NCBI GenBank assembly: GCA_021153985.1
Contig: JAJKJM010000041.1
Coordinates: 1-64,000, forward strand
DNA: 64,000 nt
Reading direction: 5' to 3'
DNA from: Polaromonas sp.
Lineage (GTDB): Bacteria > Pseudomonadota > Gammaproteobacteria > Burkholderiales > Burkholderiaceae_C
Part shown: positions 1 to 64,000 of the stretch, piece after piece
How positions within the stretch are numbered: position 1 is the first letter of the stretch
How the letters are laid out: every line of letters begins with the position of its first letter
Position numbers and translations under genes: made by a program
Notes under the pieces: model-generated
What the model was told of the DNA's origin: nothing
The model's input: the letters and a program-made list of their open reading frames with translations, nothing else
Databases searched by the model: none

Positions 1-12
1 CCTGGAGACTCC

Positions 13-1284
13 ATGAAAAAACTGACCCTCGTTGCAACTGCGATCATGGGACTTTTGTCCACCTCGGCCGCCATGGCGCAAAGCACCGTGACCGTCTACG
101 GCATTCTTGATGGAGGCTACAACCACGTTACCGGTCTGCGCCAAGGCTCCGTGAGCACGATTGCCAGCGGCATCATGGAAGGTTCGCGTTTCGGCCTTCG
201 CGGTTCAGAAGATATCGGCGGCGGCTACAAGGCGATCTTCACCCTCGAAAACCGCTTTGAACTCGATACCGGTTCTGTCACGAACCGCCCGAACTCCGGC
301 ACCCAGATGCCTGATCGCGTCGCTACCTCGGTGGCAGCCAGCCTTACGGGCCTTCCCCTTCCCGTTGCAACCCGTGACCTGCTGATTGCCGGCGTGAACA
401 ACACGCTCGCCACAGGCGCATTCGGCGTGAACATTGCCGGCAACCTGTTTGACCGCCAGGCTTATGTCGGCCTGGTCACCCCTGTCGGCGCCATCACGCT
501 CGGTCGCCAATACACGCCCGGCTACCTGGTGGCCGCGCAGTTTGACGCTTCGCAGACCCAGTCCAGCCTGGCTGCCGGCCAGGTTGCCAGCCTGCCCGCC
601 GCATTCGATATCCGCCTGAGCAACACCGTGCAGTACGCGATCCAGACCAGCGGCATCACGGCCTTGCTGATGTACGGCGCGGGTGAAGTCGCGGGCAGCA
701 GCTCCGCAGGCAGGTTCTGGGGTGGCATGGTCACCTACAAGGGCGACGGTTTCTCGGTGGGCTATGGCCACAACGGCAAGAACAATGAGCTGGGCCAGAA
801 ATCCCTGACCAACGACCTGATTGGCGCCACGGTCGATATCGGCCCCGGCACCCTGTATGGTGAGTACGCCACCATCAAGGACGACAATCCATCTGGCATC
901 TCCACGATTGCGGCTTCGGTGACCGCCTCCACCGGCAGCGCGGTTGTCGGCACGGCGTTCCAGAACGCTTACAACGCCGCATTCCGTCAGGACGCCAGGC
1001 TGGCGCACATCGGCTACAAGCTCACCACCGGCCCACACACCTGGGTGGTCGCCTATAACCGCCTGGACGACAAGCGCCCAGTGAACGCCGATACCAACTC
1101 CTACGGCTTTACCTACACCTACGCACTGTCCAAGCGCACCAACCTGAACGCCGTTTTGACCCGCTTTGACAACAAGGGCCAAGGCCAGGTCGCTCCAGGC
1201 GGCAATGGCTTCCTGGGTGGCGTGACCTCGGCAGCGGGCGTCGGCTCCACCAACATCGCCTTCGGTATCCGCCACACGTTCTAA
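13..1284 (+). CDS. Gram-negative porin (Burkholderiales general porin family)
   Basis: N-terminal signal MKKLTLVATAIMGLLSTSAAMAQSTVTVYGILDGGYNHVTG, 'GLRGSEDIGGGYKAIFTLENRF' and C-terminal 'IAFGIRHTF' ending in Phe are typical of the family. Confidence 0.93.
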   Translation: MKKLTLVATAIMGLLSTSAAMAQSTVTVYGILDGGYNHVTGLRQGSVSTIASGIMEGSRFGLRGSEDIGGGYKAIFTLENRFELDTGSVTNRPNSGTQMPDRVATSVAASLTGLPLPVATRDLLIAGVNNTLATGAFGVNIAGNLFDRQAYVGLVTPVGAITLGRQYTPGYLVAAQFDASQTQSSLAAGQVASLPAAFDIRLSNTVQYAIQTSGITALLMYGAGEVAGSSSAGRFWGGMVTYKGDGFSVGYGHNGKNNELGQKSLTNDLIGATVDIGPGTLYGEYATIKDDNPSGISTIAASVTASTGSAVVGTAFQNAYNAAFRQDARLAHIGYKLTTGPHTWVVAYNRLDDKRPVNADTNSYGFTYTYALSKRTNLNAVLTRFDNKGQGQVAPGGNGFLGGVTSAAGVGSTNIAFGIRHTF

Positions 1285-1323
1285 ACGAAGCACCGCCCGG
1301 ATTCAACCCCGGGCCTGTATCGC

Positions 1324-1349
1324 AAAAGCCCCCTCACAGGGGCTTTTTT
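1324..1349 (+). terminator. Rho-independent terminator downstream of porin
   Basis: AAAAGCCCC-CTCACA-GGGGCTTTTTT hairpin plus T-tract. Confidence 0.85.
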
Positions 1350-1392
1350 CATGGGCATTCCCATGCTGCGGGTCCGGCGCTAACATGGCCCC

Positions 1393-2022
1393 ATGACTAC
1401 CGCACTCGACACCGCGCTGAACGCCGCCGACGGCGCATTGCGCACCCTCTTTGCCACACCGCACGCCAGCCGTGCCTGCCCCACCGTGCCCAGCGAAAAA
1501 ACCGAACTGGCCCTGCAAGACAAGGCGCTGTCCGGTGCGCTGATGCGGGTCAATCACGTGGGTGAGGTCTGTGCGCAGGCCTTGTATGCGGCGCAGGCAT
1601 TGGGCACTCGTGACCCGGTGCTGCGCGAACATTTCCTGGAGGCCAGCCGCGAAGAAGGCGACCACTTGGCCTGGACCAAAAACCGGCTGGACGAGCTCGG
1701 CGCCCGCCCTTCCCTGCTCAATCCGCTCTGGTATGCCGGCGCCTTTGGCCTTGGGCTGGTGGCCAGCCGGCTGGGTGACCGCCTGAGCCTGGGCTTTGTT
1801 GTGGAAACCGAGCGCCAGGTCGAGGCGCATCTGGCCAGCCACCTCGAGCGCCTTCCGCAGGGCGATCATGAATCGCGCGCCATCGTGGCCCAGATGAAAG
1901 ACGACGAAGCCCTGCACGCACGTGAAGCGGAGCAGGCCGGCGCCCTGCAGTTGCCCGAGCCCGTGAAGGCCCTCATGCGGTCAGCGGCGCGCGTCATGAC
2001 GACCACGGCGCACTACCTCTGA
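1393..2022 (+). CDS. coq7: 2-nonaprenyl-3-methyl-6-methoxy-1,4-benzoquinol hydroxylase (Coq7 di-iron family)
   Basis: Conserved '[20 protein letters not shown]', '[16 protein letters not shown]' and 'MKDDEALHA' di-iron ligands. Confidence 0.93.
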
Positions 2023-2065
2023 TCCTTCCGGTCTTGAAGCAGTTTACCGGCCGGACGAATGCCCC

Positions 2066-2129
2066 GCTATTAATTTGGTAGCTGCTTGCCCATTATTTGC
2101 CTGGGCTACAGGCCCAAAACACCCTCAAA
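2066..2129 (+). repeat. 64-bp interspersed repeat, copy R1
   Basis: gctattaatttggtagctgc...ggctacaggccc...caaa; 40/64 ungapped identities to copy R6 by hand count. Confidence 0.7.
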
Positions 2130-2583
2130 CCTCGATCACTTCAAAGGTCGTGGTGATCTCAGCCGTCTTCGCCAGCATGATGGTGGCCGAGCAGTATTTG
2201 TCGTGGCTCATGGTGATGGCGCGCTCGACAACACCGACCGCCAGGCCACGCCCCGTCACCACAAAATGCATGTGGATCTTGGTAAACACCTTGGGGTCCG
2301 TGGGCGCCCTTTCGGCATCCAACTTCACCGAGCAGCTCCGCACATCCTGGCGGCCGCGCTTGAGGATCAGCACCACGTCATAGGCCGTGCAACCACCCGC
2401 GCCCGCCAGCACAGTTTCCATGGGCCGGGGCGCCAGGTTGGCGCCGCCGTTCTCGGGTTTGTCTGCGTCGGGCGCACCATCCATTAACAGGGTGTGGCCG
2501 CTCCCCGTCTTGGCGAGAAAACTCATGCTGGAGGGCGACCCTGTCGTGGCGCTGTTGCCTGTCCAGCTCACCGTGCATTCCAT
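2125..2583 (-). CDS. OsmC family protein (peroxiredoxin-like)
   Basis: MECTVSWTGNSATTGSPSSMSFLAKTGSGHTLLMDGAPDADKPENGGANLAPRPMETVLAGAGGCTAYDVVLILKR: OsmC/Ohr fold with conserved GC. Confidence 0.88.
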   Translation of the reverse strand: MECTVSWTGNSATTGSPSSMSFLAKTGSGHTLLMDGAPDADKPENGGANLAPRPMETVLAGAGGCTAYDVVLILKRGRQDVRSCSVKLDAERAPTDPKVFTKIHMHFVVTGRGLAVGVVERAITMSHDKYCSATIMLAKTAEITTTFEVIEV

Positions 2584-2652
2584 AAATCTCTCTCCTTATG
2601 CAGTAAATAAATAACTAAAGCGTGAAAAATGTCGAGTTTGCGCCACAGAATA

Positions 2653-2682
2653 TTGTGCAGCGCAACATCACCGCGCTATACT
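2653..2682 (+). promoter_or_regulatory. Candidate sigma70 promoter for sRNA/leader
   Basis: TTGTGC (2653-2658), 18-nt spacer, TATACT (2677-2682). Confidence 0.5.
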
Positions 2683-2688
2683 GAAATC

Positions 2689-2806
2689 ATCGCACCAATA
2701 CAGATAGCTTTCGCGTCACAAGGTATTGGTTGCACCGGTTGTCTCCTCCACCTCCTCTAAGGGTGGATTTACAGGCCCAGACTGCAAAGTCTGGGCCTTT
2801 TTTCTT
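2689..2806 (+). ncRNA. Candidate structured sRNA (or ilvA leader) with intrinsic terminator
   Basis: Three consecutive hairpins: GCACCAATAC/GTATTGGTTGC (2692-2701 with 2723-2733), TCCACC/GGTGGA (2747-2752 with 2762-2767), and the terminator at 2774-2803. Single-stranded GTCTCCTCCACC between the first two. Candidate promoter just upstream. Confidence 0.5.
2774..2803 (+). terminator. Intrinsic terminator
   Basis: GGCCCAGACT-GCAA-AGTCTGGGCC-TTTTTT: perfect 10-bp stem, GNRA loop, U-tract. Confidence 0.9.
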
Positions 2807-2915
2807 GGCCTTTCCGGATTCGCCTGCTTTTCCCGATTCCCGTAGCGGGTCTCACGCGTCACGAGGGCGGCTTCCACGGTGAGCGCCTGCAGTTTCGGCT
2901 TTTTCGTGCCCCACT

Positions 2916-4580
2916 ATGATGTCAGGCTGCGAGAAAACCATGCCCACCCCCACCAAAACCGCCACACACCGCCCCAAAACCGCCGCCGGCACCGCGCCCC
3001 CCGGCAAGCTTTCCACCAAGTCTTCCGGCAAACCGCTGCAGCCCGCCGACTACCTGAAGAAGATTTTGACGGCGCGTGTCTACGATGTGGCGATTGAATC
3101 AAACCTTGAGCCCGCCAAAAACCTCGGCCTCCGCCTGAAGAACACCGTTCTCCTCAAGCGCGAAGACCAGCAGCCGGTATTCAGCTTCAAGCTGCGCGGC
3201 GCCTATAACAAGATGGCCCACCTGAGCCCGGCGCAGCTCAAGAAAGGCGTGATCTGCGCTTCAGCCGGCAACCATGCCCAGGGCGTGGCCCTCAGCGCGC
3301 AAAAGCTCGGCGCCCGCGCCGTCATCGTCATGCCCACCACCACGCCGCAGCTCAAGGTCGACGCGGTCAGGGCCTGGGGAGGCGAGGTCGTGCTGCATGG
3401 CGACAGCTACTCAGACGCCTACGGCCACGCCGTGGTGCTCGAGAAAAAACAGGGCCTGACCTTCGTGCACCCCTTCGATGACCCCGATGTCATCGCCGGC
3501 CAGGGCACGATCGCGATGGAAATCCTGATGCAGCTGCAAACACTGGGCTCCAGCCGTCTCGACGCCGTGTTTGTGGCGATTGGCGGCGGCGGGCTCATCT
3601 CCGGCGTGGCCAACTACATCAAGGCCGTGCGGCCCGAGATCAAGGTCATCGGCGTGCAGATGAACGATTCCGACGCCATGATGCAGTCGGTCACCGCGAA
3701 AAAACGCGTCACCCTCAGCGACGTGGGCCTCTTTGCCGACGGCACCGCCGTCAAGCTGGTGGGCGAAGAGACCTTCCGCATCAGCCGCGAGCTGGTCGAT
3801 GAATTCATCACCGTCGACACCGACGCCGTCTGCGCCGCCATCAAGGATATTTTTGTCGACACGCGCAGCATCGTCGAGCCTTCCGGCGCGATGGCCGTGG
3901 CCGCCATCAAACAGTACGTGGCGACCCACAAGACAAAGGGCGAGACCTACGCTGCCATCCTGTGCGGCGCCAACATGAACTTCGATCGCCTGCGCTTCGT
4001 TGCCGAGCGTGCCGAGGTCGGCGAAGAGCGCGAAGCCCTGTTCGCTGTGACGATTCCCGAAGAGCGCGGCAGCTTTCGGCATTTTTGTGAGCTGATCGGC
4101 GAACTGCCGGGTGGACCGCGCAGCGTGACCGAGTTCAACTACCGCATTAACGATGACGCCAAGGCCCATGTCTTCGTGGGCCTGACCACCTCGGCCAAGG
4201 GCGAGAGCAGCAAGATCGCCGCGAATTTCTCGCGCCACGGCTTCAAGGCGCTGGATCTCACGCACGACGAGCTCGCCAAGGAGCACATCCGCCATATGGT
4301 GGGCGGGCACAGCGCGCTGTCCAAAGACGAGCGCCTGCTGCGCTTTATCTTCCCCGAGCGCCCCGGCGCACTGATGAAGTTTCTCTCCAGCATGCGGCCG
4401 GGCTGGAATATCAGCCTCTTTCATTACCGCAACCAGGGCGCCGACTACGGGCGCATCCTGGTGGGCCTGCAGGTGCCCAAGGCCGACAACAAGGCTTTCA
4501 AGGATTTCCTGGACACCCTCGGCTACCCCCACGTCGAAGAAACCGCCAACCCCGTCTACCGGTTGTTTCTGCAGAGCTGA
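2916..4580 (+). CDS. ilvA: Threonine ammonia-lyase, biosynthetic (start may be 2940)
   Basis: PLP motif 'KREDQQPVFSFKLRGAYNKM', 'GGGGLISGVA', and C-terminal ACT-like regulatory domain ('FPERPGALMKFL'). Confidence 0.95.
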   Translation: MMSGCEKTMPTPTKTATHRPKTAAGTAPPGKLSTKSSGKPLQPADYLKKILTARVYDVAIESNLEPAKNLGLRLKNTVLLKREDQQPVFSFKLRGAYNKMAHLSPAQLKKGVICASAGNHAQGVALSAQKLGARAVIVMPTTTPQLKVDAVRAWGGEVVLHGDSYSDAYGHAVVLEKKQGLTFVHPFDDPDVIAGQGTIAMEILMQLQTLGSSRLDAVFVAIGGGGLISGVANYIKAVRPEIKVIGVQMNDSDAMMQSVTAKKRVTLSDVGLFADGTAVKLVGEETFRISRELVDEFITVDTDAVCAAIKDIFVDTRSIVEPSGAMAVAAIKQYVATHKTKGETYAAILCGANMNFDRLRFVAERAEVGEEREALFAVTIPEERGSFRHFCELIGELPGGPRSVTEFNYRINDDAKAHVFVGLTTSAKGESSKIAANFSRHGFKALDLTHDELAKEHIRHMVGGHSALSKDERLLRFIFPERPGALMKFLSSMRPGWNISLFHYRNQGADYGRILVGLQVPKADNKAFKDFLDTLGYPHVEETANPVYRLFLQS

Positions 4581-4595
4581 ACAACCACACACGCC

Positions 4596-4859
4596 ATGAG
4601 CCCACAGGCCGCAGCCCCGACCACACCCGCTCTGGCGAACACCTCGGTGTGCCCCCGCTGCGGCGCCGGCCTGCGCTGCGGCATGGTGGCGGGCGATGCC
4701 GAATGCTGGTGCGTGCAACTGCCGCACGTCATGCCCGTGCCCTCCGAACGAACCCCGCAAGCGGAAGGCAGCGCGCTGTCCTGCTTCTGCCCCGCTTGCC
4801 TGAAGCAAATCACCGATGAACGCTCCCGACTTTCTACCCTCCCGCCTGCCCGCGATTGA
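4596..4859 (+). CDS. Cysteine-rich CWC family protein
   Basis: '[25 protein letters not shown]...CFCPACL'; overlaps cobT start by 44 nt out of frame. Confidence 0.8.
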
Positions 4860-5877
4860 GCCCACCGCCAACGCCTCGCTCGAGGCCAGGCTGCGGCACA
4901 AGATCGACCACAAGACCAAGCCGCTGGGCGCGCTCGGCCGCCTCGAAAGTCTGGCGCTGCAGTTGGGCCTGATCCAGCAGAACGAAAACATCACGCTGCG
5001 TGAACCGCAGATGGTGGTGTTTGCAGCCGACCACGGCATCGCCGCGGAAGGCGTGTCAGCCTACCCACAGGCCGTCACGGTGCAAATGGTCGGCAACATG
5101 CTGGCCGGCGGCGCCGCCATCAATGTGTTTGCACGCCAGCATGGCTTTGCGTTGCAAGTGGTCGATGCCGGTGTGGCCGCCGACCTGCCGGCGCACCCGC
5201 AATTGCTGCAGCACAAGATCGCCCACGGCACACGCAACATCCGCCAGGAGCCCGCCATGACGCCTACGCAAGCGCAAGCCGCATTGCAGGCCGGCATGAG
5301 CATCGTGAAGAACCTGCCCGGCAACGTGGTCGCCTTCGGCGAGATGGGCATTGCCAACACGTCCGCTGCCGCCCTGCTGTTCGCACGCCTGGCAGGCGTC
5401 AGCGTCGACGACGCCACCGGCCGCGGCACAGGCCTGGATGACACGCAACTCACGCACAAACGCCAGGTGCTCGCGGCTGCGTTGGAGCGCCATGCCGGCG
5501 CGACCCAGCCCCTGGACGTGCTGGCCGCCCTGGGCGGTTTTGAAATCGCCATGATGGCCGGCGCCATGCTGCAGGCCGCGAGTGAGCGCCGCGTGGTACT
5601 GGTCGACGGTTTTATTGCCGGTGCGGCCGCGCTGGTGGCGCGCGCCCTGTCGCCCTCCGTGCAAGACTACATGGTGTTTTGCCACCAGGGTGATGAACAC
5701 GGCCACCGCCTGCTGCTGGTCCACCTGAAAGCGCAGCCGCTGCTGGCGCTGGACTTGCGCCTTGGCGAGGGCACGGGTGCGCTGCTGGCATGGCCGCTGG
5801 TGCAGTCGGCGGCCAACTTTCTCAACGAGATGGCCAGCTTTGAGTCCGCAGGCGTGAGCGGCAAGGAAAGCGCCTGA
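4816..5877 (+). CDS. cobT: Nicotinate-nucleotide--dimethylbenzimidazole phosphoribosyltransferase
   Basis: '[22 protein letters not shown]', '[25 protein letters not shown]', '[12 protein letters not shown]', '[12 protein letters not shown]'. Confidence 0.96.
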
Positions 5878-5893
5878 ACCCCATGAGCCCCGC

Positions 5894-6748
5894 ATGACAG
5901 CCATCGCCCAGTTCGTCCGCGAGTACCTGCTTGCCGTGCAGTTCTTCACCCGCATCCCCGTCACGGGGCGGCTGGCCGAATGGGTGGGCTACAGCCCCGA
6001 GCTGCTGCGCGCCAGCGCCGGGCACTTTCCGGGCGTGGGCATCCTGGCAGGTATTGCCGCAGCGGCCGCCTATGCGTTGTTTCAGGCCATGCTGCCCGAC
6101 ACCACCTTCACGCCCTTGGTGGCCGCCGCCTTTTCCACTGCCGCCACCGTACTGCTGACGGGCGGTTTTCATGAAGACGGCCTGGCCGACGTGGCCGACG
6201 GCCTGGGCGGCAGCTACGACAAGGACCGCGCGCTGCAGATCATGAAAGACTCGCGCGTGGGTGCTTTCGGCGCCATGGCGCTGGTGCTGGCTGTGCTGTG
6301 CAAAGTCTCGCTGCTGGCCATCCTCGGCTCTGTCGAAGGCCTGCCCACCGGATGGGGCGAATGGGAAGAGGCGCCCTTTGCCACCTGGTATGTCTGCGCC
6401 GCATTGATGACCGGCCATGTCGTCTCGCGCGGCTTGCCGCTGCTGCTGATTTATCTGCTGCCGCATGTGGGCGACACCGTCGCTTCCAAGTCCAAACCGC
6501 TGGCCGACCAGATCGGGCCGGGAAGTCTGCTGGTGGGTTTGGCCTGGTGCTTCGGCGTGCTGGCCCTGGCCACCCTCGCACTCGACGCTTTGAATCTGGT
6601 GGTCGCCTGCAGCTTTGCGGTGCTCGCCCTGCTCTGGATGGGCCGGCTCTTCAAACGGCGCCTGCAGGGTTTTACCGGCGACTGTTTAGGTGCCACGCAG
6701 CAGGTTTGCGAAATCGCTTTCTACTTGGGCCTGGCCGTCAGCCTATGA
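5894..6748 (+). CDS. cobS: Adenosylcobinamide-GDP ribazoletransferase
   Basis: 'AVQFFTRIPV', 'FHEDGLADVADGLGGSYDKDRALQIMKDSRVGAFGAMAL'; directly after cobT. Confidence 0.95.
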   Translation: MTAIAQFVREYLLAVQFFTRIPVTGRLAEWVGYSPELLRASAGHFPGVGILAGIAAAAAYALFQAMLPDTTFTPLVAAAFSTAATVLLTGGFHEDGLADVADGLGGSYDKDRALQIMKDSRVGAFGAMALVLAVLCKVSLLAILGSVEGLPTGWGEWEEAPFATWYVCAALMTGHVVSRGLPLLLIYLLPHVGDTVASKSKPLADQIGPGSLLVGLAWCFGVLALATLALDALNLVVACSFAVLALLWMGRLFKRRLQGFTGDCLGATQQVCEIAFYLGLAVSL

Positions 6749-6761
6749 CCGTTATCAAGCC

Positions 6762-7319
6762 ATGAAACTCTGGCTGGTCCGCCACGCAACGCCTTTGGTT
6801 GAACCTGGCATTTGCTACGGCCGGAAAAACGTCCCGGCCAACGTGGCTGCAACCGCAGAATGCGCCCGGCAATTGGCTGAACTACTTCCCGCCGCCACGC
6901 GTGCCATCAGCTCTCCGCTACAAAGATGTGAGCAGCTAGCCCAGGCGCTACATGGGCTGCGGCCCGATTTGACTTATAAAACCGACCCTCGGCTGCAGGA
7001 GATGGACTTCGGCGATTGGGAAGGCTGCGCCTGGCAAGACATCGCTCCCGCCGACCTTCAGTCCTGGACCGACGGCTTTGCCCACCATGCCGTAGGCGGC
7101 AGCGGCGAAAGCACCATGCAGGTGATGGCGCGCGTGGCTGAAGCCTTTGACGAATTGCAGGGCCCTGCCGACACCTTATGGATCACGCATGCTGGCGTGA
7201 TTCGCGCTGCGGAACTGATTGCACGCGGTGTGCGTCAGATAGCCAGCGCCGATCAGTGGCCGACAGAAGCGCCCGCCTACGGACAATGGTGCACACTCGA
7301 ACTGCAAGCTCACTCATAA
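6762..7319 (+). CDS. cobC: Histidine phosphatase, alpha-ribazole phosphatase type
   Basis: 'KLWLVRHATP', 'SPLQRCEQLA', 'EMDFGDWEG', 'ITHAGVIRA'; follows cobT-cobS. Confidence 0.88.
   Translation: MKLWLVRHATPLVEPGICYGRKNVPANVAATAECARQLAELLPAATRAISSPLQRCEQLAQALHGLRPDLTYKTDPRLQEMDFGDWEGCAWQDIAPADLQSWTDGFAHHAVGGSGESTMQVMARVAEAFDELQGPADTLWITHAGVIRAAELIARGVRQIASADQWPTEAPAYGQWCTLELQAHS
6917..6980 (+). repeat. 64-bp interspersed repeat, copy R2, inside cobC
   Basis: gctacaaagatgtgagcagctagcc...gggctgcggcccgatttgacttataaa; 45/64 ungapped identities to R6. Confidence 0.65.
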
Positions 7320-7342
7320 AACCCAGACAAGGCATCAAACAA

Positions 7343-8311
7343 ATGGCAGCAACTCTGGATGGTCAGCTCGTGGTGGCGATCTCGTCACGCGCGCTGTTTG
7401 ACTTTGAAGAAGAAAACCAGGTCTTTGAAACCGGCATGACGGCCGAGCCCGTGCCCGGCGCCAAAAAGGACGCGGCCTACATGAAGCTGCAGCTTGAGCG
7501 CCTGGATGTGCCGGCCAAGCCCGGCGTGGCCTTCTCGCTCGTCAAGAAACTGCTGGCCTTTAACGAAGCACCCGAAAGCGCCGGCGAAGCCGCCAGCCCC
7601 GCCGCGCCCGCGCAACGCGTGGAGGTCGTGATCCTTTCGCGCAACGACCCGGTCTCCGGCATGCGCGTGTTCCGCTCAGCCCAGCACTACGGCCTGAAGA
7701 TTGAGCGCGGCACCTTCAACCGCGGCGAAGCGCCCTGGCGCTACCTCAAGCCGCTGCACGCCAACCTGTTTTTGTCAGCCCACCTGAGCGACGTGCGCGA
7801 CGCCCTGCTGGCAGGTGTTCCGGCCGCGCAGGTCTACCCGCACTCGGTGCGCGCCAGCGACGCCCACCCCAACGAAGTGCGCATTGCCTTTGACGGCGAC
7901 GCGGTGATCTTCTCAGACGAGGCCGAGCGCGTCTTCCAGGCGCAAGGCCTTTCCGCCTTCCAGCAGCATGAGCGCGACAAGGCCACGCAGCCGCTGCTGG
8001 CCGGCCCCTTCAAGCCTTTGCTCGAGGCGCTGCACCGCCTGCAGCAAGTGGGCACCTCGCGCATGCGCATACGCACCGCGCTCGTCACCGCACGCAGCGC
8101 CCCGGCGCATGAACGCGCCATCCGCACGTTGATGGACTGGAACATCGAGGTCGACGAGGCTATGTTCCTGGGAGGCCTGGCAAAGGGCGAATTCCTGCGC
8201 GAGTTCGAACCCGACTTCTTCTTTGACGACCAGACCGGCCATGTCCACTCCGCCTCGCAACATGTGCCTTCGGGCCATGTGGCCAGCGGTGTTTCGAACC
8301 AGCTGTCCTGA
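7343..8311 (+). CDS. 5'-nucleotidase (cytosolic 5'-nucleotidase I-like family)
   Basis: 'LVVAISSRALFDFEEENQVFE', 'VEVVILSRNDPVSGMRVFRSAQHYGL', 'IRIAFDGDAVIFSDEAERVF', 'FDDQTGHV'. Confidence 0.85.
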   Translation: MAATLDGQLVVAISSRALFDFEEENQVFETGMTAEPVPGAKKDAAYMKLQLERLDVPAKPGVAFSLVKKLLAFNEAPESAGEAASPAAPAQRVEVVILSRNDPVSGMRVFRSAQHYGLKIERGTFNRGEAPWRYLKPLHANLFLSAHLSDVRDALLAGVPAAQVYPHSVRASDAHPNEVRIAFDGDAVIFSDEAERVFQAQGLSAFQQHERDKATQPLLAGPFKPLLEALHRLQQVGTSRMRIRTALVTARSAPAHERAIRTLMDWNIEVDEAMFLGGLAKGEFLREFEPDFFFDDQTGHVHSASQHVPSGHVASGVSNQLS

Positions 8312-8339
8312 ATACGAATAACAACGAGCGCCCCCCATC

Positions 8340-10214
8340 ATGAACGACACGCCTCCTTCGGGTTTTTCGGCCCGCTTTGCCAACTTCTGGAAGTTCTGCC
8401 TGCGGGTGTGGGCACTGTCCGCGCCCTACTTCCGCTCAGAAGACAAATGGAAAGCGCGCGGCTATCTTCTGGCCATCGTGCTGCTCAACCTCGGCACGGT
8501 CTATATGGCGGTGCAGTTCAACGACTGGTATCGGGTGTTCTACGACGCGCTCGAGAAAAAAGACCAGGTTGTCTTTTGGCAGCAACTCACCCGCTTTAGT
8601 TACCTGGCCTTCGGCGCCATCATCATTGCCGTCTACAAGTTCTACCTCACGCAACTGCTCGAGGTGCGCTGGCGCTCATGGATGACGCGCGATTACCTGG
8701 ACCGCTGGCTCACGCACCACGCCTTCTACAAAATGGAGCTGGCGCGGTTTTCCACGCTGGCCGGCCCAGCCAATGCAGGCGACTACACGCCGGACAACCC
8801 CGACCAGCGTATCCAGGAGGACTTGAATCTCTTCACGACCTACACCATCAGCCTCACCATGGGCCTGCTCAACGCCGTCGTCACGCTGGTGAGTTTTGTC
8901 GGGATTTTGTGGGCCGTGTCAGGCCCTATCGACTTCACCCTAGGCGGCACCACCTACACACTGCAAGGCTACATGGTCTGGGTGGCCGTGCTGTACTGCC
9001 TCGTCGGCAGCGTGATCACGCACTACATCGGCCGGCCGCAGATCCGCCTCAATTTCTTCCAGCAGAAGTACGAAGCCGACTTCCGCCACCACATGGTGCG
9101 GGTACGCGAATACAGCGAATCGATTGCGCTGGACAAGGGCGAAACCGTGGAACGCGCCCAGCTCGACCTGCGGTTTTCGTCGGTTCTGTCCAACTACCTG
9201 CAATTGATCCGGAAGCAGAAAAACCTGATCTGGTTCACCAGCTTCTTCGGCCAGGCCGCCATCATCTTTCCTTTCATTGTGGCCGCACCGCGCTTTTTCA
9301 GCGGCGCCATCCAGCTCGGCGGCCTGATGCAGATTTCCACCGCTTTCGGCAGGGTGCAAGACTCGCTCAGCTGGTTTGTCGACAGCTACAGCAGCATCGC
9401 CGCCTGGCGTGCCACCACCGGGCGCTTGACCAATTTTGAAGACAGTATTCAGGCCATAGCCCAGCAGGGACAAGCACAGACCGCTATCAATTCAATAGCA
9501 AACGGTGCGGCGCCGGCAGCCCAGGCTGACAGAGTGGACGCCGCCGGCCTGGCATTGGCGCTGCCCGGCGGTACCGCGCTTCTGAGCGGCGTCTCGCTGA
9601 GCGCCGGTCCCGGCGACAGGGTACTCGTCAAGGGACCGTCCGGCAGCGGCAAGTCCACCCTATTCCGCGCGTTGGCCGGCATCTGGCCGTTTTCAACCGG
9701 CCGCACACAGTTGCCGAAAGACGCGATGTTCATTCCGCAACGGCCCTATTTCCCGGACGGCACGTTGCGTGACGCACTGGCCTACCCGCAACCCGCCAGC
9801 CAGTACACCGACGAGGCGCTCAAACAGGCATTGGAAGATGCACTGCTGCCCAAACTGGTGGCACGCCTGGACAGCCAGGACGCGTGGAGCCAGAAGCTTT
9901 CAGGCGGTGAGCAGCAGCGCCTTGCCATCGCCCGCGTCCTCCTGAAAAAACCCACCTGGATTTTTGCCGACGAAGCCACCAGCGCGCTTGACGACGAAGC
10001 CGAAGAAACGCTTTACGGCCGCCTGCTGGCACACCTGACTGCCGTGCGCGGCGGACTGGTGTCGATTGCACACCGCTCCAGCGTGGCGCGCTTTCACCAG
10101 CGTGCATGGACTTTCAAGCCCGCACCCGAGGGTTCGCCCGCGCTGTTTTCCCTGAACGACACCACGCTGCCGCTACATCCTGAAGCGGGACCGGCTCCTT
10201 TAAAGAACGCCTGA
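8340..10214 (+). CDS. ABC transporter permease/ATP-binding fusion (SbmA/BacA-YddA-like, ABCD type)
   Basis: N-terminal 'RSEDKWKARGYLLAIVLLNLGTVYMAVQFNDWYRVFYDALEKKD'; Walker A 'GPSGSGKSTLFRALAGIWPF', signature 'LSGGEQQRLAIARVLL', Walker B 'WIFADEATSALDD'. Confidence 0.92.
   Translation: MNDTPPSGFSARFANFWKFCLRVWALSAPYFRSEDKWKARGYLLAIVLLNLGTVYMAVQFNDWYRVFYDALEKKDQVVFWQQLTRFSYLAFGAIIIAVYKFYLTQLLEVRWRSWMTRDYLDRWLTHHAFYKMELARFSTLAGPANAGDYTPDNPDQRIQEDLNLFTTYTISLTMGLLNAVVTLVSFVGILWAVSGPIDFTLGGTTYTLQGYMVWVAVLYCLVGSVITHYIGRPQIRLNFFQQKYEADFRHHMVRVREYSESIALDKGETVERAQLDLRFSSVLSNYLQLIRKQKNLIWFTSFFGQAAIIFPFIVAAPRFFSGAIQLGGLMQISTAFGRVQDSLSWFVDSYSSIAAWRATTGRLTNFEDSIQAIAQQGQAQTAINSIANGAAPAAQADRVDAAGLALALPGGTALLSGVSLSAGPGDRVLVKGPSGSGKSTLFRALAGIWPFSTGRTQLPKDAMFIPQRPYFPDGTLRDALAYPQPASQYTDEALKQALEDALLPKLVARLDSQDAWSQKLSGGEQQRLAIARVLLKKPTWIFADEATSALDDEAEETLYGRLLAHLTAVRGGLVSIAHRSSVARFHQRAWTFKPAPEGSPALFSLNDTTLPLHPEAGPAPLKNA
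9436..9499 (-). repeat. 64-bp interspersed repeat, copy R3, inverted, inside ABC transporter linker
   Basis: GGCCATAGCCCAGCAGGGACAAGCACAGACCGCTATCAATTCAATAGC matches the reverse complement of the family core. The best-conserved part is 9452-9499. Confidence 0.55.
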
Positions 10215-11831
10215 ATGCCTGAAGAAGCCAGCCCGCACCCAGCCCCGCCCGGCGCCGCCGACCTCTCCGCCTGGGCGCCCATCAGGCGCCCGGTGTTCCG
10301 CATGCTGTGGAGCACCTGGCTGGTCGCCAACATCTGCATGTGGATGAACGACGTGGCAGCCGCATGGATGATGACCTCCATGACCACCTCGCCCCTCTGG
10401 GTGGCGCTGGTGCAGACGGCCTCCACGCTTCCCGTCTTCTTGCTGGGCCTGCCCAGCGGCGCGCTGGCCGACATCCTGGACCGCCGCCGCTACTTCATCA
10501 TGACGCAGTTCTGGGTGGCGGTTGTGGCCACGCTGCTGTGCGTTGCCGTGATCGCCGACGTCATGACACCCGCGCTCTTGCTGGCGCTCACCTTTGCCAA
10601 CGGCGTGGGCCTTGCCATGCGCTGGCCGGTGTTCGCCGCCATCGTGCCCGAGCTGGTGCCGCGCGTGCAGTTGCCGGCGGCGCTGGCGCTCAACGGTGTG
10701 TCGATGAACGCATCGCGAATCGTCGGCCCGCTGGTGGCCGGCGCACTGATCGCCAGCGCCGGCACCGAATACGTCTTTGTGCTCAACGCGGTACTGTCGG
10801 TGATCTCCGGCTTTGTCATCATGCGATGGCGGCGCGACCATGCGCCCAGCCCGCTGGGCCGTGAACGCCTCATCAGCGCCATGCGCGTGGGGCTGCAGTA
10901 CGTCGGCCAGTCGGCGCGCCTGCGTGCGGTGTTGCTGCGTATCGCCACCTTCTTTTTTCATTCCACCGCCCTGCTGGCGCTGTTGCCGCTGGTGGCGCGC
11001 GGCCTGCACGGCGGCGGTGGCAACGCCGGCACTTTCACCCTGCTGCTGGCCTCTATGGGTGCGGGCGCCATCGTCGCCGCGCTGAATTTGCCGCGTCTGC
11101 GCCAGATGATGCCGCGCGACGCGCTGGTGATGCGCGCCACGCTGCTGCAGTCGGTCTCCATGGCCGTGATGGCGTTTGCGCCGAATGTGTATGTGGCGGT
11201 GCCGGCCATGCTGCTCAACGGCATGGCCTGGATCACCTGCGCCAACTCGCTCAGCGTGTCGGCCCAGCTGGCGCTGCCCGACTGGGTGCGGGCGCGCGGC
11301 ATGTCGATGTACCAGATGGCCATCATGGGCGCCAGCGCCGCGGGCGCGGCGATCTGGGGCCATGCGGCCACCCTCACCAGCGTGCCGACCGGCCTGCTGA
11401 TGGCCGCTGCCAGCGGCGCGGTGGTGATGATGATGGCGCAGTACCTGGTGTCTGACCTCAGCATCGAGGAAGACCTGACGCCCTCACGCGAATTCAAGGC
11501 GCCGGTAGCCGAGGCGCCACCCGGCGCCGGCCGCGTGGTTGTGGCCATCCACTACCAGATCGATCCGGCGCGCGCTGAGGGCTTTCGCGCGGTGATGCAG
11601 GAAAGCCGCCGCAGCCGCCTGCGCCAGGGCGCGCTCGAATGGGAGCTGCTGCGCGACGTCAACAAGCCCGGCCACTACATCGAGCAGATCATTGACGAGT
11701 CATGGACAGAACACCTGCGCCGTTTTGACCGCGTGACGGCCAGCGATGTGGCGTTGCGGGAACGCAAGCTCGGGTTTCACCTCGGTGAGGAACCGCCTCT
11801 TGTTACCCGAAGCGTGATCGACAGCCTCTAA
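10215..11831 (+). CDS. MFS transporter (EntS/DUF894-like MFS_3 family)
   Basis: 'FRMLWSTWLVANICMWMNDVAAAWMMTSMT' and 12-TM pattern with the MFS_3-type C-terminal extension. Confidence 0.88.
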   Translation: MPEEASPHPAPPGAADLSAWAPIRRPVFRMLWSTWLVANICMWMNDVAAAWMMTSMTTSPLWVALVQTASTLPVFLLGLPSGALADILDRRRYFIMTQFWVAVVATLLCVAVIADVMTPALLLALTFANGVGLAMRWPVFAAIVPELVPRVQLPAALALNGVSMNASRIVGPLVAGALIASAGTEYVFVLNAVLSVISGFVIMRWRRDHAPSPLGRERLISAMRVGLQYVGQSARLRAVLLRIATFFFHSTALLALLPLVARGLHGGGGNAGTFTLLLASMGAGAIVAALNLPRLRQMMPRDALVMRATLLQSVSMAVMAFAPNVYVAVPAMLLNGMAWITCANSLSVSAQLALPDWVRARGMSMYQMAIMGASAAGAAIWGHAATLTSVPTGLLMAAASGAVVMMMAQYLVSDLSIEEDLTPSREFKAPVAEAPPGAGRVVVAIHYQIDPARAEGFRAVMQESRRSRLRQGALEWELLRDVNKPGHYIEQIIDESWTEHLRRFDRVTASDVALRERKLGFHLGEEPPLVTRSVIDSL

Positions 11832-11849
11832 CACTTTAAGGCGGTATGA

Positions 11850-11886
11850 CTCCTTCCCCCACTGGGGGAAGGTGGGGATGGGGGCC
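11850..11886 (+). repeat. REP-like palindromic unit (left half of a BIME-like pair)
   Basis: CTCCTTCCCCCACTGGGGGAAGGTGGGGATGGGGGCC with internal hairpin CTTCCCCC-ACT-GGGGGAAG. Confidence 0.75.
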
Positions 11887-11925
11887 AGCGGCCTGCGAAT
11901 CATCACCGCCTGTGCCCTATCAAAG

Positions 11926-11963
11926 AGCCCCCATCCCAGCCTTCCCCCAGCGGGGGAAGGAGC
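11926..11963 (-). repeat. REP-like palindromic unit (right half, inverted)
   Basis: AGCCCCCATCCCAGCCTTCCCCCAGCGGGGGAAGGAGC, near reverse complement of 11850-11886. Confidence 0.75.
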
Positions 11964-11974
11964 AAGACAGGGAC

Positions 11975-12697
11975 TCAGCCCGCTGCGGTGTAACGCTCAA
12001 AGCCCCGAGCACGCAACTCGCATGCCGGGCACGCCCCACACCCATAGCCCCACGCATGCCGATGCACCCGGTCACCCAGGTAGCAGGTATGCGTATGCTC
12101 CACGATCAAGTTCACCAGCGCCTCGCCGCCATTGGAAACTCCTGATTTTTCACCAACGTCATGCGCCAGCCGCCAGGTGTCGGCCTTGTCTATCCACATC
12201 AGCGGCGTCTCAATCAGAAAACGCTTGTCCATGCCCAGCGACAGCGCCAGCTGCATGGCTTTGATGGTGTCGTCGCGGCAATCGGGGTAGCCCGAAAAGT
12301 CCGTCTCACACACACCGGTGACCAGCACCTGCAAATCGCGCCGGTACGCCAGCGCAGCAGCCAGCGTGAGAAACAGCAGGTTGCGCCCCGGCACAAAGGT
12401 ATTGGGCAGCCCCGAGCTCTCCATCTTGAAAGCCACGTCGCGCGTGAGGGACGTATCGCTCACCTGGCCCAGCACCGCCAGGTCCAGCAGGTGGTCTTCA
12501 CCGATCCTGCCGGCCCACTGCGGAAACTGCGCCTTGATTTCGCGCAGCACATTCAGCCGCGCATCCAGCTCCACCTTGTGGCGCTGGCCGTAGTCAAAGG
12601 CCACGGTCTCGACGCGTTCGTATTTGGACAGCGCCTGCGCCAGGCAGGTGGTCGAATCCTGCCCGCCGGAAAACAGAACCAGTGCGGAGGTGTGCAT
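11975..12697 (-). CDS. queC: 7-cyano-7-deazaguanine synthase
   Basis: '[18 protein letters not shown]' PP-loop, '[17 protein letters not shown]', '[30 protein letters not shown]' zinc site. Confidence 0.96.
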
Positions 12698-12710
12698 CCC
12701 GTCCCCCTTC

Positions 12711-13889
12711 TTACAGCAGCTTGCGTTTGGCCAGGCTTTGCATCAGCGCCGAGATGCCGAAGGTCCATGGCGCGGCTTTGTCAGACGTCGTGACGCGGTT
12801 CACCAGGCTGCCCAGCTGCGGCGTGGCCACGGTCACCACGTCGCCCACCACGTGGGTAAAGCCCTGGCCGGGGCCATGGCGGTCTTGTGTGGGGGCAAAC
12901 ATGGTGCCCAGGAAAAGCATGAAGCCGTCGGGATACTGGTGGTTGGCGCCTATGGCCTGGGCCACCAGGTCCAGCGGGTCGCGGCTGATTTTGCTCAGCG
13001 AGCTGCCGCCCTTCATCTCAAAACCTTCGGGGCCGGTCACGGTGATGCTGAGGTCGCTCTGCCGTACATCGTCGATGGTGAAGTGTTCGTCAAGCAGGCG
13101 GATGAAGGGGCCGATGGCGCACGAAGCGTTGTTGTCTTTGGCCTTGCCCAGCAGCAGCGCGCTGCGGCCTTCAAAGTCGCGCAGGTTCACGTCGTTGCCC
13201 AGCGCCGCGCCCACGGTTTCGCCGCGCGAGTTCACGGCCAGCACGACTTCAGGCTCGGGGTTGTTCCAGTGGCTGTGCGGGTGAATGCCGACTTCGGCGC
13301 CCGTTCCCACCGCGCTCATCGGCTGGCTCTTGGTGAAAATTTCCGCATCGGGGCCAATGCCCACTTCCAGGTATTGCGACCACATGCCTTTCTCGATCAG
13401 CACGTCCTTGAGCCGGGCCGCTTCGGGCGAGCCGGGTTTGATGCTGCCCAGGTTTCCGCCGATCACGGCGATCACCGCCTTGCGCGCTTCGTCGGCCTTG
13501 CTGGCGTCGCCGCCGGCCTGTTCTTCAATCACGCGTTCCAGCATGGACTCCACAAAGGTCACACCCGAGGCCTTCAGCGCCTGCAGGTCGCAAGGCGCAA
13601 GCAGCCAGGGCAGCTTGGGGTCCTGCGCGCCGGCTGCGGAATTGGCCAGGACCTCGGCCGTGCCCGCCAGGCGCGGCAGCGACGGCGCCGCGGCGCGAAC
13701 CGCCTTGGCCACGCCGGGCAATTCCAGCAGCTGGCTGGCAGTGGCCGCCACCGATGACAGGTCGAACACGCCCTCGGGTTTGACCATCGCCAGCACAGGG
13801 CCCGTGCCCTCCACCCAGACCCTGCCGATCAGCAAGGCGTTGGCGGCGTCAACAGGCAGGGCGGTGGCAAGGTTGAGAGATTTTTTCAT
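12711..13889 (-). CDS. Fumarylacetoacetate hydrolase family protein
   Basis: '[71 protein letters not shown]'. Confidence 0.85.
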
Positions 13890-14067
13890 GTGATGGAATG
13901 ATGATGAAAGAGCGCTCGCCGCAATGGCGAAACGTACAAAATCGGATGGAAGCCGCCAATACTACAGGGACTCCGGAAAAAGTGGCCAAACCCATCGCAC
14001 ACAGCCGGCCACCGCAAAGAAGCGCATCCACTCAACACCCCTTCACCACCGAATCCTCAAGAAAAAT

Positions 14068-14835
14068 ATGCCCGCAGCCCAAGCACTATATGCACAAGTA
14101 GCTACTGAATTGATAGCAAGGCGCCAATCCAAAAGACAAGGGCCGCGCCTGCCCGAGGTCCTCAGGCCGCTTGACCTGGAAGACGGCTGGCAGGTGCAGC
14201 AGGAAGTCACCCGCCAGCTGGGCCAGCCGGCAGGCGGCTGGAAAGCCTCCTTGCCCAGCGCTGGCAAGCTGGTGGCTGCGCCCATCTACCAGCCCGTCAT
14301 CAGCCATGCAGCCGTCTGCACTGTGGCCTTTCCTCTGGGTGCCGATACCGTGAAGGTTGAGCCCGAACTGGCTTTTGTGCTGGCCAAAGACCTGCCACCG
14401 CGCGATCAGCCTTACACCGAGGCTGAGGTCGATGCGGCCATCGGCGCCGTTCACGCCGCGCTGGAGATTTGCGCCAGCCGCTACATCGACCACAGCGGCT
14501 TGCCCTTTGCCGAGCTGCTGGCCGACTGCATTGTCAACAACGGCTTGTGGCTGGGGCCTGAACTGGGCGCGGCTGACGTGGCGGCGTTTGAATTGAACTG
14601 GCAAGTCGCCGGAGCGCCGGCCCAGAACGCCCCAGCCCGCCACCCCGACGGCCATCCGCGCGCGCCACTCTACTGGCTCGCCAACTTTCTGCGCGAACGC
14701 GGCATGGGCCTTCAAGCCGGGCAAGCCGTCATCACCGGCTCTTACGCCGGCGTGTTGACCTTGCCGATGGGTAAGTGCACCCGGTTTGACTACGCAGGCC
14801 TGGCGCGGTTTGAGGTCGAGTTCCGCAGCGAATAA
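14068..14835 (+). CDS. 2-keto-4-pentenoate hydratase / FAH-family hydratase
   Basis: 'VEPELAFVLAKDLPPRDQPYTEAEVDAAIGAVHAALEICASRYID', 'ADCIVNNGLWLGP', 'VITGSYAGVLTLP'. Confidence 0.82.
   Translation: MPAAQALYAQVATELIARRQSKRQGPRLPEVLRPLDLEDGWQVQQEVTRQLGQPAGGWKASLPSAGKLVAAPIYQPVISHAAVCTVAFPLGADTVKVEPELAFVLAKDLPPRDQPYTEAEVDAAIGAVHAALEICASRYIDHSGLPFAELLADCIVNNGLWLGPELGAADVAAFELNWQVAGAPAQNAPARHPDGHPRAPLYWLANFLRERGMGLQAGQAVITGSYAGVLTLPMGKCTRFDYAGLARFEVEFRSE
14101..14144 (+). repeat. 64-bp interspersed repeat, partial copy R4 in hydratase N-terminus
   Basis: gctactgaattgatagcaaggcgccaatcc...ggcc; about 20/30 identities to R6 over the left half, right half diverged. Confidence 0.35.
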
Positions 14836-14936
14836 GCATGAGACAAAGAGATACAGATAAATAGGGCGGAAAAGGGTCGGTAACAGCCGCTTGTTTCATC
14901 CCGGCTTGCTAAGCTGTGCGGCTCGATTTCTCACAA

Positions 14937-14966
14937 CCTCCCGTCCTCCCGTCCTCCCGTCTTCCC
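14937..14966 (+). repeat. 8-bp tandem repeat (CCTCCCGT x3)
   Basis: CCTCCCGT CCTCCCGT CCTCCCGT CTTCCC, just upstream of the 14987 start codon. Confidence 0.9.
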
Positions 14967-14986
14967 AACACAACAACGGAGCCGCC

Positions 14987-15793
14987 ATGCAAACCCTGCA
15001 TTACAAACAATTTGCCCAACTCCACCAGGCGCCCCACGGCGTCTTGCTGCTGCCGAATGCCTGGGACGCCGCCAGCGCCAAAATCTTTGAGGCCTCCGGC
15101 GCCAAAGCCATTGCCACGAGCAGCGCATCGCTCGCCTGGGCTTGCGGCTATGCCGATGGCGGCGCCTTGCCGCCTGACGAGCTGCTCGACGCGGTCGCGC
15201 GCATCACCCGCGTCCTGAGCCTGCCGTTGACGGTGGACATGGAGGACGGCTACAGCGACAGCCCCGCCGAAGTAGGCCGCCTGGCCGCCGAGCTCGCCGC
15301 GGTGGGAGCCGCCGGCATCAACCTCGAAGACGGCAGCGGCGCCCCGGCTTTGCTGGCCGAGAAAATCAAGGCCATACGCGGCGCACTCAAAAGCACACCG
15401 CTTTTCATCAACGCCCGCACCGACGTCTACCTGCGCAAGCTCAAAGTCGAAGGCACGCCGGCCCAGGCCAGCATCGCCCGCCTGAAGCTGTACCAGCAGG
15501 CCGGCGCGGACGGCGCCTTTGTGCCCGGCCTCACGGCCCTGCCTGAGGTCGAAGAAATCAGCGCCGCCATCACCCTGCCGCTGAACGTGATGGCCATGCC
15601 CGGGCTGCCACCCATTGGCGCGCTGCAGACAGCCGGCGCACGCCGGGTCAGCGTCGGGCCATCGCCCTTCCAGGTGGCGTATGAACACGCCAGAACCAGC
15701 GTCGAGGCCCTGCTCAAACAAGACCTGACGCCGCTGCTGGGCTCCAAGCTGGACTATTCGGCAATGAACAACCTGCTAAGCGCGCCACGCTGA
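14987..15793 (+). CDS. Isocitrate lyase/phosphoenolpyruvate mutase family protein
   Basis: 'VLLLPNAWDAASAKIFEASGAKAIATSSASLAWACGYADG', 'LPLTVDMEDGYSDSP', 'GINLEDG', 'INARTDVYL'. Confidence 0.9.
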   Translation: MQTLHYKQFAQLHQAPHGVLLLPNAWDAASAKIFEASGAKAIATSSASLAWACGYADGGALPPDELLDAVARITRVLSLPLTVDMEDGYSDSPAEVGRLAAELAAVGAAGINLEDGSGAPALLAEKIKAIRGALKSTPLFINARTDVYLRKLKVEGTPAQASIARLKLYQQAGADGAFVPGLTALPEVEEISAAITLPLNVMAMPGLPPIGALQTAGARRVSVGPSPFQVAYEHARTSVEALLKQDLTPLLGSKLDYSAMNNLLSAPR

Positions 15794-15826
15794 AGAACGC
15801 TGAAAAGCGCTGAAGAGCAAGGCCAA

Positions 15827-15890
15827 TTTGCAAGTCAGATTGGCCTCCAGCCCTTTACCCATCTGTGCAGCCAGCTATTAAAAGCATAGC
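15827..15890 (-). repeat. 64-bp interspersed repeat, copy R5 (inverted)
   Basis: Reverse complement gctatgcttttaatagctggctg...gggctggaggccaatctgacttgcaaa; 43/64 ungapped identities to R6. Confidence 0.75.
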
Positions 15891-15918
15891 AATTCGCACG
15901 CAGCCCGATCGCCTCCAT

Positions 15919-15960
15919 CGCTTGAATCCCTTCCCGGGGTTCAGGCGATTTTTCATTTCT
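15919..15960 (+). terminator. Probable Rho-independent terminator
   Basis: CGCTTGAATCCC-TTCCC-GGGGTTCAGGCG (two G.U pairs as RNA) followed by ATTTTTCATTTCT. Confidence 0.7.
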
Positions 15961-15992
15961 TTCTCCGTTTTTATCTTTTTTTTGAAGGGTGG

Positions 15993-16019
15993 CGTCACAA
16001 ACGCAAATGCTGAATCGTC
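15993..16019 (+). promoter_or_regulatory. Candidate ECF41-type promoter upstream of AhpD-like gene
   Basis: CGTCACA (15993-15999), 16-nt spacer, CGTC (16016-16019), close to the published ECF41 consensus TGTCACA...CGTC. Confidence 0.55.
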
Positions 16020-16067
16020 AATACGGTGTGACACCCAACTTTTCAACCCGTTTTTAAAGGAAACACC

Positions 16068-16514
16068 ATGACCGCAGCGACCACCGCCAACACCGCCCCC
16101 GTCCGCATTGACCTCGCTATCCCCGATGTCTACCCCGCATTGCTGAAGGTCAGCGAAACCATTGGCGCCCAGGGACTGGACAAAAAGCTGCATCACCTGA
16201 TTCACCTGCGCGCCTCGCAGATCAACGGCTGCGCCTTCTGCGTCAAGATGCACCTGCGCGAAGCCCGTGAAGACGGCGAAACCCAGGACAGGCTGGACCG
16301 CCTCGTCGTCTGGGCGCATGTCAACGACTTCACCGAAGCCGAGAAAGCCGCGTTCGCCTGGACGGAAGCGCTGACCACCCTCGACCACAAGACCGACTAC
16401 GCCAGCCTGCGCGGCCGCCTGCGCCAATCGTTCAGTGACAAGGAGATCGGCGCGCTGACCGCTACCATCGGCATGATCAACCTCTGGAACCGCATCCAGG
16501 TCTCGGCTCACTAA
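16068..16514 (+). CDS. Carboxymuconolactone decarboxylase/AhpD-like protein
   Basis: 'LDKKLHHLIHLRASQINGCAFCVKMHLREAREDGE' CxxC core (CAFC) of the AhpD family. Confidence 0.92.
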   Translation: MTAATTANTAPVRIDLAIPDVYPALLKVSETIGAQGLDKKLHHLIHLRASQINGCAFCVKMHLREAREDGETQDRLDRLVVWAHVNDFTEAEKAAFAWTEALTTLDHKTDYASLRGRLRQSFSDKEIGALTATIGMINLWNRIQVSAH

Positions 16515-16536
16515 GTCAGGTTAGGGCATACGCATC

Positions 16537-17433
16537 ATGACCAGCATCGACCCCACCGCCGTGTTTGAAGAAAGGCGCAGGCACCTGTTTGGCCTGGCCT
16601 ACCGCATCCTCGGTTCGCGGGCCGATGCCGAAGACGCCGTGCAAGACGTCTTCATCAAATGGCTGGCCGCCGACCACGCCGGCATCGCCACACCGGCCGC
16701 CTGGCTCACCGCGATTTGCACGCGGCATTGCATCGACATGCTGCGCGACGCCCAGCGCAGCCGGGTCGACTATGTCGGCACCTGGCTGCCCGAACCCATC
16801 CACACCCAGACCGAAGACACACCCGAAACGCACGCACTGCTGGCTTCATCGCTGAGCATGGCCTTCTTGCTGCTGCTCGAACGCCTCACGCCCAAAGAGC
16901 GCGCCGCCTACCTGCTGCACGAGATTTTTGAGACGCCCTATGCCGAGGTGGCCGAGATGCTGGACATGGAAGAGGCCGCCTGCCGCAAGCTGGTATCACG
17001 CGCCAGCACCAACATCGCCCAGGGCAAGGTGCGGCACGTGACACCTCCCAAGGTGCAGGACGACCTGCTCACCGCCTTCCGGGAAGCGATTACTGCCGGC
17101 AGCACCGATTCGCTGGCCAATCTGCTGTCGGATGACATCGCCGTCTGCGCCGACAGCGGCGGCAAAGTCAGTTCCATTGAAGGCATCTTCCAGGGCAAAG
17201 GCAGCGTGCTCACCCTTATTTCCACCCAGCTGGCGCGCTATTGGGCCGCGTACGATTGGGTGCCCTGCGAAATCAACGGCGGCCGCGCCATCCAGTTGCG
17301 CACGAGCACCGGCGAAATCGCAGCCGCCATCACCTTCGCCTACAACGACGAAGGCAAGGCCAACAATATCTACATCATGCGCAACCCCGACAAGCTTGAC
17401 GGGTTGGCCTTCGGGCCCGAGGCGCTGGCATGA
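16537..17433 (+). CDS. ECF41-type RNA polymerase sigma factor with SnoaL-like C-terminal extension
   Basis: Sigma2 'GLAYRILGSRADAEDAVQDVFIKWL', linker 'YVGTWLPEPI' (WLPEP), 'DSGGK' (DGGGK variant), C-terminal 'NPDKL'. Confidence 0.9.
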   Translation: MTSIDPTAVFEERRRHLFGLAYRILGSRADAEDAVQDVFIKWLAADHAGIATPAAWLTAICTRHCIDMLRDAQRSRVDYVGTWLPEPIHTQTEDTPETHALLASSLSMAFLLLLERLTPKERAAYLLHEIFETPYAEVAEMLDMEEAACRKLVSRASTNIAQGKVRHVTPPKVQDDLLTAFREAITAGSTDSLANLLSDDIAVCADSGGKVSSIEGIFQGKGSVLTLISTQLARYWAAYDWVPCEINGGRAIQLRTSTGEIAAAITFAYNDEGKANNIYIMRNPDKLDGLAFGPEALA

Positions 17434-17569
17434 ACAGTGCGCGAATGACAGCGTGCCCCACCCAAAACAGATTCACCTAACGGCGTGTGAATTAAGAAGC
17501 GCGTCCCGAGACCGCGCAGCGCTCTTCATCCCGCCAGCAATAGCAATGCAACAGCAACAGAAATGGCGC

Positions 17570-17598
17570 TTGCGCAGAAGCCAAGATGTTGCTATATT
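17570..17598 (+). promoter_or_regulatory. Candidate sigma70 promoter of the MNT-HEPN pair
   Basis: TTGCGC, 17-nt spacer, TATATT; the -10 lies inside operator site 1. Confidence 0.5.
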
Positions 17599-17646
17599 AG
17601 CAACAAACGTTGCCATAACAACTCAATTCGTTGCCTAATAGGCAAC
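17588..17646. promoter_or_regulatory. Phased operator array (three GTTGC sites, 21-bp periodicity)
   Basis: 17588 GTTGCTATATTAGCAAC (palindrome), 17609 GTTGCCATAACAACTCA (left half-site), 17630 GTTGCCTAATAGGCAAC (palindrome). Confidence 0.7.
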
Positions 17647-17684
17647 ATCACCAACCCTGCAAAAGTCGAACCAGACACGAGACG

Positions 17685-18290
17685 ATGAGCGCAGCACTAT
17701 CAGCCCTCTTTGGAGGTGAAATCAAGCCCAAACTGCTGCAGGCCCTCTTCTTCGGCCCGCACAAGACCTATCACTTGCGTGGTTTGGCAAACGAGGTGGG
17801 CTCGAACGCGGGCAACGTTTCCCGTGCGCTGCCGGCGCTGCTCCAAACACACCTCGTGAAGGTGGTGCACGACGCCCGCGGTGCCCAGTACCAGGCGGAC
17901 GAATCCAGTCCGCTGTACCAGCCGCTGCGCCAGCTCCTGCTGGCCGACAGCGCGCTTGTAAACGACCTGAGGGCCGTCGCAGAGGAGTTGTCCGTCGAGG
18001 ACGCGTTTGTCTTCGGCTCGGTCGCCCGGGGCACCGATGGACCCGACAGCGATGTGGACGTGCTGGTCATCGGAGACATCTCGTCGGTAAAGGCCATGGC
18101 CGCATTCAGGCCGGTGGCGCGCAAGCATGCCCGCGAGGTCAACGTCATGGCGGTGTCGCGAAAGGAGATGGAGCAGCGCACCGCTCAGGGCGCCGAGTTC
18201 TGGAAAGACGTCTGGCAGAATCGCCGGATTCCCCTGAAAGGCCCTGCAGATGTCCCTGAGGTCGGCAAACGAAATCAACCAGGCCAATAG
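17685..18290 (+). CDS. wHTH-minimal nucleotidyltransferase (MNT) protein, antitoxin-like
   Basis: N-terminal winged-helix 'KTYHLRGLANEVGSNAGNVSRALPALLQTHLVKVVHDARGAQYQ'; NTase motif 'FGSVARGTDGPDSDVDVLVIGD'. Confidence 0.85.
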   Translation: MSAALSALFGGEIKPKLLQALFFGPHKTYHLRGLANEVGSNAGNVSRALPALLQTHLVKVVHDARGAQYQADESSPLYQPLRQLLLADSALVNDLRAVAEELSVEDAFVFGSVARGTDGPDSDVDVLVIGDISSVKAMAAFRPVARKHAREVNVMAVSRKEMEQRTAQGAEFWKDVWQNRRIPLKGPADVPEVGKRNQPGQ

Positions 18291-18708
18291 CGGCAAGGCC
18301 TTCCGGCAGGCGCCCGCCGACAAGACCTTTGTTCAGAACATGGTGCGAGAGGCCCACGCGCGCCGCAAAGACTCTCAAAACAAGTCGGTCAGTACCGGGC
18401 TTCGCATCGACGCCTGTCACGACGCCGCCCTGATGCTTTCTCTGGCGGTGCTCAACGCCGGCGGGCTACGCGGCACGGCGGCCCCTGGCCACCATGCCAA
18501 CGCCCTTGAGGCCGCATGCCAGGCAGTAGGTGCGCCACTGACAGTCTTCGATGAACTTGACGCTGTGCTCCGTCTGCGAAACACAAAGTACGACGGCAGC
18601 TTTCTCTCTGAGCAGGATCTGAAGACCGCGGATGCCGCTTATGTGCGCTTCGAGCCTCTGGTGATGGATTGGTTCGAGAAGAAGCACTCGGCTCTATTCA
18701 AGCCCTAA
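18250..18708 (+). CDS. HEPN-like partner of MNT protein (putative toxin)
   Basis: All-helical small protein with 'LDAVLRLRNTKYDGSFLSEQDL' (HEPN-like R-N-x-x-Y motif), overlapping the MNT gene by 41 nt. Confidence 0.65.
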   Translation: MSLRSANEINQANSGKAFRQAPADKTFVQNMVREAHARRKDSQNKSVSTGLRIDACHDAALMLSLAVLNAGGLRGTAAPGHHANALEAACQAVGAPLTVFDELDAVLRLRNTKYDGSFLSEQDLKTADAAYVRFEPLVMDWFEKKHSALFKP

Positions 18709-18801
18709 TGGCGCCAAGCCCACCATGGGCTTAGCGGCTGCGTTACATCATCTGCTGCATACCCCCTTCGGGGCCCGGCACTGCGCCAGCGGCCCAGACG
18801 T

Positions 18802-18837
18802 AAAAAAGCCGGCGCACCCGCAAGGGATGCACCGGCT
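18802..18837 (-). terminator. Rho-independent terminator of DoxX gene (minus strand)
   Basis: Minus strand AGCCGGTGCATCCCTTGCGGGTGCGCCGGCTTTTTT. Confidence 0.85.
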
Positions 18838-18853
18838 GATATTGAAGACTTGC

Positions 18854-19258
18854 TTACTTGCGCGAACGAAGCGCGTCCACGCCCCACGCCCCGCCGCCAG
18901 CTGCCGCAAAGAACAGAAACACAAAGCAGAACAACACAGCCGACTCGCCGCCATTCAGCATGGGTGACAGCGCAAATCCCTTGGACGCATGGCCCATGAA
19001 ATAGGCAAATGCCAGAAGGCCCGACAACACAAACGCCACAGGGCGCGTGAACAAGCCGATCAACAGCAGCAAACCGCCAAAGAGCTCAAGAATCCCGGCA
19101 AAGCCAATCAGCGACAACACCTGCAAGCCATCGAAATAGGCCACGTGGGGAAAGCCCAGCAGCTTGGCTGTGCCATGTTGAATCAGCAAATAAGCGGAAA
19201 CAATGCGAAGCACCGACAAGGCGCGTGAAGTCAGTTGGTCGTTTTGGGCAAAAGCCAT
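18854..19258 (-). CDS. DoxX family membrane protein
   Basis: 'ALSVLRIVSAYLLIQHGTAKLLGFPH...GFAGILELFGGLLLLIGLFTRPVAFVLSGLLAFAYFMGH'. Confidence 0.9.
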   Translation of the reverse strand: MAFAQNDQLTSRALSVLRIVSAYLLIQHGTAKLLGFPHVAYFDGLQVLSLIGFAGILELFGGLLLLIGLFTRPVAFVLSGLLAFAYFMGHASKGFALSPMLNGGESAVLFCFVFLFFAAAGGGAWGVDALRSRK

Positions 19259-19307
19259 GGGATTCCCTCCGTTAAAAGGGTGTCTGACAGGCATGCCCTG
19301 AAAAAGT

Positions 19308-20258
19308 TCAGCGCGGCTGGGCAAGTTTCTGGCGGGGCTTGGCCGCACCCGAGGCGGGGCCTGCGCCAGCCACCGTGCTTTTTTCCGCCAGCAATTGCAC
19401 CAGGTGCTGCCGGATCACCGAGGTGATGTGCTCACGCTTGCCTTGCTCCAGCATGCCGATCAGCCGCGTCGCGGGCCTGCCCGGCAGCGGCAGCACGCGC
19501 AGCAGCGCATCGTTGGCCCAGTCGGCGTTCTTCACGTGCGGCACGATGGTCACGCCGACGTTCTGGCGCACCAGGTCGATGATGGCCGAGAGCGAACTGA
19601 GCTCCAGGAAGTCTTGCGGCGCCAGGCCCAGCTTGCGCAAAGTCTGCTCGATGCGCATGCCGCTGGGTGTGCGTCGGTCGAAGCGCAAAAAGGGTTGCTC
19701 ACGCAGCAGCTTCTTGAAGTCGCTGCCCGGCGGCGCGATCCGCGAGCTCGCGACCACCGTCAGTGGCTCGGTATAAAGCGGCGTCCAGCGCATGCCTTTT
19801 CGCTCTTGCGGCGAGTCATCGACAAAGATCGCCGCGTCCAGCGCGCCGCTCTTGACGCTGTTCGCCAGGCCGCTGGATTCCTGCATCACCAGCCGTACAT
19901 TGAGGCGCGGATACAGCGGCTTCATCCTGACCACGGTGTTTGACAGCAAGCCCATCGCCGTCACGATGGAACCCACCGTCACCGTGCCGGCAATCTCGCC
20001 CTCACCGTCCAGGCCTTCGCGCATCTGGTCGTAATAGCCAACGATTTTTTCGGCATGCGCGACCAGCGCCCGGCCGGCATCCGACAGCATCACCCCGCGC
20101 CCCGACCGCTCGAACAACACGGTCTTGAGTTCGGTCTCCAGTGCGCGCATCTGCAACCCGACCGCGGCCTGCGTCAACGCGACGCGATCCGCCGCCGCGG
20201 CAAATGAGCCGCCTTCCGCGACCACCAGAAATGTCTTCAGAAACCGGATGGTGCTCAT
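19308..20258 (-). CDS. LysR family transcriptional regulator
   Basis: 'IRFLKTFLVVAEGGSFAAAADRVALTQAAVGLQMRALETELKTVLFERSGRGVMLSDAG'. Confidence 0.95.
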   Translation of the reverse strand: MSTIRFLKTFLVVAEGGSFAAAADRVALTQAAVGLQMRALETELKTVLFERSGRGVMLSDAGRALVAHAEKIVGYYDQMREGLDGEGEIAGTVTVGSIVTAMGLLSNTVVRMKPLYPRLNVRLVMQESSGLANSVKSGALDAAIFVDDSPQERKGMRWTPLYTEPLTVVASSRIAPPGSDFKKLLREQPFLRFDRRTPSGMRIEQTLRKLGLAPQDFLELSSLSAIIDLVRQNVGVTIVPHVKNADWANDALLRVLPLPGRPATRLIGMLEQGKREHITSVIRQHLVQLLAEKSTVAGAGPASGAAKPRQKLAQPR

Positions 20259-20476
20259 GCGTAGGTCAGCTTCAGGCGAACTCGATTCAAAAGAATAACT
20301 TTATCATCTCCAAACATAATATAGATATATTTTTTAAACCGGTTGGAGAACAATCCGCTTTAACAGGGCCTTAACAGGGTTGTGTGACGGGCACGTGTCT
20401 CTCGCCATCGCAACACATCGCCCTTGCAGTGCGGCATCTACAGGCCGCTTTTGGATATCTCTTTTTGTGGGTGGTG

Positions 20477-21382
20477 ATGTATATGTCCGAAGTGCTCTCA
20501 ACGACTGCCGCAACGGCTTCAACCCCGTCTTTCGGCGACCAGCGCGCCGCCGCCATCTACGACCTGGGCCACAGCACGATCTTTGCCTCGCGCACCGACC
20601 CGCGCTTTTCCTACTGCACTTATGCCCCGCCGCAGCTCCACGAATCGAAACAGCCCATGCAACTGGTAGTGGTGGTGCACGGCACGGGGCGCGCCTTCAC
20701 CGAATACCGCGACGCCTTCGCCGCCTTCGCCAAATGGAACGACTGCGTTGTGCTGTGCCCGCTCTTCCCCGCCGGCCCGCAGGGCGATGGCAACCGCGAC
20801 GGCTTCAAGCACCTGCGCGAAGACGACATCCGCTATGACCAGATCCTGCTGAGCATGGTCGATGAGGTCGCCGCCAAGTTCGGCTGCGATTTCTCCAAGT
20901 TCGCGCTCTTTGGTTATTCCGGCGGCGGCCAGTTCGTCAACCGCTTCGGCCTGCTGCACCCCGAGCGCCTCTGGGCCCTCTCCATTGGCGCGCCGGGCTC
21001 TGTCACTTTGATCGACAACCAGCAGGACTGGTGGGTCGGCGTGCGTGATTTTGAAAAGCGCTTCGGCAAAGCGCTGAACCTCGCCGCACTCAAAGCCTTG
21101 CCGGTTCACATGGTGGTCGGCAAGGCCGACATGGAAACCTGGGAAATCACCCACCGCGAAGGCGGAAAGTTCTTCATGGCCGGCGCCAACGACGCAGGTC
21201 GCACCCGCCCCGAGCGGCTGGAAACATTGCGCCAGTCGTTTGCAAACGCCGGCGTCAATGTCACTCTGGACCTGGTCGACAACGTTCCCCACGACGGCCT
21301 GGCCTGTGTCGACACGGTGCAGGACTTCCTGGCGGACGTGCTCGGTACGATGCGCGGCAAAGCGGCAAGCCAGGCCCGGTAA
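20477..21382 (+). CDS. Alpha/beta hydrolase
   Basis: 'VVVVHGTGR', nucleophile elbow 'LFGYSGGGQFVNRFG', 'PVHMVVGKAD', late His 'PHDGLAC'. Exact start uncertain (20477 or 20483). Confidence 0.82.
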   Translation: MYMSEVLSTTAATASTPSFGDQRAAAIYDLGHSTIFASRTDPRFSYCTYAPPQLHESKQPMQLVVVVHGTGRAFTEYRDAFAAFAKWNDCVVLCPLFPAGPQGDGNRDGFKHLREDDIRYDQILLSMVDEVAAKFGCDFSKFALFGYSGGGQFVNRFGLLHPERLWALSIGAPGSVTLIDNQQDWWVGVRDFEKRFGKALNLAALKALPVHMVVGKADMETWEITHREGGKFFMAGANDAGRTRPERLETLRQSFANAGVNVTLDLVDNVPHDGLACVDTVQDFLADVLGTMRGKAASQAR

Positions 21383-21414
21383 CGCCAGGCCGGCCCAGAA
21401 CCTGAAGACCGACC

Positions 21415-22359
21415 ATGCTACGTTTTGCGCTGGCCCGCCTGATGATGGCGATACCGACCCTGCTGATCGTGGCAGTGGCGGTGTTCGTGCTGATCCGGCT
21501 CATTCCAGGCGACCCGGCGCAATTGCTGCTGGGCGATCTCGCCGACCCCATCCGCCTGGCCGACCTTCGCGCCCAGCTCGGCCTCGACAAAAGCTGGCCG
21601 GTGCAGTTCGGCATCTGGAGCCGGCATGTGCTGGGCGGCGACCTCGGTGTCTCCATCAACACCGGCGAGCCTGTTTTGCAACTGGTGCTGAGCCGCTTTC
21701 TCGTCAGCGCGCAGATCGTGCTGGTGGCCGTGTTCTTTGCCACCCTGGTCGCGGTGCCCGCCGGCATGATCGCCGCCTGGAAGCAAAACCGCCTGCCCGA
21801 CCTGATGCTGGTCGGCACGGCCACGCTGCTGGTGTCCATCCCCACCTTCTGGCTGGGCCTGTTGCTGCTGCTCTTTTTTGGCCTGAAGCTCGAATGGCTG
21901 CCCGTGGTCGGTTATGTCTCCGTCATGAGCGACTGGAAGTCGGGCCTGCTGTACCTGCTGATGCCCATCCTCACGCTGTTCCTGCATGAGATCGGCGTGC
22001 TGATCCGCATGGCCAGGGCCAGCACGCTGGAAGTGCTGCGATTGGACTACATCACGCACGCACGCGCCAAGGGCCTGTCGGAGCGTGCCGTGCTGGTGCA
22101 CCACGCATTTCGCAACTCCTTCGGCCCGACCTGGACTTTGATCGGCCTGGTGCTGGGCAACCTGCTGGGCGGTGTGGCCGTCGTGGAAACGGTCTTCACC
22201 ATCCCAGGCCTGGGCCGCCTGCTGGTCGACGCGATTTTTGCGCGCGACTACCCGGTGATCCAGGGCTGCCTGCTGCTGGTGGCGGTGATCTACGTGGTCA
22301 CCAACCTGGTGATCGACCTCTGCTATCCCCTCTTCGACCCCCGGGTGCTCGCAGAATGA
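21415..22359 (+). CDS. Dipeptide/oligopeptide-type ABC transporter permease (DppB/OppB-like)
   Basis: 'RFALARLMMAIPTLLIVAVAVFVLIRLIPGDPAQLLLGD', 'VLVHHAFRNSFGPTWTLIGL'. Confidence 0.93.
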   Translation: MLRFALARLMMAIPTLLIVAVAVFVLIRLIPGDPAQLLLGDLADPIRLADLRAQLGLDKSWPVQFGIWSRHVLGGDLGVSINTGEPVLQLVLSRFLVSAQIVLVAVFFATLVAVPAGMIAAWKQNRLPDLMLVGTATLLVSIPTFWLGLLLLLFFGLKLEWLPVVGYVSVMSDWKSGLLYLLMPILTLFLHEIGVLIRMARASTLEVLRLDYITHARAKGLSERAVLVHHAFRNSFGPTWTLIGLVLGNLLGGVAVVETVFTIPGLGRLLVDAIFARDYPVIQGCLLLVAVIYVVTNLVIDLCYPLFDPRVLAE

Positions 22360-23177
22360 AAAAGTTTCTCACTCCCCAGGCGCTGATCGGCCTGTTTATC
22401 GTGGGCCTCATCCTCACGGCGGCCGTCCTGGCTTTTCTCTGGACCCCGCACGATCCGCTCAAGATCAACTTCATGGCGCGCCTCAAGCCACCGAGCGCAA
22501 GCTACTGGCTGGGCACCGACGAGTTCGGCCGGGACGAACTCTCGCGGCTGATGGCAGGCGCTTCCAACAGCGTGTGGATCAGCTTCCTGACCGTCCTGTT
22601 TTCCATCACCATAGGCACCGCCATCGGTGTGCTGACAGGTTTTGTGCGCGGCTGGACAGACCGCATCATCATGGCCTTTATCAATGCCCTGCTGGCCTTC
22701 CCCGGCCTGCTGCTGGCACTGGCACTGCTCGCTGTCTTTGGCGCCAATAAGTACGGCATCATCCTGGCGCTGGGGCTGGCCTACACGCCATCTGTCACGC
22801 GCATCGTGCGCGGCACGGTGATGTCGCTGCGTGAAAAAGAATTCATCGAATCCTCGCGCGTGCTGGGCAACTCCGAGCTGTACACCATGTTCCGCCATGT
22901 ACTGCCCAACTGCGTGGCGCCGCTCACGGTGCTGGCCACCTCGATGTTCGGCTGGGTCATCCTGGCGGAAAGCTCGCTGTCCTTTCTGGGCCTGGGCGTG
23001 CCGCCGCCCGCGCCCACCTGGGGCAATATGCTGGCCGCAGCCCGGCCCTTTATGGCGCAGGCGACTTACCTCTCCATCTTCCCGGGCCTGTGCATTGCGC
23101 TCACGCTGCTGGGCATCAACTTCCTGGGTGACGCGGTGCGCGACCTGCTGGACCCGCGCATGAGGGGCATCGAATGA
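22356..23177 (+). CDS. Dipeptide/oligopeptide-type ABC transporter permease (DppC/OppC-like)
   Basis: 'YWLGTDEFGRDELSRLMAGASNSVWISF', 'SFLGLGVPPPAPTWGNML'; 4-nt overlap with previous gene. Confidence 0.93.
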   Translation: MKKFLTPQALIGLFIVGLILTAAVLAFLWTPHDPLKINFMARLKPPSASYWLGTDEFGRDELSRLMAGASNSVWISFLTVLFSITIGTAIGVLTGFVRGWTDRIIMAFINALLAFPGLLLALALLAVFGANKYGIILALGLAYTPSVTRIVRGTVMSLREKEFIESSRVLGNSELYTMFRHVLPNCVAPLTVLATSMFGWVILAESSLSFLGLGVPPPAPTWGNMLAAARPFMAQATYLSIFPGLCIALTLLGINFLGDAVRDLLDPRMRGIE

Positions 23178-24853
23178 ACCAGCTCGTGGATGTCTCGGGC
23201 CTGAGCCTTTCCATCGGCAAGGGCGGCCGCGAAATCGTGCGCAACGTGTCCTTTACCGTTGCACCCGGCGAAATCGTCGGCATCGTCGGTGAATCCGGCA
23301 GCGGCAAAACCCAGGCGGCACGGGCCATCATGGGCCTCACGCCACCGCCGCTGGTGCGCAGCGCAGGCCGCATTGTGTTTGAAGGCGAAGACATGGCGGC
23401 TGTCAGCGACGCCCGTTTGCGCCAGCTGCGCGGCGCGCGCATCGGCATGGTGTTCCAGGAGCCGATGACCTCGCTCAATCCGTCGATGACGATTGGCCGG
23501 CAGCTTGATGAAGGCCTGGCCTTGCACCGGCCTGAGCTTTCGCCAGCGGCGCGGCGCGACAAGGCGCTCGCCATGCTCGCACGCGTCGGCATCACCGACC
23601 CGCAGGCCGCACTCGCCGCCTGGCCGCATGAATTTTCCGGCGGCATGCGCCAGCGCATGATGCTGGCCTCGGTCATGCTGCTGGAGCCCGCGCTGCTGAT
23701 CGCCGACGAGCCCACCACCGCGCTGGACGCGCTGGTGCAGCGCGACGTGCTGGAGCTGATGGTCGGCCTGACACGTGAACACAACACCGCCGTGCTGCTG
23801 ATCAGCCACGACCTGCCCATGGTCGCGCGCTACACCCAGCGCATGATCGTCATGCAGCAAGGCGAAGTGGTGGAAGCCGGCGACACCGCCGCCCTACTGG
23901 CCGGCCCCAAGCAGGACTACACCCGCAAGCTGCTCGAAGCCATCCCGCGGCGGCAAACCGCGCGCAGGATTGCTGATGAACAGCCTGTTATCGAAGTGCG
24001 TGGCCTGGTCTTCGACTACCCCGGCAAACGCCGGCTGTTTGCCAGGTCCACCGCCAAACGCGTGCTGCACGGCATCGACCTGGTGGTGCGCCCGCGCGAG
24101 ATCGTCGCGGTGGTGGGCGGCTCCGGTTCGGGCAAAACCACGTTGGGCCGCGCGATTGCAGGCCTGATCAAACCGACCGAAGGCGACATCCGCTTCCGTG
24201 GCCGCTCGATTGCACGCAGCGATGCGGGCTGGCTGGACTACCGGCTCAACTGCCAGATGGTTTTCCAGGACCCGTATTCATCGCTCAACCCGCGCATGAG
24301 CATTGGCCAGCTGGTCGGCGAAGGGCTGCGGCTGGTGCCCGGCCTCACGTCTGCCGAGCGGCAGGCGCGTGTTGCCAAGATGCTGGACGAAGTTGGGTTG
24401 CAGCCCCAACATGCAACGCGTTATGCGCATGAGCTCTCGGGCGGCCAGCGCCAGCGCGTGGCCATTGCCCGTGCATTGATACGCGAGCCGGCCTTTGTGA
24501 TTGCCGACGAGCCGGTGTCCGCGCTTGACGTGACGGTGCGCGCCCAGGTGCTGGCGCTGCTGGCCGAGCTGCAGGAACGCCACGGCTTTGCCTGCCTCTT
24601 CATCAGCCATGACCTTGGCGTGGTCGAGCAGGTGGCCGACCGCGTCATTGTGATGCAGGCCGGCCAGATCATCGAGCAAGGCAGCCGCGACGAAGTCTTT
24701 GACCAGCCCCAGCACGCCTACACACGCAAGCTGCTCTCGGCCATCCCCGCGCTCACGCCCACCGGCCAGGGCGGGATGCAACTCAGGTGGCGCTTTGACG
24801 AACCCGATGCGCCAGCGGGCGCCATGAATCCCGTACATCCCCTTCCGGTCTGA
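23174..24853 (+). CDS. Fused dipeptide-type ABC transporter ATPase (two NBDs, GsiA-like)
   Basis: Two Walker A (GESGSGKTQ, GGSGSGKTT) and two signature motifs (FSGGMRQR, LSGGQRQR). Confidence 0.95.
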   Translation: MNQLVDVSGLSLSIGKGGREIVRNVSFTVAPGEIVGIVGESGSGKTQAARAIMGLTPPPLVRSAGRIVFEGEDMAAVSDARLRQLRGARIGMVFQEPMTSLNPSMTIGRQLDEGLALHRPELSPAARRDKALAMLARVGITDPQAALAAWPHEFSGGMRQRMMLASVMLLEPALLIADEPTTALDALVQRDVLELMVGLTREHNTAVLLISHDLPMVARYTQRMIVMQQGEVVEAGDTAALLAGPKQDYTRKLLEAIPRRQTARRIADEQPVIEVRGLVFDYPGKRRLFARSTAKRVLHGIDLVVRPREIVAVVGGSGSGKTTLGRAIAGLIKPTEGDIRFRGRSIARSDAGWLDYRLNCQMVFQDPYSSLNPRMSIGQLVGEGLRLVPGLTSAERQARVAKMLDEVGLQPQHATRYAHELSGGQRQRVAIARALIREPAFVIADEPVSALDVTVRAQVLALLAELQERHGFACLFISHDLGVVEQVADRVIVMQAGQIIEQGSRDEVFDQPQHAYTRKLLSAIPALTPTGQGGMQLRWRFDEPDAPAGAMNPVHPLPV

Positions 24854-24869
24854 TTTTTAGGAGCTTCTT

Positions 24870-26426
24870 ATGCTTTCGATGCGATTGAAATTTCTGAGTG
24901 CTGCCGTACTGGCGGCCTGTTCCGCAGCCCAGGCGCAGACCCCGCAGATCGTCGTCGCACAACCGGCCGACATCCGCTCGACCAACCCCGGCGTCAACCG
25001 CGACAACACCACCGACGGCGTGGTGCTCAACGTCGTCGAAGGCCTGGTCGCCTATCACGAGAACGGCACCGTCGGCCCGCTGCTGGCGCGCTCAATCGTC
25101 GTCAGCCCCGACGGCCTGACCTACATCTTCAAGCTGCGCACCAACGTGAAGTTTCACAACGGCGAACCCATGACCTCGGCCGATGTGCTGTGGAGCTGGA
25201 AGCGCTACACCGACCCCAAAACCGACTGGCGCTGCCTCAGTGAATTTGACGGCCGCTCCGGCATCAAAGTGACCTCCGTCACCGCGCCCGACGCACAGAC
25301 CGTGGTCATGCAGCTGGACAAACCTTCGGCCGTCTTTCTCGACAACCTGGCCCGCACCGATTGCGGCATGACGGCCATCCTCCACAAGAAATCCGTCAAG
25401 GAAGACGGCAGCTGGGACAAGCCCATCGGCACCGGGCCCTTCAAGTTTGAGGAATGGAAGCGCGGCGAATACGTCACGCTCAGCGCCTTCGCCGATTACC
25501 AGTCGCCCCCCGGCACCAAGCCCGACGGCTACCTTGGCGTCAAGAAGCCGCTGGTTGAGCAGGTCAAGTTCTTGACCGTTCCCGACATGTCGACCTCCAA
25601 GGCCGGCCTGCAGTCCGGCGCCATTGATGCGGGCCAGATCACATCGTCCGATGTGCAGGAGCTCAAGGCCAACAAGAACCTCAACGTGGTCGCCGCCGTG
25701 GACGCAGGCAAAAACACGCTGCTGATGCAGACCAACGACCCGCTGCTCAAGGACGAGCGCATCCGCCAGGCGATTGCCCTGTCGCTGGACATGAACCAGC
25801 TCGTCGCGGCTTCGTCCGAAGGCCTGGCACGCGTCAACAACTCGGCGATCCAGGACACCTCAGCCTTCTACACCGCTGCCCAGAAGAAAGGCTACCGCTA
25901 CGACCCGGCCAAAGCCAAGCAGCTGTTGGAAGAGGCCGGCTACAAAGGCCAGCCTATCGTGATCCAGGCCAACAAGCGTGCGCATGTGCCGAGTTTTTCC
26001 GTCGCGGTCATGAGCCAAGCCATGATGCAGGCCGTCGGCATCAACGCGCAGATCGAAGTGCTTGAATGGGCCACGCAACTGGACCGCTACAACAGCGGCA
26101 ACTACCAGATTAGCTCCTTCACCTATTCGTCGCGCCTGGACCCGGCCCTGAGTTACGAGCAGTTCTCCGGCCCCAAGGCCAAGCAGCCGCGCAAGGTGTG
26201 GGACGACCCGGCTGCGCAGAAGCTGATCGACCAGAGCTTCGCCGAAGCCGACCCGAAAAAGCGCCAGGCCCTGTTTGACCAGCTGCACGCGATGATGATC
26301 GCGAAAACGCCGCTGATCATCCTCTACAACGTGACCGATTCGTGGGCCGTGCGCAAGCGCGTGTCCGGATTCACGGTGTGGGAAGGCAAGCCGCTGCTCT
26401 GGAATACGAAGCTGGCCGCCAAGTAA
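24870..26426 (+). CDS. ABC transporter substrate-binding protein (peptide/SBP_bac_5 family)
   Basis: Signal peptide, 'LARSIVVSPDGLTYIFKLRTNVKFHNGEPMTSADVLWSWKRY'. Confidence 0.94.
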   Translation: MLSMRLKFLSAAVLAACSAAQAQTPQIVVAQPADIRSTNPGVNRDNTTDGVVLNVVEGLVAYHENGTVGPLLARSIVVSPDGLTYIFKLRTNVKFHNGEPMTSADVLWSWKRYTDPKTDWRCLSEFDGRSGIKVTSVTAPDAQTVVMQLDKPSAVFLDNLARTDCGMTAILHKKSVKEDGSWDKPIGTGPFKFEEWKRGEYVTLSAFADYQSPPGTKPDGYLGVKKPLVEQVKFLTVPDMSTSKAGLQSGAIDAGQITSSDVQELKANKNLNVVAAVDAGKNTLLMQTNDPLLKDERIRQAIALSLDMNQLVAASSEGLARVNNSAIQDTSAFYTAAQKKGYRYDPAKAKQLLEEAGYKGQPIVIQANKRAHVPSFSVAVMSQAMMQAVGINAQIEVLEWATQLDRYNSGNYQISSFTYSSRLDPALSYEQFSGPKAKQPRKVWDDPAAQKLIDQSFAEADPKKRQALFDQLHAMMIAKTPLIILYNVTDSWAVRKRVSGFTVWEGKPLLWNTKLAAK

Positions 26427-26450
26427 GCGTTCCACTTTGGTTCTCATTTG

Positions 26451-26478
26451 CCTTGATGCGCAGGCCAGCGCATCAAGG
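26451..26478 (+). other. Intercistronic stem-loop between SBP and C45 peptidase genes
   Basis: CCTTGATGCGC-AGGCCA-GCGCATCAAGG, perfect 11-bp stem without a strong U-tract. Confidence 0.75.
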
Positions 26479-26545
26479 TTTGGACAGGCACGCCTTGCGG
26501 TGGCCGTCATCTCTCTTCACGCAACTTCTTCCGGCAGCACAGCAC

Positions 26546-27676
26546 ATGGCAAACATCGAGCAATTTCCCTTTATCTCCGTCTCCGGCACCCCGCATGAAC
26601 GCGGTCTGCAATACGGCCGGCAAGCCGCCAGCCGCGTACAAGGCAGCGCGCGCCTGTACGGCCAGACGCTGGTCAACCTCGGCTACAGCGAGCAAGCCCG
26701 CGCACGGCTGATAGCCCACTTCGCCAAAGAAATCGGCGACTTCGCGCCCCACTACATCGACGAAATGCGCGGCATCGCCGAAGGCGCGGGCGTGGATTTC
26801 CAGGACATCGTGATGATCAACGCCCGCACCGAGGTGCTGGCAAAGGCCCGCGCCGACAAGGTCAAGGCCGCCGACGATGAACCGGGCGACGGCTGCACCG
26901 GCGCCATCATCCTGCGCGAGCGCTCAGCCAACGGCAACCTGCTGCACGGGCAAAACTGGGACTGGCGCGCCGAATGCGTTGATACCTCCGTCGTGCTGCG
27001 CGTGCGCAACGACAACGGCCCAGACTTCCTGACCTTCGTCGAAGCCGGCGGCCTGGCCCGCAGCGGCTTCAACAGTGCAGGCGTCTCTATCACCGCCAAC
27101 TACCTAGAGTCAGATCGCGACTTCAAACAACTCGGCGTGCCGCTCTCACTCATCCGCCGCAAAGTGCTCGAGCAAGAAATCTTTTCACTCGCAATGAAAG
27201 CCGTCGCCGCCACACCCAAGTCCTGCTCCAACAACATCATGCTCGGCATGTCGCAAGGCTTCGGCATTGATTTTGAATGCACCACCAACGAATCATTCCC
27301 CATCTACCCTGGTACCGACAACCTCATCGTGCACGCCAACCACTGGATGAGCCCGGTAGCCCTCAGCAAACTCGTCGACCTCGGCATCTCCCAATCCCCC
27401 GACAGCCACTACCGCGACTGGCGCGTACGCAAGCTGCTAAGCCAGCAAGACAAGCTCGACCGCCAGGATTTAAAGAACGCCTTCTTCGACGATTTCGGCC
27501 TCCCTTACTCCGTCTGCCGCCCACCCCGCATAGGCAGCCACGACAATCTCTCGGCCACCGTGGCCATGGTCATCATGGAGCCGGCCGTGGGTGAGATGGA
27601 AGTTGCGCCTCTGCCGGCCTTGAACAAGGTGTTTACCTGCTACAGCCTGACGCAGGAGCCGCGGATAGCTACCTAG
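26546..27676 (+). CDS. C45-family autoproteolytic Ntn hydrolase (acyl-CoA:6-APA acyltransferase-like)
   Basis: 'GTPHERGLQYGRQAA', autoproteolytic 'GDGCTGAIILRERSANGNLLHGQNWDWRAEC'. Confidence 0.87.
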   Translation: MANIEQFPFISVSGTPHERGLQYGRQAASRVQGSARLYGQTLVNLGYSEQARARLIAHFAKEIGDFAPHYIDEMRGIAEGAGVDFQDIVMINARTEVLAKARADKVKAADDEPGDGCTGAIILRERSANGNLLHGQNWDWRAECVDTSVVLRVRNDNGPDFLTFVEAGGLARSGFNSAGVSITANYLESDRDFKQLGVPLSLIRRKVLEQEIFSLAMKAVAATPKSCSNNIMLGMSQGFGIDFECTTNESFPIYPGTDNLIVHANHWMSPVALSKLVDLGISQSPDSHYRDWRVRKLLSQQDKLDRQDLKNAFFDDFGLPYSVCRPPRIGSHDNLSATVAMVIMEPAVGEMEVAPLPALNKVFTCYSLTQEPRIAT

Positions 27677-27835
27677 GTCAGACGACTATCTACGCCTGAG
27701 AGCTTGTTTGTATGCTTCGAAAGTGTTCTGACTGTTGGAGAGCGGCAGCTTGCTTAGTGAGAGGCAGCATATGTAGCTTTATTGGCTATGATTGAAGCAA
27801 TTTTTGCTACATAGCACCGCCTCGGCTAACAGGCG

Positions 27836-29068
27836 CTAAACCCGATCCTTCCACCGCCGCATCTCCCAAGACGGCAATCCCCGCAAATCCCCAGCCTTCA
27901 CGCTCTGAAACTCCGGCAAACCCGGCTTTTCCCCGAGCCTGTCGTAAGCCTGCCTCACCAGCGGTGCTGTGCGCTCAAAGACGCTTTTGATTTGCGCCCA
28001 GCTCACGGGCTCTGGAATGATTTTGGCGCCGGCCATCATCTTTCCGGTGGCGAGCATCGACAAGGCGTCGCCCTCGGTGGACCAGGCCCAGCCGCGGCGG
28101 AAGACCACTTCGTCGCGTACCACCTTGGCGCCGTCTGCGGGGGACAGGCCCCAGTAGGACTTGACCAGTTGCGACACGGCGCCGGGGTCGGCCTCGCTGA
28201 GGATGCTCACGGCCTCTTGCTGCGCCAGCAGGAAGGCCAACACCAGGTTGGGGTGCTCTTCCACCAGCTTGTTATGCACCACGCGGAAGGAGCGGTGCAG
28301 GTAGTAGCCGTCCGGATAAAAGGGCGAGTTTTTTACCGAGGGCAGCAAGATGCCGGCGCCTTTGCCTGCCGGCCCGTCGTAGTGCGATTCGGTGTACCCG
28401 TAGGAATTCATGATGGCGACCGTGCCTGCGGCTTGGGCTTTCAAAAAGGCCGGGTAGATGGCCAGGGTGGCGTCCACGCCGCTGGGCACCTGCGCGGCCT
28501 CGGGCAGGGTCGGCAAGTGAACCATGCGGATGCCGTGGGCAGCTGGGTCTGGGTTGCCCAACTCATAACGCAGGATTTGCGTGAACGCGTTGTAGGGGTC
28601 GGCGCCCAGCAGGGTGCCGACCGTCTTGCCTTTGAGGTCTTGCACATTGCGGATGGGTGAGTCTTTGCGGGTGCACAGCAAAAAGCGCAGGCGCCCTTCG
28701 GCCACCGAGACCAGGCTGAAGGGCTGCTGTGCCACGATGGCGCGCAGCGTCGGTGTGTTGCCCCACATGGCCATGTCCAGCTCGCTTTTGGCCATGGCCT
28801 CGACTTGCGGGGCGGCTGCGGGATAGGTCCGGTAGTCCACCGTCAGTTCGTAGCCGAAGCTTGCGGCATGCTTTTCGAACAGCTTTTTGTTGATCATGTA
28901 CTGGGTGACTGGCGAGTTGCCTCCAGCCATGGGCACCCAGCCGTAAGAGAGCGTGAATGGTCTGCCCGCCTGGGCGCGTGCGAAGCCGGCACCGCCGAGT
29001 GCTCCACCGGCCAGGGCAGCCGCCTCGTGCAGCCAGTGCCTGCGTGTCAACATCGATCTTGCAGTCAT
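27836..29068 (-). CDS. ABC transporter substrate-binding protein (NitT/TauT/SsuA-like), orphan in this window
   Basis: Tat-like leader 'TRRHWLHEAAALAGGALGG', 'LTVDYRTYPAAAPQVEAMAKSELDMAMWGNTPTLRAI', 'DLKGKTVGTLLGADPY'. No permease or ATPase next to it. Confidence 0.82.
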   Translation of the reverse strand: MTARSMLTRRHWLHEAAALAGGALGGAGFARAQAGRPFTLSYGWVPMAGGNSPVTQYMINKKLFEKHAASFGYELTVDYRTYPAAAPQVEAMAKSELDMAMWGNTPTLRAIVAQQPFSLVSVAEGRLRFLLCTRKDSPIRNVQDLKGKTVGTLLGADPYNAFTQILRYELGNPDPAAHGIRMVHLPTLPEAAQVPSGVDATLAIYPAFLKAQAAGTVAIMNSYGYTESHYDGPAGKGAGILLPSVKNSPFYPDGYYLHRSFRVVHNKLVEEHPNLVLAFLLAQQEAVSILSEADPGAVSQLVKSYWGLSPADGAKVVRDEVVFRRGWAWSTEGDALSMLATGKMMAGAKIIPEPVSWAQIKSVFERTAPLVRQAYDRLGEKPGLPEFQSVKAGDLRGLPSWEMRRWKDRV

Positions 29069-29112
29069 GGAAAGCTCCTTTCGGCCAAAGGGATAGGCCA
29101 GGGCATCAATAC

Positions 29113-31068
29113 CTAAAGGCCCGCCGGCGCACTCACCGTACTTATTTTTCCGGGGCGTGAAGCCTGGGAATTCCCATCGTGCTCCAGCCGCTCGACCAGT
29201 TCATAGATTTCCTGCGGCTCGCCGTTCGGGCTGAGCGGCACGGTGGCTGCCAGCTCGAAGCGGAAGTGCCGGCCCGCCGCAATGGCCACCGCACGGCTGG
29301 TGGCGATGCGGATGCCGAGGGCGTGCGCCTGCCGCGCCAGGGCCCGGGCGTGGTCCAGCGGTGCGCCCACGGCGGTGAAGGTCAGGTGGTCCCAGGTGCC
29401 GAAGTTGCCGACCATGGCGCTGCCCAGGTCCAGCCCAAAATGCGGCGGCGCCACCATCGCGTCGCGCCCCTCGGCCAGGGCCTGCATGGACTCCAGCGCG
29501 CGCAGCGCCACGTCGCAGGCATGCCCGGCAGGGTTTGAAAGATTCAGCGGCGTGTTCCACAAGGCCACCGCGGTGCAGCTCTCGTAGCGGTCCATCATCC
29601 CCTTGCCTTGCGCCACTTCGACTGCCAGTATTTGCAGGTACTGGTCGGCATGGGGCGACCAGGTGACGGCGGTGGCCTGCTGCTCGTCCAGTGCGGCGCA
29701 CAAGACGGCCAGCTCGCGCTTTTCCGTGCCCAGCTGGGGCGTCATGCGGTTGGCGATGAAGTGCTGCACCAGCGGCCGCGGCACATAACGGGAAAAGCCC
29801 TGCAGGGCGACCCGCGCCAGGGCCAGCGACTCCTGCAGGCGGCGCACTTCGGCGATGCCGCTGTCTTGGGGAATATCGCTGTCGAACTCGAACTGGCGGA
29901 TGTGCCTGGCTGTGCGCACCAGGTTCTTGAGCGGTTTGGCCAGCAGGTTGGCCATCCAGAACAACATAGGCAAAAGCAGCAACAAGCCCGCCACACCCAC
30001 GCCCAGCAGCATCCAGCGCATGCGCCGGACTTCCGCCAGCAGCAGGTTCTGGTCAGACACCAGCGCCACATAAGCCCTGTGGCTGAGGACGCCGTCCATG
30101 GGCATCACCACGGCGGCAAAGCGCTGGCCCGCCGCGCCTTCCACCGAATGGATGGGCGTGTCTTCCGGTGAAGCCTCCGCCGTCAGCGGCTGCAGCGCGG
30201 CATACAAGGGGTCGTTCAGAGACGCGAGGCTCACAGGCCTTTCGGACGCCAGCAGTCGGCGCAACCGGTCAGCCTGGGACCACCCCCAGACCCGGCCCAG
30301 CTCATCGAACAGGATCAACTCGGCATGGCTTTCCTGCGCCCGCGCGCGCAAAAAATCAGACAAGCCGGCGACTGTGAAGGTCACCGCGGCAACCCCGCCT
30401 TTCGGACCACTCAGCGGCCGCGACAGCGCCACGCCGAACTCCGCCGGCAGCTGCAGCACAAACGGATCGGTGGCCTGAAAGGTTCCCAGGTTCAAATCGC
30501 TCGCGCCCTGATACCAGGGCCTGTTGCGCGGGTCGTAGCGATTGCCCCAGGGGCGGCGCTCGCTCGCGATGGCGATCATCTGCTGGTCGTAGAAGACCCA
30601 TTCCTCCACCCGCTTCTCGCGTTCATCGACGCGGATGATCTGCTGCGCAAAGCGCGCCTCCGGAAGCGACTTCGCCCAGGCCCGGTCTTGCCCGGTGCGC
30701 AGCACCATGTTCTGCTGGTAACTGCCGTCCGGGTAGCCGTACACCAGCGATCCGATCTGCGGATAACGCTGCTGCATGGCCATCTGCATGCGCAGCAGGG
30801 AGATGTCGTTGTCGCCTTCAAGGCCGGCGCGCGGGTCGTTGGCGGTGGCCTCAAGCCAGGCGCGGGCCGGCTCCTGAAACCGCAGCAACTGCTCTTGCGT
30901 GCGGCGGCCCAGCTGTTCCAGTTCACGCTGCGCACCGTCAAAGACGATGCGGCTCGCCGCCAGCTCGGCCAGCGACATCAACGCCACGACCAGGACTGTG
31001 ACCAGAGCGGCATAGGTCCAGAACAAGTGCGCGCGAATTGACCTGGCACGAAAAGTCAGCGTCTTCAA
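29113..31068 (-). CDS. Cache-type sensor with degenerate class III adenylate/guanylate cyclase domain
   Basis: N-terminal TM, periplasmic Cache-like region, second TM and HAMP-like segment ('MLFWMANLLAKPLKNLVRTARHIRQFEF'), C-terminal CHD-like domain ('GKGMMDRYESCTAVALWNTP', 'FGLDLGSAMVGNFGTWDHLTFTAVGAPLDHARAL'). Confidence 0.8.
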   Translation of the reverse strand: MKTLTFRARSIRAHLFWTYAALVTVLVVALMSLAELAASRIVFDGAQRELEQLGRRTQEQLLRFQEPARAWLEATANDPRAGLEGDNDISLLRMQMAMQQRYPQIGSLVYGYPDGSYQQNMVLRTGQDRAWAKSLPEARFAQQIIRVDEREKRVEEWVFYDQQMIAIASERRPWGNRYDPRNRPWYQGASDLNLGTFQATDPFVLQLPAEFGVALSRPLSGPKGGVAAVTFTVAGLSDFLRARAQESHAELILFDELGRVWGWSQADRLRRLLASERPVSLASLNDPLYAALQPLTAEASPEDTPIHSVEGAAGQRFAAVVMPMDGVLSHRAYVALVSDQNLLLAEVRRMRWMLLGVGVAGLLLLLPMLFWMANLLAKPLKNLVRTARHIRQFEFDSDIPQDSGIAEVRRLQESLALARVALQGFSRYVPRPLVQHFIANRMTPQLGTEKRELAVLCAALDEQQATAVTWSPHADQYLQILAVEVAQGKGMMDRYESCTAVALWNTPLNLSNPAGHACDVALRALESMQALAEGRDAMVAPPHFGLDLGSAMVGNFGTWDHLTFTAVGAPLDHARALARQAHALGIRIATSRAVAIAAGRHFRFELAATVPLSPNGEPQEIYELVERLEHDGNSQASRPGKISTVSAPAGL

Positions 31069-31442
31069 GCAGTCTCCCTGCAGTTGTTCTTTTCACTGCA
31101 AGATACTCTGCACCCTTCTGTTTGACAAGGTGGCTAGCCCCCGTTGGGCCACGCCGCTTCAGGTGCCGGAATAATGCCGGCCGCAGGATCAGGTTGAGCT
31201 TTTTGTTCTAGTAATTTTTGTTACTTATCCATCAGCGGATGAAAACCGAAAACAAAAGTCAACGAACCCAGCCTGCCCGCGACCCGGTTGCGCTGGCGTT
31301 CGCGCTGCGGCGTTGACCGCCACTGACGCGCCGCCAAGCCGGCCTCCTACAGCCAATAGGGCTCAGCGCCGCGATGCTGGGCCTTTGTTTTGCCCCTCGT
31401 TTTGCCGCTCATCGGCCACTCCCTCCCACAAAGGCAGAAGCC

Positions 31443-32102
31443 ATGGAAAGCCCCACCGACGCACTCACCATCTCCCGGCGAGGTATTCTGATAGCCAGCG
31501 CCGCTTCAGCGGCAGTGACCACAATGACTACAGACGCCACCGCAGCCTCCCCCAATTCTTCCACCCCGCTCGCAGCGCCCGGTTCCACCCCGCAGGCCCG
31601 CGTGACCCTTGAGGTCAACAGCGCGGTGCACACGCTCAACCTCGACACACGCACGACCTTGCTCGATGCCTTGCGCGAGCACCTGCACCTGACCGGCACC
31701 AAAAAAGGCTGCGACCATGGCCAATGCGGCGCGTGCACCGTGCTGCTCGACGGGCAGCGCATCAACTCGTGCCTGACGCTGGCCGTGATGCATGAAGGCA
31801 GCAAGGTGACCACCATCGAGGGCCTGGGAACCTTGCAGCGCATGCACCCGCTGCAAACGGCCTTTGTCAAGCATGACGGCTACCAGTGCGGTTACTGCAC
31901 GCCGGGGCAGATCTGCTCGGCCGTCGGCGCACTCGACGAAATCCGCCGCGGTGTTCCCAGCCACGTCAGCGCCGATATCACCGCGCGGCCGCTGCTCTCA
32001 CCGGACGAGCTTCGCGAGCGCATGAGCGGCAACCTCTGCCGCTGCGGCGCGTACTCCAACATTGTTGAAGCCATCACCGAGGTGGCGGGGGCTTCCACAT
32101 GA
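31443..32102 (+). CDS. Aldehyde/xanthine dehydrogenase family 2Fe-2S subunit (PaoA-like, Tat signal)
   Basis: '[14 protein letters not shown]' Tat motif; '[30 protein letters not shown]' and '[17 protein letters not shown]...NLCRCGAY'. Confidence 0.94.
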
Positions 32103-33055
32103 AACCCTTCACCTACGAACGCGCCAGCTCGCCGGCCCAGGCCGCCGCGGCAGTGGCCCGCAACCCGGCGGCGAAGTTCATCGCAGGCGGAACCAACCTG
32201 CTGGACCTGATGAAGCTGCAGATTGAAGCGCCCGCGCATCTGGTCGACGTCAACGGCCTGGCGCTGGACAAGATTGAGGCAACGCCAGAGGGCGGCCTGC
32301 GTGTGGGCGCGATGGTGCGCAACACCGCGCTGGCTGCCGACGAGCGCGTGCGGCGCGACTATGCCGTGCTGTCGCGGGCCTTGCTCGCGGGGGCTTCTGG
32401 CCAGTTGCGCAACAAGGCCACCACCGCCGGCAACCTGCTGCAGCGCACACGCTGCCCTTACTTTTACGACACCGACCAGCCCTGCAACAAGCGCCAGCCG
32501 GGCAGCGGCTGCAGCGCCATCGGCGGCGTGAACCGCCAGCACGGCATCATCGGCACCAGCACCGCGTGCATCGCCACGCACCCGAGCGACATGGCCGTTG
32601 CCATGCGCGTTCTGGACGCATCGGTGGAAACGGTGCGGCCCGACGGCAGTGCACGCGTCATCCCGATTGCCGACTTCCACCGGCTGCCGGGCGACACGCC
32701 GCATATCGAGACCAACCTGGCACCGGGCGAACTGATCACCGCCGTGACCCTGCCGCGCCCCACAGGCGGCGTGCACATCTACCGCAAGGTGCGCGACCGC
32801 GCCTCGTACGCCTTTGCGCTGGTGTCGGTGGCCGCCATCGTGCAGCGCGATGGCTCCGGCAAGGTCGCCCTGGGCGGCGTGGCGCACAAGCCCTGGCGCG
32901 TAGAAGCTGCCGAGTCCGCGATGCCGCAAGGCGCGCGGGCCCTGACGGCAGGCCTGCTGGCCGGTGCGCAGCCTACCCCTGGCAACGCCTTCAAACTGCC
33001 GCTGGTGGAGCGAACCCTCGCCGCCGTGCTGGCCCAGGCGAGGAGCGCATCGTGA
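32099..33055 (+). CDS. Aldehyde/xanthine dehydrogenase FAD-binding subunit (PaoB-like)
   Basis: '[29 protein letters not shown]', '[14 protein letters not shown]', '[32 protein letters not shown]'. Confidence 0.94.
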
Positions 33056-35262
33056 AGTTCGACACCCCCGCCACCACCAACCCGATTGACCAGCTCAAAG
33101 TCATCGGCAAACCCACAGACCGCATTGACGGCCCGCTCAAAACCACCGGCACCGCACCTTACGCGTATGAACGCCACGATGCCGCACCGAATGCGGCCTA
33201 TGGCTACATCGTTGGCGCCGGCATTGCCAGGGGCCGCATCGCCTCCATGGACGTGCGCGCGGCCCGCGCCTCGCCGGGCGTGCTGGCCATCGTCACGGCA
33301 GAGAACGCCGGCAAGCTCGGCAAAGGCAACTTCAACACCGCCAAGCTGCTGGGCGGGCCGGAGATCGACCACTACCACCAGGCTGTGGCGCTGGTCGTGG
33401 CCAACACGTTTGAGCAGGCGCGCGCCGCCGCGCAACTGCTGCGCATCACCTACGCGAGCACGCCAGGCAAGTTCAACCTGGCCGCTGAAAAAGACGGCGC
33501 GCCGCTGGCCAAGGCGTCTGACTTTTCGGGAGAGCCCGAAACCAAAGTGGGTGACTTTGCCGGTGCCTTCGCCGCGGCGCCCGTGCAGCTGGACGCCACC
33601 TACACCACGCCCGACCAGTCGCACGCGATGATGGAGCCGCATGCCACTACCGCCGCATGGCAGGGCGACAAACTCACGGTGTGGACCGCCAACCAGATGA
33701 TCGACTGGAGCGTGGGCGACATGGCCAGGACGCTGGGCATTCCCAAAGAAGACGTGCGGCTGGTGTCGCCTTTTATCGGCGGCGGCTTCGGCGGCAAGCT
33801 CTGGGTCCGGGCCGATGCCCTGCTCGCCGCGCTCGGCGCGCGGGCGGTGAAGCGCCCCGTCAAGGTTGCGCTGCAGCGGCCGCTGATGATGAACAACACC
33901 ACGCACCGGCCGGCCACCATCCAGCGCATACGCCTGGCTGCAGGCCGGGACGGCAAGCTCACCGCCATCGGCCATGAAGGCTGGTCAGGCGACCTGCCCG
34001 GCGGCAGCCCTGAAACCGCGGTGAACCAGACACGCCTGCTCTACGCCGGCGCCAACCGCATGACCGCCACACGGCTGGCCGTGCTGGACCTGCCCGAGGG
34101 CAACGCCATGCGCGCACCGGGCGAGGCGCCCGGCATGATGGCGCTCGAAATCGCCATGGACGAGATGGCCGAAAAATTGGGCATGGACCCTGTAGAGTTC
34201 CGCGTCCTCAACGACACGCAGGTCGACCCGGAGAAACCGGAGCGGCCGTTTTCGCAGCGCCAGTTGGTGCAATGCCTGCGAACCGGTGCACAGACCTTCG
34301 GCTGGAACCGGCGCATCGCCAAACCCGGCCAGCTGCGCGAAGGACGCTGGCTGGTGGGCCTGGGCGTGGCTTCGGCCTTTCGCAACAACCTGACGATGAA
34401 ATCCGGCGCGCGCGTGCGCCTGGACAACACCGGCCTCGTCACGGTCGAAACCGATATGACCGACATCGGAACCGGCACTTACACCGTCATCGCGCAGACC
34501 GCGGCCGAAGTGATGGGCGTGCCGCTGCAAAAGGTATTTGTGCGGCTGGGTGACTCCGCCTTTCCCGTGTCGGCCGGCTCCGGTGGCCAGTGGGGCGCCA
34601 ACAGTTCCACGTCCGGCGTCTATGCGGCCTGCATGAAGCTGCGCGAAGCCGTTGCCCACAAGCTGGGCATGCCGCAGGAGGGCGTGAGCTTCGCCGACAG
34701 CATGGTCAGCGCGGGCGGCCGCTCTGTGCCGTTGGCGGAAGCCGCCGGTGCCAAGGGCCTGGTGGCTGAAGACACCATCGAATTCGGCGACCTGTCCAAA
34801 AAAGTCCAGCAATCAACCTTCGGCGCGCACTTTGTGGAAGTCGGCGTCGACATCTACACCGGCGAGATCCGCGTGCGGCGCATGCTGGCCGTCTGCGCGG
34901 CGGGCCGCATCCTCAACCCGAAGAGCGCACGCAGCCAGGTGATTGGCGCGATGACCATGGGCGTGGGCGCGGCGCTGATGGAGGAACTCGCTCTCGACAA
35001 GCGCCACGGCTTTTTTGTGAACCACGACCTGGCGGGCTACGAGGTGCCGGTGCACGCCGACATTCCGCACCAGGACGTGATCTTCCTGGACGAGACCGAC
35101 CCGACCTCATCGCCGATGAAAGCCAAGGGCGTGGGTGAACTCGGCATCTGTGGCGTTGGCGCGGCCGTGGCGAATGCGGTGTACAACGCCACTGGCGCGC
35201 GTGTGCGGGACTATCCGATCACGCTGGACAAGCTGCTGGGAAGCCTGCCGGCTGTTGTCTGA
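33052..35262 (+). CDS. Aldehyde/xanthine dehydrogenase molybdopterin-binding subunit (PaoC-like), GTG start
   Basis: '[34 protein letters not shown]', '[28 protein letters not shown]', '[33 protein letters not shown]'; GTG overlaps upstream stop. Confidence 0.93.
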
Positions 35263-35295
35263 GCGCGAAGGCCGCCTCGGAAAGCCACCTCGATT

Positions 35296-35359
35296 GCTAT
35301 CAAGTTGATAGCTGCTAGCCAATACGGATATTGGGCTGGAGGCCGATTTGGCTCATAAA
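35296..35359 (+). repeat. 64-bp interspersed repeat, copy R6 (reference copy)
   Basis: gctatcaagttgatagctgctagccaatacggatattgggctggaggccgatttggctcataaa. Confidence 0.8.
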
Positions 35360-35365
35360 TTCCAG

Positions 35366-36649
35366 TCAGAGCTGTGAATGGAGCAGCGACGCCAGCTTTT
35401 CGCTGGCCTTCTCGCTCAGCGGCCGGTTTTGCCACGCTTGCAAGGTGACGCGCCGGGACTTGCGCAGGTCTTGCTCGAACAATTCGGTCTGCCGCGCCGC
35501 AAAGGCAGCGTCGTAGATATTGAGGTTGGCCTCGTCGTTGAGCCTGAAGGAGCGGTTGTCGAAGTTGGTGGAACCGACGGACACCATCAGGCCGTCAACG
35601 ATCATGACCTTGCAGTGGTACATGCTGGGCTGGAATTCGTAGATCTCTGCGCCCGCCTCCAGCAGGCGGCCCCAGGTGGCGCGTGAGGCGGCGCGCACGG
35701 TCTCGGTGTCGATGATTTCGCCGGGCGTGATGAGGCGCAGGCGCACCCCGCGGCGCATGGCGGCCAGCAGGATGTCAATGCTCACCTCATCAGGCAAAAA
35801 GTAGGCCATGGAAAGGTCTATGGATTTGGCGGAGGCCGTCAGGGCCAAGTGGTACATCAACTCCACGTTTTCGCTGCCGCTGGTGGGCGAGCTGGAAAAC
35901 ATCTGGGCCGGGCTGTTGCCCACCGGCTTGATCTCGGGGAAGTAGGGCTCCCCGTGCAGCACCTGGCCACTCACCTTGAGCCAGTTGTCCATAAAGGTGG
36001 ACTGCATCTGCGCCACCACCGGCCCCTCGATGCGGTAGTGCGAGTCGCGCCAGTGTTCGGCATCCTGGCCGTTGCCTGTCCATTTGGGGGCGATGCCCAC
36101 ACCGCCGGTAAAGCCGACCCGGCCATCCACCACCAGCAATTTCCGGTGCGTGCGGTTATTGAGCTTGGCAAGCGTGTACCAGGCGGGTTTGTGAAACTTG
36201 CGGATATCGACGCCCGCATCCGTCATCTCTTTGAGCAGGTCTTCGTCCATCTTCGCGCTACCTACCCAGTCCAGCAGGATATGCACCTTGACGCCGGCCT
36301 TCGCGCGCTCAGACAAGGCATCGGCAAACTGCTTGCCGATATCGCCCGACCAGTAGATGTAGGTTTCAAAGGTGATGGTTTGGGTGGCCGCCTTGATGGC
36401 GCCCAGCATGGCCGGGAAGATCTGGTCGCCATTGAGCAGCTCTGCCGCCTGGTTGCCGCCCGCAATGCCCGGGCCCAGCAGGCTGCCCATGGCGCGGTGA
36501 AACTGCGGGTCGGCCACGCTGTAGTGGCGCGCCAGTTGCTCCCGCACTTTTTTCTCGCCGCCTGAAATATTGAGCGCCAGCAGGACGGCGGCCAGCGCCG
36601 CGATGAAGGTGAGGAAGCCAATGAGCCAGGGGCGGGCGCGTGTGTGCAT
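35366..36649 (-). CDS. Phospholipase D-like / cardiolipin synthase family protein
   Basis: Two HKD motifs: 'HRKLLVVDGRVGFTGG' and 'HCKVMIVDGLMVSVGSTNFDNRSF'. Confidence 0.92.
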   Translation of the reverse strand: MHTRARPWLIGFLTFIAALAAVLLALNISGGEKKVREQLARHYSVADPQFHRAMGSLLGPGIAGGNQAAELLNGDQIFPAMLGAIKAATQTITFETYIYWSGDIGKQFADALSERAKAGVKVHILLDWVGSAKMDEDLLKEMTDAGVDIRKFHKPAWYTLAKLNNRTHRKLLVVDGRVGFTGGVGIAPKWTGNGQDAEHWRDSHYRIEGPVVAQMQSTFMDNWLKVSGQVLHGEPYFPEIKPVGNSPAQMFSSSPTSGSENVELMYHLALTASAKSIDLSMAYFLPDEVSIDILLAAMRRGVRLRLITPGEIIDTETVRAASRATWGRLLEAGAEIYEFQPSMYHCKVMIVDGLMVSVGSTNFDNRSFRLNDEANLNIYDAAFAARQTELFEQDLRKSRRVTLQAWQNRPLSEKASEKLASLLHSQL

Positions 36650-36771
36650 GGGTCGCCATTGTGGGAGTGGCAACACCGCAGCGGGGTAGGAATGGGCGCC
36701 AACAGGGTGAAGCCGAAAGGCGCGCATGCCGCGATGGCCCCCTCCCAGCCTCCTTCAACAGCCGGGAAGAT

Positions 36772-37935
36772 TTACGGAACCAGGACGACCTTACGGCATT
36801 CGTCTTCCTTGTTTTCGAAAATCTCGTAGCCTCGCGCGGCCTCGTCAAGCTTCATGCGGTGGGAAATGATCACGTCCGGCTTCATCTTGCCGTTGCCGAT
36901 GTGTTCCAGCAGTTCGGGCATGTAGCGCTGGGCGTGGGTCTGGCCCATCTTGAAGATCAGGCCTTTCTCGAACGCATCGCCAAACAGGAAGCCGTGAATG
37001 AAACCCGCATAAACGCCGGGAACGCTGACCACGCCGCCGCGGCGCGTGGCCGCGATGCACTGGCGCAACGCCTTTCCGCTGGAGCCCTCCGCCTTGATGG
37101 TGGTGAGCGCGGTCTCCAGGGCGCTGCCTTTGGCCTCGAAGCCAATCGCGTCGATGGTCGCATCCACGCCATGAAAGCCGGTGGCGTTGAGGATGGTTTC
37201 GGCGGGGTCTTCGTCCTTGTCGAAGTTGATGGGAATGACGCCGTAGGTTTCCTGTGCAAAGTTCAGGCGGTAATCGTTGTGGTCCACCATGAAAATCTTC
37301 TCGGCGCCCAGAAAGCGTGCCGAAAGAGCCGACATCAAGCCGACCGGCCCCGCGCCGAAGATGGCCACCGACGAGCCGGGGCCAATTTGCGCATTGACGG
37401 CGGCCTGGTAGCCCGTGGGCAAGATATCGGACAGGAAGAGAACCTCCTCGTCGGTGAGCGCATCCGGAATCTTGAGGGGGCCGACATTGGCCTTGGGCAC
37501 GCGCACATACTCCGCCTGGCCGCCCGCATAACCGCCGTACAGATGGCTGTAGCCGAACAGGCCCGCGCCCGGCGTGGACGACTTTTTGTTCATGATGGCG
37601 CCGCGGCCCGGGTTGGTGGTTTCGCAGGCGGCAAAGAGCGTCTTGTTGCAGTAGAAGCACTCGCCGCAGGCAATGACGAAAGGAATGACAACGCGGTCGC
37701 CCTGCCGCAGGCCGGTGACGCCGCGGCCCACCTCCTGCACCACACCCATGAATTCATGGCCCAGCACATCGCCGTGCTTCATTTCAGGAATCTTGCCGCG
37801 GTAGATGTGCAGGTCGGACCCGCAGATGGCGGTCGCCGTCACCTTCAGGAGGATGTCGTCGTCGGCCATGAGGATGGGATCGGGAACTGTTTCGACGCGC
37901 ACGTCTTTTGCGCCCTGGTAGGTCAGTGCTTTCAT
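36772..37935 (-). CDS. Zinc-dependent alcohol dehydrogenase (formaldehyde dehydrogenase-like MDR)
   Basis: '[31 protein letters not shown]', '[16 protein letters not shown]', '[14 protein letters not shown]'. Confidence 0.93.
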
Positions 37936-38136
37936 GAAGTCTCCTGTGTGTTTCCGGTATGTGCCTGGTATGTGCCTGGTGTGTGATGTGAGCGGGAAGT
38001 GATACCGCCCAATGTAGGAAGGGGATGGCGCGGCCGGACGAAGCCGGGGGGGCATTCGCATGTAGGACAAGACAAACGCCGGCAAGGTCCGGGCATCAAG
38101 CCCATGCATCAAGCCAGGCATGCATCGCCGGGTGGT

Positions 38137-38283
38137 TCACCACAACTGAATGGCGATAAACAGTGTCAATCCAAGCGCCAATATGACCAGCACACCCAGA
38201 AACCGCTGGGCCGCACCTTCCCATCCACCCAACTCTGCAGGTGCGGAATCTTCATCGTGCGGGAATCTGGAGGGAACTGTCAT
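38137..38283 (-). CDS. Small single-TM protein, 48 aa (below ORF-track threshold)
   Basis: MTVPSRFPHDEDSAPAELGGWEGAAQRFLGVLVILALGLTLFIAIQLW*: acidic N-terminus then one clear TM helix. Confidence 0.45.
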   Translation of the reverse strand: MTVPSRFPHDEDSAPAELGGWEGAAQRFLGVLVILALGLTLFIAIQLW

Positions 38284-38557
38284 GCCTGAATTTAAAAACC
38301 GCCGGCTTTTGCGGCGTGTCGGCGAATCGCTGTTTCCGGATTCGGCTTGCGCCTACGGATCAAGCCTGCAATTCCAGGCCCTGGCTCTTGCCTTGCCGGT
38401 TCAGGCGTAAGCCTTCTCCCACAGTCGGACGCGCCACGCACATACCCGCAACAGGCCGCCACACCATTAAGTTGGGGTTTTGTTTTTCAAACGCCCGGCA
38501 GACGCACACACCGGGGGAAACCACCACCTCCGCCTATTTCCACAATCCCTACGCGCC

Positions 38558-41500
38558 ATGCCCTTGTTCCGACCCCGCATCTACCGGCTCGACTCCCTCG
38601 GATTAACTTCGGGAGCAGGCACGGCCAGTGTGGCCGCAGGCATGGAGCGCGAGATTCGCGCTGCGGCTGCCGCCGGCTTTGACCACCTCCTGTGCGATGC
38701 CGCGTCGGCACATGCCGGTGCCTTGTCCGCTGCAAAGGCCGCAGGCCTGGCGCCCCTGTTATGGCTGCCCTCTTTGTCGCTTGAATACACCGGCGAACCC
38801 GCCTGCCGCAAAGAGGCGGCATCAGCAAGCGCAGGCGCTGATGAATTGCCCGACCCGCGCTTTCCCCGGTCTCGCGCCCCCAGGGATTTCGGCGACATGC
38901 CCGCCCGGCAATGCCTGCAACGGAACTGTTCGGCCGGCCTGATCAGGGCGTTGCGCGAAGAAGCCTGGGCGGGTTTTTGCATCAGGCTGGACGGGCCGGA
39001 GCCGGCAGCCATGTTTGAAGAGGTGATCGCAGCGGTCCGGTCAGCGGCGCCGGATGGCAAATTTCTGGCGTGGACCCCCGGCGTGAGCGCCGCCCGATTG
39101 GCGTCCTTGGCCGGTTGCGGCTTTGACGCCGCCTTCACCTCCGGCGCATGGTGGGACTTTCGCGCGGGGTGGCTAGCCGAGGAAGCCCGGCGCCTGCGTC
39201 CTTTCGGCGCATTGATCGCGACAGTGGACACTGCGGGCCTGGGCGGCGACGCACGCTGGCCCGGTTCAGAAAACAATGCGGGGCCTTCGCGCTTTGAAAG
39301 CAGGCTGTGGCTGGCGGCCCTCACGGGAGACGGCCTCGTGGTCTCGCGCCAAGGGCTTGCCGCGCAATACCCGGCGTCAAGAAACCAGGAAAACGAAGAG
39401 GACGAACCTGCCTTTCCTGAGGCCTTGAAGCCCGCCCTTGCGCTATGCGCCTCACGGCCTGCCGGGCCGGCCGCGGTACAAGGCGCGCCGTGGCGCATGC
39501 TGTCCGCGCCCGGCGCTCCCGCCGCCATCCTTGAAGCGTCCGCGGTCGCGCAAGGCGAGGCGGGGCGTTGGGTGCTGGTGGCCAATGCCACCGAAGCGCC
39601 GGTGCTGCTGGACCTGGCGGCCGCACTGGCGCGTTCCGACGGGTTGGCGGCCGCCCGCGCGCTCTGGCCTGCCGGCGAGGCACCCCAGGGCTTGCTGGAG
39701 CTGGCGCCCGCCGAGGCCAGGGTGTTTGCCGCGGTGACAGATAAAAGCGCGAGCCCTTCGCGCAAAGACGCACGGCGTGCCCTGCGCGCGGCACTGCAGG
39801 CGCCCCGCATCGCCATCGAGCGCATCAGCCCTTCAGTCGACGACGGCCGCTTTGTGGCCAAGCGTTGTGTGGGTGACCGCCTGGCCGTGCAGGCCGATAT
39901 CTTCGGCGAAGGCCACGACCTGCTGGCGGCCTGCGTGCAATGGCGCGCGGCCGACGAAGAAGACTGGCAGGAGGAGCCGCTGCGCCTGCTGGTCAATGAC
40001 CGCTGGCAGGCTGAACTGCCGCTGAACCGCGTGGGCCGCTATGAATACTGCATCGAGGCCTGGCCCGATGTGTTCGGTGCCTGGCGCGACGAGGTCGCCA
40101 AGAAAAATGACGCGGGGCAGGACCTGGCGCTTGAGCTGCGCGAGGGCCGGCAGCTCCTGGAAGAGGCTCTTGCGCGGGCAGGGCAGGATGAACGCCAGCA
40201 GCTCAAACGCGGCTTGAGGCAAACCTTGGAGCAACTGGACAGCGCGCAAAAGCGGGCAGCCAAGGTCGGCCTCCTTCTGCGCAGCGAGGTTCAGCAGTTG
40301 ATGAGGCAAGCCGACACACGCGCCTTCAGCGTGCGCAGCCCCCTGCTGAAGGTCGATGCCGAGCGCCGGGCGGCGGGCTTTGCCAGCTGGTACGAACTTT
40401 TCCCGCGTTCGCTGGGGCCGGACGCCGCCACCCATGGCACGTTGCGGGACGTGACGGACCGCCTGCCCGCCATCGCGGCGATGGGCTTTGACACGCTGTA
40501 CTTTCCGCCGATTCACCCCATAGGGCGCAAGCACCGCAAGGGCCCGAACAATTCGCTGCAGGCGGGGCCGGATGACCCCGGCAGCCCCTACGCCATCGGT
40601 TCGGCAGAAGGCGGCCACGACGCCATCCATCCGGAACTCGGCACGCTGGAGGATTTCCGGGCGCTGGGCCGTGCGGCCAAGGCGCACGGCCTTGAACTGG
40701 CGCTGGATTTTGCGATTCAATGCTCTCCCGACCATCCCTGGCTGCAAGCGCATCCCGACTGGTTCCGCTGGCGGCCCGACGGCAGCATCCGCTATGCCGA
40801 GAACCCGCCCAAAAAATACCAGGACATCGTCAACGTCGACTTTTACGCGCCCGGCGCGCTGCCCAAGCTCTGGCTGGCGCTGCGTGACATCGTGCTGTTC
40901 TGGGTGGCTGAGGGCGTGAAGGTGTTTCGCGTCGACAACCCGCACACCAAGCCGATGCCGTTCTGGGAATGGCTGATCGACGACGTGCGTGCCCGCTCGC
41001 CCGAGGTGATCTTTTTGTCTGAGGCCTTCACCCGGCCCAAGCCCATGTACCGGCTGGCCAAACTCGGGTTCTCGCAGTCTTACAGCTACTTCACCTGGCG
41101 CCACACCAAACAGGAGTTCACCGACTACCTGACCGAGCTCACGCAAGGCGAGCCGCGCGAGTTTTTCCGGCCGCATTTTTTCGTCAACACGCCGGACATC
41201 AACCCCTATTTTCTGCAGCGCTCGGGCCGCGCGGGCTTTGTGATCCGGGCTGCGCTGGCCGCCACCCTGTCGGGGCTCTGGGGCCTCTACAGCGGCTTTG
41301 AACTGTGCGAAGCCGACCCGGTGCCGGGGAAAGAGGAATACCTTGATTCAGAAAAATACCAGCTGCGCCGGCGCGACTGGAACCAGCCCGGCAACATCGT
41401 GCGCGAGATCACCTTGCTTAATGCGGCGCGGCATGCCAACCCCGCGCTGCAAACCCATCTGGGCCTGAAGTTCTGCCGCTCCTCGGGCGATCAGGTGCTG

Positions 41501-41758
41501 TGCTTTACCAAAACAGCGCCCGCCCTGCCCGGCGCCGGCCGCAACATCGTTTTCGCCGCGATCTGCCTGGACCCGCACGCCGCCCACAGCTGCGACTTCG
41601 AATTGCCGCTGGAAGACTGGGGCCTGCCCGAAGGCGCGGCCATTGAGGCCGAAGACCTGGTGCATGGCCACCGCTTCACGCTGCAAGGCCGCCACCACAC
41701 GCTGCGGCTGGACCCGGGCGAGATGGCCTTTACCCTCTGGCGGCTCAGCCCGCCCTGA
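38558..41758 (+). CDS. glgE: Alpha-1,4-glucan:maltose-1-phosphate maltosyltransferase with ~410-aa N-terminal extension
   Basis: 'YELFPRSLGPD', 'TLYFPPIHPIGRKHRKGPNN', 'KVFRVDNPHTKPMPFWEWLI', 'VIFLSEAFTRPKPMYRLAKLGFSQSYSYFTWR'. Confidence 0.95.
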   Translation: MPLFRPRIYRLDSLGLTSGAGTASVAAGMEREIRAAAAAGFDHLLCDAASAHAGALSAAKAAGLAPLLWLPSLSLEYTGEPACRKEAASASAGADELPDPRFPRSRAPRDFGDMPARQCLQRNCSAGLIRALREEAWAGFCIRLDGPEPAAMFEEVIAAVRSAAPDGKFLAWTPGVSAARLASLAGCGFDAAFTSGAWWDFRAGWLAEEARRLRPFGALIATVDTAGLGGDARWPGSENNAGPSRFESRLWLAALTGDGLVVSRQGLAAQYPASRNQENEEDEPAFPEALKPALALCASRPAGPAAVQGAPWRMLSAPGAPAAILEASAVAQGEAGRWVLVANATEAPVLLDLAAALARSDGLAAARALWPAGEAPQGLLELAPAEARVFAAVTDKSASPSRKDARRALRAALQAPRIAIERISPSVDDGRFVAKRCVGDRLAVQADIFGEGHDLLAACVQWRAADEEDWQEEPLRLLVNDRWQAELPLNRVGRYEYCIEAWPDVFGAWRDEVAKKNDAGQDLALELREGRQLLEEALARAGQDERQQLKRGLRQTLEQLDSAQKRAAKVGLLLRSEVQQLMRQADTRAFSVRSPLLKVDAERRAAGFASWYELFPRSLGPDAATHGTLRDVTDRLPAIAAMGFDTLYFPPIHPIGRKHRKGPNNSLQAGPDDPGSPYAIGSAEGGHDAIHPELGTLEDFRALGRAAKAHGLELALDFAIQCSPDHPWLQAHPDWFRWRPDGSIRYAENPPKKYQDIVNVDFYAPGALPKLWLALRDIVLFWVAEGVKVFRVDNPHTKPMPFWEWLIDDVRARSPEVIFLSEAFTRPKPMYRLAKLGFSQSYSYFTWRHTKQEFTDYLTELTQGEPREFFRPHFFVNTPDINPYFLQRSGRAGFVIRAALAATLSGLWGLYSGFELCEADPVPGKEEYLDSEKYQLRRRDWNQPGNIVREITLLNAARHANPALQTHLGLKFCRSSGDQVLCFTKTAPALPGAGRNIVFAAICLDPHAAHSCDFELPLEDWGLPEGAAIEAEDLVHGHRFTLQGRHHTLRLDPGEMAFTLWRLSPP

Positions 41759-41770
41759 CTGGAGCAACAC

Positions 41771-44700
41771 ATGGGTGCCAACGACAAAGTCATCGCGCAA
41801 ATGCTGGGCAGGCCCGCGGCCGCGCCCGAAGACCCGCTCTGGTACAAGGACGCGGTCATCTACCAGGTGCACGTCAAGTCCTTCTTTGACGCCAACAACG
41901 ACGGGGTCGGGGACTTCGCGGGCCTGATCGCCAAGCTGGACTACATTGCCGGCCTGGGCGTGACCTGCGTCTGGCTGCTGCCGTTTTACCCATCACCGCG
42001 CCGCGATGACGGCTACGACATCGCCGAATACCGCGGCGTCCACCCTGATTACGGCACGCTGGCCGATGCCCGGCGATTCGTGCAGGAAGCCCACAAGCGC
42101 GGGCTGCGCGTGATCACCGAGCTGGTGATCAACCACACCTCCGACCAGCACCCGTGGTTCCAGCGTGCGCGCCTGGCCAAGCCGGGCTCGGCCATGCGCA
42201 ACTTCTACGTCTGGTCGGACAACGACCAGGCTTACAGCGGCACACGCATCATTTTCCTGGACACCGAAAAGTCCAACTGGACCTGGGACCCGGTGGCCAA
42301 CGCCTTTTTCTGGCACCGCTTTTACTCACACCAGCCCGACCTTAATTTCGACAACCCGCTGGTGCTCAAGGAAGTGCTCAAGGTCATGAAGTTCTGGCTC
42401 GAGCTCGGTATCGACGGGTTGCGGCTGGACGCCGTGCCCTACCTGATTGAGCGCGAAGGCACCAGCAATGAGAACCTGGCGGAAACCCACACCATCCTCA
42501 AACGCATACGGGCCGAGCTCGACCGCAGCTTCCCCGGCCGCATGCTGCTGGCCGAGGCGAACATGTGGCCGGAAGACGTGCAGCCCTATTTCGGCGACGG
42601 CAACGAGTGCCATATGGCTTTTCACTTTCCGCTGATGCCGCGCATGTACATGGCGCTGGCCCAGGAAGACCGCTTCCCGCTGACCGACATCCTGCGCCAG
42701 ACACCGGAGATCCCGCCCAACTGCCAGTGGAGCATCTTCCTGCGCAACCACGACGAGCTGACGCTTGAGATGGTGACCAACCGCGAGCGCGACTACCTCT
42801 GGAACTTCTATGCCGAAGACCGCCGCGCCCGCATCAACCTCGGCATACGGCGGCGGCTGGCGCCGCTGCTCAAGCGCGACCGGCGCCGCATCGAGCTGCT
42901 CAACAGCTTTCTGCTGTCCATGCCGGGCACGCCGGTGATTTATTACGGCGACGAGATCGGCATGGGCGACAACATCCACCTGGGCGACAGGGACGGTGTG
43001 CGCACGCCGATGCAGTGGACGTCTGACCGCAACGCGGGCTTCTCGCGCGCCGACCCCGCCAGGCTGGTGCTGCCGCCCATCATGGACCCGGTCTATGGCT
43101 TTCAGGCGATCAACGTCGAGGCACAGGACATCGATGCGCATTCGCTGCTCAACTGGATGCGGCGCCTGCTGCAGGTGCGCGGCAAACACCCGGCGTTCGG
43201 GCGCGGCAGCCTGCGCCTGCTTTACCCCAACAACCGCAAGATATTTGCCTACCTGCGTGAATACCATCATCCCGACACCGGCCCTCAGACAATACTTTGC
43301 GTCACCAACGTGTCCTCAACGTCGCAGGCGGTCGAGCTCGACCTGTCCGAGTTCACCGGCCGTGTGCCGGTTGAAATGCTGGGCGGCGTGGCCTTTCCGC
43401 CCATAGGCCAGCTGACCTATCTGCTGACGCTGCCGCCTTACGGCTTTAACTGGTTCGTGCTGGCCAGCAACAGCAACATGCCCTCATGGCACGCCCCCGC
43501 GCCCGAGCCACTGCCTGAGTTCGTCACGCTGGTGCTGCGTGGCGGCATCGAGGAACTGCTGGTGGGCCGTTCACGCGCCGCGCTCGAAAACGAAGCCTTG
43601 CCGCAATACCTGGTCAAGCGCCGCTGGTATGCGGCCAAGCAGCACGGCCGGCCCACGGTGCGCATAGACACCGTCAGCCGCATGCCCGAGCCGGCGGACG
43701 CGCAGGCCGGCCACGTCCTGGTGCTGGCCGAGGTGAAGACGACGGTGGCTGATGAGCAGAGCCGCTACCTGATTCCGGTGGGCTTTGTCGGCGAGGACGA
43801 TCCGGTGGCCGGCCTGCAGCAGCAACTGGCGCTGGCGCGCGTCAGGCGCGGCAAAGAGGTGGGTTTCATCACCGACGCTTTCGCGCTGGACCGCTTTGCG
43901 CTGCAGATGGTGGAACTGATGCGCAGTGAGGCACGCGTGCCCGCGCTGGACGGCGAGGTGCGGTTTGAGCCCACACCGGCACTGGCCGAAGCCGCCCTGC
44001 CGGCGGCGCCGGAGATACGCCGGATTTCGGCAGACCAGTCGAACAGCTCGGTGGTCATCGGCGACACCATCGTGCTCAAGATCATCCGCAAGGTCGGTGA
44101 AGGCCTGCATCCCGAAGCCGAGATGGGACGCTTTTTGACGCTCAATGGCTTTGCCAACACCCCCGCCATGCTGGGCGAGGTGTCGCGCCTGAGCGAGAAC
44201 GGCCGGCACTACACCCTGATGCTGATGCAGCGCTTCCTGCACAACCAGGGCGACGGCTGGCAATGGACGCTGGGCATCCTGGAGCGGGCCGCGCAGCACG
44301 GCAGCCTGCCTGTACTGGAGGCCGCCGGTGCCGGAGCTGTCACGCCCATGAATGAATTTGAGGCCTTCGTGACCACGCTGGGCCAGCGGCTTGGCGAGAT
44401 GCACAGTGTGCTGGCCCGGCCCGGCAGTGAGCCTGCGTTCGCGCCCGGAGCCGCCGATGCCGCCATGCTAGCGCGCTGGGGCAAAGATGCCGTGGCCCAG
44501 CTCGACGCGGCCTTCAAGGTGCTGCAGGCGCCGCATGACTTCAGCGCCGAAGCGGCCGCACAGGCGCGTGCACTGCTCGGGCAATACAAGCCCCTGCGGC
44601 AAGCGGCGGAGCAACTGGCGGCGAATGCGGCTGGCGCCCTGGCCATCCGCATCCATGGCGACTTCCACCTGGGCCAGGTGCTGGTGTCGTCCGGCGACGC

Positions 44701-45096
44701 CTGGATCGTTGACTTCGAGGGCGAACCCGCCAAGCCGCTGGAGCAGCGCCGGGCCAAGGCCAGCCCCTGGCGCGATGTAGCAGGCCTGCTGCGCTCCTTC
44801 GACTACGCGGCCGCCTTTTCCGCGCGCAGCCAGGAAGGCGCCGCGACTCCGGACCCGCAGCTGCTTGCCCAATACCGCACCACGTCGTCGCAATCTTTTT
44901 TGGGGGCCTACCGGAACTACGCGCCCGCCGGCAGCGAAGTGGGCGCCGAAGCCCTGTTGAAGCTGTTCATGATGGAAAAAGCGGCTTATGAACTCTGCTA
45001 CGAAGCGGCCAACCGGCCTGCATGGCTGGAGGTTCCGCTGCAGGGCCTGGCCCGGCTGGCTGAATCGCTGCTGGCCGACCCGCCACCGGAGGCCGC

Positions 45097-45100
<4 letters not shown>
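41771..45100 (+). CDS. treS: Trehalose synthase-maltokinase fusion (TreS/Mak)
   Basis: '[54 protein letters not shown]'; C-terminal maltokinase '[34 protein letters not shown]'. Confidence 0.96.
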
Positions 45101-47067
<1,967 letters not shown>

Positions 47068-47086
47068 ATCCGCAGGACACGCCAAC

Positions 47087-49259
<2,173 letters not shown>

Positions 49260-49267
<8 letters not shown>

Positions 49268-51029
49268 GGCCGGCTTCACCATGCCCTGGGGGGCGCAGTG
49301 GCTGGGTAATGGCCGCGCGGCTTTTCATCTGTGGGCGCCTGCCGCTTCTGCTGCCGGCGTGCTGCTGGACGGCCGCCGCCTTGCCATGACCAGCGGCAGC
49401 AACGGCCGCTGGTACGCGGAGGCAGACTGCACGGCCGGCACGCCCTACCGCTTCGAACTGACGCTGGCGGGCGGCAAGACGCTGTCGGTCGCCGACCCGG
49501 CCTCGCGCGCGCAGCAGGGCGATGTCGACAGCGACAGCCTGGTGATCGACCCCGCGTACCTATGGCAGCACAGCGGATGGCGGGGCCGGCCGTGGCACGA
49601 GGCGGTCGTGTACGAATTGCATGTGGGCGCGCTGGGCGGCTTTGAGGCGGTCGCCGAAAAGCTGCCGGCACTGGCCGCGCTTGGCATCACCGCGGTGGAG
49701 TTGATGCCGGTGGCCGACTTCCCGGGACCGCGCAACTGGGGCTACGACGGCGTGCTGCCCTTCGCACCTGACAGGGCCTACGGCACACCGTCGGATCTCA
49801 AGCGCCTGATCGACATCGCCCACGGGCTGGGCCTGATGGTGCTGCTGGACGTGGTCTACAACCACTTCGGGCCCGACGGCAATTACCTGCACGACTACGC
49901 GCCGGACTTCTTCAAGCACGGAGAGGCCACGGCCTGGGGCGGCGCCATCGACTTCAGCCAGCCCGAAGTGCGCAGCTTCTTCACCAGCAATGCGCGCTAC
50001 TGGCTGGAGGAATACCGCTTCGACGGGCTGCGCATTGATGCGGCGCACGCCATTGCCGAGCAGGACTGGTTCCCGGAAATGGCCTCGGCCGTGCGGACGC
50101 ATGCAGGCCCTGGGCGCCATGTGCACCTGGTGCTCGAACACGACGGCAACGCCGCCGGCCTGCTGCGGCGCGGCTTTGATGCGCAGTGGAACGACGACGG
50201 ACACCATGCGCTGCACGTGCTGCTGACCGGCGAAACAGACGGCTATTACCGCGACTATGCCGATGCGCCAGCAGCCCGGCTTGCGCGCTGCCTGGCCGAA
50301 GGTTTTGCCTACCAGGGCGAGCCCTCGCCGCACCGCGGCGGCGCGGCACGCGGCGAGCCAAGCGCCGGTCTGCCGCCTACCGCTTTTGTGTTCTTCCTGC
50401 AGAACCACGACCAGACCGGCAACCGTGCGCAGGGCGAGCGGCTCACCGCGCTGGCCGCGCCGGCCGCGCTCCAGGCGGCGCAGGCCATGCAATTGCTGGC
50501 GCCGCAGATACCGCTGCTCTTCATGGGTGAGGAGTGCGGGTGCAGCGAGCCCTTCCTGTACTTCACCAGCCACCGCACACCGGAGCTGGCAGAAGCCGTG
50601 CGCCAGGGGCGGCGTGCTGAATTCGCCGCGTTTTCCGCTACCGGCAGCGGCGTGCCGGTACCCGACCCCAATGACGAAAGCACATTCGTGCGCTCCATTC
50701 CGCCGCACATCGGCGAGCAAGGCCATCCCGGGACGGCCGGCGTGCGCGAACTCCTGTCGCTGCGCCGCCGCCATATCGTGCCGCAGTTGCCGCACTGCCA
50801 TGCGCTGGGCGCGCACGCCCTGGGGCCGGCGGCCGTGACAGCGCGCTGGCAGCTCGGCCCGCGTGTGCTGGTCTTTGTGCTCAACCTGGGCGCCGGACCG
50901 GTCGAGGCGCCGGCGCTGCTGCTGCACCCGCGCGCCGACACGCTGTTTGACACCGGCGGCGTGCGTGAGGCCTTGGCCGGCGGCAGCGTACCGGGCCATG
51001 CCTTTGCCGCCCTGCTGGAGCCCGCATGA
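49260..51029 (+). CDS. treZ: Malto-oligosyltrehalose trehalohydrolase
   Basis: 'GFEAVAEKLPALAALGITAVELMPVADFPGPRNWGYDGVLPFAPDRAYG', 'FDGLRIDAAHAI', 'FFLQNHDQTGNRAQGERL'. Confidence 0.96.
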
Positions 51030-53167
51030 ACGGCGACGCTCTGCGCACCCTCGCGCGGGAAGCCGGCATTGCCGTGCAATGGACTGACGCGTTCGGCCAG
51101 GAGCAACAGGTGCAGGATGAATCGCTGCGCGCGATACTCAGCGCGCTCCAGCTTCCGGCCGGCGATACCGGGCAATGCAAGGAGAGCCTTGCGCTGCTGC
51201 GCCGCCAGCCAGGACGCGCTCAGTGGCCGCCGCTGGTGATCGGCACCACAGGCCGGCCGGTCGCGCTCCCGGGCCATTTGCCGGCCGGCGCACGTTACCG
51301 GCTGCACCTTGAAGGCGGCACCACGGTGGAAGGCCGGCTGGAACAAGGGCAAGAAAGCGGCGCCCGGCTGCCGGCCCAGCAAACCCCGGGGTATCACACG
51401 CTGGAAGCGGGTGGCCGGCGTTGCCTGCTCGCCATCGCACCGCAGCGTTGCTTCAGCCTGGCAGATGCCGCGGTGCGCCACGGCGCGGCCGGCGCCGCGC
51501 TGCCCTGGGGCCTGGTGGCCCAGATTTACAGCTTGCGTTGCACCGGTGACGCAGGCCTGGCCAGCTTCAGCGCACTGGAATCGCTTGCACGCGCCGCCGC
51601 CAGGCAAGGCGCGTCGGCGCTGGCGGTGAGCCCGCTGCACGCCATGTTCTGCGCGGCGCCTGAACGCTTCAGCCCGTATGCGCCCTCAAGCCGGATGTTT
51701 TTGAATGTGCTGCACCTGGACCCCGCGCGGGTGCTCGGCCAGGCGGCCCTGGAACAGGCCATTGCCGAACTGCCCGGCTGTGCCCAGGCCCTGGCCCGGC
51801 TGGAACAGGCCGACCTGGTGGACTGGCCGCAAGCGGCAAGCTGGCGGCTTCGCCTGTTGCGGATTTTGTTTGACCGCTGGCATCAGGCACCCGCGCCGGA
51901 GCGGGAAAGCTTCAGGCAGTTTTGCGATCACGGCGGACAAGACCTGCTGGACCACGCCCGTTACGAAGCCCTGGACGCATGGCTGCGGCAGCAGCGGCCT
52001 GCCGTGGAAGGCAGCGACTGGCGGCAATGGCCCGAGGCCCTGCGCGACCCGCACGGGCAGGCTGTCAGGGACTTCGCCCGCGACCACGCCGAGGCGGTGG
52101 ACTTCCACCGTTTTCTGCAATGGCAGGCGCAGCTGGCGCGCGGGCGCGTGCAGCGCGAGGCCCGCGACGCGGGCATGGCCGTGGGCCTGATTGCCGACCT
52201 CGCGGTGGGCGCCGACCCGGGCGGAAGCCAGGCCTGGGGATTGCAGCCGGCCATGCTCCGAGGCTTGACGGTAGGCGCTCCACCCGACCTGCTGGCACCG
52301 CAAGGCCAGAACTGGGGATTGGGCGCACTGTCGCCGCGCGCATTGCGGGAGCAGGGCTTCGCACCCTGGCTGGCCATGTTGCGCGCCAACATGGCACACA
52401 GCGGCGGCATCCGCATCGACCACGTGCTCGGGCTGCGCCGGCTGTGGCTGGTGCCTGAAGGCGCGCCGTCATCGGCCGGAGCCTACCTGCACTTCCCCTT
52501 GCAGGATTTGCTGCGGCTGACGGCCCTCGAAAGCCTGCGCCACCAGGCTGTGGTGATTGGTGAAGACCTGGGCACGGTGCCGCAGGGCTTTTCGCAGCAG
52601 TTGGCGGAGGCCGGCGTGCTGGGCATACGCGCGCTCTGGTTCCAGCGCGAGGGGCCTGATTTTCTGCCGCCGCAGGCTTGGCCGGCGTCGGCGATCGCCA
52701 CCACCTCCACGCACGACCTGTGCACCGTTGCCGGCTGGTGGGCCGGGCGCGACATCACGCGGCGCGAAGCACTGGGACTGCTCGGGACTGAGCCCGGCGC
52801 GGCAAGTGCCGCGCGCAAGGAACGCGAAGCAGACAAAGCCGCGTTACAGGAGACGTTGAAGGAAGCGCTGCAAGACGCCGCCGCGGCGGAGGGTCCGGCC
52901 GAAGAACCGCCGCTGGGCGCGGTGCTGGCCTATGTGGGCAGCACGCCCGCGCCGCTGGTGCTGGCGCCGCTTGAGGATGTGCTGGGCGTGGTCGAGCAGC
53001 CGAACCTGCCGGGCACCGTGGAAGGCCATCCGAACTGGCGCCAGCGCCTGCCGCAGGACGCGGCCGTGATGCTCGATGCGCCGCCGGTCCGGCAGCGGCT
53101 CGTGCAGCTGGCCGCTGCGCGGCGCAAGGCTGCGGCCAACCCACCGCACGCGAAGGCCGCCGAATGA
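51026..53167 (+). CDS. malQ: 4-alpha-glucanotransferase
   Basis: 'WGLVAQIYSLRCTGDAGLASFSALESLARAAARQGASALAVSPLHAMF', 'GGIRIDHVLGLRRLWLVPEG', 'VIGEDLGTVP', 'TSTHDLCTVAGWW'. Confidence 0.95.
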   Translation: MNGDALRTLAREAGIAVQWTDAFGQEQQVQDESLRAILSALQLPAGDTGQCKESLALLRRQPGRAQWPPLVIGTTGRPVALPGHLPAGARYRLHLEGGTTVEGRLEQGQESGARLPAQQTPGYHTLEAGGRRCLLAIAPQRCFSLADAAVRHGAAGAALPWGLVAQIYSLRCTGDAGLASFSALESLARAAARQGASALAVSPLHAMFCAAPERFSPYAPSSRMFLNVLHLDPARVLGQAALEQAIAELPGCAQALARLEQADLVDWPQAASWRLRLLRILFDRWHQAPAPERESFRQFCDHGGQDLLDHARYEALDAWLRQQRPAVEGSDWRQWPEALRDPHGQAVRDFARDHAEAVDFHRFLQWQAQLARGRVQREARDAGMAVGLIADLAVGADPGGSQAWGLQPAMLRGLTVGAPPDLLAPQGQNWGLGALSPRALREQGFAPWLAMLRANMAHSGGIRIDHVLGLRRLWLVPEGAPSSAGAYLHFPLQDLLRLTALESLRHQAVVIGEDLGTVPQGFSQQLAEAGVLGIRALWFQREGPDFLPPQAWPASAIATTSTHDLCTVAGWWAGRDITRREALGLLGTEPGAASAARKEREADKAALQETLKEALQDAAAAEGPAEEPPLGAVLAYVGSTPAPLVLAPLEDVLGVVEQPNLPGTVEGHPNWRQRLPQDAAVMLDAPPVRQRLVQLAAARRKAAANPPHAKAAE

Positions 53168-55944
53168 ATACTCCGCGCGCGACGGTGCGGCTGCAACTGC
53201 ACCGCGATTTCGGCTTCGACGCGGCGGCAGCCTGCGTCGGCTATTACGCGGAGCTCGGCATCAGCCACTACTACCTCTCCCCGGTCTGGGCGGCCCGGCC
53301 GGGGTCCATGCATGGCTACGACGTGGTCGACCCGACGCGCATCAACCCCGAACTGGGCGGCGAGGCGGCATTGATGCGCCTCGTTAAAAACTTGCGCCAG
53401 GCCGGCATGGGACTGGTGGTCGACCTGGTGCCCAACCACATGGGCATCGCGGGCGGCGCCAACCGCTATTGGGACAGCGTGCTGGCCTGGGGCCGGGGCA
53501 GCCCGTGGGCCGGCTGGTTCGACATCGACTGGGAAGTGGCCGACCCGCGGCTGCACGGCAAGCTGCTGTGGCCGGTGCTGGGTGAACCCTGCGATGAGGC
53601 GCTGGCGGCCGGCCACCTCGCGCTTCACTTTGAAGGCCGCGAAGGTCTGGCGCTGGCCTACCGGAACAGCCTGCGGCTTCCACTCAACGCGGCCAGCCAG
53701 GCAGAACTGCTGGCGCCCCTGCCCGTGTTTGCGGAGGTGGCCGTCACGCTGGCGCAAGCCACGCCCGCGACGGCTCCGCCAATTTACGCCGGGCTGGCAG
53801 ACTTGGTGGCGGGCAAGGAGGGTCGCGCCGCGAAGGACACATTGCTGGCCGGCTGCAACTCCAAAAACCTGGCTGGCCGGCGGCGGCTGCAAGCCTTGCT
53901 CGCACGCCAGCACTACCGGCTCAGCTGGTGGCGCAACGCCGCTGAAGAAATCAACTGGCGGCGGTTTTTTGAAGTGGCCGAACTGGCCGGGGTGCGCGTC
54001 GAGGCCGATGAGGTGTTCGAGGCCACGCACGCGCTGCTTTTTACTTTGTATGAGCGCGGCCTCATTGACGGCGTGCGCATAGACCATATCGACGGCCTGG
54101 CCGAGCCCGGCGCCTATGTGCGCAAACTGCGGCAACGCCTGGCCGGGCTGCAGGCCGCACGGCCCGCGCCGCTGGACGCCGAACCCGCCTGGATCGTCGT
54201 TGAAAAAATACTGTCCCCCGGGGAGGTCTTGCCCTCGAGCTGGGACATAGACGGAACCACGGGCTACGACTTCATGGACCAGGCAGGCGCGCTGCTGCAC
54301 TATGGCAAAGGCGAACTCGTGCTGCGATCGCTATGGGCCGAACTGACCGGCGACACACGCGCGCTGGACGGGCATGTGCAGGCGGCGCGGCTGCAGTTGC
54401 TGGCGGAGAACTTCGGCGGTGAGTTTGAGGGCCTGGTGCGCGCACTGCATGCCTGCGCGATGGACGCGCCGCTGGGCGGGCGCGATCTTTCCCCCAACGC
54501 CATACGGCGTGTGCTGCGGGCGGTGCTGGGAGCTTTCAGGCGCTACCGCAGTTATGGGCCTGAAGACGCCGGCGCCGCAGCCGATGCGTTGCAGGCGGCG
54601 CGCGCCATCCTGGCCGCACCCGATCACGCACTGCTCGATGAACTGGCGCGCTGGCTGCAGCTGTGCCCCGGAGAGGATGCGACGGAGGCGGTCAGCAGCC
54701 GGGCGCAAGCGCTGGCCCTGCGGCGTTTTCGCCAGCTGACGCCGCCGCTGGCCGCCAAGTCGGTGGAGGACACGGCTTTTTACCGCTACGGCCCGCTGCT
54801 CTCGCGCAATGAGGTCGGCTCTTACCCGCTGGACCCGGCGCCCGATGCGGCCGCTTTTCACGAGGCCATGGTGCAGCGCGCGAGCGCCTGGCCGCGTGCC
54901 ATGCTGGCCACCGCGACGCACGACCACAAGCGCGGCGAAGACGCGCGTGCGCGCATCGCGGTGCTCAGCGAAGTGCCGGACCTTTGGGAGCAAACGCTGC
55001 GCAAATGGGTTGCCGGCCATGCCGCTTTGCGTACGCGTCTTTCCCGGCCGGGGCAGGAGGCATTGACAGCCCCAGTGCCCGCCGACCAGCTCATGCTGTA
55101 CCAGACACTGGTGGGTGCCTGGCCGGCTGGCCTGTCCACCGGCGACAGCCAGGGCGTTGCCGCATTGGCAAAACGCGTGGCCGGCTGGCAACAAAAAGCC
55201 CTGCGTGAAGCCAAGCTGTACAGCAGCTGGATGCTGCCCCAGCCGGACTACGAAGACGCGTGCGAGCGCTTTCTGATGGAACTGTTGCAAGGCAAGGCCA
55301 GCCAGGACTTTCTGGGGCAACTGGCGGGCTTGCTTGAGTTGCTCGCGCCGGCGGCCCGCTGCAACAGCCTGGCGCAAACACTGCTGCGCCTGACCTGCCC
55401 CGGTGTGCCCGATCTTTACCAGGGATGCGAACTGGCGGACTTCAGCCTGGTCGACCCGGACAATCGCCGCCGCGTCGACATGGCGGTGCGGCAGGCGGGA
55501 TTGGAACTGCCGTGGCGGCCGGCGCAGGACTGGCGAACCGACACCTTGCTCAATGACAAACAGGTGCTGATACGCCAAACCCTCGAACTCAGGCGGTGCC
55601 ATCCGGCGGTGTTCTGCGGCGGCGATTACCTGCCGCTGCATGTGACTGGCCCGGCGGCCGGCCACGTGCTGGCCTTCGCGCGGCAGGCGGCGGGCGCCAC
55701 GGCCATCACCGCGGTTTTACGCCATACGGCGCGGCTTGCGCGTTTCCTCGATGACGCAGGCTGGGCCGGCACGCGCATTGAACTTCCCGCCGCCGCGCAG
55801 GGCGCGCAGTGGTCAGATGCGCTCAACGGCCGGGTGCATGTTCCTGGCCCGGGCGGTCTTTCAGTGGCCACGGTGTTTGCCGGGGCGCCTGTCGCACTAT
55901 GGATCTCTCACGCCGCAGAAAGCGGGTCTGTTGCGGGGCATTGA
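53164..55944 (+). CDS. treY: Malto-oligosyltrehalose synthase
   Basis: 'RATVRLQLHRDFGFDAAAACVGYYAELGISHYYLSPVWAARPGSMHGYDVVDPTRINPELGG', 'IDGVRIDHIDGLAEP', 'LATATHDHKRGEDARARI'. Confidence 0.96.
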   Translation: MNTPRATVRLQLHRDFGFDAAAACVGYYAELGISHYYLSPVWAARPGSMHGYDVVDPTRINPELGGEAALMRLVKNLRQAGMGLVVDLVPNHMGIAGGANRYWDSVLAWGRGSPWAGWFDIDWEVADPRLHGKLLWPVLGEPCDEALAAGHLALHFEGREGLALAYRNSLRLPLNAASQAELLAPLPVFAEVAVTLAQATPATAPPIYAGLADLVAGKEGRAAKDTLLAGCNSKNLAGRRRLQALLARQHYRLSWWRNAAEEINWRRFFEVAELAGVRVEADEVFEATHALLFTLYERGLIDGVRIDHIDGLAEPGAYVRKLRQRLAGLQAARPAPLDAEPAWIVVEKILSPGEVLPSSWDIDGTTGYDFMDQAGALLHYGKGELVLRSLWAELTGDTRALDGHVQAARLQLLAENFGGEFEGLVRALHACAMDAPLGGRDLSPNAIRRVLRAVLGAFRRYRSYGPEDAGAAADALQAARAILAAPDHALLDELARWLQLCPGEDATEAVSSRAQALALRRFRQLTPPLAAKSVEDTAFYRYGPLLSRNEVGSYPLDPAPDAAAFHEAMVQRASAWPRAMLATATHDHKRGEDARARIAVLSEVPDLWEQTLRKWVAGHAALRTRLSRPGQEALTAPVPADQLMLYQTLVGAWPAGLSTGDSQGVAALAKRVAGWQQKALREAKLYSSWMLPQPDYEDACERFLMELLQGKASQDFLGQLAGLLELLAPAARCNSLAQTLLRLTCPGVPDLYQGCELADFSLVDPDNRRRVDMAVRQAGLELPWRPAQDWRTDTLLNDKQVLIRQTLELRRCHPAVFCGGDYLPLHVTGPAAGHVLAFARQAAGATAITAVLRHTARLARFLDDAGWAGTRIELPAAAQGAQWSDALNGRVHVPGPGGLSVATVFAGAPVALWISHAAESGSVAGH

Positions 55945-55969
55945 AAGGCTTCGTAACAAACGAGGCGCG

Positions 55970-56001
55970 GTCCTACAAAAAATAACTTGACGCGGTATTA
56001 A
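55970..56001 (+). promoter_or_regulatory. GTCCTACA element with candidate -10 (TATTAA) upstream of DUF3606 gene
   Basis: GTCCTACA (55970-55977), 18-nt spacer, TATTAA (55996-56001). Confidence 0.4.
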
Positions 56002-56026
56002 CTTGCTCTCTCAGACGGAGAAACCC

Positions 56027-56239
56027 ATGACCGAGGCCCACCTTAAACCCAACAGCCGCGACCGGCAGCGGATCAACGCTTCGGACGGCTATGAACTGAA
56101 CTACTGGACGCGCCAGCTGCGGTGCACCGAGCAGGAGTTGCGCTCGGCCATCACCGTCGCAGGCCCGGAAATCAGTGCTGTACGCAGCTACCTGCAGAGA
56201 AAACGCCAGCGCGGAGACGACAACCTGTTGTGCGCCTGA
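56027..56239 (+). CDS. DUF3606 domain-containing small protein
   Basis: 'RDRQRINASDGYELNYWTRQLRCTEQELRSAITVAGPEISAVRSYLQRKR'; ACGGAGA upstream RBS. Confidence 0.88.
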   Translation: MTEAHLKPNSRDRQRINASDGYELNYWTRQLRCTEQELRSAITVAGPEISAVRSYLQRKRQRGDDNLLCA

Positions 56240-56257
56240 CCATCGCAGTGTGTTTTC

Positions 56258-56284
56258 AAAAAGGGGCCTCAGGCCCCTTTTTGT
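56258..56284. terminator. Bidirectional terminator between DUF3606 and GFA genes
   Basis: AAAAAGGGGCCTCAGGCCCCTTTTTG between convergent genes. Confidence 0.9.
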
Positions 56285-56313
56285 TGACTGTCCCGGCAGA
56301 GTTTGCCGCCGCG

Positions 56314-56715
56314 TCAGTCCTTTTCATGCCGTGGCACCGCAGCAATGTTTTCTGTCCACGGCAAAGCGGACCGGCACCACTTCTGCGCCGTCGGCACCAG
56401 CGCCTGCCGCTCCGCAATGCATCCCACCCTGAGCCCGTAAATGTCCGGGTGGTCCGCCGCGTAGGTGTACAGCGACGACCCGCAGGCCGGGCAGAACGCC
56501 TGGGCACGCCTTGCGCCGTTGTCGCCGGTTTTCACATAAATGGTGGGCTTGCCTGCTACGAGGCGAAATGAACCCTCTCGCGCCGGTACAGACACGCGGA
56601 AAGCGGAACCGGTCAGGTTCTGGCAATCCGTGCAATGGCAGATGGTGGTCTGCTGCGGGTCAACTTCGGCTTCGAACCGGATGTTTTCGCAGTGGCAGCT
56701 TCCGTGAACCTGCAT
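56314..56715 (-). CDS. GFA family protein (glutathione-dependent formaldehyde-activating/CENP-V fold)
   Basis: 'GSCHCENIRFEAEVDPQQTTICHCTDCQNLTGSAFRVSV', 'FCPACGSSLY'. Confidence 0.93.
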   Translation of the reverse strand: MQVHGSCHCENIRFEAEVDPQQTTICHCTDCQNLTGSAFRVSVPAREGSFRLVAGKPTIYVKTGDNGARRAQAFCPACGSSLYTYAADHPDIYGLRVGCIAERQALVPTAQKWCRSALPWTENIAAVPRHEKD

Positions 56716-56721
56716 AGTTCC

Positions 56722-56766
56722 CTACTCCCTCTACTCCCTCTACTCCCTCTACTCCCTCTACTCGCT
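56722..56766. repeat. 9-bp minisatellite (CTACTCCCT x4 plus one variant)
   Basis: 56722-56757 four perfect CTACTCCCT units, then CTACTCGCT covering the VOC stop codon. Confidence 0.95.
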
Positions 56767-57141
56767 CCAGGTGTTCGCGCCGCTGTCGAAATCGCTGCGC
56801 TGCGGGCGCACCACGCAAAAGCGTTGACCGGTTGGCGCCTCCATCACCCACCACCGCTTGACCTGCGCGACACGCCGCGCGCCCAGGCCCTCGAGCCGCT
56901 GGACCTCCGCGTCGATATCGTCCGTCTCGATGTCGATGTGCACGCGGCTGGGGTGTGAAACGGATTGCACCAGCACAGTCACCTCGCCAGGCGGAGTGTC
57001 CAGCTGGCGGTAGTTCGGATTGTCAGGATCGGGGAGTTTTGCAGCGGTGCAACCCAGTGCCTTCGACCAGAAGGCGGCAGCCGTATCCAGTTCTTCGGTC
57101 TGGCAGTCGATGACGATCGTTCCGAGCCGGCTTTTGTGCAT
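56758..57141 (-). CDS. VOC family protein (glyoxalase-like)
   Basis: 'IVIDCQTEELDTAAAFWSKALGC', 'HIDIETDDIDAEVQRLEGLGARRV', 'APTGQRFCVVRPQ'. Confidence 0.92.
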   Translation of the reverse strand: MHKSRLGTIVIDCQTEELDTAAAFWSKALGCTAAKLPDPDNPNYRQLDTPPGEVTVLVQSVSHPSRVHIDIETDDIDAEVQRLEGLGARRVAQVKRWWVMEAPTGQRFCVVRPQRSDFDSGANTWSE

Positions 57142-57155
57142 CTTCCCCGCCCGCC

Positions 57156-57764
57156 TTATTGCAGTGCCCCGAAATCCGACGCTTTGTACATCGCCTGCAC
57201 GATGTCGTCCGTTGCCATCTTCAGGGCCGACACATCCATGAGGGCCAGGCGAATCTGCTTTTCCCCGGCTGGGCCATTGACGATGGAATGGGCCTGCATG
57301 TTGACAAACCTGGGAAGTGTCCTGGAAGGAAGCAACTCGATGTCCCGGGCGAACACGTCGTCCTGGCTTTCTCCGGCGGCGGCCAGAAAGTCATCCAGCC
57401 GCGCCACACAGCTGTCCTTGACAAAATCGCGCAGCTTGCGGCCCACCAGCACCTGCGCTTTCTGGTCCAGCAATCTGGCCGCGCATTTGTTGGACTCAAA
57501 AATGGTGCCGCGCCTGGAAAGCGTCAGGTAGCCCACCGGCGCGAACTCAAACAGATCCTGGTATTTGGTGCGCAGCGCATCCGCCTGGGCGAGCGTCTGT
57601 TGCAAGGTCTCGGTTTGTATCTGCAGTTCAATCTGGTGCACTTGCAGCTCATGGATCAGCTTGAGCTGGTCAACGCCTTCCGGCGGCTGGGCCCATGATT
57701 TTCTGGACGCCAGTTGCATTTCAGCTGCGCTGCGCAGCGAGGCGGTCGCCGGTTGGGTTTGCAT
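57156..57764 (-). CDS. PAS domain protein without recognisable output domain
   Basis: Coiled coil 'LQVHQIELQIQTETLQQTLAQADALRTKYQDLFEFAPVGYLTLSRRGTIFESNKCAARLL' leading into PAS. Confidence 0.85.
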   Translation of the reverse strand: MQTQPATASLRSAAEMQLASRKSWAQPPEGVDQLKLIHELQVHQIELQIQTETLQQTLAQADALRTKYQDLFEFAPVGYLTLSRRGTIFESNKCAARLLDQKAQVLVGRKLRDFVKDSCVARLDDFLAAAGESQDDVFARDIELLPSRTLPRFVNMQAHSIVNGPAGEKQIRLALMDVSALKMATDDIVQAMYKASDFGALQ

Positions 57765-57894
57765 GGATTCCCTCTCCTTGGAGTCGTAAAAAAGGATATC
57801 TTTTTTAACAAATCCAGGGCTTTGATACAAGGTGCCGGGCCCGCGCAAATGTTTCCGGATGTGGCCGGGGCGGGGTAAATCTTTTTCAGCAGAT

Positions 57895-58899
57895 CTACAC
57901 CAATGGGCCATCGCCTGAGCCTATTCCGCTTTCAATCAGCTGCTCAATTTGCCTGGCCTGCTCGCGGGCTTTGTCGGCCTCCATCGACGCCCGGTGCGCT
58001 GCTGCGGCGTCGCCTTTTTCCTGGCAGTCCGCTGACAGTTTTCGCATCGCCTGTTCAAGGTCCTGCAAGGCCCGTACCGAGTTCCACACAGCAGATTCCG
58101 TCGTATTGACCTGCTCATGAACCAGGCTTTTCAAGGTGTAACTATGTCCGGTGTGGCAGCGGAATCTCACCGGTTTTTTGTCATGCAGCTCCCAGAGAAC
58201 GCCCTTGCATTCGGGGCAGACGATGGTTGAGGGCGAACCGATATCCTGAAGTTTTTCAGCCATGGTCCCTTCTCCTGTGCTGGTCAGATGTTCGGTCAGC
58301 AGGTCTGCCGGCGCGGGCGTGGCCCGCGGCTTGACGGCTTGTCCGGCAAGTTGCCCGAGTTGATGCGCCAGAGCGCCCACGCCGGCGCAATGGTCGACCT
58401 CCACATTGGCCAGGGCGGAAAGTGGCATGCTGTCCGCCTCTGCTTCTTTCGGGTCCTGCGCCATCGCGATACCTCCGCAGCGCTTGATGGCGCGCAGGCC
58501 CGCTGTGCCATCGTCGAGGTAGCCGCTCAGCACGATGCCGATCACGCGCCCGTCCCGGTTCAGCGCGGCCGACCTGAACAGGGGATCAATCGCCGGCCTG
58601 GTGTGGTTCTCTTTGGGCCCGCGGCTAAGGCGCACCTTGCCCTCTTCAAGCAGCATGTGATGGTCGGGCGGCGCAATATAAATCCGTCCCGGCTGGGGGA
58701 TCTCGCCGTCTTGCGCATGAGCGGCCTGCAGCGGGCCGCTGGCGCTCAGGATGCGCGGCAGGTTGCTGCTTCGCGCGCCGATATGCAAGACAACAAACAC
58801 CGCAGCCGGCAAATCCGGCGGAAGGGAGCGGCATAAATCAGACAAGGCCGTGACACCCCCGCCGGAAGCCCCGATCACGATGGTGTCGCGATGGTTCAT
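57895..58899 (-). CDS. CheB methylesterase-domain protein (no receiver domain) with Zn-ribbon-like C-terminus
   Basis: 'IVIGASGGGVTALSDLCRSLPPDLPAAVFVVLHIG', 'YIAPPDHHMLLEEGKVRLSRGPKENHTRPAIDPLFRSAAL', 'VLSGYLDDGTAGLRAIKRCGG'; C-terminal 'CPECKGVLWE...RFRCHTGHSY'. Confidence 0.9.
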   Translation of the reverse strand: MNHRDTIVIGASGGGVTALSDLCRSLPPDLPAAVFVVLHIGARSSNLPRILSASGPLQAAHAQDGEIPQPGRIYIAPPDHHMLLEEGKVRLSRGPKENHTRPAIDPLFRSAALNRDGRVIGIVLSGYLDDGTAGLRAIKRCGGIAMAQDPKEAEADSMPLSALANVEVDHCAGVGALAHQLGQLAGQAVKPRATPAPADLLTEHLTSTGEGTMAEKLQDIGSPSTIVCPECKGVLWELHDKKPVRFRCHTGHSYTLKSLVHEQVNTTESAVWNSVRALQDLEQAMRKLSADCQEKGDAAAAHRASMEADKAREQARQIEQLIESGIGSGDGPLV

Positions 58900-58963
58900 G
58901 CTATAAAATCAGTAGCGCCATGTCTATGCAGATATTGGGCTAGAGGCCAATTTTGTTCATAAA
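58900..58963 (+). repeat. 64-bp interspersed repeat, copy R7, abutting cheB start codon
   Basis: gctataaaatcagtagcgcc...gatattgggctagaggccaattttgttcataaa; 47/64 ungapped identities to R6. Confidence 0.8.
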
Positions 58964-58970
58964 ACAGGAT

Positions 58971-59348
58971 TTACGGGCTGCCCGGGAAATTGCCGAAGCT
59001 CCCCAACGCGACAAGGATCAAACCCACCGCCGCCAAAACGCCGTGTATGACGATGGGAGGTATCGGCAGCGGCAACAGCCTGGCCTGAAACGTCAGGTTG
59101 AGATACAGCCCCACCCCCGCGGCCGTCAGCAAAAACAGCACGCCAATCACCAGGATTTTGGGAAGGCCCACGGTGAAAGCCGCATACAACAGGAGTGTCA
59201 GTCCCGCAGCCGCCAGAAAACCGTGCCCCATGGCCATCCAGGCGGGCGGCCTGTCCACTTTGGCCCGTACAGCCGCCATGGCAAGCCCTCCCAACGCCGT
59301 CAGAAAAATCAGCACTGCAGCAGTCTTGATCAGGGCGTTGGGGCTCAT
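58971..59348 (-). CDS. Hypothetical small membrane protein (four predicted TM segments)
   Basis: MSPNALIKTAAVLIFLTALGGLAMAAVRAKVDRPPAWMAMGHGFLAAAGLTLLLYAAF...: four hydrophobic stretches. Confidence 0.75.
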   Translation of the reverse strand: MSPNALIKTAAVLIFLTALGGLAMAAVRAKVDRPPAWMAMGHGFLAAAGLTLLLYAAFTVGLPKILVIGVLFLLTAAGVGLYLNLTFQARLLPLPIPPIVIHGVLAAVGLILVALGSFGNFPGSP

Positions 59349-59396
59349 GGTGGACTCCTTTTTCGCGAAAATAAATCACCTTCATGAGAGAGATAT

Positions 59397-59404
59397 GTAG
59401 GACA
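59397..59404 (-). promoter_or_regulatory. GTCCTACA element upstream of small membrane protein
   Basis: Minus strand GTCCTACATATCTC..., ends 49 nt before the 59348 start codon. Confidence 0.35.
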
Positions 59405-59458
59405 ACTCGCCCTGCTCATCCCGACGAAATCTGATGATGAAAATCCGCCGGTTTCAGC

Positions 59459-60769
59459 TCAGCTCAGCAAGTCACGCAGCTGGTAATACATCATCCCCAG
59501 GACCAGCGCCGGCGTCCGCATGGTGGCCCCTCCGGGAAAAGACATATGCCTGATGCGCGAGAACACGTCAAAGCGCTCCGCCTGGCCCGCGATCGCTTCC
59601 GCAGCCAGCTTGCCGGCCATGCCTGTGAACGCGAGGCCATGGCCTGAAAAGCCCTGCAGGTAATAGATGTTGCTGCCGACCCGCCCGAAATCCGGCGCCC
59701 GGTTCATCGTGATGTCTGCAAAGCCTCCCCATGAATGAGAGATGGCGAGGTCTTCAAGCTGGGGAAACACGCCGAGCATGCGCTTGCGGATGCGCGAGAC
59801 CAGGCCTCGCGGCGTCTTGCCGCTATAGCTGTCGCCGGCGCCGAACAGCAGCCGGTGGTCGGCGCTAAGACGGAAATAGTCAAGCACGAAGTTGTTGTCA
59901 GACACGGCAGGCCTTTGCCACAGCAAGGCATCGGCCCGCGCTTGCCCCATAGGCTCTGTGGCGATGATGTAGGTGCCGACGGGCATGATGCGGCTCATCA
60001 ACGAAGGCGCGATGTCATCGCCGTATTCACCGAGGTAAACGTTGCCGGCCAATACGGCAAAGCGGCACGAGACCTCGCCTTGCGCCGTTTTCAACAGGGG
60101 CTGGGCGCCTTTCTCAATAACGTACACGGGGGAATGCTCATGAAAGCGCACGCCCGCCTCGCGCGCGGCTCGGGCCAGGCCCAGGCAGTATTTCAGGGGA
60201 TGCAGATGGCCTGAGTTGCCGTCGAACAGCCCGGACTGAAAGCGCCGGCTTGCGATTCTTTCCGCCATTTCGGCGGGCCCCAGCAGCTGTACGGCATACC
60301 CATAACGGCGCTCCACGCGCGAAGCCCATTCGTGCAATGCACGGGTTTTTCCAGGCTTGGTGGATGCATTGAGGAAACCGGGAACATAGTCGCAGTCGAT
60401 GCGCCAATGCCGCATGCGTTCACGCATGAGGGCCAGGCCTTCGACAGACAGGTCCCAGGCGCGCCTGGCATCGCCTTCCGATAACTGGGATTCGATCGCC
60501 GCTTCGCCGTCGGAGCCGAAGCCCACGATGGCCTGGCCGCCATTGCGGCCGGACGCGCCCCATCCGGTGCGCTGCGCCTCCAGCACGATCACCGAATAGC
60601 CGCGCAACGCCAGCTCCAGCGCTGCGGAGAGGCCCGCAAAGCCCGCGCCCACTACACAGACATCGGCGGTTTCATGGCCATCGAGCGGCGGCGCCGGCGG
60701 CTCGCGCAGCACGCTGGCTTCGTACCAGGAGTTCTCCGTGACCCCCAGTTCTTTTTTCAGCAGCGACAT
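59459..60769 (-). CDS. FAD-dependent oxidoreductase (PuuB/gamma-glutamylputrescine oxidase-like)
   Basis: 'WYEASVLREPPAPPLDGHETADVCVVGAGFAGLSAALELALRGYSVIVLEAQRTGWGASGRNGGQAIVGFG', 'RAPDFGRVGSNIYYLQGFSGHGLAF'. Confidence 0.9.
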   Translation of the reverse strand: MSLLKKELGVTENSWYEASVLREPPAPPLDGHETADVCVVGAGFAGLSAALELALRGYSVIVLEAQRTGWGASGRNGGQAIVGFGSDGEAAIESQLSEGDARRAWDLSVEGLALMRERMRHWRIDCDYVPGFLNASTKPGKTRALHEWASRVERRYGYAVQLLGPAEMAERIASRRFQSGLFDGNSGHLHPLKYCLGLARAAREAGVRFHEHSPVYVIEKGAQPLLKTAQGEVSCRFAVLAGNVYLGEYGDDIAPSLMSRIMPVGTYIIATEPMGQARADALLWQRPAVSDNNFVLDYFRLSADHRLLFGAGDSYSGKTPRGLVSRIRKRMLGVFPQLEDLAISHSWGGFADITMNRAPDFGRVGSNIYYLQGFSGHGLAFTGMAGKLAAEAIAGQAERFDVFSRIRHMSFPGGATMRTPALVLGMMYYQLRDLLS

Positions 60770-60792
60770 GGCACTTTCGCGATCACCAGGCC

Positions 60793-62208
60793 TCAGGCCA
60801 CCCGGAAATTAAGAAACTGCCAGGGGTCGCCCGCGTCGATGTCTTCCTTGAACAGGTCGGTACGGCCCCGCAAGGGCGTCCACGCATCGCGAACGCCAAC
60901 CAGTTCGCCCAGGTAAGGCCGCGCCACATCCAGCACCGCATCGTGGTCCAGGTCGTCGGGCTCCACGACGCCGGAGCGCGGGTTCTTCAAGGCCCACACC
61001 ATGCCGCCCACGATGCCTGCCACGACTTGCAGGCTGGTGGCTGTGTTGTGCGGCACCAGTTCACGCGCCTGTTGTGTCGACAGCCGCGAGCCATACCAGT
61101 AAGCACCCTTCTCGTGCCCCATAAGAAGGACTCCGAGTTCGTCGATGCCGGTGGTGACGTCGTCGCGCAGGATACGTGCGTTCTTTTGCTTTTCCCAGTT
61201 TTTTCCCGCCAGTTCGTGCAGGGACAATACCGCGTCGTCGCACGGGTGGTAGGCATAGTGGACCGTGGGCCGATAGACCGCTTTCCCATCTTCGCGGACG
61301 GTGAGGTGGTCTGCGATGGAGATGGATTCACCGTGCGTGATCAGGAAGCCGTGGTAGGACCCTTCAAGAGGCGTCCAGCTGCGCACGCGCGTGGCCGCGC
61401 CGGGCCGGTCGAGAAAGATGGCGGCATCGCAGCCGTAGCCGTGGCGCGCGGCGCCTTCGGGCCAGTGCTTCTCATGCGTGCCCCAGCCCAGCTCCGAAGG
61501 CTGAAGCCCTTCCGAAAGAAAACCGGCAACAGACCAGGTGTTGACGAACTCCCCGCGCCGCTTTCGGCGACGTGCAACCTGCGTGTCGCGCTCGGCGATA
61601 TGGATGACCTTGATGTCCAGCTTGCGGGCCAGGACGGCCCAGTCTTCGTGGCAGGCCGGCCGGTCGAATTCCAGCCCCGCATCCGTGGCCAGGTCATACA
61701 GGGCCTGCTTCACAAATGCCGACGCCAGGCCCGGATTGGCGCCTTGTGTGACGACGGCCGTGGGGCCGGTCCGCTTGTCCATGCGAAAGGCCAGCACGTC
61801 TTCGCGCAATGCGTAGTTGGTGCGCCGGGACAGCGGCGTGCCGGGGTCGGCGTAGCGCCCGGGCCAAGGTTCGATGCAGGTGTCGAGATACATCACGCCG
61901 CGGCGCCAGCAAAACATCATCAGCGCCAGGCTGGACACGTCGACGGACAGGTTCAGCAGGAAGTCGCCTTCCGACAAGTGGGCATCCAGCACCGCTTCGT
62001 AATTTTCCTCATCCAGCGGCTGCGCCAGAAAGTCCACGCCGAACTCCTGTGCAATACCGCTTTTGTCGGCGCTGCGCGAGATGATTTTGACCCGTTCGGG
62101 GGTCACGTCAATATGGCGAAAAATCAGGGGAAGTACCGCCTTGCCGATGCTGCCGAAACCGAGCACGACAAGCCGCCCTTTGAATGACGCATGTTTGACG
62201 TAGCGCAT
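60793..62208 (-). CDS. Homospermidine synthase (saccharopine dehydrogenase-like fold)
   Basis: 'RLVVLGFGSIGKAVLPLIFRHIDV', 'GDFLLNLSVDVSSLALMMFCWRRGVMYLDTCIEPWPG', 'TAVVTQGANPGLASAFVKQAL', 'NTWSVAGFLSEGLQPSELGWGTHE'. Confidence 0.93.
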   Translation of the reverse strand: MRYVKHASFKGRLVVLGFGSIGKAVLPLIFRHIDVTPERVKIISRSADKSGIAQEFGVDFLAQPLDEENYEAVLDAHLSEGDFLLNLSVDVSSLALMMFCWRRGVMYLDTCIEPWPGRYADPGTPLSRRTNYALREDVLAFRMDKRTGPTAVVTQGANPGLASAFVKQALYDLATDAGLEFDRPACHEDWAVLARKLDIKVIHIAERDTQVARRRKRRGEFVNTWSVAGFLSEGLQPSELGWGTHEKHWPEGAARHGYGCDAAIFLDRPGAATRVRSWTPLEGSYHGFLITHGESISIADHLTVREDGKAVYRPTVHYAYHPCDDAVLSLHELAGKNWEKQKNARILRDDVTTGIDELGVLLMGHEKGAYWYGSRLSTQQARELVPHNTATSLQVVAGIVGGMVWALKNPRSGVVEPDDLDHDAVLDVARPYLGELVGVRDAWTPLRGRTDLFKEDIDAGDPWQFLNFRVA

Positions 62209-62412
62209 CGCCGGTCCCAGTGGTTTTGCTTTGTGTTGTTGGGCAAGAGACGCCAGTTGGCCATGCCGTTCAGGGGAATATCGCCGGATGGCTGCCAACG
62301 GCGTCGTCAGGGTCGCCCGCCGGTGCGCGTAGGAGCCCGCCTACCGGACTGTGATGGCCTCAGTCAGGGCGCTCTATCTGGCGGGAAAAAATGAAACCGG
62401 CGAACAGCGTTC

Positions 62413-62443
62413 GTCCTACATGCCTGCGCAGGAGGCGTATCTA
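62413..62443 (+). promoter_or_regulatory. GTCCTACA element with candidate -10 (TATCTA) upstream of ClpP-like gene
   Basis: GTCCTACA (62413-62420), 17-nt spacer, TATCTA (62438-62443). Confidence 0.4.
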
Positions 62444-62547
62444 GGATTTCGTTTCGCTGCCAATTACGCTTCTTCTACTCCTGGCCGATGGTGGCGAGTG
62501 GCGTATTCGTCCGTCACTGAAGAGGCACTCAACCATCACTACGACCT

Positions 62548-63123
62548 ATGACCGAGCGTAAGACCGAAAGAAAAAACCTGCCATCCCTCAAGCCCGATAT
62601 CCGGCTATTCGGATCCGTTAGTGAGAACATGCTTTCAGAATTCCTCAGGCAACAGGCGGAGGTGGAAACCGGCAAGCCGGTGGTGCTTGAACTCAGTACC
62701 TCCGGCGGTGACGCCGACATCGGCCGGCGTATCGCGGAAGAGCTCCGTCTATGGCAAGAGCGCGATGGCCGTGAAGTCTATTTTTGGGGCAAGACATTTG
62801 TCTTTTCGGCAGGCGTCACCGTGATGGCAGCCATACCGGCGCAGCGGCGCTTTTTGACGCGCGACTGCGAGTTGCTGATTCACGAGCGAAAGATGAGCCG
62901 GGACATCAGCCTGAACGGCTCGCTGCGCAGCGCATTGACGCTGCTGCATGACGAGATTGCGCAGATTGAATCTGGCCAGCGGCTTGAACGCGACGGCTTT
63001 GCCCAACTGGTGAAGGGCACCGGCCTGAGCCTGCAACAACTCCAGGAGAAAGTGCTCACCCGTGACTGGTATGTGCCGGCGCAAGAGGCCCTCAAGCTGG
63101 GGCTGGTCGCGGGGATTGTTTGA
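62548..63123 (+). CDS. ClpP-like (ATP-dependent Clp protease proteolytic subunit family) orphan serine protease
   Basis: 'DIRLFGSVSENMLSEFLRQQAEVETGKPVVLELSTSGGDADIGRRIAEEL', Ser in 'VFSAGVTVMAA', His in 'ELLIHERKM', Asp in 'LTRDWYVPAQEALKLGLV'. Confidence 0.82.
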   Translation: MTERKTERKNLPSLKPDIRLFGSVSENMLSEFLRQQAEVETGKPVVLELSTSGGDADIGRRIAEELRLWQERDGREVYFWGKTFVFSAGVTVMAAIPAQRRFLTRDCELLIHERKMSRDISLNGSLRSALTLLHDEIAQIESGQRLERDGFAQLVKGTGLSLQQLQEKVLTRDWYVPAQEALKLGLVAGIV

Positions 63124-63167
63124 GCGTTGCTCCCCTGCATTCAGCACACAACCGGGGCACAGACGTC

Positions 63168-63632
63168 TTAGGCGGGTTTCGCCACCATCAACCAGAAGAT
63201 CGCAAGGAAGGCGCAGAGCGCAGGTATCCCCAGCAGAAACCAGGCGGTGAAGCAACGCCAGAACGAATCGCTGAGCTCCTGGTGATGGTTCAGCGCCTGC
63301 GCCGCCAAGTCGCGCATCCTGACCTGCAGCCACACCACCGGCAGCCAGCAGGCGATGGCGAGTGCGTACAGCCCGATGGACCATGCGACCCATTTGGTGG
63401 ACAGGGGGAAACCGGCAAGGTGAATGAGCCAAAAGCCCGTCACCGGCTGCAGCACCGCCGTGGTCGCGGTAAACAGCCAGTCGGCACGAACCACCCAGCG
63501 CGACACGCCAACGGTCAGGCGCAGGTCACCGCTCAACACGGCCACCAGCAAATAAAACGCCGTGCCGATTCCGGTGCCGAAAAGCACGGTGGAAGACAAC
63601 ACGTGCAGCCATTTGATGACCAGGTATTCCAT
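63168..63632 (-). CDS. DUF2269 family integral membrane protein
   Basis: 'EYLVIKWLHVLSSTVLFGTGIGTAFYLLVAVLSGD...RWVVRADWLFTATTAVLQPVTGFWLIHLAG'. Confidence 0.85.
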   Translation of the reverse strand: MEYLVIKWLHVLSSTVLFGTGIGTAFYLLVAVLSGDLRLTVGVSRWVVRADWLFTATTAVLQPVTGFWLIHLAGFPLSTKWVAWSIGLYALAIACWLPVVWLQVRMRDLAAQALNHHQELSDSFWRCFTAWFLLGIPALCAFLAIFWLMVAKPA

Positions 63633-63634
63633 CG

Positions 63635-63994
63635 TCAGGGCTCGCGTTGCTCCGATGCGAGCAGCAGCGCGATTCCTGCCAGCATCGGAAGGTTTTTGGA
63701 CAGAGGGCCGAAGGGATGCAGCCACCAGTGCGCCATGGTGGCACTGATCATCACGGTGTAGGCCATGATCAGCAGCAACTGGCAGGACAGCACCCAACGG
63801 CGCAGCCGACCGCGCGCCACCAGCGTGAGTACCCCCAGCGCGAGGTCCAGTGCTGCCGCGCTGTAGAGCGCGAGCACCGCGATGCTCCCCTGCAAGCCGA
63901 AATCAGCCAACAGCTGCAGGCTTTGTGCCGCGGAATACAGACCCAGCGAGACAAGCCCGGTCCATATCCACACGGCGGCGACGGCCCCGTTCAT
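63635..63994 (-). CDS. DoxX-like membrane protein, possibly the C-terminal part of a longer ORF cut by the window edge
   Basis: 'IWTGLVSLGLYSAAQSLQLLADFGLQGSIAVLALYSAAALDLALGVLTL' resembles DoxX-like domains that commonly end NAD(P)-binding SDR-type proteins; ORF reaches the window end. Confidence 0.65.
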   Translation of the reverse strand: MNGAVAAVWIWTGLVSLGLYSAAQSLQLLADFGLQGSIAVLALYSAAALDLALGVLTLVARGRLRRWVLSCQLLLIMAYTVMISATMAHWWLHPFGPLSKNLPMLAGIALLLASEQREP

Positions 63995-64000
63995 GAGCGG

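Follow-up and report, generated by a model that had tools for sequence, protein, structure and literature searches.

A 21-bp phased array of dyads as the likely operator of an autorepressed PDC-M05 operon in Polaromonas

Two overlapping genes coding for a wHTH-MNT protein and a HEPN-type partner are preceded, in the window (the whole stretch of 64,000 nucleotides from Polaromonas sp. analysed here), by three similar 17-bp sites. This arrangement raises the question of which protein reads the sites and what its binding does to the genes behind them. The array is very probably the operator of this PDC-M05 (wHTH-MNT and HEPN-type) operon, which the product of its own first gene would repress. The features on which the argument is built are the following.

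17434..18803, no strand assigned: cassette inserted between a sigJ-like and a doxX-like gene (right end approximate; empty site in two congeners)
17570..17575, + strand: candidate -35 hexamer TTGCGC, 3/6 to consensus
17588..17604, + strand: putative operator site 1, GTTGCTATATTAGCAAC, 7/8 pairs
17593..17598, + strand: candidate -10 hexamer TATATT, within site 1 (from the sequence)
17609..17625, + strand: putative operator site 2, GTTGCCATAACAACTCA, left half kept, right half degenerate
17630..17646, + strand: putative operator site 3, GTTGCCTAATAGGCAAC, 8/8 pairs
17685..18290, + strand: wHTH-MNT gene (PDC-M05A), proposed autorepressor (Pfam, PADLOC, structure model)
17808..17846, + strand: predicted recognition helix, codons 42-54 (H42-54 in the model; half-site covariation in homologues)
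18015..18059, + strand: GSX10DXD nucleotidyltransferase motif, codons 111-125 (sequence; 167/168 homologues)
18250..18708, + strand: HEPN-type partner gene (PDC-M05B; PADLOC PDC-M05B 4.7e-35, full length)
18577..18597, + strand: RNTKYDG motif of the partner, with a tyrosine and without RX4-6H (sequence; family survey)

The 21-bp phasing described in the initial annotation is exact: the 17-bp sites, all of GTTGC type, begin at 17588, 17609 and 17630, with the sequences given there. Sites 1 and 3 had both been called perfect palindromes. This holds for site 3 (8/8 arm pairs) but not for site 1, in which only 7/8 positions pair; it reads GTTGCTA-TAT-TAGCAAC, the unpaired arm position is a T/T next to the centre, and the outer arms are lengthened by a flanking T and A (TGTTGCTA...TAGCAACA). 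The middle site was rightly said to keep only its left half, since GTTGCC is retained and 2/8 pairs form in register; on its right side, CAAC stands 3 bp too close (GTTG-CCATAA-CAAC). The distance of 38 nt from the end of site 3 to the ATG at 17685 is likewise correct. As for the proposed promoter TTGCGC-N17-TATATT, it exists and its -10 lies within site 1, but its -35 matches the consensus at just 3/6 positions and a consensus-based promoter scan leaves it uncalled. When the 250 bp upstream were shuffled with dinucleotides preserved, 0/20,000 sequences had two such dyads with a common half-site, and no further dyad pair of this kind was found elsewhere in the 64-kb window. Because GTTGCY-N5-RGCAAC is matched in the host assembly (4.51 Mb, 89% complete) by sites 1 and 3 only, the array looks, at this stringency, like a dedicated operator rather than part of a regulon. 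Directly upstream of the candidate promoter, at 17535-17565, an imperfect direct repeat (CAGCAATAGCAATG / CAGCAACAGAAATG) is present with a 17-bp offset, out of register with the operator array.

The 17685-18290 product is a protein of 201 residues combining an N-terminal winged helix with a nucleotidyltransferase domain (Pfam NTP_transf_2, 9e-10), and its best PADLOC model is PDC-M05A (1.7e-48, residues 3-190). The winged helix had been proposed before, and the structure model and the wHTH profile matches of homologues agree on it. In the model, the N-terminal part comprises helices H13-23, H31-38 and H42-54 and two strands, with pLDDT block means of 84-90 across residues 21-70; the catalytic part is modelled poorly (alignment of two sequences). 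The N-termini of homologues match MarR, IclR, ArsR and other wHTH Pfam models, profile matches in the PDB are to ArsR-type repressors, and a fold search with the model gave little information past 'winged helix'. The GSX10DXD motif of the window protein is GSVARGTDGPDSDVD (residues 111-125). Against the curated MntA antitoxin model the protein scores 27.4 bits, below the cut-off of 60. No AbiEi or AbiEii Pfam match was obtained for the window proteins, and AbiEi_4 was matched weakly by 1/40 homologues. Concerning the start of the gene, an in-frame TTG is present at 17631, within site 3, and in L004, the closest homologue at 43% identity, the start is an ATG equivalent to 17685.

The partner gene overlaps the wHTH-MNT gene by 41 nt, and a homologous partner is found directly downstream in at least 123 of the 168 loci surveyed. 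The partner family is characterised by the motif RNxx(x)Y, mostly followed by (E/S/D)G, which places a tyrosine at the histidine position of RX4H; RX4HXY occurs in 1/123 partners, and the window partner is without it. No HEPN-family Pfam match was obtained for the window partner and four homologues. Because a tyrosine replaces the catalytic histidine in this family, the partner may be something other than a canonical HEPN RNase. Since it has no RX4-6H RNase motif, 'antitoxin-like' is a label that we infer for the wHTH-MNT protein by homology.

The recurrence of the array was surveyed in 168 homologues with upstream DNA, drawn from the window's own family, order and class together with one actinobacterial contig. 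A repeat was defined as a 17-nt stretch within 135 bp upstream that agrees at 12 or more positions with the sequence at a lag of 10 to 44. A lag-21 repeat was found in 107/168 homologues, every other lag from 10 to 44 being represented in at most seven loci. In non-redundant sets the repeat was present in 53/94 (<70% identity) and 13/25 (<50%); control stretches further upstream gave 1/93 and 1/25 and those within genes 5 and 3 in the same sets, where shuffles gave about 0.1-0.6. Overall, control stretches gave 1-9 and shuffles about 0.1-1. With a model of four half-sites, in which two 17-bp dyads are scored jointly, the best lag was 21 in 143/168 homologues. The initial annotation had made its reading depend on GTTGC-type arrays upstream of homologues: the phased arrays do recur, but the GTTGC half-site itself is restricted to some members.

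About one third of the homologues are without a clear lag-21 repeat at the threshold used, for which divergent sites, another spacing or misplaced starts are the alternatives considered. The divergent subclade of the window member includes loci spaced at 20 bp, with as many as four sites (L005, L007, L009, L033), as well as members at 21 bp (L004, L011, L017, L022). In L005, L007 and L033, four dyads at a 20-bp pitch are seen upstream of the gene. An archaeal homologue on a Halorubrum plasmid (L190) has two TTTCCTAATAGGAA-like dyads with 18-bp spacing, about 70-100 nt before the gene, and no clear array was found upstream of a homologue in a phage record (L192); because of these two loci, the 21-bp rule holds for Pseudomonadota only as far as shown. 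A single-protein search of genome contigs returned two distant relatives only, and no homologue was found in viral contigs searched with two subfamily proteins. Two loci of one genome, about 5 kb apart (L145 and L164), have identical helix segments and almost identical half-sites, an apparent duplication of the module. That co-resident modules avoid shared half-sites was not supported in 10 pairs (mean similarity 0.51 vs 0.54 in the background).

The sequence of the half-site differs between members. GTTGC is found in L015, L017, L018, L022, L034 and L039, and other members carry GTAGC, ATACCCA, ATGCTAA, GTTCTCA or GATGC. ATACCCA is paired with the helix GAVQREL, GTAGC with GTLHKEL or GTLNKEL, GTTGC/GTCGCC with GTL(A/G/M)RE, ATGCTAA/GTGCCAA with ASLQREL, GATGC with GTITREL and GTTCTCA with some GSLHREL helices; GTTGC recurs in the window (helix SNAGNVSRAL), L017 and L022. 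Over 71 non-redundant arrays, helix identity and half-site similarity are correlated with a Mantel r of 0.72, and of 0.60 when NTase-domain identity is held constant, compared with maxima of 0.22 (full) and 0.16 (partial) in 1000 permutations, a procedure that does not fully remove shared ancestry. The reverse partial correlation (NTase given helix) is only 0.16. Residues most associated with the half-site include 22, 23, 32, 35, 41, 42, 45 and 46, some of which may reflect clade structure, as single-position scores are uncorrected for ancestry. Since the half-site tracks the recognition helix even between proteins with distant catalytic domains, the covariation argues that the downstream wHTH-MNT protein itself is the array binder.

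The position of the array relative to the promoter was analysed in 83 arrays aligned on the start of dyad 1. Promoter-like pairs accumulate with their -35 at offsets -9 and -6 (13 and 18 of the 83 arrays, for a mean of 0.57 per register), and -10-like hexamers accumulate at +14 and +17 (19 and 17 arrays), which places dyad 1 within the -35/-10 spacer. An in-frame ATG falls within dyad 2 in 49/83 arrays, and of 56 ATGs located in site 2, 50 share the reading frame of the gene and run into it without a stop, when about one third would be expected. A promoter can be recognised in 42 arrays; in 22 of these the ATG lies exactly 7 nt past the -10, and in only 2 does a Shine-Dalgarno-like stretch precede the start. 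Site 2 covers both the predicted +1 and the in-frame ATG in many homologues. Because the ATG stands at a fixed 7 nt from the -10 and Shine-Dalgarno-like stretches are nearly absent, a leaderless mRNA with its start codon within the operator is predicted in many family members; in the largest subfamily the consensus of the site includes the ATG, whose fixed distance therefore depends on the operator, whereas its reading frame is independent of it. Loci with this predicted layout include L146, L048, L035 and L140. The window member departs from it, having three sites, a -10 within site 1 and an ATG 38 nt past site 3. Its sites 2 and 3 overlap the expected start and extend past it, and its promoter is weak by consensus, in a register unlike the family norm.

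These observations can be assembled into a model in which the wHTH-MNT protein would bind the 17-bp dyads as a dimer. Because 21 bp corresponds to two turns, bound dimers would be neighbours on the same face of the helix, where they could touch, an arrangement favouring cooperative occupancy; the phase is compatible with cooperativity without proving it. Occupied sites would cover the promoter, block RNA polymerase and shut the operon off. In many members dyad 1 would act from within the -35/-10 spacer and dyad 2 over the +1 and the start codon, and in the window member dyad 1 would cover the -10, with sites 2 and 3 directly downstream. Every lineage would possess its own half-site and a matching recognition helix. 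Two hallmarks of an autorepressed operon with phased dyads are found here, namely dyads over the promoter of the gene itself and a DNA-binding domain matching the sites. As far as sequence comparison goes, the autorepression by the first-gene protein put forward in the initial annotation is strongly supported, by the family-wide lag-21 arrays and by the covariation of half-site and helix. The individual events of binding, repression and modulation by the partner are putative, and cooperativity, a role for the weak middle site and the antitoxin function are what we infer from the layout.

A protein that binds the array could also act mainly by activation, or as a switch set by the modification state of its partner, rather than by simple repression. 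With GSX10DXD retained in the MNT domain and a tyrosine in the partner, AMPylation could influence DNA binding through feedback, and in Burkholderia cenocepacia a PDC-M05A gene is transcribed more strongly during infection by phage (PMC12584637). We consider this alternative unlikely, as sites that overlap the core promoter and the start codon form a repressor layout and the studied relatives SO_3165, AbiEi and Rv2827c repress.

A second alternative bears on which protein reads the dyads, in an operon that was apparently acquired. The sigJ-like and doxX-like genes on its two sides are adjacent in two congeneric genomes (L177, L178), which thus display the empty site, and a search of 86 further congeneric genomes gave no homologue at E <= 1e-24. 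Because of this empty site and of the lack of homologues in the genomes searched, the module and its operator are apparently a compact, laterally gained cassette, which in the window spans about 1.37 kb and contains the array, the two genes and nothing else. An unrelated host regulator might control such an acquired operon through the dyads, since a promoter overlaid by dyads is nothing specific, and foreign DNA inserted between these two genes might plausibly be silenced. This is nevertheless highly improbable: GTTGCY-N5-RGCAAC is present nowhere else in the genome, and the arrays travel with the gene across many genera while their sequence varies with its recognition helix. It is scarcely credible that the repeats are RNA hairpins in the transcript, for instance a type III-like RNA antitoxin or a translational control element, even if tandem dyads before a toxin-like operon recall one and 17-nt dyads with 7-8 pairs could fold. 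Many homologues have dyad 1 in the -35/-10 spacer, where it would stay untranscribed, and the start codon in dyad 2; G-U accounts for 21% of the mismatches in the arms, which shows no preference for wobble pairs as an RNA stem would have; and the half-sites track a DNA-reading helix.

Autorepression through the array would provide a concrete and readily testable regulatory mechanism for PDC-M05, a common yet uncharacterised candidate defence module. At the scale of the family, it is likely that PDC-M05 follows one conserved promoter-operator design, with 17-bp dyads at an exact 21-bp pitch, dyad 1 in the -35/-10 spacer, the transcription start and start codon of a leaderless mRNA in dyad 2 and a half-site that diversifies with the recognition helix. 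If true, the diversification of half-site and helix would amount to a natural winged-helix specificity code, and the about 70 to 80 non-redundant helix/half-site pairs are a source for reading it. The predicted leaderless start within the operator would join repression and translation start in one DNA segment, a layout of which no description was found for HEPN-MNT operons in the literature searched. Operators or regulation of PDC-M05, and a family-wide 21-bp phased array of diversified specificity, are likewise undescribed in the openly accessible papers searched, most subscription papers and bioRxiv-only preprints lying outside this scope.

Autoregulation as such is already known for HEPN-MNT (SO_3165) and AbiE operons. 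In the case of SO_3165, a stand-alone MNT antitoxin, the protein binds to the promoter of its own gene and represses it (PMC4621449); in this promoter, two palindromes dissimilar to each other are located near the -10 and -35 (PMC4621449, PMC7641770). The window operon resembles the HEPN-MNT type VII systems (SO_3166/SO_3165, HepT/MntA) in having the MNT gene first and the HEPN gene second, overlapping, and in the GSX10DXD motif. Contrary to SO_3165, its MNT protein carries an N-terminal winged helix and its operators form a phased array with matching half-sites; contrary to type VII pairs in general, its HEPN-type partner has no RX4HXY. The operon would work like an autoregulated toxin-antitoxin operon, and membership in type VII is not claimed. 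It also recalls the 'Class II' HEPN/MNT pairs (PF05168/PF01909), stated to be without biochemical study, by the absence of RX4H, a conserved tyrosine and an adjoining MNT with GSX10DXD (PMC7641770), a likeness by description, since the window partner and four homologues give no HEPN-family Pfam match.

In AbiE type IV systems (AbiEi / Rv2827c), a wHTH antitoxin autoregulates an NTase operon via several repeats over the promoter, and the binding of Rv2827c to multiple repeats is negatively cooperative (PMC7319586). A wHTH protein, an NTase and several repeats at the promoter are common to these systems and to the window operon. However, AbiE has a separate antitoxin and NTase toxin and units of 23 bp, whereas in the window wHTH and NTase are fused in one protein, a HEPN-type protein is encoded by the second gene and the dyads are of 17 bp at a 21-bp pitch. 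The PDC-M05 system of PADLOC is defined as a nucleotidyltransferase and a HEPN-domain protein, a candidate defence system whose antiviral role is unconfirmed (PMC12988326), and M05A is among the loci upregulated during phage infection (PMC12584637). The window operon conforms to it in gene content, M05A and the adjacent M05B being the best matches of its two proteins.
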